A DNA stretch of 64,000 nt from the NCBI RefSeq assembly GCF_003952725.1, contig NZ_CP032509.1, forward strand, positions 2,318,001 through 2,382,000, in the 5' to 3' direction. The notes under the pieces were generated by a model. That model saw only the letters and a program-made list of their open reading frames with translations, made no database searches and was not told the DNA's origin. This DNA comes from Georhizobium profundi. Its GTDB lineage: Bacteria > Pseudomonadota > Alphaproteobacteria > Rhizobiales > Rhizobiaceae. Shown piece by piece: positions 1 to 64,000 of the stretch; within the stretch, counting starts at the first letter, position 1, and the number at the start of each line of letters is the position of its first letter. Both the position numbers and the translations under genes were made by a program.

Positions 1-674
1 AAGCGGCCGGGCGGCAGGGTGGAGAGCGCGCGGGCGTCCGACTTGCAGGCCTTGAGATAAGTGGCGAAGAGCTGCGCAAGCTCGCGGGCGCTGGTTTCGT
101 CGGCGGTCGCCTTCGGGTCGATGGCCGTGGCGCGGGCAAGCCATTGCTCGGCGAGATCGGCGCGGGCGCGCGAACGGGCGAGCTCGACGGCATTGGCGCT
201 GAATTCGCGGAAGTCCTGGGCCAGCAAAGGAAGATCGAGCAGCCATTCGCCGGGATAGTCGACGATATCGATCGACAGCTTTCCGGCAGACAGCATGCGA
301 TTCCAGCCGCTTGCGGACTCGTATTCGACCGTCAGGCGAAGCTGGGAGATGGCGCGGGTCGAATCCGGCCAGAGCCGGTCTTCGATAAGCGCGCGGACGT
401 GATCTTCGTACTGGAAGCGCGGGACGTCGTCGTCGGGCTGCGGCTCCAGATAGGTGCGCGCGATGCGGCCGGTGTGGTGGGCATTGAAGAGCGGCAGGCG
501 ACCGCCATGCAGGAGATTGTGAACCAGTGCGGTGATGAACACCGTCTTGCCGGCCCGCGACAGGCCCGTGACACCGAAACGGATGGAGGGATGGATCAGG
601 CCCGCGGCACGGTCGGCGATGTTGTCGAAGGCAATGCGCGCCTCATCGGAAAAAGTCGTCAGCGAACGCGCCAC
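1..674 (-). CDS. YcjX-like (DUF463) P-loop protein, 3' end outside window
   Basis: Reading leftward from a GTG at 674, the frame stays open to the window edge (224 codons), so the C-terminal part is missing. A P-loop GLSRAGKT lies near residues 37-44, and a conserved IDIVDYPGEW segment near residue 140 fits the YcjX/DUF463 family of predicted nucleotide-binding proteins. These are often co-regulated with stress genes in proteobacteria; their biochemical role is not firmly known. A GAGAGG ribosome-binding site sits just before the GTG. The family call is fairly sure; the exact start is an inference, because no ATG lies near the conserved N-terminus. Confidence 0.8.
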   Translation of the reverse strand, partial: MARSLTTFSDEARIAFDNIADRAAGLIHPSIRFGVTGLSRAGKTVFITALVHNLLHGGRLPLFNAHHTGRIARTYLEPQPDDDVPRFQYEDHVRALIEDRLWPDSTRAISQLRLTVEYESASGWNRMLSAGKLSIDIVDYPGEWLLDLPLLAQDFREFSANAVELARSRARADLAEQWLARATAIDPKATADETSARELAQLFATYLKACKSDARALSTLPPGR

Positions 675-764
675 AGGCAAGGCCTCTCACATCACGTAGG
701 AACCTGCGCGATATAGGCGTGGAGACTGCGCGATAAAAGGCAGCGTCGTCGCGATCGGCTGCCC

Positions 765-1268
765 TCAGGCTTCGACTGGCTTCAGGAAGGCATGCAAAGT
801 GGCCTTGCGGGCAGACATGCCGGACGCGGCGTTCGTCAGGTCGATGATGGCGAGGCCGCAGGTGGGAAAGCCGCGACGGAGCTCCGCGCCGATCGTCCCG
901 CCGTCGCGTTCCAGAAGGGCTGCGGTCGTATCTTCGATCATGGGATTGTGGCCGACGAGCATGACCGATCCGGTATCCTCGAGGTCCTGGATGATGTCGA
1001 GATAGCCTGCCTGGCCCTCGACGTAGAGTGTCTCGGTGAAGGTGACGTCGGAGACGGGCAGCGCCTCGGCCAGGAGATCCCAGGTCTCGCGGCAGCGCTT
1101 GGCCGACGAGCAGATGACGCGGTCGGGGCGAAGATCCTTAGCCGCCATTTCGAGCCCCAGCGCACGTGCGTCCTCGCGGCCCCGCGCATCCAGTGCGCGA
1201 TCGAAATCTCGCGTGCCGGGCTCGGCCCAGACGGCGCGCGCGTGGCGCAGCAGATAAATGCGAAGCAT
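765..1268 (-). CDS. SixA-like histidine phosphatase family protein
   Basis: A 167-residue protein of the histidine phosphatase (phosphoglycerate mutase-like) superfamily. It opens with the catalytic LLRHAR motif (R8, H9) and has the second catalytic histidine in MLVGHNPM (H107), as in SixA, which removes phosphate from phosphohistidine on phosphotransfer proteins. ATG at 1268 was chosen because it gives the usual short N-terminus directly before the RHA motif. An in-frame ATG at 1283 is possible. It stands alone, downstream of the YcjX-like gene on the same strand. The actual substrate cannot be read from sequence. Confidence 0.85.
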   Translation of the reverse strand: MLRIYLLRHARAVWAEPGTRDFDRALDARGREDARALGLEMAAKDLRPDRVICSSAKRCRETWDLLAEALPVSDVTFTETLYVEGQAGYLDIIQDLEDTGSVMLVGHNPMIEDTTAALLERDGGTIGAELRRGFPTCGLAIIDLTNAASGMSARKATLHAFLKPVEA

Positions 1269-1518
1269 GGGGGTCGCGATCATCCTGCTGAAATAGGGTG
1301 AACTTGGGCACAGAGGCAAGCGAGGATCGTTGGGCGACCTCTCGTGTGGTGGGCAGAATTCAATTGGTTTATGAGGCGATGCGAAAATAACGAAGTGAAT
1401 TGAGGCATTTAAGTGGACGCGAATCGCACGCTAATGTGAAAAACGGCAAATCTTTTGCGCTTGCGAGCAGTTTTCTCAGTGGCTATACAGCGGCCCAGCC
1501 AACGGTTCGGGGAGATTC

Positions 1519-1941
1519 GTGGTGGGTGAGAAGATCGACCTTTCTTCCTATGTTCCCTCCGAGGACGAGGAATTCATGAACGTCAAGCAACGGGCCTATT
1601 TCCGGGCCAAACTCGTTGCCTGGCGAAACGACATTCTCCGCGAAGCGCGCGAGACCCTCGACAATCTGGCCGAGGAAAATGCCAATCATGCCGATATTGC
1701 CGACCGCGCTTCTTCGGAAACGGATCGGGCCATCGAACTCCGTGCGCGCGATCGCCAGCGCAAGCTGATCTCGAAGATCGATGCAGCATTGCAGCGGATC
1801 GATGAGGGCACTTACGGTTATTGCGAAGAGACCGGCGAGCCGATCAGCCTGAAGCGGCTGGACGCACGTCCAATCGCGACATTGTCGATCGAGGCCCAGG
1901 AGCGCCACGAGCGGCGCGAGAAGGTCTATCGTGACGAATAG
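1519..1941 (+). CDS. dksA: DksA family RNA polymerase-binding transcription factor
   Basis: A 140-residue protein with a central coiled coil and a C-terminal zinc-finger fold typical of DksA, which binds the RNA polymerase secondary channel and, with ppGpp, adjusts rRNA and amino-acid promoters. The coiled-coil tip motif D59-x-x-D62-R-A64 is present. The globular domain keeps only one of the four zinc cysteines (C102, in YCEETGEP); the other positions hold non-cysteine residues, so this is a zinc-independent type of DksA known from alphaproteobacteria. The start is GTG at 1519, with a GGGGAG ribosome-binding site 5 bases upstream. The 250-bp AT-richer region before it probably holds its promoter. 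Confidence 0.92.
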   Translation: MVGEKIDLSSYVPSEDEEFMNVKQRAYFRAKLVAWRNDILREARETLDNLAEENANHADIADRASSETDRAIELRARDRQRKLISKIDAALQRIDEGTYGYCEETGEPISLKRLDARPIATLSIEAQERHERREKVYRDE

Positions 1942-2076
1942 GTAGGAGCCGCCGGCGCTGTGGCGCCTGCGGCTTTGAAGCGAGGCTTGGACTAGTCTCT
2001 CACACTTTAGTGCTTCACACTTCGTGGAACTGTGACGCACAGCTGCGCATTCGTCTCCTGAACAAAGGAGGCGCTT

Positions 2077-2892
2077 ATGCCGATGATCAAAACCCGCGAC
2101 AATACGCAACTCTACGTCAAGGACTGGGGCGAAGGCCGTCCGGTCATCCTGATGCATGGCTGGCCGCTCTCGGCCGACAGCTGGGACGACCAGGCTTTCG
2201 CGCTGGCCGAAGCGGGCTTCCGCGCTATCGCGTATGACCGCCGCGGCTTCGGGCGCTCCGAGCAGCCGTGGTCAGGCTACGACTACGACTCGCTTTCCGA
2301 CGATCTGGCCGACGTGATGGCGGCGACCGGAGCAGAAGATGCCGCGATCATCGGGTTCTCGATGGGCGGCGGCGAGGTGGCGCGTTACATGTCGCGCCAT
2401 GGCGGCAAGGGTGTGAAGCAGGCGGGGCTGATCGCCTCGGTGGTGCCCTTCATGCTTCAGACCGACGACAATCCGAACGGCGTGCCGCAATCGGTCTTCG
2501 ACGAAATGACGGCCGGCATGAAGGCGGACCGCGCGGAATTCTTTGCGGATTTTCTCGAGGACTTCTTCGGTGCCGAGGAAAACGATGTCAGCGATGAACG
2601 CCTGCATTGGGCCTGGGGCCTGTGCATGCAATCCGGTCTTCGCCCGACGCTTGCCTGCGCGAAAGCGTTCGCGACGACCGATTTCCGGCCGGACACTGCG
2701 GCATTCGAGGTGCCGACGCTGATCATCCACGGCACGGCCGACGAGACGGTGCCAATCGACGCATCGGCCCGCGAAGCCGTGAAAGGCATCCGCAATGCGG
2801 AGCTCAAGGAATATGAAGATGCGCCGCATGGCCTGTTCGCCACCCATGGGGACGAACTGACCGACGACCTGATCGCGTTCCTGAAAGGCTAA
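2077..2892 (+). CDS. alpha/beta hydrolase, non-heme chloroperoxidase/arylesterase type
   Basis: A 271-residue alpha/beta hydrolase. The nucleophile elbow GFSMGG places the catalytic serine at S95. The acid is probably D222 (HGTADETVP) and the base H251 (DAPHGLF). The oxyanion region HGWPLS is at 27-32. The overall pattern matches the cofactor-free haloperoxidase/arylesterase group; the natural substrate is not predictable. A very strong AAAGGAGGC ribosome-binding site precedes the ATG. The gene stands alone between dksA and the convergent FliO-like gene. No signal peptide is seen, so it is probably cytoplasmic. Confidence 0.88.
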   Translation: MPMIKTRDNTQLYVKDWGEGRPVILMHGWPLSADSWDDQAFALAEAGFRAIAYDRRGFGRSEQPWSGYDYDSLSDDLADVMAATGAEDAAIIGFSMGGGEVARYMSRHGGKGVKQAGLIASVVPFMLQTDDNPNGVPQSVFDEMTAGMKADRAEFFADFLEDFFGAEENDVSDERLHWAWGLCMQSGLRPTLACAKAFATTDFRPDTAAFEVPTLIIHGTADETVPIDASAREAVKGIRNAELKEYEDAPHGLFATHGDELTDDLIAFLKG

Positions 2893-2914
2893 GGATCAAG
2901 CAAACGGATGAAGC

Positions 2915-3694
2915 TCAGCGGCGCTCGGGCTTCATCTCACCAAGAAGACGGGCCATCTCCTCTTGCAGGGAGGTGGCCTTTTTCTGTTGCGGGGTCATTT
3001 CCTGAGGGGGCTCGATGGCGGGGATCGATGCCTTGGCGCGCTCGGCCGCATCCTTGTCGAGAGTGACGAATGGCGTGACCTTGACGGGGCGATTGCGTTC
3101 CATCTCGGCGGCGAGCACGGCGGAGAATTCGGCCTCGTCGAACGGATTGCCGGCTCTGACGCCTTCGACCCGTGGCTCTTCCGCTGAATTTGCGGACGGC
3201 TGAGCGAAGCGCTCTGCGGGGAAATGTTTCGGTGCGGCTGCAGCGGAAGGTGCGACAGGGGCAGTTGCGACAGGGGCAGGTGCGGGCATTTCAGGGGCTC
3301 GGCGTACCGGCTCCCCAGTCGTTGAAGCGGCCTTCTGCCCCTCGGCTTCTTTCGATGGGCCCCAATCGGTTTCGATGGACGGTGCTTGGGCCGATCCGCC
3401 TATGCCGCTTTCAACCACGACATCGGCCGGGCCGCCGATCAGGATCAGGTGCTCGACATCGTCGCGCCGGATAAGGACGATGCGCCGCTTGGTGTCGACC
3501 ATGGCGCTTTCCACCACTGCGAGACGACTTTCACGGCGCCCACGACCGCCAAGGCCCGTGACCGGTCCGCCGCTGCGCATGCGGTAGATCCAGAAGACGA
3601 CGACGAGTGCGAGGAGTGCGATCGAAACGGCCAAAATTGCCGTGACCAGCGCGCTGCCGCGCTCGTCGAGCATTCCGGAAAACAGTCCATCCAT
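2915..3694 (-). CDS. FliO-like single-pass membrane protein with long Pro/Ala-rich tail
   Basis: A 259-residue protein with one transmembrane helix near residues 12-37. A compact block around residues 55-97 (RLAVVESAMVDTKRRIVLIRRD, then HLILIGGPADVVVE) resembles the cytoplasmic domain of FliO, a small factor of flagellar export-gate assembly. It is followed by about 160 low-complexity residues rich in Ala, Pro and Glu. No other flagellar gene is in the window, so a flagellar role is doubtful. ATG at 3694 was preferred to an upstream ATG at 3748 because a GGAG ribosome-binding site lies about 10 bases before it. It is transcribed divergently from cckA. Confidence 0.7.
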   Translation of the reverse strand: MDGLFSGMLDERGSALVTAILAVSIALLALVVVFWIYRMRSGGPVTGLGGRGRRESRLAVVESAMVDTKRRIVLIRRDDVEHLILIGGPADVVVESGIGGSAQAPSIETDWGPSKEAEGQKAASTTGEPVRRAPEMPAPAPVATAPVAPSAAAAPKHFPAERFAQPSANSAEEPRVEGVRAGNPFDEAEFSAVLAAEMERNRPVKVTPFVTLDKDAAERAKASIPAIEPPQEMTPQQKKATSLQEEMARLLGEMKPERR

Positions 3695-4009
3695 AGTCTC
3701 AGCACTCCGTTTGCCGACGGCGCTCCGGCTCACCACGGCATCAGCCAAAAGGGGATGTCATGCCGGGAAACCTTGACGCCGCTTATCTTTAGCAGTTGGT
3801 CATTGACGGCGGTAAGCCTCGATCATGGATATTTCGCGATATTCCCCCGACAATCGCGCGCGAATCATGCGGGCTTTCATGACTTTCGGCAGGGGGATGG
3901 CTATGGTCCGATCCGGTAGACGCCGACTGGCTAGAGCGCCCCTGCGTTTCAAGCGAGACGACCGAGGCCTTGCGGCCACATTTGACACTGCCCGATCATG
4001 AGGACTGGA
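3695..4009. other. 315-bp divergent intergenic region upstream of cckA
   Basis: Non-coding stretch between the FliO-like gene (leftward) and cckA (rightward). It should hold both promoters. A TTGACG hexamer at 3803-3808 followed about 18 bases later by GGATATTT is a weak candidate sigma-70-type promoter pointing to cckA. I saw no convincing CtrA full site (TTAA-N7-TTAA), hairpin or short gene with a ribosome-binding site here. Confidence 0.4.
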
Positions 4010-6601
4010 ATGGCCAATAAGAGTGGGGGCGAACCCTATCCGAGCCCGATCGTGGATAGGGCTGCCAGTCCCAGGACGCTGATGCGGCTGTTCCTGCTGG
4101 CGGGCGTCCTGATCGCGGCGGCCATCGCCTTCGTGTTCTTGCGCGATGCGCTGAGCCCTTCGATCGTGCTCGGGCTTCTCGGCTTTTTGTCGCTGCTGGG
4201 GATCTTCTTCATCGTCTCCTCCATGATCGGCTTCATCCAGGTGATGCCGCACAGAAGCTCCGATCCGCTGGCGCGCAGCTTCGTCGACGGGCAGGCGGAA
4301 GGCACGCTGATCACCGACCGCAAAGGCCGTGCGGTCTATGCCAATGCGGCCTATGGGCAGCTCACGGGCGCCAAGAAGGCAGCGGACGTCCAGTCGGTCG
4401 AGGCGCTTTTGTCGCGCAGCAAGGAATCGTCCGAAGCGGTTTACCGGCTGACGAACGTGCTGCGCGAAGGTCGCCACGGGCAGGAAGAATTTCGCCTGAC
4501 ACGGGCGCTTAATCCCGCATCGGGAGCAGTCGGCGCACGCTGGTACCGGCTGAGCGGCCGGCCGCTGGTGCTGGAAGAAAGCCAGAGCGAGAAGCTTTTT
4601 GCCTGGCAGCTTTGCGACATCACGGCGGAGCGGGAGGAGCAGGAGCGCTTCTTCAAGGACCTTCAGCACGCGATCGACTATCTCGATCATGCCCCGGCGG
4701 GCTTCTTCTCGGCGGGGCGCAAGGGCGACATCGTCTACATCAACGCCACGCTCGCCGACTGGCTCTCGATCGACCTGACGAAGTTCCGGCCCGGATCGCT
4801 GACGATCGCCGAGATGATTGCCGGCGAAGGCATGGCGCTGATCGATTCGGTCCAGGCGGAGCCCGGCCGCAACAAGACCGCGACACTCGACCTCGATCTG
4901 CGCAAGACCAACGGCCAGAGCGTGCCGGTGCGTCTCGTGCACCGGGTGTCGGCGACGCGCGACGGTGCGCCCGGTGAAAGCCGGACGATCGTTCTGGCGC
5001 GCAATGGCACCGAGGGCAGCGATCATTCCGCGGCAACGGCGGAGATGCGCTTCACGCGGTTCTTCAACAACACGCCGATGGCGATCGCTTCCGTCGACGG
5101 TGATGGGCGGATCCTGCGCACCAATGCGCCGTTCCTCAAGATGTTCTCGGGACTCGTGACCCGCGACGATCTGGAAAACGGCGCGCGCTTCGAGACGGTG
5201 ATCCACGACAATGACGTGACATCGTTCAAGGCAGGGCTTGAGCAGGCGCGAGATGGGCAGAGCGATATTGCGGCCGTCGATACGCGCCACCCGAACGATC
5301 CGGCGCGGCATTTCCGGCTCTATGTAAATGCCGTGATCGACCACGCGGAATCGCGCGAGGAAGCTGCCATCATCTATGTCGTGGAGACGACCGAGCAGAA
5401 AGCGCTCGAAGAGCAGATGGCGCAGACGCAGAAAATGAATGCGGTCGGAACGCTAGCCGGCGGCATCGCGCACGATTTCAACAACGTGCTGACGGCCATC
5501 CTGCTTTCGGCCGATCACCTGCTTCTGTCGCTTCGGCCATCGGATGCGAGCTTCGCCGATTTGATGGAGATCAAGCGCAATGCCAATCGCGCGGCTGTGC
5601 TAGTGCGGCAACTGCTCGCCTTCTCGCGCAAGCAGACGATGCGCCCGAGCGTGCTTTCGATGACCGACGTGATCGGCGATCTGCGGATGCTGATCGACCG
5701 GCTCACCGGAACCAACGTGAAGCTTGCCATAGAATACGGGCGCGATCTCTGGCCGGTGCTGACCGATCTGGGGCAGTTCGAGCAGGTGCTGATCAACCTT
5801 GCGGTCAATGCCCGCGACGCCATGCCGAAGGGCGGCACGGTGACGATCCGCACGCGCAACATCGGTGCCGACGAGGTCGGCAAGCTGAATTACCGCGGGC
5901 TGGAGGCACAGGACTGCGTGCTGATCGAAGTGGCGGACGAGGGCACCGGCATTCCGCCCGAGATCATCGACAAGATCTTCGAGCCGTTCTTCACCACCAA
6001 GGACGTGGGCAAGGGCACCGGTCTCGGGCTCTCGATGGTCTACGGTATCGTCAAGCAATCGGGTGGCTACATCTATCCGATCTCGGAAGTGGGCAAAGGC
6101 ACAGCGTTCCAGATTTTCCTGCCGCGCCATATCGAGGTACCGGTGGAGGCGACGGCAGAGGGCGAGGCTGCGGCAGCCGCGGTGCCCGTGGCCGCGCCAC
6201 AGGCGCCGAACGCCGAGCGCGTGGATTTGACCGGCAGCGCCGTGGTGCTGCTCGTGGAAGACGAGGAAGCGGTGCGCCGCGGTGGCAAGCGCATGCTGGA
6301 GACGCGTGGCTATACGGTGCACGAGGCCGCATCCGGCGTCGAGGCGCTGGAGATCATGGAAGAGCTCGGCGGCGCGGTCGACATCGTGGTGTCGGACGTC
6401 GTGATGCCGGAAATGGACGGGCCGACGCTGCTGCGCGAATTGCGCAAGGACTATCCCGACCTGAAATTCGTGTTCGTTTCCGGCTATGCGGAGGAGGCCT
6501 TTGCGAAGAACCTGCCTGCGGACGCGAAATTCGGCTTCCTGCCCAAGCCATTCTCGCTGAAGCAGCTGGCGATCACGGTGAGCGAGACGCTGAGTTCGTA
6601 G
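4010..6601 (+). CDS. cckA: CckA hybrid sensor histidine kinase/phosphatase
   Basis: An 863-residue hybrid kinase. Two transmembrane helices occupy roughly residues 25-70, followed by PAS-like regions (about 85-460), a HisKA domain with the phospho-acceptor in GGIAHDFNN (H488), a HATPase_c domain ([10 protein letters not shown], then DEGTGIP) and a C-terminal receiver with its phospho-acceptor in [12 protein letters not shown] (D796). This order matches CckA, which feeds phosphate through ChpT to the cell-cycle regulators CtrA and CpdR. Start at 4010 was chosen because it resembles the usual MAxx N-terminus and has GAGGAC upstream; ATG at 3998 is also in frame. ChpT and CtrA are not encoded in this window. 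Confidence 0.93.
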
Positions 6602-6821
6602 CCGGCATCGCAGCGGCACACATGACGTGAACGCCGCCACGCTTGCCGACTGGGATTTTGTACTTTAGTGCCATTGGCCACAATTTCCGTGTGCATAGCA
6701 GTTTAGAAATTCTTGCCCGACGGGCGTTTTGCCAAGTAGCGTCAGCGTACTTCCTGCGGTGAGGCGCCCAATACTGCCTTTGCGGCAAGGTGTGGGCTGC
6801 AAAGATTTGAACGGGCGATAC

Positions 6822-7310
6822 ATGGATGATCCGGCGCTTTCCGGCCGTGAGACGATGAAGACGGACGATGCGCTGGCGCTGCTGGCCGCATTTGTCGGTC
6901 GCAACGACTGTCCGGCCTGCTCGCCGGTGATCGAGGTGCTGTGCAGTCTGCCTTTGTCAGGCGTATGGAAATCGGAGCTCGCCTCCGGTCTGCTCTTCTG
7001 GTCGCCGGCCGTCTTTGACATCTACGGGTTCGAGCAGGCGGAGGGGCCGATCAACTTCTCCCGCGGCATGGGTAGCTACCATCCCGAAGATCGCGAGCCG
7101 CTGTTCGAGGTGATCGACCGTGCAACCCGCGACCGCCATGGCTTCTCCTTCAATCTGAGGATCAAGCCTGGGCACGCGACCGACGATGACGATGGCTGGA
7201 TCTTCATCCGGACCGAGGCACGGTTCCATGTCAACGAGCAGGGGCTGGACGAGATCTACGGCAGCGTCGGCATTTCCGGATCGGACGAACGTTTCATCCG
7301 CACGGCCTGA
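6822..7310 (+). CDS. PAS-fold domain protein (PAS_3 type)
   Basis: A 162-residue protein that is almost wholly one PAS domain: GLLFWSPAVFDIYGFE, then YHPEDREPLFEVIDRA, then a WIFIRTEARF strand and a GSVGISG end. PAS_3 folds bind small ligands or partner proteins, usually as the input module of kinases or diguanylate cyclases, but no output domain is attached here. The start is uncertain: ATG at 6822 is used, ATG at 6855 has a similar weak ribosome-binding site. It follows cckA by 220 bp with a weak GCCC/GGGC hairpin and TTTT between (6715-6730), so it is probably a separate unit. Confidence 0.75.
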   Translation: MDDPALSGRETMKTDDALALLAAFVGRNDCPACSPVIEVLCSLPLSGVWKSELASGLLFWSPAVFDIYGFEQAEGPINFSRGMGSYHPEDREPLFEVIDRATRDRHGFSFNLRIKPGHATDDDDGWIFIRTEARFHVNEQGLDEIYGSVGISGSDERFIRTA

Positions 7311-7418
7311 ATGGCGCCATGTTTGCAGGCTTCCAAGGCGAATGGCCTTCGTGTTGACGCGAATCCCCCATTCAGTTCTAACGATCACCATTCGACATAT
7401 TCCTGGAGAGGACCCATC

Positions 7419-8084
7419 ATGACCCGATCAGCATTCAGGCTGCGGATTGCGGCCGCCGGCATGGCCACGGCGCTGCTAGCCGGTTGCACGGCCGACCCCT
7501 TCACCGGCCAGCAGCAGCTGTCCAACACGGCCGGCGGTGCCATGCTGGGTGCTGCGGCAGGCGCCGGTCTCGGCCTTCTGGCCGGTGGCGACGACCGCCG
7601 CAACGCGCTTCTCGGCGCCGGCATCGGGGCATTGGCCGGTGGCGCGATCGGCGGCTACATGGACAACCAGGAAGCACGCCTGCGCGCGCAACTGCAGGGC
7701 ACCGGCGTTTCGGTAACCCGCAATGGCGACAACATCATCCTGAACATGCCGTCCAACATCACCTTCGGCACGAACGAAGCGAGCGTTCGCCCGGACTTCT
7801 ATTCGACGCTGAATTCGGTCGTGCTGGTTCTGCGCGAGTTCGACCGCACGCTCGTCGACGTGCTCGGCCACACCGACAATGTCGGTTCGGCGAGCTACAA
7901 CCTCGATCTGTCGCAGCGGCGCGCCCAGTCGGTTCTCGGCTATCTGACGTCCCAGGGCCTTGATCCGCGTCGCTTCCAGGCACAGGGCTTCGGCTTCAAC
8001 CAGCCGATCGCCGACAACTCGACCGAGGCCGGCCGCGCCGCAAACCGTCGCGTCGAAATCCGGATCGTTCCGATCCAGGGTTGA
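7419..8084 (+). CDS. OmpA family outer-membrane lipoprotein (YiaD-like)
   Basis: A 221-residue lipoprotein. The signal peptide ends in lipobox LLAGC (lipidated C23). A glycine-zipper segment lies at about 38-75 (GGAMLGAAAGAGLG, then GAGIGALAGGAIGGY). A C-terminal OmpA peptidoglycan-binding domain lies at about 105-215, with the characteristic GHTDNVGSASYNLDLSQRRA. This architecture matches YiaD-type proteins that tie the outer membrane to the cell wall. A GGAGAGGA ribosome-binding site sits 7 bases before the ATG. It is a monocistronic gene closed by the hairpin at 8103-8128. Confidence 0.92.
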   Translation: MTRSAFRLRIAAAGMATALLAGCTADPFTGQQQLSNTAGGAMLGAAAGAGLGLLAGGDDRRNALLGAGIGALAGGAIGGYMDNQEARLRAQLQGTGVSVTRNGDNIILNMPSNITFGTNEASVRPDFYSTLNSVVLVLREFDRTLVDVLGHTDNVGSASYNLDLSQRRAQSVLGYLTSQGLDPRRFQAQGFGFNQPIADNSTEAGRAANRRVEIRIVPIQG

Positions 8085-8102
8085 AAACCCGACACGTGAT
8101 TC

Positions 8103-8128
8103 CCGGCCCGGTCACTATGCCGGGCCGG
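8103..8128 (+). terminator. hairpin after OmpA-type lipoprotein
   Basis: A perfect 9-bp inverted repeat (CCGGCCCGG / CCGGGCCGG) with an 8-base loop, 19 bases after the stop codon. The T-run that follows is poor, so termination is inferred from stem strength and position. Confidence 0.5.
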
Positions 8129-8230
8129 CGTTCACCATAGAGGTGGATGAGCGGTCCCCAGCCGTCTGAAATCTATGGTTTTTCGCCAAATTCGGCGTAT
8201 TCTGAGAAAGTTTTCTGGGGGACTTTCAAC

Positions 8231-8704
8231 ATGAACAGGATTTATTGCGTTTTCGCGTTTCTCGTTCTTTTCGGCGGGAGCGCCTTGGCGTGTCCGGACT
8301 ACTCCAAGTCCGGCGATACATACGAGCTGACGGGGTCCGAACTCTACTCCGTGCACAAGTACAATGTGCGCGCCGGTGGCAACATCAACATCGAGAAATG
8401 CAGCAATGTTACGCCGCAGACCGACCGTGGGCGCGGCTACGTGACCGAAGCGCCGGACTTCACCTTCAATTTGAGCGGCATGGGTAAATACACCCTGACC
8501 GTATCGGTCGAGAGCGATTGCGACAGCGTGCTGCTGGTGAACACGGCATCTGCCGGCTGGTACTATGACGACGACGACAACGGCAATCTCGATGCCAAGG
8601 TCAACCTGACGCGCCCGTCGGACGGGTGGCTCGACGTTTGGGTGGGCACCCATGACGGCGCGGTCTGCGACGCGATGCTGTCGATGGAAACCTTCGACCG
8701 CTGA
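8231..8704 (+). CDS. small secreted protein of unknown function
   Basis: A 157-residue protein with a clear Sec signal peptide (hydrophobic FAFLVLFGGSALA, probable cleavage ALA|C at about residue 20). The mature part has four cysteines (including the one next to the cleavage site), a YYDDDDNGN acidic stretch and alternating beta-like segments (YTLTVSVES, LDVWVGTHDG). The pattern recalls pre-peptidase C-terminal-like beta-sandwich domains, but I cannot assign a family. A GGGGGA ribosome-binding site precedes ATG 8231. It is probably periplasmic or exported. It is monocistronic, followed by a bidirectional terminator. Confidence 0.7.
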   Translation: MNRIYCVFAFLVLFGGSALACPDYSKSGDTYELTGSELYSVHKYNVRAGGNINIEKCSNVTPQTDRGRGYVTEAPDFTFNLSGMGKYTLTVSVESDCDSVLLVNTASAGWYYDDDDNGNLDAKVNLTRPSDGWLDVWVGTHDGAVCDAMLSMETFDR

Positions 8705-8724
8705 TAGAACGCGTCAGTCATTGA

Positions 8725-8763
8725 CAAAGCCGAGCGATCCGCGCGCCGGGTCGCTTGGCTTTG
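8725..8763. terminator. bidirectional terminator between secreted protein gene and psuG
   Basis: A 13-bp nearly perfect inverted repeat, CAAAGCCGAGCGA at 8725-8737 and TCGCTTGGCTTTG at 8751-8763 (one G-T pair). It lies between the ends of two convergent genes and could end both transcripts. Confidence 0.65.
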
Positions 8764-8786
8764 CCATGGTCGCGCGGCGAGACCGT

Positions 8787-9710
8787 TCAGGCAGCGAGGG
8801 CGACCGCGATGCGTGTGGCGAGACGGACATTGGCCTTGACCAGCGCAATGTTGGTTCGAAGGCTCTTGCCGCTGGTGATGTCGACAAGTTCGGAGAGCAG
8901 GAACGGCGTTACGGCCTTGGCGCTGACGCCGGCTTTTTCGGCGCGGCCCATGGCTTCGCGGATATGCGCTTCCATGACATCGCGGGCGATCTCGTCTTCG
9001 ACCGGCAAGGGATTGGCGATCAGCATGCCGCCGGTAATCCCCATGGCAGAGCGGACCTTCTGAAAGCGCGCAATGGCGTCCGGCGTGTCGAGGCGCAGCG
9101 GCGACTTCAGGCCGGATTCGCGCGACCAGAAGGCGGGAAACACGTCCGAGCCGAAGGTGACGACGGGCACGCCACGGGTTTCGAGCACTTCGAGCGTCTT
9201 CGGCACATCCAGGATGGCCTTGGCACCAGCGGAGACAACGATGACACCGGTGCGCGCAAGCTCGTCGAGATCGGCGGAGATGTCGAAGCTGGTTTCGGCA
9301 CCGCGATGCACGCCGCCGATGCCGCCGGTGGCGAAGACGCCGATGCCGGCATGGGCCGCGGCGATCATGGTGGCAGCGACCGTGGTGGCGCCGGTGCGGC
9401 CTTCAGCCAGCGCGAAGGCGAGATCGGCGCGCGAGAGCTTCATGGCATCCTTGCGGAGCGCGAGCGCGGCCAGGGTCTCATCCGATAGGCCGACATTGAG
9501 GACGCCATCGATGACTGCGATCGTCGCCGGCGTCGCGCCTTCCTCACGCACGATGGCTTCGACGGCACGGGCCATTTCGAGATTGCCGGGATAGGGCATG
9601 CCGTGGGTGATGATGGTCGATTCCAGCGCCACGATGGGCTTGCCGGACGCCCGCGCCTCGGCGACATCCGGGGCATAGGTGACAAGGCTGGCGTCGTTCT
9701 TCGGGCTCAT
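8787..9710 (-). CDS. psuG: pseudouridine-5'-phosphate glycosidase
   Basis: A 307-residue PsuG. This enzyme splits pseudouridine 5'-phosphate into uracil and ribose 5-phosphate, using a catalytic lysine and a divalent metal. Family signatures are plain: IVALESTIITHGMPYPGN near the N-terminus, GTTVAATMIAAAHAGI in the middle, FATGGIGGVHRGAE, and GGMLIANPLP near the C-terminus. It lies 32 bp downstream of the PfkB kinase gene on the same strand, so the two form a psuK-psuG operon for salvage of pseudouridine from RNA turnover. Confidence 0.95.
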   Translation of the reverse strand: MSPKNDASLVTYAPDVAEARASGKPIVALESTIITHGMPYPGNLEMARAVEAIVREEGATPATIAVIDGVLNVGLSDETLAALALRKDAMKLSRADLAFALAEGRTGATTVAATMIAAAHAGIGVFATGGIGGVHRGAETSFDISADLDELARTGVIVVSAGAKAILDVPKTLEVLETRGVPVVTFGSDVFPAFWSRESGLKSPLRLDTPDAIARFQKVRSAMGITGGMLIANPLPVEDEIARDVMEAHIREAMGRAEKAGVSAKAVTPFLLSELVDITSGKSLRTNIALVKANVRLATRIAVALAA

Positions 9711-9742
9711 CTTTGGCTTCTCACGGCTTGGGTCTGGATCGA

Positions 9743-10693
9743 TCAGCGCTTCAGATGCAATGGATCGATCGGGGGCACAAGAGCAAGGCGCGCCCGCACG
9801 GCATCGAGCGTCAGCTCCGGTGGTGCCGGCTCGGCGCTTTCGACGGCGAGCGAGGCGGCGGCGACGCCATAATGGCAGGCCTCGATGAAAGGCAGGCCGG
9901 GCTGAAGAGCTCCGAGCGTGGCGGCAGCAAGCGCATCGCCGGCGCCCGTGACATCGACGATGGTGCAGCCTTCGATCGCGGACAAGAGGAACGTCTGCTG
10001 CTGATCAAAGGCAAGTGCCGGGCCGCTGCCCGCCGTAACGATGGCGCGGGCGATGCCTGCAGCGCGCAGCTCCTCGGCCTGCGCCTGCCCATCCTCTGCA
10101 AGCGGGCCGACGAGCGCTTCGGCCTCGCGCCGGTTCATGAACAGGCAGGAGAGGGCGGAAAGCACCGGTTTCAGCCGCACGATCTTGGCCGGCGAGATGG
10201 CGATGGCGGACAAGGGGCGGCCTGCCTCGCCGCACCGTCGCGCCAGACGGGTAATCGTCGCCTCGGGAATATTGGCATCGACCAGCACCGCATCGGCATC
10301 AGCGATGGCATCGCGCAGGGTGCGGCGATCGCACTGGCGGGGCGAAAAGGCATCGTAAAGCGCCATGTCCGCGAGCGCGACGACGAGATCGCCCTGGCTA
10401 TCGAGAATCGCCGAATAGGTGGGCGTTGCCCGATCGAGGAAGGTGATCGGCGTATCTTCGACGCCCGCATCGGCGGCTGCCCGCGCGACGGTCTCGCCGG
10501 CCGGATCGCCGCCGCGCGGCGCCACCAGCCTGACGGCATGCCCCAGCCGCGCGAGATTGCGAGCGGCGTTGAATGCGCCGCCGCCGGCCGTCTCCTCCCA
10601 ATGCCCGGGATTGCTGGCGTGCAGATGCAGCGCGCCCTTCACCTGGCCGCGCCGATCGAGATGCGCACCGCCGATGACGAGGAATCGGCTCAT
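9743..10693 (-). CDS. psuK: PfkB family carbohydrate kinase, probable pseudouridine kinase
   Basis: A 316-residue ribokinase-like kinase. The PfkB signatures are an N-terminal FLVIGGAHLD strand with GGGAFNAARNLARLG and the catalytic DVTGAGDALAAA near residue 255. Pairing with psuG identifies it as the kinase that makes pseudouridine 5'-phosphate from pseudouridine and ATP. ATG 10693 is the only ATG near the conserved start. It is divergent from recA, with about 210 bp between. Confidence 0.88.
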   Translation of the reverse strand: MSRFLVIGGAHLDRRGQVKGALHLHASNPGHWEETAGGGAFNAARNLARLGHAVRLVAPRGGDPAGETVARAAADAGVEDTPITFLDRATPTYSAILDSQGDLVVALADMALYDAFSPRQCDRRTLRDAIADADAVLVDANIPEATITRLARRCGEAGRPLSAIAISPAKIVRLKPVLSALSCLFMNRREAEALVGPLAEDGQAQAEELRAAGIARAIVTAGSGPALAFDQQQTFLLSAIEGCTIVDVTGAGDALAAATLGALQPGLPFIEACHYGVAAASLAVESAEPAPPELTLDAVRARLALVPPIDPLHLKR

Positions 10694-10820
10694 CGGCAAA
10701 CGGCCTGCCGCAGAGGGGCCAACAGGGCTGATGATGTTTTGCGTGTCATGCTGATCATGCGCGGAACAATCCGGGAATAGACAAAAGATAAAGATGCGAA
10801 TTCAGTGCCTTAGAAAGCGC

Positions 10821-10849
10821 TTGCCAAACGAGAACAAAATGGGTACAGA
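10821..10849 (+). promoter_or_regulatory. recA promoter with LexA (SOS) operator
   Basis: GAAC-N7-GTAC at 10832-10846 differs by one base from the alphaproteobacterial LexA box GAAC-N7-GAAC. It lies in the spacer of a possible promoter, TTGCCA (10821-10826) and TACAGA (10844-10849), 17 bp apart. LexA control of recA is expected in this group. The start point is inferred and implies an untranslated leader of about 55 bases. Confidence 0.6.
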
Positions 10850-10904
10850 CGAGAACAGAGGGCACGTTTGCCTGTCCGGCTCGAATAACCTAAAGGTGGA
10901 ACAT

Positions 10905-11990
<1,086 letters not shown>

Positions 11991-12186
11991 CGGCGCGCGG
12001 TCTTCCCATACTTTCGTGGCGATCGGTTTGCGGCGGGCCCATCCGGGTCCGCCGCACTCCGTTTCGGGGAGCTGCAAAGCGCGCATTGGCAATGCTGGAC
12101 AGGGTTTGAGACGAACGATAAAAGCCGGACACACAAAGGCTGGCGGGACGATCGGGGCCGGCCGACTAGCAGCAAAAGGGCGTTTC

Positions 12187-14850
<2,664 letters not shown>

Positions 14851-14868
14851 CGAGCAGCGCAGCAGCGC

Positions 14869-14949
14869 GACCGGCCGTGTCTTCGGCCGGTCAAGGTCGA
14901 TCATCGACCAACATCGAGAATGGATATCGCGCGGCGTGTATGCGCCGCG
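14869..14949. terminator. two hairpins between convergent alaS and AI-2E permease gene
   Basis: Two perfect inverted repeats lie in the 104-bp gap: GACCGGCCG/CGGCCGGTC (14869-14877 with 14884-14892) and CGCGGCG/CGCCGCG (14930-14936 with 14943-14949). Neither has a good T-run. Their placement between convergent stops suggests termination from both sides. Confidence 0.45.
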
Positions 14950-14954
14950 TCGGC

Positions 14955-15995
14955 CTATTCGTGTCTTTCCCCTTCCGGCAATTGCAGCGCCATCTCGCGC
15001 GGAGGCTCGCGCTCCAGGTAATCGTGGACGTAGAGCTCCTTGATGAGCATGCGACCGACCGCGACCAGAGGCATGGCGAGCGCCAGGCCGAGAAGACCGA
15101 AGAGCACGCCGAACAGCAATTGCGCAGCGATGACGAGGGCTGGTGACAGGTCGACGCGCTCCTGCTGCACAAGCGGCGTGATCACATAGCTTTCCAGCGT
15201 CTGCACCGAGAGGTAGACGGCGGCGACCCAGATCAGCATGGATGGGCCTTCGCCGAAGGCGAGCAGCAGCGCGGGCGCGACGGCCAGCACCGGGCCGATA
15301 TTGGGAATGAAGGCGAGCAGGCCGGCGATGATGCCGAGAATGAAGGCGAGCGGCATACCTATGAGCAGCAGTCCGATGCCGGTCAGCACGCCGACCACGG
15401 TCATCGAGATCAGCTGTGCAGCGAGCCAGCTCTTCAGCGTGCGGGCGCATTTCCTCAGGATTTCGTCGGTGCGGGGACGCAGCGACGGGGCGAAGAGCTC
15501 GACAGCGCCCTTACGATAGATGACGGGCGTGACTGCGACATAGATGCCGATGAAGGCAATGATGACAAAATTGCCCAGCGCGCCGAAGGTCGATGTGACG
15601 GCGCTGGTTGCGGCGCGTCCCCCTTCACCCGAAATGAGGCCGGCCGGGTTTGCTCGGTCGAGCGCCCGGTTTGCCCATTCGTACTCCTCCAGCCGGCTGC
15701 GTAGATTTTCGATCGCGCCAGGGATCTGGCTGGCGAGTTCGTTGAACTGAGCGGCGATCGATGTCGCTGCCAGAGTGAAGACGCCGGCTATGGCGAGCAG
15801 CAGCAGAAGCGTGAACAGGCCGATTGACCAGCCGCGCGGAATTTTGGTGGCTCGTTCCACGAGCCCTCCGCCGCCGTTGAGGAAGGCGGCCATCAGGAGG
15901 CCCGAAAACAGAACCAGCGCGACGCTCGGCACCAGTATGAACAGGAGAAGGACGACCACGGCCGCGACCGCAATCGAGATCTTCCATCTCGGCAT
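14955..15995 (-). CDS. AI-2E family transporter (PerM-like permease)
   Basis: A 346-residue polytopic membrane protein. Hydrophobic segments occur at about 6-40 and 60-80 and in a C-terminal set of helices, with the family signature LAFIPNIGPVLAVAPALLLA near residue 250 and PLVQQERVDLSPALVIAAQLLFG. The AI-2E exporter/PerM superfamily includes exporters of autoinducer-2 and Na+/H+ antiporters, so the substrate is not decided by sequence. ATG 15995 is preceded by GGGGAC about 8 bases upstream. It is convergent with alaS. Confidence 0.88.
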   Translation of the reverse strand: MPRWKISIAVAAVVVLLLFILVPSVALVLFSGLLMAAFLNGGGGLVERATKIPRGWSIGLFTLLLLLAIAGVFTLAATSIAAQFNELASQIPGAIENLRSRLEEYEWANRALDRANPAGLISGEGGRAATSAVTSTFGALGNFVIIAFIGIYVAVTPVIYRKGAVELFAPSLRPRTDEILRKCARTLKSWLAAQLISMTVVGVLTGIGLLLIGMPLAFILGIIAGLLAFIPNIGPVLAVAPALLLAFGEGPSMLIWVAAVYLSVQTLESYVITPLVQQERVDLSPALVIAAQLLFGVLFGLLGLALAMPLVAVGRMLIKELYVHDYLEREPPREMALQLPEGERHE

Positions 15996-16076
15996 GATAT
16001 TTGTCCCCAACGCTGCTGATCATGGTTTAACAGCCTTTGGTGACATTCGTTCCGACCTTGAAACGCGCAGCAAACT

Positions 16077-17060
16077 TTATGCGGAACTGCGAATCGCGCT
16101 GAAGATCGACCAGTCGGTGCGCTCGATGAGGAGTTCGAGACCGAGGGTGCCGAGCCAGCTGTTGCCCATGGGATCGAGTGCGGGCGACCAGACCGCGATG
16201 GACGCGCGGTGCGGCGCGATGGCGAGGATGCCGCCGCCGACACCGGATTTGGCCGGCAGGCCGACGCGAAATGCGAAATCACCGGAGCCATCGTACTGGC
16301 CGCACAGCATCATGATGGCGAGGATGCGCCGGGCGCGCCGCGCCTGCTGGATGCTGTCGTCGCCATCGTGCGGATCGTCGTGCATCAGGAACCGGCCTGC
16401 CTTCGCCAGGCCCCGGCAGTCGAGCGTGATGGCACATTGATGGACATAGGCTTCCATCACCTCCTTCACCTCATGATCGAGATTGCCGTGGTGCTTGGCC
16501 ATGTACATGAGCGAGCGATTGAGATTGCCGCCGGTGCGATCGCTCGCCATCACATCCGGGTCGAGTGACATCGTTTCGTCGTCGATCATGCCCTTGATGA
16601 AATCGACCACATGCCGGTTCGGGCCCGACTTGCCGCCGATGCCGACGAGCGCGTCGCAGACGACGAGCGCGCCGGCGTTGATGAAGGGATTGCGCGGCAC
16701 GCCCTTGTCGCGCTCCAGATCAATGATGGAGTTGAAGGGATCGCCGGACGGCTCGCGGCCGATCCGCTTCCAGAGCTTTTCACCGAGCGCTTCGAGAGCG
16801 ACTTCCAGCGCGAAGACCTTGGAAATGGACTGAATGGGAAAGCCGGTTCCCGCATTGCCGGCCGAAACCAGTTCTCCATGGCGGGTGAAAACGGCGATGC
16901 CGAACTTGTCGAAATCGCCCTTGCGGGGCGCCGCCTTGTCCTTCTCGCGGGCGGCCTCGGAGGCCTTTTCGTGCATCGAAGGCGCGGCCTCGCGCACCCG
17001 TTCCACCACATCGCCAAGAATGGTGCGCAGCCGGGACGGGTCGTTCAGCGGATCGGTCAT
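16077..17060 (-). CDS. glsA: glutaminase
   Basis: A 327-residue serine-dependent beta-lactamase-fold glutaminase that turns L-glutamine into glutamate and ammonia. The catalytic pair is in QSISKVF (S78 and K81). Other family motifs are NPFINAGALVVCD, NRSLMYMAKHHGN and PAKSGVGGGILA. It is about 20 residues longer than the common 308 because of a charged N-terminal stretch (residues 25-50). ATG 17060 has AAGGAATG upstream. The product may support ammonium release or acid tolerance. Confidence 0.95.
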   Translation of the reverse strand: MTDPLNDPSRLRTILGDVVERVREAAPSMHEKASEAAREKDKAAPRKGDFDKFGIAVFTRHGELVSAGNAGTGFPIQSISKVFALEVALEALGEKLWKRIGREPSGDPFNSIIDLERDKGVPRNPFINAGALVVCDALVGIGGKSGPNRHVVDFIKGMIDDETMSLDPDVMASDRTGGNLNRSLMYMAKHHGNLDHEVKEVMEAYVHQCAITLDCRGLAKAGRFLMHDDPHDGDDSIQQARRARRILAIMMLCGQYDGSGDFAFRVGLPAKSGVGGGILAIAPHRASIAVWSPALDPMGNSWLGTLGLELLIERTDWSIFSAIRSSA

Positions 17061-17293
17061 AAAGGCATTCCTTGTCGGCGGCGCGTTGCGCATAGCACGT
17101 CGTAACCCGTATCACGTCAGGTGGTTGCATAAAGGCGCTTCACCAACAAGCCGCCCGGCGCACGCGACCGGGCTTCGATGCATGTGCCGCTGCGCATTTC
17201 AGCAAAATATCACATGACCTTCAGGACCTCTCGCACGCTTCGAGACAGGCTTTCCGCATCTGCGAAAACAGGAGCTCGAAAGGGAGCAAGGGC

Positions 17294-17623
17294 ATGCGGA
17301 GCACACTGGCACTTCTCATTTTCTTGCCAGCGGTCGTGACGACCGCTGCGAGCGCGCAGGGCGATGCGGCGCAGGCAATCGTCGAGCGTGCTGCGAGCTG
17401 CTGGACAACGCCGCAAGCGATGCGCGGCATTCGGTTTGCCGCAACAGTCGACGTGAGGGTTTCCGAGGATGGCGATGTCGAACTTCTAAAAATCAGCGAC
17501 GTGTCGCCGCCGACCGAGACCGCGCATGCGCTTGCGGCGGACTTCGCCGAGGCGGTGGAGCGATGCGGACCCTATGGGGTGACAGGCGTCACCATCACGC
17601 TGCCGCTCGCCTGGCCGCTGTGA
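17294..17623 (+). CDS. small periplasmic protein with TonB-C-like domain
   Basis: A 109-residue protein with a signal peptide (LLIFLPAVVTTAASA, cleavage at about residue 21). The mature region carries a short TonB C-terminal-like pattern: AASCWTTP, then a VDVRVSEDGDVELLKI strand pair, then AEAVERCGPYG. There is no transmembrane anchor or proline linker, so it is not a full TonB. Function is unknown. The ribosome-binding site is AGGGAGC. It ends 7 bp before the convergent winged-helix/TPR gene. Confidence 0.7.
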   Translation: MRSTLALLIFLPAVVTTAASAQGDAAQAIVERAASCWTTPQAMRGIRFAATVDVRVSEDGDVELLKISDVSPPTETAHALAADFAEAVERCGPYGVTGVTITLPLAWPL

Positions 17624-17630
17624 GCTTTGA

Positions 17631-19625
17631 TCAGCGCACCCGGAACTCGAACGCCTCGAAGCGGAGCTCGTGGCGGTAGCGACCGCTTGCCCTATCGAGA
17701 AAGACCGGGCCGCAGGCGGCAAGCGTGTTCGGCCAGCCGGTGCACAGGTCGTCGCCTTGCACCCAGAGACGACCCGTCGCGCTTTCTCCACCGATGGCGC
17801 GCGAGATGGCGCCATCCTGTCCAAGGCTTGCAGTAAACGGTGTCTCATCGGGTCGCGTGCGATGTCCAACGATCGACCGGCCGAGAACGAGACGATTGAT
17901 CGCCGCATCGTCAAGCCGCGTCTCGCCGGCGGCATTGATGCCGGCTGGCCACTCGGGCACGCCGGCCAGTGCAAGACCATGCAGCAGACGCTCAGCGTCC
18001 TCTTCCTGTGAGAAGACGAAGAATTGCTGCGCGATCATGCGGTTCGGCGGGTCGTCGCCCCTTTCGCGCAAAATGGCTTCCAGCTGGCGACGCGCTTCTT
18101 GCGCCTTCTGCATGGCCCCGAGTTGGGCATAAGCGGCGACGCGCAGATGCGCGGCGTAGAACTTCGGCCACGGGTTGGTCGAGCGCAGATCGATCATGTC
18201 GAGATGGGTGATGGCGGTCACGAAATCGCCCTCGCCGAAGGCCGACAGGCCGGCCTGATAGCGGCGCCATTCCGTCCAGCCGGGATCGACGCGCATCGCA
18301 GCATCGAGATGGAGCCTAGCCTCGCGCGGCTGTCCGGCGAAGTTCAGAGCCTGGCTCAAGCCTTCGAATGTCCAGGGGTCGCTCGGATCGAGGGCGAGCG
18401 CTTCGCGCAGCGTTTCGAGCGCCTCTCCGGTGCGGTTCTGGCGGATCAGCAGTTCGGCGTGCAATTGGTGATAAGCGGGAGTCGGATGCGCGGCGGCCTG
18501 CGCAAGGCTTGCATGCAAGCGCTCATCGATCTCAGGCCAGGAGAGACCGAGGGCACGACGGCGGGCATCGTCCGCATCCCAGTAGAGCCACGCCATTTCG
18601 GCTGCGGCGGCGCCGAAGTCGGGATCTAGCGCAAGCGCACGGCTGAGATGAGCCAGCGCTTCGATCGTGCCGGGGACGGTGTCGGTGCGGCGTGCCTCGA
18701 TGCCGCGTCGAAACGCTTCATAGGCCTCGGGATGATCTGTGTCGCCGGACAATAAGAGGCCGGCCTTGCCTGGAATGAGCTTGAGAGAAAGTGCGTCGAC
18801 CACGGCAGCGACGACCTCGTCCTGCAGGTCGAAGACGTCGCCAAGGTTGCCATGGAAGCGTTGGGCCCAGATCTGATTGCCGTCGATGGCATCGACCAGA
18901 TGGGCGTTCACGCGGATCTCGTCGCGGATGCGCCGGACGGAACCGTTGAGCAGGTAGCGTACACCGAGGCGGGCGGCCAATGCGGCCGGCGGTTCCACGT
19001 CATCCTCGATAGGGCTGGTGGAATTGTGCGAGGTTACGAAGAGGCCAGGCAGGCGAGCAAGCTCCGCGCTCACGTCCTCGGAAAAGCCATGGGCGATATG
19101 CACCTGATCGCCCGCCCGGCTGAGATCGGCGAAAGGCAACACGGCGATGGCTGGCTTGGCCCGCTGGGGCGGGGTCGGGGGCCAGAACGACGCTGTGGCA
19201 GCGACTGCGATGGCGGCAAGGGCGGCTGCGGCAGGTTTGAACCAAGCACGGTGTTTGACATCTGCGCGAAGAGCGGCGCCTCGAGAAGCGGGTGTGGTCC
19301 TATCTGTTTTAACGGGCAGGATAAGGCTGTAGCCGCGACGGGCGACCGTCTTCAACAGCTGCTGACTTTCGTCACCCAGCGCCTTGCGTATTTCGCTGAT
19401 GCATTGGGAGAGGCTGTTCTCGGTTACCGCAATGCCGGGCCAGACCGCATCAAGCAGCGCTGCTTTCGAGACGACCGAGTTTCGATGAGCGATAAGGTGG
19501 AGGAGGACGTCGGTCGATTGCCGCCGCAGCGGTATCGGGCGGCCGGCAGGGTCGAGGAGCAGCCCCGATCGCGTGTCGATCGTGACGCCGTTCAAAACCA
19601 CGTCCGCATTCGCCATGGCATTCAT
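17631..19625 (-). CDS. winged-helix membrane regulator with TolB-like and TPR regions
   Basis: A 664-residue one-protein sensor/regulator of the CadC/ToxR-like layout. The N-terminal OmpR-type winged helix (about 5-100) has VVSKAALLDAVWPGIAVTENSLSQ and the GYSLILP wing. One transmembrane helix follows at about 135-155, then a TolB/FlgO-like region (IAVLPFADLS, RYLLNGSVRR, NGSV-type beta strands), then tetratricopeptide repeats (about 290-560). It probably binds DNA while anchored in the membrane. ATG 19625 or 19616 can start it. The target genes are unknown; it is next to icd but has its own orientation-matched unit after icd's terminator. Confidence 0.82.
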   Translation of the reverse strand: MNAMANADVVLNGVTIDTRSGLLLDPAGRPIPLRRQSTDVLLHLIAHRNSVVSKAALLDAVWPGIAVTENSLSQCISEIRKALGDESQQLLKTVARRGYSLILPVKTDRTTPASRGAALRADVKHRAWFKPAAAALAAIAVAATASFWPPTPPQRAKPAIAVLPFADLSRAGDQVHIAHGFSEDVSAELARLPGLFVTSHNSTSPIEDDVEPPAALAARLGVRYLLNGSVRRIRDEIRVNAHLVDAIDGNQIWAQRFHGNLGDVFDLQDEVVAAVVDALSLKLIPGKAGLLLSGDTDHPEAYEAFRRGIEARRTDTVPGTIEALAHLSRALALDPDFGAAAAEMAWLYWDADDARRRALGLSWPEIDERLHASLAQAAAHPTPAYHQLHAELLIRQNRTGEALETLREALALDPSDPWTFEGLSQALNFAGQPREARLHLDAAMRVDPGWTEWRRYQAGLSAFGEGDFVTAITHLDMIDLRSTNPWPKFYAAHLRVAAYAQLGAMQKAQEARRQLEAILRERGDDPPNRMIAQQFFVFSQEEDAERLLHGLALAGVPEWPAGINAAGETRLDDAAINRLVLGRSIVGHRTRPDETPFTASLGQDGAISRAIGGESATGRLWVQGDDLCTGWPNTLAACGPVFLDRASGRYRHELRFEAFEFRVR

Positions 19626-19724
19626 GACGCCGATCCCCGCGAAACGGGGTTGAGGATCGCCCCAGGCCGCAAGCGCTGTCAATCGTCTTTGGTCCGAACG
19701 CACCTGCAGAGATCGACGGTGGTC

Positions 19725-19755
19725 AAAGAAAAACCCCGCGGCGTGAACCGCGGGG
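19725..19755 (-). terminator. rho-independent terminator of icd
   Basis: A perfect 8-bp stem, CCCCGCGG (19734-19741) and CCGCGGGG (19748-19755), with a 6-base loop. On the minus strand it is followed by TTTTTCTTT, a good T-run, 32 bp after the icd stop. Confidence 0.88.
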
Positions 19756-19786
19756 TCTGGAAGACTTGATCGGAAAAGGCGAAGCC

Positions 19787-21001
19787 TCAGGCGGCCATGG
19801 CCTTCTGGAGGTTCTCGTCGATCTTGTCGAGGAAGCCGGTCGTGGAGAGCCAAGGCTGATCGGGACCGATGAGGAGTGCGAGGTCCTTGGTCATGTGGCC
19901 GCTTTCGACGGTCTCGATGCAGACCTTCTCCAGCGTATCGGCAAAGCGTGCGAGCTCGGCATTGTCGTCGAGCTTGGCGCGGTGCGCGAGGCCACGTGTC
20001 CAGGCGAAGATCGAGGCGATGGAGTTGGTGGAGGTTTCCTCGCCCTTCTGGTGCTGGCGGTAGTGACGCGTGACCGTGCCGTGTGCGGCTTCGGCTTCGA
20101 CCGTGTTGCCATCCGGGGTGAGCAGAACCGAGGTCATCAGGCCGAGCGAGCCGAAGCCCTGCGCGACCGTGTCCGACTGGACGTCGCCGTCATAATTCTT
20201 GCAGGCCCACACATAACCGCCCGACCACTTCAGGTTGGCGGCGACCATGTCGTCGATCAGGCGGTGTTCATACCAGATCTTGGCTTCCTTGAACTTCGCC
20301 TCGAACTCCTGCTCGTAGACTTCCTGGAAGATGTCCTTGAAGCGGCCGTCATAGACCTTGAGGATGGTGTTCTTGGTCGACAGGTAGACCGGCACCTTGC
20401 GGCTGAGGCCGTAGTTCAGCGAAGCGCGGGCGAAATCGCGGATCGATTCGTCGAGGTTGTACATGCCCATGGCAATGCCGGCGCCGGGCGCGTCAAAAAT
20501 CTCGTATTCCTGCTCCTTGCCGTCCTCACCGACGAACTTCATGTAGAGCTTGCCCTTGCCGGGGAACTTGAAGTCGGTGGCGCGGTACTGGTCGCCATAG
20601 GCGTGGCGGCCGACGATGACCGGCTTGGTCCAGCCCGGAACGAGTCGCGGCACGTTCTTGCAGATGATGGGTTCGCGGAAGATGACGCCGCCGAGAATGT
20701 TGCGGATCGTGCCGTTGGGCGAACGCCACATCTTCTTCAGGCCGAATTCCTCGACGCGGCCTTCATCGGCGGTGATCGTGGCGCACTTGACGCCGACGCC
20801 GTGCTTCTTGATCGCGTGGGCCGCGTCGATCGTCACCTGGTCGTCGGTGGCGTCGCGGTTTTCCATGCTGAGATCGTAATATTCCAGATCGATGTCCAGA
20901 TAGGGATGGATCAGCTTGTCCTTGATGAACTGCCAGATGATACGGGTCATCTCGTCGCCGTCGAGCTCAACGACCGGGTTTGCGACCTTGATCTTACTCA
21001 T
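19787..21001 (-). CDS. icd: NADP-dependent isocitrate dehydrogenase
   Basis: A 404-residue homodimeric type NADP-isocitrate dehydrogenase (the eukaryote-like form common in rhizobia), converting isocitrate to 2-oxoglutarate and CO2 in the TCA cycle. Signatures are [19 protein letters not shown] at the start, [18 protein letters not shown], and the metal-binding [23 protein letters not shown] 21001 gives the conserved [15 protein letters not shown] start. The open frame extending upstream past 21001 lies over trmJ on the other strand and is not part of the gene. It ends in a strong terminator. Confidence 0.97.
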
Positions 21002-21223
21002 GCAGGAAAAGCCTCTCTCTCTCCAAAAAAGCCATGGACGGACGGCATGCCGCCGCATCCAGAACAACTGGCGCGTCCTATAGCATCGTGATTGCCGATG
21101 GCAAAGGAGAAGCGGAACCTTTGACGCCCAAGGCTTGGCCGGCACGCAGCACCCGGTGTATGAGCGCAGCGATTGACGCTGTGGCTCTGTGGGTGCAGCG
21201 CTGAACGCTGCGAGGGAGCTGGA

Positions 21224-22054
21224 ATGGCCGGAACCGACAGAAAGCGCGCGATGATTGCGGAAGGCCCCGCGATCGTGCTGGTGGAGCCGCAGCTTGGCGA
21301 AAACATCGGCATGGTGGCGCGCGCCATGGCCAATTTCGGGTTGTCGGACCTCCGGCTCGTCAATCCGCGCGATGGATGGCCGAGCGAAAAGGCACGCCAG
21401 GCGGCATCGAAAGCCGACCACGTGATCGATGCGACGCAGGTGTTCGAGACGCTCGAGGAGGCAATCTCCGATCTCCATTTCGTCTATGCGACAACGGCGC
21501 GCGAGCGCGACGGCTTCAAGCCGGTGCGCGGGCCGGTGGAGGCCGGCCAGACGCTGCGGGCGAAGTTCCGCGAAGGCCAGGCAACCGGCATTCTGTTCGG
21601 GCGCGAGCGCTGGGGCTTGAAGAACCACGAGGTGGCGCTTGCCGACGAGATCGTTACCTTCCCGGTCAATCCCGCCTTCGCCTCGCTCAACATCGCGCAG
21701 GCCGTGCTGCTCATGTCCTATGAGTGGATGAATTCGGGGCTCTCGGATGTGACTGAGACCGCGTTCACCCACAACGACATGACGCCGGCGACCAAGGAAG
21801 AGACCTTCGGCCTGTTCGATCATCTGGAAGAGGCGCTCGATGCGCGCGGTTATTTCCGGCCCGAGGACAAGAAGCCGAAGATGGTCGACAATCTGCGCAC
21901 GCTGCTTGCGCGTCGCGGGCTGTTTTCCCAGGAAATCCATGTGCTGCGCGGGGTGATCAACTCGCTCGACCGCTATTCGCGCAAGCGCCCGCGCGGCAGC
22001 GGCGCGCCCGACGAGATCGCGTCGCAGCCAAACGAACGGCCCGACAATGGATGA
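21224..22054 (+). CDS. SPOUT RNA methyltransferase, TrmJ-like
   Basis: A 276-residue SpoU/TrmH family methyltransferase of the TrmJ type, which 2'-O-methylates ribose at position 32 of some tRNAs. Motifs are [22 protein letters not shown] (residues 18-39), [12 protein letters not shown] (the knot motif) and [18 protein letters not shown]. The C-terminal alpha-helical extension ([14 protein letters not shown]) is TrmJ-like. ATG 21224 has GAGGGAGCTGGA upstream. It overlaps murI by 8 bases, so the two are translationally coupled. Confidence 0.9.
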
Positions 22055-22916
22055 GGCCAGCATGGATGAGCGCGGGCCGGTCCTCGTTTTCGATTCGGGC
22101 ATCGGCGGGCTGACCGTGCTGCGCGAAATGCGGGTGCTTTTGCCTGGGAAGCGGCTCGTCTACGTGGCCGACGATGCGGCGTTTCCCTATGGCGCGTGGG
22201 AAGAGGAAGCGCTGCGGACACGCATGGTGGCGCTGTTTGAGAAGCTGATCGCGGCGCACCGGCCATCGATCGCGGTGATCGCCTGCAACACCGCTTCGAC
22301 GCTGGCGCTGGGTGATCTGCGCGCGGCCTATCCCAAACTTGCTTTCGTCGGCACGGTGCCGGCCATCAAGCCTGCGGCGGAGCGCACGCGGTCGGGTCTC
22401 GTATCGGTGCTGGCGACGCCAGGAACCGTGAAGCGGCAATATACGCGGGATCTCATCAGCGACTGGGCGACGAAGTGCCATGTGAGGCTGGTCGGCAGCA
22501 CAGAACTGGCGGGGCTTGCCGAAACCTATATGCGCGAAGGCTTCGTGGACGAAGACGCGGTGCGAGCGGAGATTGCGCCGTGTTTCGTGGAGCGCGACGG
22601 CAACCGCACCGATATCGTCGTGCTTGCCTGCACGCACTATCCGTTTCTCGTCAACCGCATGCGCAAGACCGCGCCGTGGCCGGTGGATTGGCTCGACCCG
22701 TCCGAGGCGATCGCTAGGCGGGCCGTGAGCGTGCTGAATGGTGACGGTGCGGGCGCCGACCGGGCACGTGCGTTCGAAGCAGAATCACGCGCGGAGGTGA
22801 GCCCCGATATGGCTCTCTTCACGTCCGGCAAGCCAGATCCAGCGATCCGGCGACTGATGCACGGCTTCGGGCTGCGCGTCCCAGACGATCTTGCAGCGCA
22901 CAATTTTTCCGTCTGA
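22047..22916 (+). CDS. murI: glutamate racemase
   Basis: A 289-residue glutamate racemase that makes D-glutamate for peptidoglycan. The substrate-binding [14 protein letters not shown] is near residue 15. The two catalytic cysteines are in IACNTAST (C80) and LACTHYPFL (about C195). ATG 22047 overlaps the end of the trmJ-like gene; ATG 22062 is an alternative start that would leave the genes apart. The gene's last codons overlap the -35 element of the downstream stress promoter. Confidence 0.95.
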
Positions 22917-22919
22917 TCC

Positions 22920-22945
22920 GGAACCGCGGGGCATCCGGTGCCGTT
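22920..22945 (+). promoter_or_regulatory. EcfG-type general stress response promoter
   Basis: GGAAC (22920-22924), 17 bases, CGTT (22942-22945), an exact match to the alphaproteobacterial EcfG (PhyR-NepR-EcfG pathway) promoter consensus GGAAC-N16/17-CGTT. It lies 27 bp before the YqaE/Pmp3 start codon, on the same strand. Confidence 0.75.
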
Positions 22946-22971
22946 ATCGGAAAAAGAATAAGGAGTCTCTT

Positions 22972-23133
22972 ATGGACCTGATCCGCATCATCTTCGCCAT
23001 CATCCTCCCGCCGCTCGGCGTCTTCCTGCAGGTCGGTCTTGGCAAGCACTTCTGGATCAACATCATCCTGACGCTGCTCGGCTACATCCCGGGCATCGTC
23101 CACGCGATCTGGATTATCGCCCGCGTGAAGTGA
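22972..23133 (+). CDS. YqaE/Pmp3 family membrane peptide
   Basis: A 53-residue, two-helix membrane proteolipid of the Pmp3/UPF0057 family, with IILPPLGVFLQVGLGKHFWIN and LLGYIPGIVHAIWII as signatures. Family members in plants, yeast and bacteria respond to salt, cold and envelope stress. An AAGGAG ribosome-binding site precedes ATG 22972. An exact EcfG-type promoter lies immediately upstream, which makes stress-sigma control likely. A terminator follows at 23194-23225. Confidence 0.93.
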   Translation: MDLIRIIFAIILPPLGVFLQVGLGKHFWINIILTLLGYIPGIVHAIWIIARVK

Positions 23134-23193
23134 CGCGCCGGTGGCATCAAAGCCGCGTTGACAAACGCGACCTCTTCCCATAATCACCCCCAC

Positions 23194-23225
23194 AACGCCC
23201 GGCGGCCACGTCGGGCGTTTCATTT
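23194..23225 (+). terminator. terminator after YqaE/Pmp3 gene
   Basis: Stem AACGCCCG (23194-23201) with CGGGCGTTT (23212-23220), followed by CATTT, 60 bp after the stop codon. It separates the stress peptide gene from rpsD. Confidence 0.7.
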
Positions 23226-23364
23226 GACGTGTCCCGTGGATCGGTCCTTTTGGGGTCTTGATCCTGTCAGCTGACGGCTTCAGCCCGATGGCAGAGGAGG
23301 GCGCGTTTCCTTCTGGCGTTGCATGAAGATGCGACGTCATCATTTTGTTTTGAAAGGAAATGCG

Positions 23365-23982
23365 ATGAGCAAGCGCGAATCGTCCAAGTACAAGATCGAT
23401 CGCCGCATGGGCGAAAACATCTGGGGTCGTCCGAAGTCCCCGGTGAACCGCCGCGAATACGGTCCAGGCCAGCATGGCCAGCGCCGCAAGGGCAAGCTTT
23501 CGGATTTCGGTGTGCAGCTGCGCGCCAAGCAGAAGCTTAAGGGCTACTACGGCGACATCCGCGAGAAGCAGTTCCGCAAGATTTACGAAGAGGCCAACCG
23601 CCGTAAGGGCGACACCCCGGAGAACCTGATCGGTCTTCTGGAATCGCGTCTCGACGCCATCGTCTACCGCGCGAAGTTCGTGCCGACGGTTTTCGCGGCG
23701 CGCCAGTTCGTCAACCACGGCCACGTTTCGGTCAACGGCGTACGCACCAACATCCCGTCCTTCCGCTGCAAGCCGGGCGACGTGATCGAAGTGCGCGAGA
23801 AGTCCAAGCAGCTCGTCATCGTTCTCGAAGCGACGCAGCTCGCCGAGCGTGACGTTCCGGACTATATCGAAGCGGATCACAACAAGATGGTCGCGACCTT
23901 CGTGCGCGTTCCGGGCCTGTCGGACGTGCCCTATGCCGTCCAGATGGAACCGAACCTCGTCGTCGAGTTCTATTCGCGCTAA
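23365..23982 (+). CDS. rpsD: 30S ribosomal protein S4
   Basis: A 205-residue S4, a 16S rRNA primary binder and assembly nucleator. The start [21 protein letters not shown] is typical of alphaproteobacteria, and the S4 RNA-binding domain (residues about 94-155) has [17 protein letters not shown] and [20 protein letters not shown] ribosome-binding site precedes ATG 23365. As in many rhizobia it stands apart from the ribosomal operons, between two terminators. Confidence 0.98.
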
Positions 23983-24002
23983 GCGTTCCGTATCCACTTT
24001 TC

Positions 24003-24038
24003 AAAGGCCGCGTGCTTGCACGCGGCCTTTGTCGTTTT
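24003..24038 (+). terminator. rho-independent terminator of rpsD
   Basis: A perfect 12-bp stem (AAAGGCCGCGTG with CACGCGGCCTTT, 24003-24030) and a CTTG tetraloop, then GTCGTTTTGG. It starts 20 bp after the rpsD stop. Confidence 0.92.
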
Positions 24039-24176
24039 GGGCTCCTGCAAAGGCGCACTTCGTGCTACCTGGGAGACACAGCGATCGAATCTGCACGATG
24101 CAGTCGATCTTTCTTGACGCTTACACGGCTGCCGAAGCGATGTCGTCTCGCGCCAGCCGAGGAGAATGCAGGCGCA

Positions 24177-24869
24177 TTGCCTCATGCTGCATCGGCCTCG
24201 TTTCGAAGCGAGGCGTCCTATCGGCCCTTCCTTTTGGTTGGGCTCTTCATTCTCGCGCTGGTCGGCTCCGTCCTGCTTGGATCGGAGCGCTTCGTCCAGA
24301 CCCTCACCGGTGAGGGGGGCGCCGTCGAGACGCTATCTGCTGCCGGTTACCTCGTGGCGGCTGCGATGCTGGTGCGCGAGGCAAATCAGCATTTCCTGAA
24401 GACGCATTTCTATTTCGTCGTGATCCTGTTGGCGCTATGCATGCGCGAACTCGACTTCCACAACCTCATGACGACGATGAGCATCACCAAGACCAGCTTC
24501 TACGTTTCCGGCGACGTGCCGCTCCTGGAAAAACTTGCGGCGGTCGTGGCTCTGGTCACGGTCGGCGCGGCGGTTGTCATAGCGGGGCTTCGTCATGCGC
24601 GGCAGTTCATCGCAGGGTTGCGCGGGCTCCACCTGCCGGCAGTGGGCGTCCTGGCCGCGGGTCTGTCCATCATCGCGGCCAAGACGCTCGACGGCCTGCC
24701 GCGCAAGCTTGAAGGCCTCGGCATTGATCTCGGTGCCAGCGCTGCGGTGGTTTCGACCGGAATCGAGGAAGTGATCGAGCTCGGCATTCCGCTTTTCCTG
24801 ATGTGCGCGGTGCTCGCCTTCTTCCCGCGTCGACACCCGCAGAACCCCGAGCGAGGCGCCGCAAGGTGA
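24177..24869 (+). CDS. polytopic membrane protein of unknown function
   Basis: About 230 residues with five to six hydrophobic segments ([17 protein letters not shown], then [59 protein letters not shown]). No family was recognised. The N-terminus is uncertain: no ATG lies in frame ahead of the first helix, so TTG 24177 (GGAG about 12 bases upstream) is a best guess and TTG 24114 another. The frame open further upstream runs through the rpsD terminator and is not coding. Its stop overlaps the GTG of ttcA (GTGA), suggesting translational coupling. Confidence 0.6.
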
Positions 24870-25717
24870 GTGCGATCGAGTCCATTGCCGGCGACTATCC
24901 GCCGATCATGGCGAATGCGCCTTCGTCGGTGACGTTCAACAAGCTGCGCAAGCGGCTGTTGCGGCAGACGCGCCAGGCGATCGAGGATTTCCAGATGCTG
25001 CGGCCGGAAACGGGGACGACGCGTCCGCGCTGGCTCGTCGCGCTATCGGGCGGCAAGGATTCCTATGCGCTGCTTGCCGTCTTGAGCGAATTGCAGTGGC
25101 GCGGGCTTCTGCCGGTCGATCTCATCGCCTGCAATCTCGACCAGGGGCAGCCGAATTTTCCGAAGCACGTTCTGCCGGAGTTTCTCACCCGCAACGGCAT
25201 TGCGCACCGGATCGAATATCGCGACACCTATTCGGTGGTGAAGGAGAAGGTGCCGGAAGGGGCCACCTATTGCGCGCTCTGCTCGCGCTTGAGGCGCGGC
25301 AATCTCTATCGGATCGCGCGTGAGGAAGGCTGCGAGGCGCTGGTGCTCGGCCATCACCGCGACGATATTCTGGAAACGTTTTTTCTGAACCTCTTCCACG
25401 GCGGCAAGCTGGCGGCGATGCCGCCCAAGCTCCTGAACGACGAGGGCGACCTTCTGGTGCTGCGCCCGCTTGCCTATTGTGCCGAGGACGAGCTGGCGAA
25501 GTTCGCCAGCGCCATGGAATTTCCCATCATTCCCTGCGACCTCTGTGGCTCGCAGGACGGGCTTCAGCGCAATGCGATGAAGGCGATGCTTTCCGACATC
25601 GAACGGCGCATGCCGGGTCGCAAGGACACGATGCTGAAGGCCTTGGCCAATGCCCGACCTTCGCATCTGCTCGACCCTAAGCTCTTCGATTTCGGCGCGA
25701 TCAATCCACCGGCCTGA
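24866..25717 (+). CDS. ttcA: tRNA 2-thiocytidine biosynthesis protein TtcA
   Basis: A 283-residue PP-loop ATPase that thiolates C32 of certain tRNAs using an iron-sulfur cluster. The adenylation PP-loop [10 protein letters not shown] is near residue 62. The two CxxC pairs are in [10 protein letters not shown] and PCDLCGSQ, and [19 protein letters not shown] is the family hallmark. GTG 24866 overlaps the upstream stop; ATG 24908 would give a shorter form that still contains all motifs. The last 17 bases overlap the convergent transporter gene. Confidence 0.93.
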
Positions 25718-26984
25718 CGAAGAGCTTGCCCCGTTCGGTGATGAGCACGATCACCAGCGCGATGCCGCCGAAGCCTGAGAAGGCCAGTGAGAGCGGGATG
25801 AGCGTGCCGTTGAAGGCTTGGCCGATCATGCCGCCAAGCAGCGCGCCGCCGGTGAACGATATGACGCCGATGACCGAGGACGCGGTGCCGGCGATGTGGC
25901 CGAGCGGCTCCATGGCGATGGAGTTGAAGTTGTTCGCCACCAGCCCGAAGGACAGCATGCAGCAGGCAAGCAGGATGTTCGCCACATAGAAGTTCGGCGT
26001 GCCGAACAGGCTGAGGACGAGCAGGATCGCTCCGAAGCTCATCATGGCAATGAGGGCGCCGTGCGAGATGAGGCGCATGCCGTAGCGCTGCACATAGCGG
26101 CCGTTGAGGATCGATGTAATCGCCATGCCGACGGCGCTGAGCGCAAAGCCGAGCGCGAACCAGTCGCCCATGCCGTAGATCGAATCGTACACCTGCTGGA
26201 TCGACACGATGAACGAGAAGAGCGCGCCGAAGAGCAGCAGCGAGCCCAGCGTGTAGCCGACGGCGAGACGCGAACGGAACACTTCGCCGAACGCGTAGAC
26301 GAGGCCCTTGAACGACAGCTCGATGCGCTCGGCGACCGGAAGCGTCTCCTTGAGGCGGAAGCCCGTCCAGCCGGCAAAGAGGAAGGCGGCGGCACCGAGG
26401 AAGGCGAAGATCGCCTGCCATTCCGCGACCAGCAGGATCGCCTGGCCGACCGCGGGCGCCATGATCGGCACGATCATGAACACGGTGAAGACATAGGACA
26501 TGACGCGCGCCATGTCGCGGCCGCCATAGCAATCGCGCACAATCGCAGTGACGATAATGCGCACCGACGCGGCCCCGATGCCCTGGATGAGTCGCAGCAC
26601 CAGCAGCGTGTTGAAATCATCGACGAAGAGCACGGCCAGCGAGGCAGCCGCATAGACTGCGATGCCGGGAAGCAGGACGGGCCTGCGGCCGAAGCGATCC
26701 GACAGCGGGCCGAAGAGGATCTGGGCGAGCCCGAAGCCGAGGGCGAAGACGGTGATGACGGCCTGACGGTCGTTCTCATTGACGACGCCGAGCGCCTCGC
26801 CGATCGCGGGGAGCGCCGGCAGCATGATGTCGATCGACAGCGCGATGATCGAGGTGAGGGCGGCGGCGAGCCCGATGAACTCGTAAAAGCCGATGCCGGC
26901 CCGGTCCGATCCGTTGAGCGGAGCGGGGGCCGGGTTGGGGGCCGGAGTGGCGGCAGCGCGGCCGATGGGGGAATTCTCGTTCAT
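25701..26984 (-). CDS. MFS multidrug exporter, Bcr/CflA type (copy 1)
   Basis: A 427-residue transporter with 12 predicted helices. The Bcr/CflA signatures are [17 protein letters not shown] in helix 1, the motif A loop [14 protein letters not shown], and [19 protein letters not shown]. Family members export drugs and small metabolites by proton antiport. The N-terminal 25 residues are Ala/Pro-rich and cytoplasmic. It follows a paralogue by 13 bp on the same strand, so the two are probably co-transcribed. Substrate is unknown. Confidence 0.92.
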
Positions 26985-26997
26985 GGGACGATCCCGA

Positions 26998-28275
26998 TCA
27001 TAATCTTGAAAAGAGGCGGCCGCGTTCGGCGACCAGCACGAGAACGAATGCGATGAAGGACACGGCGCAGAAGCCGGCGACCAGTGGCAGCGCGGTGCCG
27101 TTATAGAGCTGGCCGATCAGCGCGCCGATCAGGCCGCCACCTGCCGTCTGGAGGAACCCGAGGACAGAGGAAGCGGTGCCGGCCACATGGCCCAATGGCT
27201 CCATGGCGAGTGCGTTGAAGTTCGCGCCGATCCAGCCGAACTGAAACATGGCCGCGATGAAGAAGACGAGGAAGAGCCAGAGCGGCAGGGTGCCGACCAG
27301 AGACGCGAGCAGCCAGACGAAGCAGACCGACATGAAGCCGACCAGCGCGCCATGGGACAGGGTGCGCATGCCGAAGCGGCCGACGAGGCGCGAATTGATG
27401 AAGGAGGAGAGCGCCATGAAGGTTGCGACCAGCGCGAAGACCGCCGGGAACCAGACACCGAGGCCGTAGACTTCGACGAAGATCTGTTGCGCGGAGTTCA
27501 AGAAGCCGAACATGGCGCCGAAAACCGCCGCGGTGGCGAAGGCGTAGCAGACCGACATGCGGTTCGACAGCACGATGCGGAAGGCTTCCATGATCTTGCC
27601 GAAGCGCAGCTCCCGGCGATCGGCCGGCTTCAGCGTCTCGGGCAAGCGAAGGGCGACCCATGCCAGCACCGCAAGCGCGACGAGCGCGATGAACACAAAG
27701 ATCAGGTGCCACTCGCCGAAGAGCATGATCAGTTGGCCGAAGCCCGGCGCCAGGACAGGCACAACCATGAACACCATCATGACGATCGACATGATCTCCG
27801 CCATCTGACGGCCGCCGAAGACATCGCGCACCAGCGTGACGGCGATGACGCGGGTGGCTGCAGCGCCGATGCCTTGCGCCATGCGCAACAGCAGCAGCAT
27901 GCCGAAACTCGAGGAAAAGGCGGCCAGCAGCGCGCAGACGGCGTAGATGACGATGCCGATCAGAAGCGGCTTGCGGCGCCCGAAGCGGTCGGCGATCGGC
28001 CCGAAGAAAAGCTGGGCGCCGCCGAAACCGACCACGTAGGCAGAGAGAACGAGCTGGCGCTGATTGGCATCGGCGACGCCGAGCGATTCGCCGATCTGCT
28101 GAAGGCTCGGCAGCATGATGTCGATCGACAGCGCGTTGAGCGCCATTAGCGAGGCGACCATCGCGATGAATTCCATCCGCGACAGAGGCGGCGGTGGTCC
28201 CGCGGGCGCCGGTGGTGCAGCGACGGCATCTCGCGATGCGGCATGGGCTGCCGATCGTATCGGTTGGTCGTCCAT
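26998..28275 (-). CDS. MFS multidrug exporter, Bcr/CflA type (copy 2)
   Basis: A 425-residue paralogue of the adjacent exporter, sharing the same layout: Ala/Pro-rich N-terminal tail, SIDIMLPSLQQIGESLG, GPIADRFGRRKPLL, AQGIGAAATRVIAVTLVRDVFGG and the shared ANFNALAMEPLGHVAGTASS stretch ([21 protein letters not shown] in copy 1). ATG 28275 has GAGG 5 bases upstream. It is the first gene of the pair. A tandem duplication followed by divergence is the simplest origin. Confidence 0.92.
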   Translation of the reverse strand: MDDQPIRSAAHAASRDAVAAPPAPAGPPPPLSRMEFIAMVASLMALNALSIDIMLPSLQQIGESLGVADANQRQLVLSAYVVGFGGAQLFFGPIADRFGRRKPLLIGIVIYAVCALLAAFSSSFGMLLLLRMAQGIGAAATRVIAVTLVRDVFGGRQMAEIMSIVMMVFMVVPVLAPGFGQLIMLFGEWHLIFVFIALVALAVLAWVALRLPETLKPADRRELRFGKIMEAFRIVLSNRMSVCYAFATAAVFGAMFGFLNSAQQIFVEVYGLGVWFPAVFALVATFMALSSFINSRLVGRFGMRTLSHGALVGFMSVCFVWLLASLVGTLPLWLFLVFFIAAMFQFGWIGANFNALAMEPLGHVAGTASSVLGFLQTAGGGLIGALIGQLYNGTALPLVAGFCAVSFIAFVLVLVAERGRLFSRL

Positions 28276-28439
28276 GGGAACCTCGGGTGCCGAAAGGCGA
28301 AAGACCCGAGGCGTGCGCAAGGCGGCACGGACGGGTGTCAGGTGCAGAAAATTGCTGCGAGCGCGAAGAGACTAGCCGGGATCGGTGTCAACGCAACCGG
28401 AAATCGTCCGGCAATGGATGAACGATCTGTATCGAAGGA

Positions 28440-28477
28440 TCACCCAAAACGATGAAAGCCGCGGCGGGCGCGGCTTT
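28440..28477 (-). terminator. terminator of grxD
   Basis: AAAGCCGCG (28455-28463) and CGCGGCTTT (28469-28477) form a perfect 9-bp stem. On the minus strand it is followed by CATCGTTTTGGG, about 28 bp after the grxD stop. Confidence 0.65.
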
Positions 28478-28504
28478 CGGATCAGTTGATGGAGCTAGAC
28501 GAGC

Positions 28505-28840
28505 TCAGGCGTTGCTGCGAACCGCGACGCCCTTGTCGGCAAAATGCGACTGCAGTTCCTGGTTCTGGAACATCTCGCGGATGATGTCGCAACCGCCGAC
28601 GAATTCGCCCTTCACGTAGAGCTGCGGGATCGTCGGCCAGTTGGAGTAGTCCTTGATGCCCTGGCGCAGATCGGCATCGGCCAGAACGTTGATGCCTTTA
28701 TAGTCGACGCCGACATAGTCGAGAATCTGCACGACCTGGCCGGAGAAACCGCATTGTGGGAACTGGGGCGTGCCCTTCATGAAGAGGACGACGTCGTTGT
28801 TCTTCACTTCATTGTCGATGAAATCGTTGATCGCGCTCAT
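28505..28840 (-). CDS. grxD: monothiol glutaredoxin Grx4 type
   Basis: A 111-residue monothiol glutaredoxin with the CGFS active site ([13 protein letters not shown] near residue 30) and the glutathione-binding [19 protein letters not shown]. Grx4-type proteins hold and transfer [2Fe-2S] clusters, often in complex with BolA. The bolA gene lies 132 bp upstream on the same strand, which fits this partnership. Confidence 0.96.
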
Positions 28841-28972
28841 GAGAATGTCCTTCGTTTGCCGGTCGAGGCGCCGGCAACGGATTGGTGTCGGTGGCCTCTA
28901 GATAGGAGATCGGGCAGGCCTTGTCGAGTTTGCGCTCAAGGCAGCCACCGACGAAGCTGGGTTGAAGCCTAG

Positions 28973-29206
28973 TCAGTCCGGGGCGCTGGTTTGCAGTGCG
29001 AGTGCATGAAGCACGCCGCCCATGTTGCCCTTGAGCGCGTTGTAGACCATCTGGTGCTGCTGCACGCGGTTCTTGCCGCGAAAGCTCTCCGAGACGACTT
29101 CGGCGGCATAGTGATCGCCGTCGCCGGCGAGATCGCGGATGGTCACGCGCGCATCCGGAATGCCTTCCTTGATCATTTTCTCGATGTCACCGGCACTCAT
29201 CGGCAT
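28973..29206 (-). CDS. BolA family protein
   Basis: A 77-residue BolA-like protein with the IEKMIKEGIPDARVTIRDLAGDGDHYAAEVVSE pattern split over its KH-like fold and the conserved HQMVYNAL helix. BolA proteins pair with CGFS glutaredoxins in iron-sulfur trafficking and iron sensing. The start may be ATG 29206 or 29200. It lies between purL and grxD, on the same strand as both. Confidence 0.93.
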   Translation of the reverse strand: MPMSAGDIEKMIKEGIPDARVTIRDLAGDGDHYAAEVVSESFRGKNRVQQHQMVYNALKGNMGGVLHALALQTSAPD

Positions 29207-29251
29207 GGGTGAGGGTCTCCTTGTTCGACGTCGGCCAGGATAGGCGGCGGG

Positions 29252-31498
<2,247 letters not shown>

Positions 31499-31543
31499 CT
31501 CGGATCTGTCGGCGTCGGTTAAGCGAGGTGATCGGGGCGGTGA

Positions 31544-31960
31544 TCAGGCGGATGTCCCGCAGGAGGCGTCGCCGCTGGCGAAGCGCGCGATATCGCCGCG
31601 GATGCGGGGACCGGCAGCGCCATCGAGCAGCGGGCCAAAGCTCGTCACGGTTCCGGCGGCGCCGGAGGCCTGGACGACCAGAAGCGGCCTGCCGCCGAAA
31701 TCGCCGCGCGGAACCAGGAGGAAGCGCGGCTGGCCGGAAAAGGAATTCAACTCGTTGGCGAAGCTGTAGCCGGCAAAGACCGGATCGCGGCTGGCGAACC
31801 AGCAGCGGTGGGCCGCGATTGCCACCTGCTCCATATTGCGCAGCGCCGCGCTCTTCTCCGACGAAGCGACCTCAGCCGGCACTTCGGCCGAAGGTTGCGT
31901 CTGGCAGCCGGCGAGCAGGGCGAGCGCTGCGATCAGGGCAAGGCGCGAGGCAGACATCAT
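31544..31960 (-). CDS. small lipoprotein of unknown function between purQ and purL
   Basis: A 138-residue protein with a lipobox (ALALLAGC, lipidated C19). The mature part begins with a Glu/Ser/Ala linker, then [41 protein letters not shown] and a C-terminal DASCGTSA. I do not recognise a family. Its ATG (31960) overlaps the purQ stop as ATGA, so it is coupled to purine synthesis at the translational level although it should sit in the cell envelope. Confidence 0.82.
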
Positions 31961-32631
31961 GCCGCGACGGCACCGAGAGCGGCTTCGAACAGCGGGCGAC
32001 CATCGGCACCGCCATGGGCGGTTTCGATGAGATTTTCCGGATGCGGCATCAGGCCGAGCACGTTGCCGCGTTCGTTGACGAGGCCGGCGATGTCGTTGAG
32101 CGAGCCATTCGGGTTGGTGCCTTCGGCATAGCGGAAGACGACCTGGCCCTGATCCTCGATGCGCGCAAGCGTGTCCGGGTCGGCAAAGAAGTTGCCGTCG
32201 TGATGGGCGACCGGGCAGCGGATGATCTGGCCCTTGGTGTAGAGGCTGGTGAAGGCTGTCTGGGTGTTGACGACCTCGAGCTTCACTTCGCGGCAGACGA
32301 ACTTCAGCGAGGCGTTGCGCATCAGCGCGCCGGGCAGGAGGCCGGCTTCCAGCAGGATCTGGAACCCGTTGCAGACGCCGATGACGCGCGTGCCGCGCGC
32401 CACCGCATCGCGGACCGCCTGCATGACGGGCATGCGCGCCGCGATCGCGCCGCAGCGCAGATAATCGCCATAGGAGAACCCGCCAGGGATCACGATGAGG
32501 TCCACATCGGCGGGGATGGTGGTTTCCGTCTGCCAGACCGTGATGGGCGGCGTGCCCGATATCTTGGTCAGCGCCGCGATCATGTCGCGGTCGCGATTGA
32601 GGCCCGGAAGGATGATGACGGCTGACTTCAT
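31957..32631 (-). CDS. purQ: phosphoribosylformylglycinamidine synthase subunit PurQ
   Basis: A 224-residue class I glutamine amidotransferase that supplies ammonia to PurL. The nucleophile is in [12 protein letters not shown] (about C86), and the catalytic His-x-Glu is in GLMPHPENL. The N-terminal PGLNRDRD and [13 protein letters not shown] are typical. It heads the purQ-lipoprotein-purL run. Its promoter should lie in the 123 bp shared with the divergent tryptophan dioxygenase gene. Confidence 0.97.
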
Positions 32632-32754
32632 GGGAGCGTCCGGATCGGTGGAAGGACTTCGCACCGCTTCTAGAACATGGCAGCCGTGAAGGCGAGGGTA
32701 TTGCGGCGGTTTCTTGTGGCGAATATGCCTGAATGCGGCATTTCGGAGCAGGGC

Positions 32755-33594
32755 ATGACGAACGACCAGGACAGCCGCGTCGAAGCAAGCATCGACCTCG
32801 ATTTCACCGATCGCATGTCCTATGGCGACTATCTGCAGCTCGATACGCTGCTTTCCGCGCAAAAACCGCTGACCAGCGAGCCCGACGAGCCGCTGTTCAT
32901 CGTCATCCATCACGTGCAGGAATTGTGGATATCGCTAATCCTGCACGAACTGGATTTCGCGATGGCCGCGATAAGGCAAGATCGGCCGGGCGTCGCCTTC
33001 AAGGCGCTTGCCCGCGTGGCCCGCATTCAGGAGCAGCTGGTCTCGGCCTGGGACGTGCTTTCCACCATGACGCCCTCCGACTATCTGACGTTTCGCGCCG
33101 CACTTGGGCAATCGTCCGGGTTCCAGTCTCACCAGTACCGGATGATGGAGATGAAGCTCGGCGCCAAGGACGAGAAGATGCTTGCGCCGCACCGCCACCA
33201 CGCCGAGCACCATGCGCGCCTGCAGGCGGCGTTCAAGGCGCCGAGCCTCTACGACGAGGCGATCGCACTTCTGGCGCGGCAGGGCCTGCCGGTGCCCGAC
33301 GCGCTTCTCAACCGCGATTTTTCGCGCAACCACGCCTATAGCGAGGCGCTGCGCGACACCTGGCTGACGGTCTACCGCAACACGGACCGCTATTTCGAGC
33401 TCTACGAGCTGGCGGAGAAACTGGTCGACGTGGAAGACAAGTTCCAGCAATGGCGCTTCCGCCACATGAAGACGGTGCAGCGCATCATCGGCTTCAAACA
33501 GGGCACCGGCGGTTCATCCGGCGTCGGCTATTTGAAGACGGCTCTCGACCGCTCGTTCTTTCCGGAACTGTGGGACGTGCGCACGGCACTTTGA
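32755..33594 (+). CDS. kynA: tryptophan 2,3-dioxygenase
   Basis: A 279-residue heme dioxygenase that opens the indole ring of L-tryptophan to N-formylkynurenine. Signatures are [43 protein letters not shown] and the heme-ligand region [26 protein letters not shown] 32755 is preferred to the in-frame ATG 32725 because of GGAGCAGGGC upstream. No kynurenine formamidase or kynureninase gene is nearby. It sits within the purine cluster on the opposite strand. Confidence 0.95.
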
Positions 33595-33852
33595 CAAGCA
33601 TCCGTGTTCGAAGGGGTGCTGCGGTTCAGCCAACTCGCGCAGTTCGAGGCGACGCTCGATGCGGTCAAGCTGTTCGTCGTGGCGATCGATCTTGCGATAG
33701 ATGTTGCCGACATCTGTCTGGATTGACAGCAGGTGACCTCGGATCGAGGTCAATTCCTGTCGGACGCCTGTGATCTCCGACCCCATCGATGACATGTCGG
33801 ACTGCATCTTCTTGAGCAATTCGAACATCAGTTCGTTCGTCACATCGGTCAC
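33514..33852 (-). CDS. small coiled-coil protein of unknown function
   Basis: A 112-residue protein whose first 70 residues form a heptad-rich coiled coil (LMFELLKKMQSDMSSMGSE, then IYRKIDRHDEQLDRIERRLEL). The last 40 residues are Arg/His-rich, and their codons overlap the 3' end of kynA on the other strand by 81 bases. The coiled-coil part looks genuinely selected and resembles short rhizobial proteins I remember only loosely; the tail may be a read-on. The ribosome-binding site is weak. It could instead be a decayed gene. Confidence 0.6.
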   Translation of the reverse strand: MTDVTNELMFELLKKMQSDMSSMGSEITGVRQELTSIRGHLLSIQTDVGNIYRKIDRHDEQLDRIERRLELRELAEPQHPFEHGCLSKCRAHVPQFRKERAVESRLQIADAG

Positions 33853-33902
33853 GGCGACCGTCTCCCATCCAGACCCTCGGGCTCAGCCCAGGGGTACAAC
33901 CA

Positions 33903-34145
33903 TCAGGCGATGTGGATAGAATAATCCTCGATCACCGTGTTGGCCAGGAGCTTGTCGCACATGGCCTTGAGGTCGGATTCGGCTTTCGTGCGGTCGTCGG
34001 TCTGCAATTCCAGGTCGAAGACCTTGCCCTGGCGGACATGGCCGACGCCGTCGAAGCCGAGTGCGCCGAGGGCGCCTTCTATCGCTTTGCCCTGCGGGTC
34101 GAGGACACCGTTCTTGAGCGTTACGGTTACGCGTGCCTTGATCAC
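33903..34145 (-). CDS. purS: phosphoribosylformylglycinamidine synthase subunit PurS
   Basis: An 80-residue PurS, the small bridging subunit of the PurLQS complex. The family pattern is complete: VTVTLKNGVLDPQGKAIEGALGALGF split over strand and helix, then VGHVRQGKVFDLEL and a C-terminal DYSIHI. It follows purC by 18 bp on the same strand; purQ and purL lie further on, separated by two foreign genes. Confidence 0.96.
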   Translation of the reverse strand: MIKARVTVTLKNGVLDPQGKAIEGALGALGFDGVGHVRQGKVFDLELQTDDRTKAESDLKAMCDKLLANTVIEDYSIHIA

Positions 34146-34163
34146 TCGTCTTTTCCTCGGATG

Positions 34164-34928
34164 CTATTTAACCAGGACGGGGCCGGTGCCGCGGACGGGT
34201 TCGTTCTCGTTCATGATGCCGAGGCGGCGCGCAACTTCCTGGTAGGCTTCGACGAGACCGCCGAGGTCGCGGCGGAAGCGGTCCTTGTCCATCTTCTCGT
34301 TGGTCTGGATATCCCAGAGACGGCACGAGTCGGGCGAGATTTCGTCGGCCACGATGATGCGCATCATGTCGCCTTCGAAGAGGCGGCCGCATTCGATCTT
34401 GAAGTCGACGAGCTGGATGCCGACGCCGAGGAAGAGGCCGGTGAGGAAATCGTTGACGCGGATGGCGAGCGCCATGATGTCGTCGATCTCTTGCGGGCTT
34501 GCCCAGCCGAAGGCGGTGATGTGCTCTTCGGAGACCATCGGGTCGTCGAGCGCATCGGCCTTGTAATAGAACTCGATGATGGAGCGCGGCAGGACGGTGC
34601 CTTCCTCGATGCCGAGGCGCTTGGCGAGCGAGCCGGCGGCGACGTTGCGCACCACGATCTCGAGCGGAATGATCTCGACTTCCTTGATCAGCTGCTCGCG
34701 CATGTTGAGCCGCTTGATGAAGTGCGTCGGGATGCCGATCCGGTTCAGATGCGTGAAGACGTATTCGGAAATCCTGTTGTTGAGGACGCCCTTGCCGTCG
34801 ATGACATCGTGCTTCTTCTTGTTGAACGCGGTCGCGTCGTCCTTGAAGAACTGGATCAGAGTGCCAGGCTCCGGTCCTTCATAAAGGATCTTGGCCTTGC
34901 CTTCGTAGATGCGGCGGCGACGGTTCAT
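34164..34928 (-). CDS. purC: phosphoribosylaminoimidazole-succinocarboxamide synthase
   Basis: A 254-residue SAICAR synthetase, which joins CAIR and aspartate. Signatures are [15 protein letters not shown] at the start, [29 protein letters not shown] strand ([19 protein letters not shown]) and [10 protein letters not shown] followed by [14 protein letters not shown]. It is the first gene of the purC-purS pair and is divergent from the ATPase zeta subunit gene across 289 bp. Confidence 0.97.
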
Positions 34929-35217
34929 GATGATCTTTTACTCTTGAGTGGCGGGCAAGGGTGTTCAAGCGGCTTGGTCAGCGCAGCCAGGTCCTGCCCG
35001 GATGATGGTCGTTGTGTCGTGGCGAGTGCTTATCCGATATGGCGTGCGGACACAATTGTTCCGTTCCGGCCATGCCCGACCTTTTCGTCTCAGGCACTGC
35101 ATCGCTTCTCTGCGACATCGTTGCGGGCTGCCTTTTCAACGACATGGAATCCGACCATAGTCCGCCCCGACGGTGCCGAACAGGCACTGAAATGCGAACG
35201 GAAACGGGAGACGACGC

Positions 35218-35541
35218 ATGGCTGCAAGCATGGACGACCGCCAGAAGGCATTCGAAAGCAAATTCGCCCATGACGCCGACCTGCGCTTCAAGGCCGAAGC
35301 GCGGCGCAACAAGCTTCTGGGACTTTGGGCAGCCGACCTGATCGGAAAGAAGGGCGACGACGCCGCGGAATACGCCAAGGAAGTGGTGAAATCCGATTTC
35401 CAGGAAGCGGGCGACGAGGACGTGTTCCGCAAGGTGCGCGGCGATCTCGATGCGGCAGGGGCGAATGTTTCCGATGAACAGCTGCGCGGCAAGATGATCG
35501 AGCTGATGGCCGAGGCCATCCAGCAGGTGCAAAGCAACTGA
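35218..35541 (+). CDS. DUF1476 protein, F1-ATPase inhibitor zeta subunit
   Basis: A 107-residue four-helix protein of the DUF1476 family. Members are the zeta subunit of alphaproteobacterial F1Fo-ATP synthase, a natural inhibitor that blocks rotation in the hydrolytic direction through its N-terminal segment. Signatures are DDRQKAFESKFAHD, LRFKAEARRNKLLGLWAA and VVKSDFQEAGDEDVFRKVR. A GGGAG ribosome-binding site precedes ATG 35218; ATG 35230 also fits. The ATP synthase operon itself is elsewhere. A small gap separates it from the aldolase gene. Confidence 0.92.
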   Translation: MAASMDDRQKAFESKFAHDADLRFKAEARRNKLLGLWAADLIGKKGDDAAEYAKEVVKSDFQEAGDEDVFRKVRGDLDAAGANVSDEQLRGKMIELMAEAIQQVQSN

Positions 35542-35566
35542 CGTCTGAGCCGGGAGGAGGGCGATC

Positions 35567-36331
35567 GTGACGCTTGCCGATAAACTGAATGCCGGTGAAA
35601 CGGTTCTGACGGCGTGGTCGACGCTCGCCGCGCCCGCTGTGGTGGAGCTTCTCGCTCGCGCCGATTTCGAAGCGGTGACGCTCGACATGCAGCATGGCGC
35701 CCACAGCGTCGACAGCGTGCATGACGGGATTCTCGCAATTGCCGCTGCAGGCAAGCCCGCGATCGTGCGCATACCAGTCGGGCGAAACGACATGGTCAGC
35801 CGGGCGCTCGATTTCAGCGCGGACGCCATCATCGCGCCGATGATCAACTCGGTGGAGGATGCGCGGGCGTTTGCCGCTCATGCCAAATATCTGCCGGTCG
35901 GGCAGCGTTCCTGGGGGCCGGCACGCGCGCTGTCGATGCGCGGGATCCAGAAGGGCCAGGACTATCTGAGTTCGGCCAATGACAAGACGGTCGCCTTCGC
36001 GATGATCGAGACGCGGGCGGCGCTTGCCTCGCTCGATGAGATCCTGGCCGTTCCGGGGATCGACGGCGTGTTCGTCGGACCTTCGGATTTCTCGATCTCG
36101 TGGACGAACGGCGCGGCAGTCGATCCGCACCATGAGGAGATGACCGAGGCGATTGCCGACATCGGGCGCCGGGCGAGGGCAGCGGGAAAGCATGCGGGCG
36201 TTTTCGTCTTCGATGCGCCGCGGACCCAATCCTACGTCAAGATGGGGTTCAACCTGCTCTCCGTCATTCACGACGGGGCTTATCTCTCGCTCGGCATGAG
36301 CACGATGCTCGACCAGGCGAGAAACGGCTGA
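35567..36331 (+). CDS. HpcH/HpaI family aldolase
   Basis: A 254-residue class II aldolase of the HpcH/HpaI family, which cleaves 2-keto-4-hydroxy acids with a divalent metal. Motifs are VTLDMQHGAHSVDSV, the IIAPMINSVEDARAF strand, a GPARA arginine loop, MIETRAAL with the metal-binding Glu, and GVFVGPSDFSISW with the metal-binding Asp. GTG 35567 has GGGAGGAGGG upstream. It lies 25 bp after the zeta subunit gene, so they may be co-transcribed, though no functional link is apparent. Confidence 0.9.
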   Translation: MTLADKLNAGETVLTAWSTLAAPAVVELLARADFEAVTLDMQHGAHSVDSVHDGILAIAAAGKPAIVRIPVGRNDMVSRALDFSADAIIAPMINSVEDARAFAAHAKYLPVGQRSWGPARALSMRGIQKGQDYLSSANDKTVAFAMIETRAALASLDEILAVPGIDGVFVGPSDFSISWTNGAAVDPHHEEMTEAIADIGRRARAAGKHAGVFVFDAPRTQSYVKMGFNLLSVIHDGAYLSLGMSTMLDQARNG

Positions 36332-36359
36332 ACCACTGTGGTCGTAATGATCTCGTCGG

Positions 36360-36923
36360 TCAGACGACCGGTGGGCTCAGCTTCTGCAGGAATTTCGCGA
36401 AGACCAGAAGCCCCTCGGGCCAGGGGCCGTGGCCCGATTCGGCGTTGATGTGGCCGATCTCGCCACCGTCGACGAGCAGCGAGCCCCAGGCGCCCGCGAT
36501 GTCCTCGGCGACGTCATAGGCGCAGAATGGGTCGTTGCGGCTTGCCACCACGATCGAGGGGAACGGCAGGGGTTCGCGCGAATAGGGACCGAAGGTCATC
36601 AGGTGCTTGGGTCGGATCGCCTCGTTCGCCACGTCGGGCGGTGCCACCAGGAATGCGCCGGCAATCGGTCGCCGATAATCCGCAATGGCCTGAACGGCCG
36701 TCGCCACGCCCAGAGAATGCGCAACGATGATCACGGGGCGGGTCGACGCGTTCACGGCGTCTGCCATGCTCGCGGTCCACTCGGCGCGGTCGGGCTTCGA
36801 CCATGAGGCCTGTTCGACGCGCCGTGCGGTGGAGAGCTTCGCTTCCCAGCGGGTCTGCCAGTGGTCAGGTCCGGAATTGGTGTAGCCGGGGACGATGAGG
36901 ATATCGGTTTCTGCAGCTTTCAT
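36360..36923 (-). CDS. RBBP9/YdeN-type serine hydrolase
   Basis: A 187-residue small alpha/beta hydrolase. PGYTNSGPDHWQTRWE opens the domain, the nucleophile is in VAHSLG, the acid probably in ASRNDPFC and the base in SGHGPWPEG, as in the RBBP9/YdeN group. The start is unsure: ATG 36923, 36935 and 36956 are in frame and none has a good ribosome-binding site. 36923 leaves the least unexplained N-terminus. Longer starts would run into the palindrome at 36987-37018. The substrate is unknown. Confidence 0.85.
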   Translation of the reverse strand: MKAAETDILIVPGYTNSGPDHWQTRWEAKLSTARRVEQASWSKPDRAEWTASMADAVNASTRPVIIVAHSLGVATAVQAIADYRRPIAGAFLVAPPDVANEAIRPKHLMTFGPYSREPLPFPSIVVASRNDPFCAYDVAEDIAGAWGSLLVDGGEIGHINAESGHGPWPEGLLVFAKFLQKLSPPVV

Positions 36924-36986
36924 GGTCAAGCTCATGTGCGTTTGCGGCGAAGCCATGTCAACTGCGTTGCTCGACTTCTGCACGTC

Positions 36987-37018
36987 CTTGAATGGGAATT
37001 GAATGGGCCCATTCAAGG
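36987..37018. repeat. nested palindrome and direct repeat between divergent genes
   Basis: TTGAATGGG occurs twice in tandem (36989-36997 and 36999-37007), and the second copy forms a perfect 18-bp palindrome with CCCATTCAA (37008-37016). The outer arms CCTTGAATGGG (36987-36997) and CCCATTCAAGG (37008-37018) also pair. The site lies in the 154 bp between the divergent serine hydrolase and membrane-anchored protein genes, as expected of an operator; a cruciform or attenuator is the alternative. Confidence 0.6.
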
Positions 37019-37077
37019 GCAGTTTGGCCGGCTTGGTCTAATCCCTCGTTTCAGTTGAGATACGAAAGGATCAGACC

Positions 37078-37491
37078 ATGACGAACGAATTTTCAGAGAC
37101 CGCCGGCCAGTCGGCCGCAACCGTCACGCCACCGAACGCCGCTGATGGCGCGCAAGCGCTGGAGCGGCGTATGGCACGGATCGAGGCGCAGCTTGAGCGA
37201 CTTGCCGTCGCGCTTCAAACCTCAACAGCAAACCGGACGGATGCAGCGGCTGCTGCCGGACGCGATGCCGAGCCGGTCGACGGCGTCGAGCTTGGCGGCC
37301 GGGCGAAGGTCGAGACGCTTCACCGTGAACCGACAGCAAGCCGTGTGACGGCCAAGCGCGTGTCGGACGGCGTTGCCAGCTCCATGGCCGGAGCCGATGC
37401 CACTGTGCGCGACTGGTTCGACCGCAGGCCGTTCCTGTTCATGACGGGGCTCTTCATTGCGGCCCTCGTCGTTTTCCAGATCATCGATTAA
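37078..37491 (+). CDS. tail-anchored membrane protein of unknown function
   Basis: A 137-residue protein with a polar, Ala/Thr-rich N-terminus, a short coiled coil (ALERRMARIEAQLERLAVAL, residues 27-46), a low-complexity middle and one C-terminal transmembrane helix (FLFMTGLFIAALVVFQII). This suggests a tail-anchored inner-membrane protein with its bulk in the cytoplasm. No family was recognised. AAAGGATC precedes ATG 37078. It is convergent with purB, 24 bp away. Confidence 0.75.
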   Translation: MTNEFSETAGQSAATVTPPNAADGAQALERRMARIEAQLERLAVALQTSTANRTDAAAAAGRDAEPVDGVELGGRAKVETLHREPTASRVTAKRVSDGVASSMAGADATVRDWFDRRPFLFMTGLFIAALVVFQIID

Positions 37492-37515
37492 GCGCAGACC
37501 GGATGGCGGGGCCGC

Positions 37516-38823
37516 TCAGGCCTCGCCGAAGACGCGGACAAAGATCGTGTCGACGTGCTTGGTGTGATAGGCGAGATCGAACTTCTCGCGGATCTGGTCT
37601 TCCGAAAGGGCGGCCGTGACTTCAGCGTCGGCGAGGAGCTCCGTCAGGAAGTCCTTGCCTTCCTCCCAGACCTTCATCGCGTTGCGCTGGACGAGGCGGT
37701 AGGAATCCTCGCGGCTGACGCCGGCCTGGGTCAGCGCCAGCAGAACGCGCTGCGAGTGGATCAGGCCGCGGAACTTGTTCATGTTGGCCAGCATGTTGTC
37801 TGGGTAGATCACCAATTTCTCGATGACGCCGGCGAGGCGGTTCAGCGCGAAGTCAAGCGTGATCGTGGTGTCCGGGCCAATGGCGCGCTCGACGCTCGAA
37901 TGGCTGATGTCCCGCTCGTGCCAGAGTGCGACATTCTCGAGCGCCGGCGTGACCGACATACGGACGAGGCGGGCGAGACCGGTCAGATTTTCGGTAAGCA
38001 CCGGGTTACGCTTGTGCGGCATGGCGGACGAGCCCTTCTGGCCGGGCGAGAAGAACTCTTCCGCTTCCAGGACCTCGGTGCGCTGCATGTGCCGGATTTC
38101 GATGGCAACGTTTTCGATCGACGAGGCGATGACGCCGAGCGTTGCGAAGAACATGGCGTGGCGGTCGCGCGGAATGACCTGGGTGGAGATCGGCTCGGGC
38201 TTCAGGCCGAGCTTGGCGCAGACATGCTCTTCCACGGACGGATCGATATTGGCGAAAGTGCCGACGGCGCCCGAAATCGCGCCGGTGGCGATCTCTGCAC
38301 GGGCGGCGACGAGCCGGTCGCGGCCGCGCGCCATTTCGGCATAGAAGCGCGCGAAGGTGAGGCCCATCGTGGTCGGCTCGGCATGGATGCCGTGGCTGCG
38401 ACCGATGCGGACGGTATCCTTGTGCTCGAAGGCGCGCTTCTTCAGCGCAGCCAGAACGCGGTCCATATCGGCGAGAAGCAGGTCGGCAGCGCGCACGAGT
38501 TGGATGTTGAGCGTCGTGTCGAGAACGTCCGACGAGGTCATGCCCTGGTGCACGAAGCGGGAGTCCGGCCCGATGAATTCGGCAAGATGGGTCAGGAAGG
38601 CGATGACGTCGTGCTTGGTGACGGCTTCGATTTCATCGATGCGGGCGACGTCGAATTCGGCTTTGCCGCCTTTTTCCCAGATGGTGGCGGCGGCTTCCTT
38701 GGGGATGACGCCAAGCTCGGCCAGCGCGTCGCAAGCATGCGCCTCGATCTCGAACCAGATGCGGAACTTCTGTTCCGGCGACCAGATGGCGACCATGTCG
38801 GGGCGGGAATAGCGCGGGATCAT
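37516..38823 (-). CDS. purB: adenylosuccinate lyase
   Basis: A 435-residue lyase that removes fumarate from SAICAR and from adenylosuccinate, at two steps of purine synthesis. Signatures are the MIPRYSRPDMVAIWS start, FVHQGMTSSDVLDT, RSHGIHAEPTTMG and the fumarase-type GSSAMPHKRNPVLTEN. It is on the same strand as the other pur genes but about 2.6 kb from purC, with unrelated genes between. Confidence 0.97.
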   Translation of the reverse strand: MIPRYSRPDMVAIWSPEQKFRIWFEIEAHACDALAELGVIPKEAAATIWEKGGKAEFDVARIDEIEAVTKHDVIAFLTHLAEFIGPDSRFVHQGMTSSDVLDTTLNIQLVRAADLLLADMDRVLAALKKRAFEHKDTVRIGRSHGIHAEPTTMGLTFARFYAEMARGRDRLVAARAEIATGAISGAVGTFANIDPSVEEHVCAKLGLKPEPISTQVIPRDRHAMFFATLGVIASSIENVAIEIRHMQRTEVLEAEEFFSPGQKGSSAMPHKRNPVLTENLTGLARLVRMSVTPALENVALWHERDISHSSVERAIGPDTTITLDFALNRLAGVIEKLVIYPDNMLANMNKFRGLIHSQRVLLALTQAGVSREDSYRLVQRNAMKVWEEGKDFLTELLADAEVTAALSEDQIREKFDLAYHTKHVDTIFVRVFGEA

Positions 38824-38912
38824 CGGCGGGCCTGTCTTTGACGATGGAAAGGGAAGCTGCGGAGCCTCTAGCAGAGCTGGTCGGCTTGCTCAAATGTGGT
38901 GCACGAAGTCGC

Positions 38913-39593
38913 TCAGCGCGCGGCCTCGGCGGCCTGGCGGATGGCGTCGATATTGGCGCGGTAACCCTCGACGCCGTCACCCTTGAAGACGGCCGAACCG
39001 GCGACGAGCGCGTTGACGCCGGCGGCCGCGGCAAGCGGTGCGGTCTCGGGCGTGATGCCGCCATCGATCTCGAGATCGATCGGCCGGTCGCCGATCATGG
39101 CATTGAGCTTGCGGCACTTCTCGACGACGCCGGGTATGAATTTCTGGCCGCCGAAGCCCGGATTGACGCTCATGACGAGGATGAGATCGACCATGTCGAG
39201 GACATATTCGACGACATGCTCGGGCGTTCCGGGGTTGAGCGAGACGCCGGCCTTCTTGCCGAGCGCACGGATCGCCTGCAGCGAGCGGTGCAGATGCGGG
39301 CCGGCTTCGGCATGGACGGTGATGATGTCGCAGCCGGCTTTGGCGAAGGCTTCGAGATAGGGGTCGGTGGGCGCGATCATCAGGTGGCAATCGAAGACCG
39401 CGTCGGTATGGGGTCGCAGCGCCTTGATGACATCGGGACCGTAGGAAATATTCGGAACGAAATGGCCGTCCATCACGTCGAGATGGATCCAGTCGGCGCC
39501 GGCTTCGACGACGTCGCGGACTTCTTCGCCGAGGCGGGCATAGTCGGACGCGAGGATCGAGGGAGCGATACGGATCGGGCGCTTGGCGGACAT
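38913..39593 (-). CDS. rpe: ribulose-phosphate 3-epimerase
   Basis: A 226-residue TIM-barrel epimerase that interconverts ribulose 5-phosphate and xylulose 5-phosphate. Signatures are [48 protein letters not shown] and [10 protein letters not shown] with its phosphate-binding AGSAVF. ATG 39593 is set by the family start. It lies 89 bp upstream of purB on the same strand; supply of pentose phosphate for purine synthesis is a possible link. Confidence 0.97.
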
Positions 39594-39674
39594 TGTGCGG
39601 GGTCTCCGGGATTTCTGGCGGCGCGCGGACGCGTTAACACCTGTGGCCGGGCGGCACAACGCGCGTGGGCGCGC

Positions 39675-40691
39675 TCAGCGCGGCGCATCCCCGAATTTCT
39701 GGCGCCATGTGGGCAGGACGTCGCCCTCGGCAGGCGTTGCGGCATAGACGCCGCGCGCGATGGCGCGGGCCATAGTGGCCGATGCGGCAGCACAGAGCGC
39801 GATCGCATCAGTGTCGGCAAAGGCGCGACCACTCGTGCCGGTGGCAAGCGCGAAGATGAGGTCGCCATCCATCGGCGTATGGGCCGGCCAGATGGCGCGG
39901 GCGAAGCCGTCATGGGCGGCACTCGCCAGGCGCTTTGCCTCAGCCTTGGTCAGCACGGCGTCGGTGGCAATCACCGCGATCGTGGTGGCACCGCCGGGCT
40001 CGTGTGTGCTGAGCTTGGTGATGATATGGTCGGCATCTTGCGGCATGGTGGCGGGTAGGCCGAGGCCGCCGAATTCGCCATTCTTCTCGAACGGCGCTGC
40101 CAGGAAATGGCCCCGATCGCCGAACCCGACGGAGCCGACGGCATTGACGGCGACGAGCGCGGCGATGGTCGTGCCATCGGACAGGACGGTGGATGCCGTG
40201 CCGAGACCGCCCTTCAGGCCGGCGGTGAGCGCGCCGACGCCGGCGCCAGCGGAGCCGATCGCAAAGGTCTTTGCGGCAGCTTGTGCGGCATCATAGCCGA
40301 GCTCGCGGTAGGGCGGGTAGCGGCCCCAGGCCTTGTCGCCGCCATTCATCAGATCGAACAGGATGGCGGCCGGCACGATCGGTATGCGGTGATCGCCAAC
40401 GGCAAAGCCGCGCCCCGTTTCACGCAGGCGCGCCTGGACGCCCGAGGCTGCATCGAGTCCGAAGGCGGAGCCGCCGGCGAGCACAATGGCATCGACCGCG
40501 GCAACGGTGTTTTCGGGCTCAAGAAGATCGGTTTCGCGCGTGCCGGGCGCACCGCCAAGGATCTTGACCGCGGCGGTGGCGGGCCGATCGCAGACGACGA
40601 CGGTGACGCCCGATTTCAGGCGATGATCCTCGGCATTGCCGACGAGCAGGCCCGAAACATCCGTCAAACTGTTGGTCGACCCGGGGCGCAT
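39675..40691 (-). CDS. P1 (DmpA-like) family peptidase
   Basis: A 338-residue member of the P1/DmpA family of self-processing N-terminal nucleophile aminopeptidases. Features are SLTDVSGLLVGNAED at the start, DAIVLAGGSAFGLDAASGV, VGALTAGLKGGLGTAS and a C-terminal TDAIALCAAASATMARAIARGVY. Some relatives act on beta-amino acid or 6-aminohexanoate oligomers; the substrate here is unknown. The start is 5 bp after the stop of the upstream binding-protein gene, so the two are probably co-transcribed and may serve one peptide substrate. Confidence 0.88.
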   Translation of the reverse strand: MRPGSTNSLTDVSGLLVGNAEDHRLKSGVTVVVCDRPATAAVKILGGAPGTRETDLLEPENTVAAVDAIVLAGGSAFGLDAASGVQARLRETGRGFAVGDHRIPIVPAAILFDLMNGGDKAWGRYPPYRELGYDAAQAAAKTFAIGSAGAGVGALTAGLKGGLGTASTVLSDGTTIAALVAVNAVGSVGFGDRGHFLAAPFEKNGEFGGLGLPATMPQDADHIITKLSTHEPGGATTIAVIATDAVLTKAEAKRLASAAHDGFARAIWPAHTPMDGDLIFALATGTSGRAFADTDAIALCAAASATMARAIARGVYAATPAEGDVLPTWRQKFGDAPR

Positions 40692-40696
40692 GGTGT

Positions 40697-41836
40697 CTAC
40701 CGACTTGCGCGCTCAGCGCCATCGAGCGGCACGAGGCGGCCATCCTGCGAAATGCGCAGCACGTAGGGCGCCTCGTCGGACTGGTCGGTGCCGAACTCGA
40801 CCGGTCCGATCGCTGTCGCGAAGGTTTCCGTGCGCAGCGTCTCGGCGAGGTCCGTTTCAGCGCTCGATGCCAGAGCCTTGGCGGCGGCGGCGATTTCGGC
40901 GGCGGCGTAGATGGGCAGCAGATAGGCGTCGTCGGCGCGGCGGTCGAGATCGTCGCGCTCGCGCAGCAGGGTTTCGATCGCTTCGATGGCACCGGCTGCT
41001 TCGTCGTCAGGTGCCGGGCGTTCGGCGACCATTGCCAACACGCCGTCGGGAAGCGGGGCCGCACCATCGGCAGCCTGTAGCGCATCGCCGCCCATGAAGG
41101 TGAGGTTCAGACCTGCCTGAGCGGCATCGCGCGCCATGATTGCGACATCGGCCCGGTCGCCACCGACGAAGACGTGGCTGACGCCGGCGGCGGCGAGCCG
41201 TCGGACGAGGCCGAATTGCAGCTCCTCGGCGGGACGGTAATTGTCGATGAAGCTTGGCGTGATGCCGCCTTGCTCCAGTTCAAGCCGCACGGTTTCGGCG
41301 AGATCTCGGCCATAGATCGTGCCGTCTTCGATCAGCGCGAAGGGCTGGTCGGACCAGCGCGCGGCAATGGCTTGCGCGATCGCCGTCGCTTCCGCTTCGG
41401 CGGAAGGTGCAATGCGGAAGAGCGGCCAACCGCCCGCCAGCGCATCTTCCATGACGATGCCGGCTCGCAGGCTGACGCTGATTGCCGGAATGTCGGCATC
41501 GGCCAGGATCGGCATCACCTGGTTGACCGTCTCGGCACAGAAGAGACCGATGACGGCATCGACATCGGAATCAACCATGAGTTCGGCCGCACCTGCCGCG
41601 TTCGCATCGCTGCAGGGCTCGACCGCGTCAATGATGGTGACCGACAGATCGGTGTGGGAGGTTGCAAAGGCATCGAGCGCGATGCCTGCCTGTTCGCCGA
41701 TGATCGCGAGCGTGCCATCCGTCGGCGCGATGAGGCCGAGACGCAGTTCCTCAGCGCTTGCGGCCGCAGGCAGCATCGCGACCGCCGCGGCAAGCGCGAC
41801 TGCCTGACCAGAGCTTTTGGCAACGGCTTTCACCAC
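40697..41836 (-). CDS. Leu/Ile/Val-type periplasmic binding protein
   Basis: A 379-residue substrate-binding protein of the Peripla_BP_6 (LivJ-like) fold. Its signal peptide (VALAAAVAMLPAAASAEE) is followed by LRLGLIAPTDGTLAIIGEQAGIA split over the first strand and helix, and DVDAVIGLFCAETVNQVMPI. No permease or ATPase subunit is adjacent. The start is GTG 41836 (or 41833), with AAGGGACG upstream; longer frames lack a signal peptide at their N-terminus. It is 5 bp from the P1 peptidase gene. Confidence 0.82.
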   Translation of the reverse strand: MVKAVAKSSGQAVALAAAVAMLPAAASAEELRLGLIAPTDGTLAIIGEQAGIALDAFATSHTDLSVTIIDAVEPCSDANAAGAAELMVDSDVDAVIGLFCAETVNQVMPILADADIPAISVSLRAGIVMEDALAGGWPLFRIAPSAEAEATAIAQAIAARWSDQPFALIEDGTIYGRDLAETVRLELEQGGITPSFIDNYRPAEELQFGLVRRLAAAGVSHVFVGGDRADVAIMARDAAQAGLNLTFMGGDALQAADGAAPLPDGVLAMVAERPAPDDEAAGAIEAIETLLRERDDLDRRADDAYLLPIYAAAEIAAAAKALASSAETDLAETLRTETFATAIGPVEFGTDQSDEAPYVLRISQDGRLVPLDGAERASR

Positions 41837-42072
41837 GAGGTTCGTCCCTTCGAAATTCCAGCCTGATGTGTAGACGCAAGGCGCCGCCGTTCCAACATCA
41901 AATAGCGTCCTGACATGCTTAGCTTGAGCCCGCATGTGCGATGCGCGGATTGACGACGGCGCCGTCAAAGGCGCAAGAGCGCTCCTGTAATTGCGTCATT
42001 CACCGCCTATGTAAAAGGAGCGGGCGCGCGCGGCTCGTGCCTGCCTGCCACAAACGTTTCTCGAGGTTCCTG

Positions 42073-42567
42073 GTGCTTCACAAGCAGTCGATCACGCCCG
42101 AAGACTATCGCGAAGCCATGAGCCGGTTCGCCGGGCATGTGCATGTGGTGACGGCGGAATTCGACGGCGTCAAACGCGGCATGACGGCGACGGCGTGCTG
42201 CTCGGTGTCCGATGCGCCGCCAACGGTGCTGGTCTGCATCAACCGCACGAACCCGCGCAACGAAACGTTCTTCAACGCGGGTTCCTTCGCGATCAACACG
42301 CTGGCGATCGATCACGTGCCGGTCGCCAATGCCTTTTCCGGCTTCGCGGATATGACGGATGAGGAACGGTTTTCGGTTGGCGCGTGGGACACGATCACGA
42401 CCGGCGCGCCCACGCTTGCCGATGCGCGCGCGGTTTTCGACTGTCGCGTGCTCGAACTAAAGCCCATGTCGACGCATATGGTGGTGTTCGGGCAGGTTGT
42501 CGGACTGAGGCTGGGCGAACACCGACCGGCTCTCATCTATCTCGACCGGAAGTACCGGGACCTCTGA
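42073..42567 (+). CDS. flavin reductase family protein (DIM6/NTAB)
   Basis: A 164-residue FMN-binding split-barrel flavin reductase, like the reductase components of two-component monooxygenases (HpaC type). Signatures are YREAMSRFAGHVHVVTAEFDG, GMTATACCSVSDAPPTVLVCINR and NPRNETFFNAGSFAINTL. GTG 42073 has GAGG 6 bases upstream. It is the first gene of a six-gene run; the AAA+ gene follows after 17 bp. No oxygenase partner is in the window, so it may supply reduced flavin to another process. Confidence 0.9.
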   Translation: MLHKQSITPEDYREAMSRFAGHVHVVTAEFDGVKRGMTATACCSVSDAPPTVLVCINRTNPRNETFFNAGSFAINTLAIDHVPVANAFSGFADMTDEERFSVGAWDTITTGAPTLADARAVFDCRVLELKPMSTHMVVFGQVVGLRLGEHRPALIYLDRKYRDL

Positions 42568-42584
42568 GGAGCCTTGGAGACGCC

Positions 42585-43508
42585 ATGTCCGACGCACACG
42601 CCATTCCCGCCTCGATCGACGAGACGCTGACGCTGCTCAATGCCAATGACTACGTTGCCGGGCGCGATCTGGCGACGGTGGTGTTTCTGGCGCTGAAGAT
42701 GAAGCGGCCGCTGTTCCTGGAAGGCGAGGCGGGCGTCGGCAAGACCGAAATCGCCAAGGTGCTGGCCAAGGGCCTCGACCGGCCACTGATCCGGCTCCAA
42801 TGCTACGAAGGCCTCGATGTCGCCTCGGCCGTCTACGAGTGGAACTATCCGGCGCAGATGCTCGAAATCCGCATGGCGGAAGCGACGGGCGGCACAGATC
42901 GGAATGCGATCGAGAAGGGCATCTTTTCCGACAAGTATCTGATCCGTCGCCCTGTTTTGCAGGCACTGGAGGCCAAGGACGGCCGTGCGCCGGTGTTCCT
43001 CATCGACGAGCTCGACCGGACCGACGAGGCCTTCGAGGCGTTTCTGCTCGAAGTGCTGTCCGACTATCAGGTGACGATCCCGGAGATCGGAACGATCAAG
43101 GCGGATGAGCCGCCGATCGTGATCATCACGACGAACCGGACACGCGAGATCCACGACGCACTGAAGCGCCGCTGTCTCTATCATTGGGTGGATTATCCCA
43201 ATGCCGAGCGCGAGCTCGAGATCGTGCGGCGCAAGGTGCCGAACTGCAATGCGGATCTATCGCGCCAGGTGGTGGCCTATGTGCAGAAGCTGCGCACCAT
43301 CGATCTTTTCAAGAACCCGGGTGTGGCCGAGACGATCGATTGGGCGAGCGCGCTGACCGAGCTCGACCGCATGGCGCTCGATCCGCAGACTGTGTCGGAT
43401 ACGCTGGGCACGCTGTTGAAGTACCAGGAAGACATTGCGCGGATCGGCACCGGCGAAGGCCGCAAGATCCTCGACGAGGTGAAGGCGGGCCTGGCCGCGG
43501 CGGAGTGA
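42585..43508 (+). CDS. MoxR-type AAA+ ATPase, CoxD-like
   Basis: A 307-residue AAA+ ATPase with Walker A GEAGVGKTE (about residues 47-55), Walker B VFLIDELDR (about 141) and sensor TTNRTREIHDAL. It is followed directly by a CoxE-like VWA gene. In carboxydotrophs CoxD and CoxE act together in building the copper-sulfur-molybdenum site of CO dehydrogenase, so an assembly-chaperone role for a molybdenum hydroxylase is inferred. TTGGAGA precedes ATG 42585. The stop lies 5 bases before the next ATG. Confidence 0.9.
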   Translation: MSDAHAIPASIDETLTLLNANDYVAGRDLATVVFLALKMKRPLFLEGEAGVGKTEIAKVLAKGLDRPLIRLQCYEGLDVASAVYEWNYPAQMLEIRMAEATGGTDRNAIEKGIFSDKYLIRRPVLQALEAKDGRAPVFLIDELDRTDEAFEAFLLEVLSDYQVTIPEIGTIKADEPPIVIITTNRTREIHDALKRRCLYHWVDYPNAERELEIVRRKVPNCNADLSRQVVAYVQKLRTIDLFKNPGVAETIDWASALTELDRMALDPQTVSDTLGTLLKYQEDIARIGTGEGRKILDEVKAGLAAAE

Positions 43509-43513
43509 GCGCG

Positions 43514-44773
43514 ATGGTCACCGATCTTGAGATCATGAAGCCGGCCACGACGGACGCCTTTGACGGGCGGCTTGCCGACAACATCGTCTATTTCGCGCGC
43601 ACGCTGCGCAAGGCCGGCATGCGTGTCGGCCCAGCCGCGGTGACCGATGCGATCGAGGCGGTGAAGACGGCCGGCGTCGGCGATCGCGACGATTTCTACT
43701 GGGTTCTGCATTCGGTGCTGGTCAACCGGCACGAGGACCATGTGATCTTCGACGAGGCCTTCCGGCTCTATTGGCGGTCGCGCGACCTCGTCGAGAAGAT
43801 GATCGCGATGTTCTCGCCGGTCGCGCCCGACATGCGCGAACGCCAGAAGCTGAAGGCCGGTGAAACCCGCGTTTCGCAGGCGCTGTTCGAGGGGCACGAG
43901 AAGGCCCGCCCGCCGGAAGAAAAGCCTGAGATCGAGGTGGATGCGCGCTTTTCGTCATCCGGCAACGAGGTTTTGCGCAAGACGGATTTCGCGCAGATGA
44001 CGGCGCCGGAGATCGCGCGCGCCAAGAAGGCGCTTGCCGATCTGGTGCTGCCGGACGACCGGGTGGTGACGCGGCGGTTTCGACAGACGCACCGGCCGGG
44101 GCGGATCGATCCGCGTGCCACGATGCGCGGCGCGCTGCGCAGTGGCGGCGAACTGATCCTGCCGGCCTTTCGCACGCAGCGCGAGGTGCATCCGCCGCTG
44201 GTGGTGCTGGCCGATATTTCCGGATCGATGAGCCAGTACACGCGGATATTCCTGCATTTTCTTCATGTGCTGACGGAGCGGCGCCGACGGGTCCACACCT
44301 TTCTCTTCGGCACGCGGCTGACGAATGTGACGCGGCAGATGCGGCACAAGGACCCCGACGAGGCGCTGGCGGAATGCGCGGACGCCGTGAAGGACTGGCA
44401 GGGCGGGACGCGGATCGCGACGACGCTCGCAGAATTCAACCGGCTCTGGGGCCGGCGCGTGCTCGGCCAGGGTGCGGTGGTGCTGATCATCACCGACGGG
44501 CTGGAGCGCGACGGCACCGACGATCTGTCCCGCGAGATGGACCGGCTTCACCGATCCTGCCGGCGGCTGATCTGGCTGAACCCGCTCTTGCGCTTCGACG
44601 GGTTCGAACCGCGCGCCCGCGGCGTGCAGGCGATGCTGCCGCATGTGGACGAATTCCGCGCGGTGCATAATCTGGACGCGATCAGCGGGCTGGTGGCAGC
44701 GCTTGGCGCCGGCAAGAGCCGCGATGCGGACCCGAGGCGCTTCATGACCGCAAGGCGTCTTGCTGCGGCCTGA
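43514..44773 (+). CDS. VWA-domain protein, CoxE-like
   Basis: A 419-residue CoxE-family protein. The N-terminal part (FARTLRKAGMRVGPAAVTDAI) and middle are family-typical, and the C-terminal von Willebrand A domain keeps the metal-binding DISGSMS (D234) and a TDGLERDG motif. It probably bridges the AAA+ partner to the client enzyme. It is translated 5 bases after the CoxD-like gene and 16 bases before the XdhC-like gene. Confidence 0.9.
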   Translation: MVTDLEIMKPATTDAFDGRLADNIVYFARTLRKAGMRVGPAAVTDAIEAVKTAGVGDRDDFYWVLHSVLVNRHEDHVIFDEAFRLYWRSRDLVEKMIAMFSPVAPDMRERQKLKAGETRVSQALFEGHEKARPPEEKPEIEVDARFSSSGNEVLRKTDFAQMTAPEIARAKKALADLVLPDDRVVTRRFRQTHRPGRIDPRATMRGALRSGGELILPAFRTQREVHPPLVVLADISGSMSQYTRIFLHFLHVLTERRRRVHTFLFGTRLTNVTRQMRHKDPDEALAECADAVKDWQGGTRIATTLAEFNRLWGRRVLGQGAVVLIITDGLERDGTDDLSREMDRLHRSCRRLIWLNPLLRFDGFEPRARGVQAMLPHVDEFRAVHNLDAISGLVAALGAGKSRDADPRRFMTARRLAAA

Positions 44774-44789
44774 ACAAGGAGATGTGACG

Positions 44790-45137
44790 ATGATGACGCA
44801 ATCCACCATGCTATCTGCCGTGCTCGCCGACGATCCGCTGGTGATCGCCGAGGGCTGGGCGAAAGAGGGGCGTTCGGTCGCCGTTGCGACGGTTGTCGAG
44901 ACCTGGGGCTCGGCGCCACGCCCCGTCGGCAGCCATCTGGTGATCGATGGCGAAGGCAACTTCGAAGGGTCGGTGTCCGGCGGCTGCGTCGAGGGTGCGG
45001 TCGTCTCCGAAGCGATGGATGTGATTGCTGCGGGAGCGCCGCGGATGCTGGAATTCGGGGTCGCCGACGAGACCGCTTGGCGGGTCGGGCTTTCCTGCGG
45101 CGGGCGCATTCGCGTCTATGTCGAGAAACTGGGCTGA
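44790..45137 (+). CDS. XdhC/CoxI family protein, N-terminal domain only
   Basis: A 115-residue protein equal to the first domain of XdhC (PF02625-like): VAVATVVETWGSAPRPVGSH, GSVSGGCVEGAVVSEA and GLSCGGRIRVYVE. XdhC binds molybdenum cofactor and inserts the sulfurated form into xanthine dehydrogenase-type enzymes. The Rossmann-fold second half is encoded by the next gene, 6 bp away, so XdhC is split here. AAGGAG precedes ATG 44790. Confidence 0.9.
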   Translation: MMTQSTMLSAVLADDPLVIAEGWAKEGRSVAVATVVETWGSAPRPVGSHLVIDGEGNFEGSVSGGCVEGAVVSEAMDVIAAGAPRMLEFGVADETAWRVGLSCGGRIRVYVEKLG

Positions 45138-45143
45138 ACGGCC

Positions 45144-45854
45144 GTGGAACAGACACTTCTGCAGGCGTTGAACGCGGAACGGCAGGCGCGGCGCGCCGTA
45201 ATCCGCCTGACGGCACTCGATGGTACCGACGACCGGCTCGTGCGCGAAGGCGAGACGATCGACGGGCCGCTGGCACCGATCGTGGAGGCGGCGTTTCGGC
45301 GCGGAACGTCCCGCATGGAGGAGGTGGAGGGAGGAAGCTACTTCCTCAACGTGCATGTGCCGCCGCCGCGGATTGTGGTGATCGGCGCGGTCCATATCAG
45401 CCAGGCCCTGGCGCCGATGGCTGCGCTTGCCGGTTACGATCTGACGATCATCGACCCGCGCACGGCCTTTGCGACGCAGGAGCGCTTTGCCGGCACGCAG
45501 CTTTTCGCCGACTGGCCGGAAGACGTGCTGAAGGATATGCCGCTCGATCGCTACACGGCGCTCGTCGCCGTCACGCACGATCCGAAGATCGACGATGATC
45601 CGATCAAGGCGGCGCTTGAGGCGGGCTGCTTTTATGTGGGTGCGCTGGGGAGCCGGAAAACGCATGGCAAGCGGCTGGAACGGCTGGGTGAGGCGGGTGT
45701 GAGCGAGGACGCGGCTTCCCGCATCAAGGCGCCGATCGGGCTCGACATCGGCGCGGCGAGCCCCGGCGAGATTGCCGTCGCGATCCTTGCCGAGATCATC
45801 GAGAGCCTGCGTCGGCGGCCGCTTGTCGCGCCCTCCGGATCAGCGGGCGGATGA
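45144..45854 (+). CDS. XdhC/CoxF family protein with Rossmann-fold C-terminal domain
   Basis: A 236-residue protein whose C-terminal two thirds is the XdhC Rossmann domain: PPRIVVIGAVHISQALAPMA near residue 74, DPRTAFATQERF, AVTHDPKIDDDPIKAAL, YVGALGSRKTHGKR and IGLDIGAASPGEIAVAI. The first 70 residues resemble a reduced copy of the XdhC N-terminal domain. The start is GTG 45144. It works with the preceding protein in handling molybdenum cofactor. Confidence 0.9.
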   Translation: MEQTLLQALNAERQARRAVIRLTALDGTDDRLVREGETIDGPLAPIVEAAFRRGTSRMEEVEGGSYFLNVHVPPPRIVVIGAVHISQALAPMAALAGYDLTIIDPRTAFATQERFAGTQLFADWPEDVLKDMPLDRYTALVAVTHDPKIDDDPIKAALEAGCFYVGALGSRKTHGKRLERLGEAGVSEDAASRIKAPIGLDIGAASPGEIAVAILAEIIESLRRRPLVAPSGSAGG

Positions 45855-45857
45855 GCC

Positions 45858-47474
45858 ATGCGGTTTGCTGAACTGCCCATTGGCGAGGCCGAAGATGCGC
45901 TTCTTGCCCATTCGGTGAAAGCGGCTGCGGTGCGGTTGCGCAAGGGCCACCGGCTGACGGCGCAGGATATTGCAGACCTCGATGCGGCCGGCGTTGCGAC
46001 GGTCTTTGCGGTGGCGCTCGATGCTGGCGACGAGCCGGAGGACCCGGCTGCCGCCCGGCTTGCAGCCGCGCTTCATTCCGACCACGTGACGATCGGCGAG
46101 GCGGCGACGGGACGCGTCAACATCTTCGCTGCGGCTTCCGGGCTCTTCCGGGTCGATGCAGCGGGCGTCGACGCGCTGAACCGGGTGGATCCTGCCATCA
46201 CCTTCGCCTGCTTGAAAGATCGAAGCCCCGTGAATGCCGGGGACATAGTCTCGACGATCAAGATCATTCCACTTGCCGTCGCCGGCCCGGCGCTTGCAGA
46301 AGCCACGATGGCGATCGCCCAAACGGGATTGATCGGTGTCACGCCGTTTCGCTCTGCCAAGGTCGCGCTCATCGCGACCACGCTGCCAAGCCTGAAACCG
46401 AGCGTGATGGACAAGACCAGGGCGCTGCTGGAAGTGCGGCTTGCGCCTTCCGGCAGCACGCTTTTGAGTGAAACACGCGTGGCGCATGAAACCGGTGTGC
46501 TTGCTGAGGCGCTGCGCAACACGGTGAATGGTGCCGATATTCTCATCGTGTTCGGTGCTTCGGCCGTCGCGGACCCTTACGATGTGATCCCCGAGGCGAT
46601 CCGGCAGGCGGGCGGTCAGGTCGAGGCTGTCGGCATGCCGGTCGATCCCGGCAATCTGCTGGTCCTGGGTGCGATCGACGGCAAGCCGGTGATCGGTGCG
46701 CCGGGCTGCGCGCGCAGCCCCAAGGAAAATGGGTTTGACTGGGTGCTGGCGCGCATTCTTGCCGGTGAAACCGTGACGCGCGCGGACATTGCCGGGATGG
46801 GCGTCGGCGGGCTCCTGACGGAGATCGCGAGCCGGCCGCAGCCGCGCATCGTCCGGCAGTATGTGTCGCAGCCAACGGTTGGTGGCGTGCTGCTTGCAGC
46901 CGGCAAGGCAAGCCGCATGGGCATCGATGGTGCGCACAAACTTCTGGCGGAGTTCGATGGCGAAGCGCTGGTGTGGCGAACGGCCCGGGCGGGACTGGAC
47001 GCCGGCCTGACGCCGCTGATCGCCGTGACCGGCCACCGCACAGATGAGGTGACGGCGGCGCTTGCCGGGCTCGATCTGGTGACGCTCACCAACCCGGCTT
47101 ATGCCAGCGGCATGGCATCCTCGCTGAAGGCCGGGATCGCCGCGCTCGACGCCGATATCGACGGGGCGATCATCCTCCTCGCCGACATGCCGGGTATAGG
47201 CCCGGGCGAGATCGGTAAGCTCATTAATGCTTTCCAGCGCGCCGGCGGCGAGGCGATCGTGCGGGCGGCGAGCGGCGAGAAGCGGGGAAACCCGGTTATC
47301 CTTCCGCGGTCGACCTTCGATGCGGTGCTGGCACTGGAGGGAGACGTCGGCGCGCGCCAGATCGTGGAGACGAGCGGGCTTCGGATCATCGATGTCGATA
47401 TCGGGCAGGCGGCGCAGCTCGACGTGGACACGCCAGAAGCGGTGGCCGCCGCCGGCGGCGTGCTCAGGGCCTGA
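45858..47474 (+). CDS. molybdopterin-binding domain fused to MocA-like cytidylyltransferase
   Basis: A 538-residue fusion. The N-terminal 330 residues form a MoeA/MoaB-like molybdopterin-binding region (LRKGHRLTAQDIADLDAAG, then IFGASAVADPYDVIP-like FGASAVADPYDVI and a PGCARSPKENGFD stretch). The C-terminal 200 residues are a MobA/MocA nucleotidyltransferase with VLLAAGKASRMG near residue 350 and LLADMPGIG. MocA makes molybdopterin cytosine dinucleotide, the cofactor of xanthine dehydrogenase-family enzymes. It closes the maturation run, 4 bp after the previous gene. Confidence 0.9.
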   Translation: MRFAELPIGEAEDALLAHSVKAAAVRLRKGHRLTAQDIADLDAAGVATVFAVALDAGDEPEDPAAARLAAALHSDHVTIGEAATGRVNIFAAASGLFRVDAAGVDALNRVDPAITFACLKDRSPVNAGDIVSTIKIIPLAVAGPALAEATMAIAQTGLIGVTPFRSAKVALIATTLPSLKPSVMDKTRALLEVRLAPSGSTLLSETRVAHETGVLAEALRNTVNGADILIVFGASAVADPYDVIPEAIRQAGGQVEAVGMPVDPGNLLVLGAIDGKPVIGAPGCARSPKENGFDWVLARILAGETVTRADIAGMGVGGLLTEIASRPQPRIVRQYVSQPTVGGVLLAAGKASRMGIDGAHKLLAEFDGEALVWRTARAGLDAGLTPLIAVTGHRTDEVTAALAGLDLVTLTNPAYASGMASSLKAGIAALDADIDGAIILLADMPGIGPGEIGKLINAFQRAGGEAIVRAASGEKRGNPVILPRSTFDAVLALEGDVGARQIVETSGLRIIDVDIGQAAQLDVDTPEAVAAAGGVLRA

Positions 47475-47634
47475 GGGTCGGCTTGACGTCCGTTGGGCGG
47501 TTGCGTCGGCAGCGCTCGGAACAGTAGCGCACCTCGTCCCAGGTCTTTGCCCAGCTCTTGCGCCAGACCATGGGCCGTCCGCAGGCCTGGCAGGGCTTTT
47601 CCGGCAGGTCGGATTTCTTGCGCATCTTCGCCAT
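47464..47634 (-). CDS. DUF2256 zinc-ribbon protein
   Basis: A 56-residue protein of the DUF2256 family. It has four cysteines in CQAC and CSERC around the WRKSWAKTWDEVRYC core, which should bind zinc. Function is unknown; relatives often neighbour photolyase or cryptochrome genes. It ends inside the last 11 bases of the convergent MocA-fusion gene. ATG 47634 or 47625 can start it. Confidence 0.85.
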   Translation of the reverse strand: MAKMRKKSDLPEKPCQACGRPMVWRKSWAKTWDEVRYCSERCRRNRPTDVKPTLRP

Positions 47635-47681
47635 CGCGTGGAAGATAAACGCCGCATGACGCACTTCAAGCGAGGCACGAG

Positions 47682-48032
47682 ATGGACCAGGTCGATATCG
47701 AGGAATTCTTCGCGCCGATCGGCCCGGTGCGGGTTAGATCGATGTTCGGCGGCAAGGGCATCTATGCCGATGGCCGTATCATCGCGCTCGAAGTGAGTGG
47801 CGACCTGTTGCTGAAAGCCGATGCCGACAGCGCACCCCGGTTCGCGGAGGCGGGCGCCACGCAATGGGTCTATGCAGGCCGCCCGGGTCGTAAGGCCATC
47901 GCCATGCCCTACTGGTCGGTGCCCGAAGATGCGCTCGACGACATCGATGCCCGGGCCGAATGGCTGAGCCTTGCGATCGAGGCGGCTGAGCGATCGGAGC
48001 GGGCAAAGCGGCGTCGCCCACCGCGGCGCTAG
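47682..48032 (+). CDS. TfoX N-terminal domain protein
   Basis: A 116-residue protein consisting of a TfoX/Sxy N-terminal domain (VRVRSMFGGKGIYADGRIIALE and PYWSVPEDALDD). In gammaproteobacteria full TfoX activates competence genes with CRP; the isolated N-terminal domain in alphaproteobacteria has no settled role. It is divergent from the DUF2256 gene across 47 bp. Confidence 0.88.
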   Translation: MDQVDIEEFFAPIGPVRVRSMFGGKGIYADGRIIALEVSGDLLLKADADSAPRFAEAGATQWVYAGRPGRKAIAMPYWSVPEDALDDIDARAEWLSLAIEAAERSERAKRRRPPRR

Positions 48033-48103
48033 TTTCCACGAGAGCGGTATTCACTTTTTGTTCACTATCGCCGGGATCGGCCGCGCGGTTCGTTGAAATG
48101 CGA

Positions 48104-48132
48104 TTTACAACAGAACAAAAACAGAACATAGT
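48104..48132 (+). promoter_or_regulatory. SOS promoter with perfect LexA box
   Basis: GAAC-AAAAACA-GAAC (48113-48127) matches the alphaproteobacterial LexA box GAAC-N7-GAAC exactly. It fills the spacer of a likely promoter, TTTACA (48104-48109) and CATAGT (48127-48132), 17 bp apart. It lies 36 bp before the start of the 27-residue peptide gene. Confidence 0.75.
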
Positions 48133-48162
48133 GAGATCAGATAAGGAAAAGGAGATATCCAG

Positions 48163-48246
48163 ATGATCATGCTTCGTGATGTTGCCGCGCTAGCCTCCAT
48201 GTCTGTCTTCATTGCCGGTTTCTCCGTCGTCCTCATGGCGATGTGA
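48163..48246 (+). CDS. 27-residue SOS-controlled membrane peptide
   Basis: A 27-codon gene with a strong AAAAGGAG ribosome-binding site 8 bases before ATG 48163. The peptide has a charged start (MIMLRD) followed by a single hydrophobic helix (VAALASMSVFIAGFSVVLMA), so it should insert in the inner membrane. It is too short for usual gene calling. A perfect LexA box lies just upstream, predicting induction by DNA damage. A functional precedent is Caulobacter SidA, a 29-residue SOS-induced membrane inhibitor of cell division; homology to it is not claimed. dnaE starts 207 bp downstream. Confidence 0.75.
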   Translation: MIMLRDVAALASMSVFIAGFSVVLMAM

Positions 48247-48453
48247 TCAGCGAACCCCACTGCCGACCCTCTCTAGGCCGCTGATGCCTGTGGATGGTGG
48301 GGACAAGTTTCTCGGAAGGCGGTTTCCGCCCTCCGTGGGTGGACAGGCCCCGACCGCATGCCGACTATCGCACAGGCGATTCTGTTCAGACGCATGGCTA
48401 ACCCATGGGTACGAACGCGCCTCGAAATTTTCTGATCGAGCGGGTGTGGCGGT

Positions 48454-51927
<3,474 letters not shown>

Positions 51928-52039
51928 GCGCTGCGCGGCGAACCAGCATCCGCTTCACCTGGAGACGCTTCAGGCGCGGAGGCAGCTTTCGCGCTGCCGC
52001 CGCATTCTTTCCGCCGTCACAAGTCAATGACGCTGCGCG

Positions 52040-52480
52040 TCAGGCGCGACCGGAGAGCACGTTTTGCGCGCGTTGCCAGAGCGTGCCGGCTTCGCGTCTG
52101 CCGGCGAACTGGCGCAGCCGGCCGGCGAGGCCGGGGCCCGTCATGGTGCCGTGGTAGTGGCAGTCGCAAAGCAGGCGGTGCGTGTCCTCGTGCGTCATGT
52201 CGAAGAAGTCCATGACGTCGCCGAGCGTATCGCCGGCCAATCCTTCCTGCCGCAGCACCGGATCGTTGAAGGCGACGGTGAGCGGCGAGGCCGGGTCGCG
52301 ATAGGCCCGGCGCAGCTCCGGTGCCATGAATTCGATCCGCCGCAGTGCCGCGAGCGGACCTTCATGCGCTTCGAGGCAGGCCGCCCAGCGGGCAATGCGC
52401 GCACGCCGATCCATCGGCGGCGCTTCGGGGGCAAGCGGCCTGGCTTCCAGTTCCATGATGTCGGGGTTTTCATGCTTCAT
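52040..52480 (-). CDS. protein of unknown function with His/Cys cluster
   Basis: A 146-residue, mostly helical protein. No family was recognised. A striking segment near residues 105-125, DMTHEDTHRLLCDCHYHG, holds four histidines and two cysteines and could bind a metal. ATG 52480 has a near-perfect GGAGGA ribosome-binding site 5 bases upstream, better than the in-frame ATG 52492. A short hairpin (TGACGC/GCGTCA, 52028-52042) overlaps its stop codon. It is divergent from the Do protease gene. Confidence 0.75.
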   Translation of the reverse strand: MKHENPDIMELEARPLAPEAPPMDRRARIARWAACLEAHEGPLAALRRIEFMAPELRRAYRDPASPLTVAFNDPVLRQEGLAGDTLGDVMDFFDMTHEDTHRLLCDCHYHGTMTGPGLAGRLRQFAGRREAGTLWQRAQNVLSGRA

Positions 52481-52682
52481 AGGATCCTCCATCGAAGAAG
52501 ACGCTACTTCACGGCCGAAATCCTACCACCGAACCCGCTTCGGGGCACGCGCAAGTGCGGCTTTCGCGATCACATTTTGAAGCGCCCGCCGAACGGTGCG
52601 TGGGCTTGAAATCGGGATACGTGGAGAGACCGCTTTCCTTGTTTCAGCCATCCATGCCACCTATCACTCGAACGATTCCTCC

Positions 52683-54215
52683 ATGAGAGTTGCGACGATG
52701 CAGAAGCTGGCCCGATTGTTCTCCATTCTGAGCATGGCCGTGATCGTGGGGCTGAGCCCGGTCATGGCCCAGGAGGCCCAGGACGATGCGGGTACCCGGC
52801 GTCCGCTGGAGGGACTTTTGGACAATCTGCTCGGGGGTGCGCCGCGGGGCGACGCGGCCCAAAGCAACGCGGACCAAGGCAATTCTTCCGCGCAGGAGAC
52901 CACGCGCTTGCCGGAAAGCCGCGAGGAGATGCAGCTTTCCTTCGCGCCGCTCGTGCGTCAGACGGCACCTGCGGTCGTGAACGTTTATGCCGAGCGGGAA
53001 GTGCGGCAGCGCTCGCCGTTCCAGGGCGATCCGTTCTTCGAACGCTTCTTCGGCCAGCAGATGCCCCATCGTTCGCAGCGCCAATCGTCGCTTGGCTCTG
53101 GCGTGGTCATAGATGCGTCCGGCGTCGTGATCACCAACAACCATGTGATCGATGGCGCGGACCAGGTGCGCGTGGCGTTTTCCGACGGACGCGAATATGC
53201 GAGCGAGATCATCCTGAGGGACGAGACGATCGACCTGGCGATCCTGAAAATCGATGCGAATGTGGCGTTCGAGACGTTGCCGCTCGGCGATTCCGATGCG
53301 GTGGAGGTCGGCGATCTGGTGCTCGCGATCGGCAATCCGTTCGGCGTGGGGCAGACGGTGACGAGCGGGATCGTCTCGGCGTTGGCACGCAACCAGGTCG
53401 GCATCTCCGATTTCGGTTTCTTCATCCAGACCGATGCGGCGATCAACCCGGGCAATTCCGGTGGCGCGCTGATCGACATGAACGGCAACCTCATCGGCAT
53501 CAACACGGCGATCTATTCGCGCTCGGGCGGTTCGAACGGCATCGGTTTCGCCATCCCGGCCAATATGGTGCGTGCCGTGGCTGCTGCGGCCGAGACCGGC
53601 AGCGATACCTTCGTGCGGCCTTTCATCGGGGCGACCTTCGAGCCGGTGACGGCCGACATTGCCGAAGCGCTGGGCGCGCCGCGCATCTCCGGTGCGCTCG
53701 TCAACGACGTTCAGGACGACGGACCCGCGGCTGCGGCCGGGCTTTTGCCTGGCGACATCGTGACGGCCGTCAATGGCCGGGCGGTGGAGCACCCGGACGC
53801 GGTCGGTTACCGGTTGGCGACGGCCGGTATCGGCGGCACGGCTCAGCTGGAGGTGCTGTCGCGCGGAGAAACGAAGACGATCGAGGTTGCGCTGGAGGCG
53901 CCGCCGGAGACGATCGAATTGCTGCTGACCGGCAGCAACCCGCTCGCCGGCGCCGTCGTGGCAGACATCACCCCCGATGTGGTCCAGCGCCTGCGGTTGC
54001 GCTCCAGACCAGAAAGCGGCGTCGTCGTGCTGGAGGTGGACGGACGCTCGCCGGCTGCGCGCTATGGGCTTCGACCCGGCGATATCGTGATGGCCGTCAA
54101 CGGCACGGACATCACCGGCCCCGATCAGTTGGCGGAGATCCTGGCGGCAGGTGCGGGGCTCTGGCGCTTCGATATCGACCGCGGTGGGAATCTGATGCGC
54201 CAGTTCATTCGCTAG
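52683..54215 (+). CDS. Do-type (DegP/HtrA) periplasmic serine protease
   Basis: A 510-residue HtrA protease/chaperone that clears misfolded envelope proteins. A signal peptide (ILSMAVIVGLSPVMA) is followed by a Gly/Asp/Gln-rich linker. The trypsin-like domain has the triad H154 (TNNHVIDGAD), D184 (TIDLAILK) and S259 (NPGNSGGAL), and two PDZ domains follow (about 290-375 and 405-500). The start may be ATG 52683 or 52698. A CTTGAAA at 52604 recalls the -35 of heat-shock promoters, but no matching -10 was found. rarA follows by 11 bp. Confidence 0.95.
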   Translation: MRVATMQKLARLFSILSMAVIVGLSPVMAQEAQDDAGTRRPLEGLLDNLLGGAPRGDAAQSNADQGNSSAQETTRLPESREEMQLSFAPLVRQTAPAVVNVYAEREVRQRSPFQGDPFFERFFGQQMPHRSQRQSSLGSGVVIDASGVVITNNHVIDGADQVRVAFSDGREYASEIILRDETIDLAILKIDANVAFETLPLGDSDAVEVGDLVLAIGNPFGVGQTVTSGIVSALARNQVGISDFGFFIQTDAAINPGNSGGALIDMNGNLIGINTAIYSRSGGSNGIGFAIPANMVRAVAAAAETGSDTFVRPFIGATFEPVTADIAEALGAPRISGALVNDVQDDGPAAAAGLLPGDIVTAVNGRAVEHPDAVGYRLATAGIGGTAQLEVLSRGETKTIEVALEAPPETIELLLTGSNPLAGAVVADITPDVVQRLRLRSRPESGVVVLEVDGRSPAARYGLRPGDIVMAVNGTDITGPDQLAEILAAGAGLWRFDIDRGGNLMRQFIR

Positions 54216-54226
54216 GCAATTTCGCG

Positions 54227-55540
54227 ATGGCCGATCTCTTCACCCATGGCCTCGATCCGACAGGCGGCACGCCGAGGCCGCTGGCGGATCGGCTGCGGCC
54301 GAAATCGCTGAGCGAGGTGACCGGCCAGGCGCATCTCACCGGACCCGATGGCGCGCTGACCCGCATGATCCGCTCGGGCTCGCTGGGTTCCATGATCTTC
54401 TGGGGGCCGCCAGGGACCGGCAAGACGACCGTCGCGCGGTTGCTCGCGGGTGAAACGGAACTCGCTTTCGAGCAGATATCGGCGATTTTCTCGGGCGTGG
54501 CGGACCTCAAGAAGGTGTTCGAAACGGCGCGCGCACGGCGCATGTCCGGCCGGCAGACGCTGCTTTTCGTCGACGAGATCCACCGCTTCAACCGGGCGCA
54601 GCAGGACAGCTTCCTTCCAGTCATGGAAGACGGAACGGTGGTTCTGATCGGCGCGACGACGGAAAACCCGTCCTTCGAGCTCAACGCGGCTCTCCTGTCG
54701 CGTGCCCGGGTTCTTTCCTTCCGCTCCCATGACGCCGACAGCCTTTCCCAGCTTCTGACGCGTGCTGAGGAAGCGGAAGGCCGTCCGTTGCCGGTGACGG
54801 CCGAGGCGCGCGCGATCATGCTGCGGATGGCGGATGGCGACGGGCGCGCGATCCTGACGCTTGCCGAAGAGGTGTGGCGTGCTGCCAGCCCCAGCGAGGA
54901 AGTGGATGCGGAGACGCTGCAGCGGATCGTCCAGCGGCGCGCGCCGGTTTATGACAAAGGCCAGGACGGGCACTACAATCTGATCTCCGCTTTGCACAAA
55001 TCCGTGCGGGGATCGGATCCGGATGCGGCGCTCTACTATCTGGCCCGCATGTTCGATGCGGGGGAAGACCCGCTCTATATTGGCCGCCGGCTCGTGCGCA
55101 TGGCGGCAGAGGATGTAGGGCTTGCCGATCCGCAGGCGCTTGTCGTCGCCAATGCGGCCAAGGACGCCTACGATTATCTCGGCTCGCCGGAAGGCGAGCT
55201 GGCGCTGGCGGAGGCCTGCGTCTACATCGCGACCGCGCCGAAATCGAACGGTGTCTATGTGGCTTTCAAGGCGGCGATGCGGGCTGCGAAAGAACACGGG
55301 TCGCTGCTGCCGCCGAAGCACATCCTGAATGCGCCAACGAAGCTGATGAAGGAGGAGGGCTATGGCAGCGGTTACGAATACGACCACGACGCGCCTGACG
55401 CCTTCTCGGGACAGACCTATTTGCCGGATGCGCTGAGCGGCACGCGCTTTTACGACCCGCCGGAGCGCGGGTTCGAACGCGAAATCCGCAAACGGCTCGA
55501 TTTCTGGGCTTCGAAGCGCCGCGAGCGGCAGGTTCGCTAG
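54227..55540 (+). CDS. rarA: replication-associated recombination protein A
   Basis: A 437-residue RarA/MgsA AAA+ ATPase that acts at stalled forks with SSB. Walker A is GPPGTGKTT (residues 60-68), Walker B LFVDEIHRFNRAQQDS, then GATTENPSFELNAALLSRARV, and the C-terminal tetramerisation domain has GHYNLISALHKSVRGSDPDAALYYLARM. It starts 11 bp after the protease gene, a pairing common in alphaproteobacteria. Confidence 0.96.
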   Translation: MADLFTHGLDPTGGTPRPLADRLRPKSLSEVTGQAHLTGPDGALTRMIRSGSLGSMIFWGPPGTGKTTVARLLAGETELAFEQISAIFSGVADLKKVFETARARRMSGRQTLLFVDEIHRFNRAQQDSFLPVMEDGTVVLIGATTENPSFELNAALLSRARVLSFRSHDADSLSQLLTRAEEAEGRPLPVTAEARAIMLRMADGDGRAILTLAEEVWRAASPSEEVDAETLQRIVQRRAPVYDKGQDGHYNLISALHKSVRGSDPDAALYYLARMFDAGEDPLYIGRRLVRMAAEDVGLADPQALVVANAAKDAYDYLGSPEGELALAEACVYIATAPKSNGVYVAFKAAMRAAKEHGSLLPPKHILNAPTKLMKEEGYGSGYEYDHDAPDAFSGQTYLPDALSGTRFYDPPERGFEREIRKRLDFWASKRRERQVR

Positions 55541-55580
55541 TTGGAGTAGAACCGAGCCGTCCGATAAGTCCCGGAGGTTG

Positions 55581-55598
55581 ATCGGACTTCGGTCCGAT
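55581..55598 (+). terminator. UUCG-loop hairpin after rarA
   Basis: A perfect 7-bp stem, ATCGGAC (55581-55587) and GTCCGAT (55592-55598), closed by the extra-stable TTCG tetraloop, 40 bp after the rarA stop. There is no T-run, so it may be a 3'-end stabiliser rather than a terminator. Confidence 0.4.
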
Positions 55599-55666
55599 GC
55601 ACCGTCTGTTCTGCCGCGGTTACACTACTGCCTCGATCATGTTCGGCAGGCCGGGGGGCGCGAACC

Positions 55667-56794
55667 ATGAATGGCAGGCACTTCACATCGACAGGTGTTC
55701 GGTTCGAGCCAGGCGACCGCATGCCACCATTCAAGGCCCGGACACGGAGCAACCCGCAGTTCAGCTTCGACACGATGGGCGGCTGCTGGCTGGTCCTGGG
55801 GCTCGTTGCCAGCAGCACGGACGACGATTGCCGGCGCGCGGTCGCGACCATGATGGCAGCAGACGATGTTTTCGACGATCGGCACGCCCGGCTGTTCATC
55901 GCCACGCGTGACCCCGATGACGAAACGCAAGAAACGCTTGTCGACCAGCTGCCTGGACGGCGGATTTTTCGGGATCATGACGGGGCCGTGGCGCGGCTTG
56001 CGGGCGCTACGACGGGTGCATCGGGTGTGCGCCGTCTGCCTCGATCGGTGTGGCTCTTCATCGATCCTGCATTCACCATCCGGCGTGTCGTGCCGATGCG
56101 GGAAGACGGGCGGTGCGCGGAAGAACTGCTGGAAGCGGTCGCGGCGGCCCCGCCGGTAGACCGTTTCGCCGGATTTGCCGTGCCGCCGCCGATCCTTGTC
56201 CTGCCGGACATCTTCGAACCTGATTTCTGCGAGCGGCTGATCGGCATGCATCGTCAATTGGGCGGCGCGTCTTCCGGCTTCATGCGCGAGCGCGACGGCA
56301 AGACCGTGATGATCAAGGATGCAAGCTTCAAGGTCCGGCGCGATCTCATCATCGATGACCCGGCCGTGATCTCGGAGGTCCAGAGCCGGATCATCCGCAA
56401 GGTGGTGCCGCAGATCGAGCGGGTCCATTTCTTCAGGTGCACGCGGATGGAGCGCTATCTGGTCGGTTGCTACCCGGCTGAAGAGGGCGGGCATTTTCAG
56501 CCTCACCGGGACAATACGACGCCTGCCACGATGCACCGGCGCTTCGCCGTATCGATCAATTTGAACGAGGATTTCGAAGGCGGGGAGGTGTCGTTTCCGG
56601 AATATGCTCCGCGCGGCTTCAAGGCGCCACGCGGGGCGGCGATCGTTTTTTCCTGTTCGTTGCTTCATGCCGTTTCGCGCGTCACCGTCGGCGCGCGCTA
56701 TGCATTCCTGCCGTTTCTCTATGACGATGCAGCCGCCGAGATCCGGCGCCGGAATTCCGCGTCGCTCGAGACGCAGGACGCCGCTGCTTTATAA
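55667..56794 (+). CDS. redoxin-like domain fused to prolyl 4-hydroxylase-type 2OG-Fe(II) oxygenase
   Basis: A 375-residue two-domain protein. Residues 10-165 follow a thioredoxin/peroxiredoxin-like layout (PGDRMPPFKARTRSNPQFSF, then GGCWLVLGLVASS, FIATRDPDDE, VWLFIDPAFTIRRVVPM) but lack the P-x3-T-x2-C active-site motif; the nearest cysteine is C55 in TDDDC. Residues 180-360 are a P4H-type double-stranded beta-helix with iron ligands H280 and D282 (PHRDN) and H334 (LLHAVSRV), and R344 for 2-oxoglutarate. It probably hydroxylates a protein or small molecule. GGGGGG lies before ATG 55667. It precedes the phytochrome operon by 156 bp. Confidence 0.85.
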   Translation: MNGRHFTSTGVRFEPGDRMPPFKARTRSNPQFSFDTMGGCWLVLGLVASSTDDDCRRAVATMMAADDVFDDRHARLFIATRDPDDETQETLVDQLPGRRIFRDHDGAVARLAGATTGASGVRRLPRSVWLFIDPAFTIRRVVPMREDGRCAEELLEAVAAAPPVDRFAGFAVPPPILVLPDIFEPDFCERLIGMHRQLGGASSGFMRERDGKTVMIKDASFKVRRDLIIDDPAVISEVQSRIIRKVVPQIERVHFFRCTRMERYLVGCYPAEEGGHFQPHRDNTTPATMHRRFAVSINLNEDFEGGEVSFPEYAPRGFKAPRGAAIVFSCSLLHAVSRVTVGARYAFLPFLYDDAAAEIRRRNSASLETQDAAAL

Positions 56795-56950
56795 GCGACT
56801 TTGAATGTAAAGCGGTCCGGGTTGCGTCTCCCGGATGAAAACCTGTATCGATTGTCGACGGGTGATCCATGACATCACCTGGAATGTTCCGCCGTGCATT
56901 GATGCCGGTCCGGTCGCAATGCTCTCGAAACACGGCGGTGACTGCCTACA

Positions 56951-57549
56951 ATGACGCTGCTGGCAATTCTTTCAGCCAATGCCACGCCCTCTAGTGCAGA
57001 CGTGGCGCCGGAAAGTCTTTCGCGTAAGCTTCGGCACCATACGGCGCGCGCCCACAAGCAGACTGAGCGCGCCGCCGGCCTGGATCCCCGATCGATCGAC
57101 CGCCGAAGCCTCACAGCTTTCCTTACGGACATGCACGGGTTTCAGCAGGCGCATGAGTGCTGGCTGCGCGGCTGCGGGATCGACCGATCGTTTCTCGCGG
57201 CGCGGGAACGGGCGGATCTGATGGAGGCCGATCTGATCCGCCTCGGTGGCAAGCGGGGCGGCGCCTATGACAGGACGATGCCGGCACCGTCGCCGGAGGA
57301 GGCCTATGGCGTGCTCTACGTGCTGGAAGGTTCGCGGGCCGGTGGGCGCTACATCGATCAGTGGGCCCGCGATAAAGACTGGTATCCAACTGAAGGGTTG
57401 AGTTCCTTGCGAAGCGACGACGGCGAAGCCATCTGGCGGGAAACTCAGGCCGCGCTGGATGCGCTGCCGGCGTCAATGACGCCTCAAGTGCTGGATGCGG
57501 CAGAGCGGACGTTTCAGCGGCTCCAGGACTGGTTCTCGAGGAGCCGCCC

Positions 57550-57553
<4 letters not shown>
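56951..57553 (+). CDS. bphO: biliverdin-producing heme oxygenase
   Basis: A 200-residue heme oxygenase (BphO type) that opens heme to biliverdin, the chromophore of bacteriophytochromes. The proximal heme ligand is in LRHHTARAHKQTE (H35), and the distal helix has GVLYVLEGSRAGGRYI. Its ATGA overlap with the phytochrome gene makes supply of chromophore and apoprotein coupled. It is first in a four-gene operon. Confidence 0.93.
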
Positions 57554-59752
<2,199 letters not shown>

Positions 59753-59760
<8 letters not shown>

Positions 59761-60208
59761 TTACCGTCCCATTCTGCTTGTCGAAGACAACCCCAAAGAC
59801 CTCGAACTGACGCTAGAGGCACTGCGCCGCTGCAACATCGTCAACGAAATCGCCGTTGCCCGCGATGGTGAAGAAGCGCTCGATTATCTGTTCCGGCGCG
59901 GCAAGTTCGAAGGCCGCAACGAGGGCGAGCCGACCGTCGTTCTGCTGGACCTGAAGCTGCCCAAGATCGATGGGCTGGAAGTGCTTGAAAAGATCAAGTC
60001 CCACGCCTTCCTGCAGCGCGTTCCGGTGGTGATGCTGACATCGTCGCGCGAAGAGCAGGATCTGATTGCCAGCTACGAGCTTGGCGTGAACGCCTTCGTG
60101 GTCAAGCCAGTGGAATTCGGCCAGTTCATGGAAGCCATCAGCAATCTCGGCGTGTTCTGGGCGCTCCTCAACGAACCTGCTCCGCTGCGGGATCTCGAAT
60201 GGAAATGA
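59753..60208 (+). CDS. single-domain response regulator of the phytochrome operon
   Basis: A 151-residue CheY-like receiver with no output domain, of the Rcp1/BphR kind. The acidic pair is VEDN (E12-D13), the phospho-acceptor D66 in VVLLDLKLPKIDG, the switch threonine in MLTSS and lysine in VVKPVEF. It overlaps the phytochrome gene by 8 bases and the HWE kinase gene by up to 10, so the phytochrome is its probable kinase. It may pass phosphate on to the next kinase or a distant partner. Confidence 0.95.
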
Positions 60209-61248
60209 GCGTTCAACCCGTACGCGCCGATCAGCGCGTCACCCGGATCGTTCTCCTTGAAGACAGTGATTTCGACGCGGATCTGATCCAGGAGCATCTG
60301 GGCGATCTGGGGGATTCCGTCGAGATCCTGCGCGCAGTCGGGCGCAGCGACTACGAGCAAGCGCTGAGGACCCATTCGGTCGATGTGATCCTATGCGACT
60401 ACTCGCTGCCCGGTTTCGATGGCCTGGCCGCACTCGAAATGGCGATTGAACTGGCGCCGGCAGCCCCGTTCATCTTCGTGTCCGGTGTGCTCGGGGAAGA
60501 GATCGCGATCGAATCCTTCCGCAAGGGCGCGACCGACTACGTGCTGAAGCAGCGCCTGATCCGGCTGGCCCCGGCGGTGAAGCGCGCGCTCGCCGAAGCG
60601 CGCCTGCGCGAAGAGCAGCGCCGCGCCCGCCAGCAGCAGGATTTGCTGGTTCACGAACTCAGCCACCGCGTGAAGAACACGCTGGCCGTGGTTGCCTCGA
60701 TCATTCGCAACACGGCGCGCCACAGCGTGTCCAAGCAGGATCTGGAAGAGCGGCTGCTCGGCCGGATCCACGCGATGTCGGATGCCCATGCGCTCTTGTT
60801 CGAGGCGAACTGGACGAGCACCGGGCTGCGCGACGTCCTCGAGCGCATTCTGGCGCCTTACCAGCGCAAGCATGCCCGCCAGATCGTCATGGACGGAGGC
60901 CGGGTGGATTTGCAGCCGAATTCGGCATTGGTGCTCGGCCTGATCATCCACGAACTCGGAACGAACGCTGCGAAATACGGCGCGCTGTCCACGCCGACGG
61001 GCCGTGTCGACGTGACCTGGACTGCACCGCTCGATCGCCATGGCGAGCGCCGGGTCGAAATGACCTGGAAGGAAAGCGGCGGTCCGCCGGTCGTCGAGCC
61101 GGAAGCGGCGGGCTTCGGCACGACGCTCATTCGCCGCAGCGCCGGGCCGGAACTTGGCGGGCAGGCAGCTCTCACTTTTCCGCCGGACGGCGTTCAGTTC
61201 AAGCTGAGCTTCGTGGTGGACGAAAACGGCCACAGCCGCAGCCTCTGA
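60199..61248 (+). CDS. receiver-HWE histidine kinase hybrid
   Basis: A 349-residue protein. A receiver domain (residues 15-135, phospho-acceptor D67 in LCDYSLPGFDG) is followed by an HWE-family kinase: phospho-acceptor H156 in HELSHRVKNTLAVV, N box LIIHELGTNAAKYGALS with the HWE-specific histidine, and WKESGGPPV in the G1 region. HWE kinases often feed the PhyR-EcfG general stress pathway, so light input to stress response is an inference. ATG 60199 (GGGA upstream) or 60205 (ATGA overlap) starts it. Confidence 0.93.
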   Translation: MEMSVQPVRADQRVTRIVLLEDSDFDADLIQEHLGDLGDSVEILRAVGRSDYEQALRTHSVDVILCDYSLPGFDGLAALEMAIELAPAAPFIFVSGVLGEEIAIESFRKGATDYVLKQRLIRLAPAVKRALAEARLREEQRRARQQQDLLVHELSHRVKNTLAVVASIIRNTARHSVSKQDLEERLLGRIHAMSDAHALLFEANWTSTGLRDVLERILAPYQRKHARQIVMDGGRVDLQPNSALVLGLIIHELGTNAAKYGALSTPTGRVDVTWTAPLDRHGERRVEMTWKESGGPPVVEPEAAGFGTTLIRRSAGPELGGQAALTFPPDGVQFKLSFVVDENGHSRSL

Positions 61249-61256
61249 GAGGCTGC
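61238..61256. terminator. hairpin with stop codon in its loop
   Basis: GCAGCCTC (61238-61245) and GAGGCTGC (61249-61256) pair perfectly around the loop TGA, which is the stop codon of the HWE kinase gene. It lies between convergent genes and has no T-run. Confidence 0.4.
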
Positions 61257-61273
61257 GTCCATAGCGCCGCAGA

Positions 61274-61678
61274 CTATTCGTAGGTGAAAGACGCGCACAT
61301 CTCCTCATCGGAGCCCGGCACGTCCTGCGTGTCGAACATCGCGACGATCGTCAGGTCGTCCATGCCCGCCCATGTCGCGACATAGGTGACGAACCCGTCG
61401 CCGCAGAGCGTGTTGCCGTTCAGAAGCTCCAGCACCTGCGGTTCGCTAACGCTGTAGACCGAGGCTGCCACCTTCTCACCATCGACGACGAAGACATCCT
61501 GGACCAGTTCGTCGAACACCAGCGACTGTCCATCCGAGAAGACGATCTCGCTGTCATCGAGGCTGACGTCGCCGGTGATCGACATGGCGGTCGTGCTGAT
61601 GGCGGTGAGATCTTCGGCTAAGGCGGGACTGAAGGCGAGGGCGCCGGCAATGAGTGCGGTCGGGAAGAAGAGACGCAT
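61274..61678 (-). CDS. small periplasmic protein of unknown function
   Basis: A 134-residue protein with a Sec signal peptide (FFPTALIAGALAFSPALA, cleavage at about residue 21). The acidic mature chain (pairs such as SLDDSEIVFSDG and VPGSDEEMC) has two cysteines that could form one disulfide. No family was recognised. It faces the HWE kinase gene convergently, 25 bp apart, and is divergent from crcB. Confidence 0.72.
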   Translation of the reverse strand: MRLFFPTALIAGALAFSPALAEDLTAISTTAMSITGDVSLDDSEIVFSDGQSLVFDELVQDVFVVDGEKVAASVYSVSEPQVLELLNGNTLCGDGFVTYVATWAGMDDLTIVAMFDTQDVPGSDEEMCASFTYE

Positions 61679-61876
61679 GAAAGGCCTTTCGAAAGCGGGA
61701 CGGGCAAGACGGTGACGCTGCAGCCGAATTTCACAACGACATATCGCAGGATCGGCGCGGTCAAACAGCAAAATATGTACGGGCGTCGCGGGCGGTTTCC
61801 AACGGTCGACAAATCGCTTTAGTGTCGACTGAAGGCGCGTCTTGCGCCCAGACAGTGTCGAAAGCTGGACGGCTTG

Positions 61877-62254
61877 ATGGTTCACACGCTTCTCGTTGCG
61901 CTCGGTGGCGGGCTTGGCGCCGCGCTTCGCCACCTCACCAATCTCGCCGCGTTCAGGCTGCTCGGGCCGAACTTTCCCTTCGGCACGCTTGCGGTCAACG
62001 TCATCGGCTCGTTTCTGATGGGCGTGCTGGTGGAAGTGGTGGCGCGGCGCTTCGGCGCATCGGTCGAATTGCGGCTCTTCCTTGCCACGGGCGTGCTCGG
62101 CGGCTACACGACCTTTTCCGCCTTCTCGCTGGACACGATCGTTCTCTGGGAGCGCGGCGCCCCGGGCCTCGCCGTCGCCTATGTGGGATTGAGTGTCTTG
62201 CTCTCGCTTGCCGCGATCATCGGCGGGCTGTGGCTGGCGCGGACGGTTTTCTGA
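61877..62254 (+). CDS. crcB: fluoride ion channel CrcB/Fluc
   Basis: A 125-residue four-helix protein of the CrcB/Fluc family, dual-topology channels that expel fluoride. Signatures are ALGGGLGAALRHLTN, FPFGTLAVNVIGSFLMG and ATGVLGGYTTFSAFSLDT. No fluoride riboswitch was found in the 198 bp upstream. rluC follows by 17 bp and ATP12 by 5 more, so they form an operon. Confidence 0.95.
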   Translation: MVHTLLVALGGGLGAALRHLTNLAAFRLLGPNFPFGTLAVNVIGSFLMGVLVEVVARRFGASVELRLFLATGVLGGYTTFSAFSLDTIVLWERGAPGLAVAYVGLSVLLSLAAIIGGLWLARTVF

Positions 62255-62271
62255 ACGGGATTGTGAACGAT

Positions 62272-63255
62272 ATGGCAAGCGTCGAGCAACGCAAGGTGGA
62301 CGGCGACGAAGCGGGCATGCGGCTCGACCGCTGGTTCAAGCAGCATTATCCGGGGCTCGGCTTCGGGCAGTTGCAGAAGCTTTTGCGCTCCGGGCAGATC
62401 CGGGTCGATGGCGGGCGGGTGAAATCCGACACGCGGGTGCAGCCGGGCCAGATGGTGCGCGTGCCGCCGCTTGGCGTGGACGAGAAGAAGACCGGGCCGA
62501 TCTCGCCGCGCGCGGTGCGTTCAGCACCCGACCACGAACTGCTCAGCCAGATGCTGATCTACGAGGACCCCAAGGTCTACGTTTTCAACAAGCCGGCCGG
62601 CCTTGCGGTGCAGGGCGGATCGGGCCTGTCGCGCCATGTGGATGGCATGCTGGAAGTGTGGCGCAACAAGAAGGGCGAGAAGCCGCGGCTCGTCCACCGG
62701 CTCGACCGCGAGACCTCCGGCGTGCTGGTCGTTGCCCGCACGCGCGGCGCGGCGCAGGCGCTGACGGCAGCGTTTCGCGAGCGGACGACCAAGAAGACCT
62801 ATTGGGCGCTGGTGCGCGGCGTGCCGAAGAAGCGCGAAGACAAGATCTCGACCTGGCTGGTGAAGGAAGCGACGCCGGATGGCGACCGGATGCGCGTTGC
62901 CAAGCATGGCGAGCCCGATGCCGACCACGCCGTTTCCTATTACCGGATCATCGAGCAGGCGGCGCAGAACCTCGCCTGGCTGGAGATGGAACCCTATACG
63001 GGCCGCACGCACCAGCTGCGCGTCCACGCCGCCCACATCGGCCATCCGATTCTCGGCGATCCGAAATATTTCGACGCGGACGAGAACTGGACGCTGCCGG
63101 GCGGCATGCAGAACCGGCTGCATCTGCACGCGCGGCGGATCATCATTCCAAATCCCGCGGGTGGATCGATCGACGTGACGGCGGAGCTGCCGCCGCACAT
63201 GGTACAGAGCTTCAACCTCATCGGTTTCGACGAGGCGGAAGGTGCGACGGACTGA
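62272..63255 (+). CDS. rluC: 23S rRNA pseudouridine synthase, RluC/RluD family
   Basis: A 327-residue RluA-family pseudouridine synthase. An N-terminal S4-like domain (MRLDRWFKQHYPGLGFGQLQ, split by residue 25) is followed by the catalytic core with HRLDRETSGVLVVART, whose aspartate attacks the target uridine, and the GRTHQLRVHAAHIGHPILGD loop. RluC modifies positions 955, 2504 and 2580 of 23S rRNA in E. coli; the exact targets here are inferred. Confidence 0.93.
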   Translation: MASVEQRKVDGDEAGMRLDRWFKQHYPGLGFGQLQKLLRSGQIRVDGGRVKSDTRVQPGQMVRVPPLGVDEKKTGPISPRAVRSAPDHELLSQMLIYEDPKVYVFNKPAGLAVQGGSGLSRHVDGMLEVWRNKKGEKPRLVHRLDRETSGVLVVARTRGAAQALTAAFRERTTKKTYWALVRGVPKKREDKISTWLVKEATPDGDRMRVAKHGEPDADHAVSYYRIIEQAAQNLAWLEMEPYTGRTHQLRVHAAHIGHPILGDPKYFDADENWTLPGGMQNRLHLHARRIIIPNPAGGSIDVTAELPPHMVQSFNLIGFDEAEGATD

Positions 63256-63260
63256 CGGAC

Positions 63261-64000
63261 ATGGCTGAAAACGACGACAAGCACTCCGGCAGCCGCGACG
63301 ACGGGTCGATGCGCGATATCTTTGCGGAGCTTTCCGAAGCGGCGATGAGCGATCCGGACCCGGTGCGGCGCGCGCAGAAGCAGATGCAGAAGCCGCTGCC
63401 GAAGCGCTTCTACAAGCAGGCCGGGTTCGCCGAGCACGACGAGGGCGGCTTCCTGGTGACCCTCGACGGGCGGCCGGTTCGCACGCCGGCGCGGCTTTTG
63501 CTGACGCTGCCGAGCGCCGTGACGGCGGAAAAGACGGCCGCCGAATGGGACGCGCAGGCCGAAACGATCGATCCGGCGACGATGCCGCTGACACGGCTCG
63601 CCAATACGGCGATCGACGGCATTGCGCAGGACACGCAGGCCGTGGCCGAGGACGTGCTGCGCTTTGCCGGCACGGACCTCATCTGCTACCGCGCGGGCGG
63701 GCCCGAGCGGCTGGTGGAGCGCCAGAGCGAGGAATGGGACCCGGTGCTCGACTGGGCGCAGGCGGAGCTTGCGGCACGCTTCGTGCTGGCCGAAGGCGTG
63801 ATGCATGTGGCGCAGCCGCGCGAGACGCTGGCCGCCTTCGGTGCGGCGCTCAAGGCTTTTACCCAGCCGCTCGATCTTGCGGCGTTGCATCTGGCGACGA
63901 GCCTGACGGGCTCGGCGCTGATCGCCATGGCGCTGGCCAAAGGCGCTCTTGCGCCCGACGAGGCGTGGGAGAAGGCGCATCTCGACGAGAACTGGAACGC
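63261..64000 (+). CDS. ATP12 family F1-ATPase assembly chaperone, 3' end outside window
   Basis: The first 246 codons of an ATP12-type protein, the chaperone for the F1-ATPase alpha subunit that alphaproteobacteria share with mitochondria. Signatures are KRFYKQAGFAEHDEGGFLVTLDGRPVRTPA, split by residue 65, MPLTRLANTAIDG, and RFAGTDLICYRAGGPERL. ATG 63261 lies 5 bp after rluC. The C-terminus is cut off by the window edge. Confidence 0.95.
   Translation, partial: MAENDDKHSGSRDDGSMRDIFAELSEAAMSDPDPVRRAQKQMQKPLPKRFYKQAGFAEHDEGGFLVTLDGRPVRTPARLLLTLPSAVTAEKTAAEWDAQAETIDPATMPLTRLANTAIDGIAQDTQAVAEDVLRFAGTDLICYRAGGPERLVERQSEEWDPVLDWAQAELAARFVLAEGVMHVAQPRETLAAFGAALKAFTQPLDLAALHLATSLTGSALIAMALAKGALAPDEAWEKAHLDENWN

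Follow-up and report, generated by a model that had tools for sequence, protein, structure and literature searches.

A LexA-type box and a 27-codon gene precede dnaE

The window (the whole 64,000-nucleotide stretch of Georhizobium profundi DNA analysed here) carries dnaE (48454-51927, + strand), encoding the alpha subunit of replicative DNA polymerase III. Its product was identified as the replicative DnaE1 and not DnaE2 (NF004226, 1484.5 bits; cut-off 1002). Upstream of dnaE, its conserved neighbour, lies a short gene (48163-48246, +) with an ATG at 48163, 27 codons and a stop, preceded by the Shine-Dalgarno sequence AGGAG (48150-48154, +). The translated 27-residue peptide is MIMLRDVAALASMSVFIAGFSVVLMAM; conservation, coding bias and homology, described below, mark it as a SidA-type micropeptide gene. 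Further upstream is the alphaproteobacterial LexA-type box GAACAAAAACAGAAC, an exact GAAC-N7-GAAC (48113-48127, +) recognised from the sequence and from its conservation in the family. The box sits inside a sigma-70-like promoter, made up of a -35-like hexamer TTTACA (48104-48109, +; promoter scan and family fit), a 17-nt spacer and a -10-like hexamer CATAGT (48127-48132, +; promoter scan) that shares one base with the box. TTTACA/CATAGT was the sole promoter-like pair in a scan of positions 47950-48520 (one found versus 0.2 expected), and no terminator-like site was found by scanning the same interval. A degenerate third half-site, GATC (48135-48138, +), follows one 11-nt step past the second GAAC. 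The initial annotation had described an exact GAAC-N7-GAAC site within a plausible promoter, followed by a 27-codon gene upstream of dnaE, and both descriptions hold.

Taken alone, without conservation, the GAAC-N7-GAAC box is weak evidence, because chance yields such boxes: the window contains five exact copies versus 1.62 expected, a number reached in 5 of 100 shuffles. Genome-wide there are 131 exact boxes versus 74 for the reversed pattern. The genome does encode lexA, and an exact box begins 75 nt before the match to its DNA-binding domain. Four family peptides scanned against Pfam and NCBIfam returned no match, nor did an Rfam scan of 47900-48600, which counts only weakly against a known antisense RNA. 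The closest named DNA matches to the region came from Shinella and Sinorhizobium (77-79% identity).

The peptide, its box and their spacing are conserved at dnaE

Conservation was assessed in 151 genomes of the same family, including the source genome and two others of its genus. A search with the DnaE N-terminus matched in 150 of these, and small ORFs upstream of dnaE were scored with an iterated position matrix, which separated 88 loci (score >38) from the other 62 (score <19). The peptide was therefore present within 800 nt upstream of dnaE in 88/150 genomes, the source genome included, and an exact box lay within 120 nt upstream of the peptide start in 78 of these 88 copies. By comparison, no exact box was found upstream of dnaE at any of the 62 peptide-free loci (800 nt searched; shorter in three, at contig ends). 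The dnaE-linked peptides range from 27 to 43 residues, with 68/88 having 28; the start codon is ATG in 87/88 and a Shine-Dalgarno-like motif is present in 78/88. The first base of the box is most often 47-50 nt from the ATG. The helix contains the recurrent motif R-D-x-x-[AS]-[FL]-x-S-[IVM]-x-x-F, in which the D and the F each occur in at least 90% of the 59 rows used for profile construction. Conservation of the peptide, the box and their position before dnaE in relatives, which the initial annotation had named as one way to check its proposal, was thus observed, and the combined conservation of peptide, box and spacing raises the observation in the window far above chance.

The promoter context is shared as well. 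The consensus of 106 family boxes reads TTGAca, 3 nt, GAACAAAAAnAGAACA. Of these boxes, 51 are accompanied by a promoter-like pair with three mismatches or fewer, versus approximately three in shuffles, and the best-fit -35 element sits where it does in the window, at -9 from the box, in 72 of the 106. A third half-site 11 nt on is an exact GAAC in 9 of 78 loci and differs by no more than one base in 49 of 78. Overlapping pairs of exact boxes 11 nt apart (GAAC-N7-GAAC-N7-GAAC) were seen in many copies (for example L024, L028, L045, L050, L358-L360 and L468), possibly accommodating two LexA dimers or acting as a tuned repressor site. A subgroup of 32-residue peptides (L148, L149, L154, L157 and L161) is extended at the C-terminus by W(A/V)(D/E)IL..., similar to the form found in other families of the order.

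The peptide frame is under purifying selection

Within 23 non-overlapping pairs of related 28-residue copies, pS was 0.416 and pN was 0.088 (ratio 0.21, Fisher p 3e-53). In the other frames of the same DNA, pN exceeded pS (0.168 versus 0.153 in +1; 0.206 versus 0.045 in +2). Substitutions are strongly synonymous in the peptide frame alone, the reverse of what the initial annotation had said would speak against its proposal, namely a frame unconserved or lacking synonymous bias. Comparison of the window peptide with that of a sister species (L020) involved few changes: 4.5 synonymous changes over 19.3 sites and 4.5 nonsynonymous changes over 61.7 sites, a ratio of approximately 0.3, with the amino-acid changes confined to hydrophobic residues.

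Peptide and box are kept together away from dnaE

A 59-row profile, built from part of the 88 dnaE-linked peptides, was run over the 62 genomes without the peptide at dnaE and found a copy (E<0.005) in 52. When one copy per genome was inspected, an exact box was present upstream in 29 of the first 30 and in 19 of the other 22. Across the family, 140 of 150 genomes carry a copy and 126 of the 140 have an exact box upstream; four of the 14 copies without one are among the 52 found by the profile, and the membership of one of these four (G254) is doubtful. For 47 of the 62 genomes the copy lies more than 20 kb from dnaE on the same contig, or else on a different one. Two of the 52 copies (G343 and G282) sit 0.8-1.5 kb upstream of dnaE, and for three (G341, G249 and G344) the dnaE stretch stops at a contig edge.

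A second neighbour recurs. A LolD-like C-terminus, recognised by sequence motif, precedes 20 of the 30 relocated copies (L348-L377) and 36 of the 88 dnaE-linked copies by no more than 800 nt, the latter count being limited by the stretch covered. lolD may be a more faithful neighbour of the peptide than dnaE is, because the peptide often stays behind lolD where dnaE is elsewhere. In the window, the region upstream of the box holds what look by eye like a short zinc-ribbon protein (47464-47664, -) and a TfoX-like protein (47682-48032, +); since these stand in place of lolD, the lolD side of the synteny seems to be broken here.

The profile search found no convincing copy in 10 of the 150 family genomes. 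Seven of these are 2.0 Mb or smaller and one is only 76% complete. The idea that peptide loss is restricted to genomes without lexA fitted poorly: a LexA domain match is kept in seven of the ten peptide-free genomes and absent in three, and was present in 10/10 peptide-bearing control genomes. At seven loci (L067, L089, L099, L128, L140, L164 and L167) a lolD-like gene stands directly before dnaE with neither peptide nor exact box. For six of these the profile found no convincing copy in the genome, giving the appearance of clean losses, while the genome of the seventh (L128, genome G270) retains a copy elsewhere.

The peptide is homologous to the Caulobacter dnaE-locus peptide

We take C. crescentus sidA to be CC1927. 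The dnaE gene of this organism is CC1926 (PMC1839093), sidA carries the identifier CCNA_02004 (PMC10769358), and SidA is 29 residues long (PMC4211646). A DnaE search of 40 of the 80 genomes reached via Caulobacter DivK matched in 39, giving 39 mostly Caulobacterales dnaE loci. In the Caulobacter genomes a box and a 29-residue ORF are followed directly by dnaE, in the same order as in the window, and this ORF is almost certainly sidA; the peptide compared here was taken from Caulobacter sp. genomes other than C. crescentus. Related small hydrophobic ORFs precede dnaE in Phenylobacterium, Brevundimonas, Asticcacaulis, Parvibaculaceae and Roseibium; those of Stappia, Maricaulis and Woodsholea are more divergent. 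The box is present only in a one-mismatch form at several of the loci. Among the 39 loci, no SidA-like ORF was found before dnaE in Methyloceanibacter, Filomicrobium and one Caulobacteraceae genome. A LolD-like C-terminus (motif) lies within 900 nt upstream of dnaE at 7 of the 26 loci with a SidA-like ORF, a count again limited by the stretch covered.

The 59 family rows were aligned by hhalign against 22 hand-picked rows from the 39 loci (20 Caulobacterales plus Maricaulis and Woodsholea), giving a probability of 90.9, an E-value of 1.2e-6 and a score of 25.8. In 300 column shuffles the mean score was 7.5 and the maximum 21.3, so that none reached 25.8. To avoid any selection of ORFs, an HMM trained solely on the family rows was applied to all small ORFs preceding dnaE, with opposite-strand decoys and E-values calculated for 10,000 sequences. 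Within the 39 loci it produced 7 matches at E<=0.01 and 32 at E<=1, versus 0 and 0 on the opposite strand; Maricaulis, Woodsholea and Stappia (E 1.2) are among the seven loci without a match at E<=1. Judged by these profiles, the rhizobial and Caulobacter dnaE-locus peptides are homologous. The initial annotation had offered SidA as an analogy, and the relationship now appears closer than that (hhalign 90.9; HMM 32/39).

The resemblance to SidA of C. crescentus extends to size (approximately 29 residues; 27 here), a single hydrophobic helix, a LexA-type box before the ORF, a place directly upstream of dnaE and profile homology. Counted from the conserved Arg, the window peptide and the Caulobacter peptide are identical at 6/23 residues, with the Caulobacter segment FVWMMC corresponding to FIAGFS in the window peptide. 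Because this identity is low, the protein partner could have changed relative to that of SidA.

Distribution beyond the family

Among 65 loci in other families of the order, the family HMM gave 22 matches at E<=0.01 and 31 at E<=1, versus 0 and 1 on the opposite strand. The lone opposite-strand match (L399; genome G095, family f11) is a SidA-like ORF, ..LMVRDVAALGALTAFATMLAVVVGGA, that shares the motif and is divergent to dnaE, with two GTTC-N7-GTTC boxes between them; it looks like a divergently oriented copy. Only one of 25 loci elsewhere in the class matched, at E<=0.01 and at E<=1 alike, with 0 and 0 on the opposite strand. From the HMM matches set against the opposite-strand decoys, we conclude that the peptide family, as judged by sequence profile, is clear in Hyphomicrobiales and Caulobacterales and is mostly unrecognisable to this profile further out.

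A box together with a small hydrophobic ORF was present at 31 of the 65 order-level loci, in 21 of 40 families; a few of these 31 ORFs are without the motif and may be due to chance. A class-wide profile search matched 129 of 385 genomes at E<=1, mostly short noise, and only three matches adjoining dnaE by coordinates (G035, G664 and G712) were retained. A search of the phylum gave matches at E<=0.005 in 22 of 398 genomes; 19 of these matches were in frames of at most 125 residues, all from the family or the order, and the remaining three were in frames of 425-583 residues. The 59-row profile was needed, a single-sequence search of the order having returned only two dnaE-linked relatives (G023 and G187). 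Single peptides queried by tblastn against plasmids and phages gave no match; this negative is uninformative for queries of 27-28 residues, because the plasmid collection does contain a copy.

Named rhizobia and earlier literature

In Sinorhizobium meliloti Ak57, a 28-residue peptide, MADFVRDLAAFASMSLFIVSISVIALGL, and two overlapping exact boxes occupy the gap between a lolD-type ATPase gene and dnaE. The order of the window (box, peptide, dnaE) recurs in Shinella sp. PSBB067 and Sinorhizobium sp. C101. No gene is listed in the lolD-dnaE gap of the Ak57 record, which fits the initial annotation's expectation that ordinary gene calling would miss the peptide, although gene listings in that collection are known to have gaps.

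A ribosome-profiling study of S. meliloti placed a novel small ORF, sORF25, within the dnaE1 5'-UTR and suggested that some sORFs of this sort may be uORFs (PMC10117765). Matched by position, sORF25 is probably the S. meliloti 28-residue peptide found here, since it occupies the same place as MADFVRDLAAFASMSLFIVSISVIALGL between lolD and dnaE. In contrast to the present reading, LexA, SOS and SidA have no occurrences in the main text of that article (PMC10117765). A 2012 comparative study of alphaproteobacteria names dnaE as SOS-regulated, with reference to C. crescentus, and includes it with the genes that its own comparison identified (PMC3323433); the same box had thus presumably been noticed. 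Because dnaE is named there as SOS-regulated, the box before dnaE is probably not new; its assignment to a peptide gene may be. The parts of that study consulted assign LexA control to dnaE itself and leave a micropeptide unmentioned (PMC3323433). The open-access literature searched yielded neither a description of SidA outside Caulobacter nor an SOS division inhibitor of rhizobia; subscription papers lay outside this scope and no priority is claimed. The small membrane division inhibitors DidA, YneA, SosA and ChiZ resemble the proposed peptide in being damage-induced, small, membrane-located and directed at late division (PMC13396833, PMC4211646). This likeness is one of description, with no claim of homology, and DidA has 71 residues versus 27 here.

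A model for SOS-dependent division arrest, and its alternatives

We consider it quite likely that 48163-48246 is the rhizobial orthologue of sidA, made upon LexA cleavage and blocking division via FtsW. The gene, its box and promoter-like sequence, its coding conservation, its synteny and its homology to the Caulobacter peptide are observations; from them we infer that LexA binds the box, that the gene is induced, and that the peptide inserts into the membrane, targets FtsW and arrests division. The evidence thus supports the initial annotation's reading of an SOS-induced micropeptide that arrests division or targets the membrane. LexA bound to the box inside the promoter would keep the micropeptide gene silent. 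Following DNA damage, active RecA would lead to LexA cleavage and the 27-residue peptide would be made. It would enter the membrane as one transmembrane helix, with the charged N-terminus (R5, D6) beside the helix, and bind the late divisome, holding back septation until repair ends. FtsW is the presumed target because of the homology to SidA, which acts on FtsW in Caulobacter; there, AlphaFold 3 models in a 2026 paper, which are not of high confidence, place SidA on FtsW TM7 (PMC13396833). Induction may also increase dnaE expression, since the scan found no terminator-like site between the peptide gene and dnaE.

That same arrangement could be read as a leader peptide (uORF), the translation of which tunes dnaE in cis and the amino acids of which are irrelevant in trans. 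The position before dnaE with no terminator-like site between, the finding of sORF25 in the S. meliloti dnaE1 5'-UTR and the suggestion that some such sORFs are uORFs (PMC10117765), and the earlier attribution of LexA control to dnaE itself, in C. crescentus (PMC3323433), all suit it. A leader peptide should remain attached to the gene it regulates, but in 47 of the 62 genomes without the peptide at dnaE a copy stands elsewhere, mostly with its box, and the frequent retention of lolD when dnaE is elsewhere likewise argues against a dnaE leader. Together with purifying selection at the amino-acid level and homology to an inhibitor acting in trans, this makes a leader peptide very unlikely.

TisB is an SOS-induced membrane-active peptide, and toxins of its kind are marked by control through antisense RNA. 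DinQ of E. coli is an SOS-regulated single-transmembrane peptide (PMC3567139), and the length, single hydrophobic helix and SOS box at the present locus would all fit a peptide of the TisB/DinQ kind, which depolarises the membrane, slows growth and favours persistence with no specificity for the divisome. Homology and synteny with SidA point away from this explanation, as does the helix motif, which suggests a specific protein partner; we regard it as unlikely. It is scarcely credible, finally, that a chance ORF lies beside a LexA box that is itself fortuitous or serves dnaE only: such boxes do arise by chance and tiny hydrophobic ORFs are common, but the frame-specific synonymous bias, the family conservation (140/150), the HMM matches compared with opposite-strand decoys and the keeping together of peptide and box away from dnaE contradict it.

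Returning to the orthologue of sidA, a broader model is also probable, with slightly more reserve. SidA would be an old SOS checkpoint peptide of Alphaproteobacteria rather than one peculiar to Caulobacter, often located between lolD and dnaE, nearly universal in the rhizobial family sampled (140/150), S. meliloti included, and overlooked since it has fewer than 35 codons; the LexA site before dnaE would mainly drive the peptide and not the polymerase, and is worth re-reading as part of a peptide gene. The approximately 140 family copies offer a natural set for locating FtsW-contacting residues. For S. meliloti and its relatives the peptide is a concrete candidate for an SOS division inhibitor, with the Caulobacter mechanism as the hypothesis. 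Because a relative of SidA is conserved across the rhizobial family, these results suggest that rhizobia share a hidden DNA-damage brake on cell division, and the halting of rhizobial division under DNA damage becomes directly testable.
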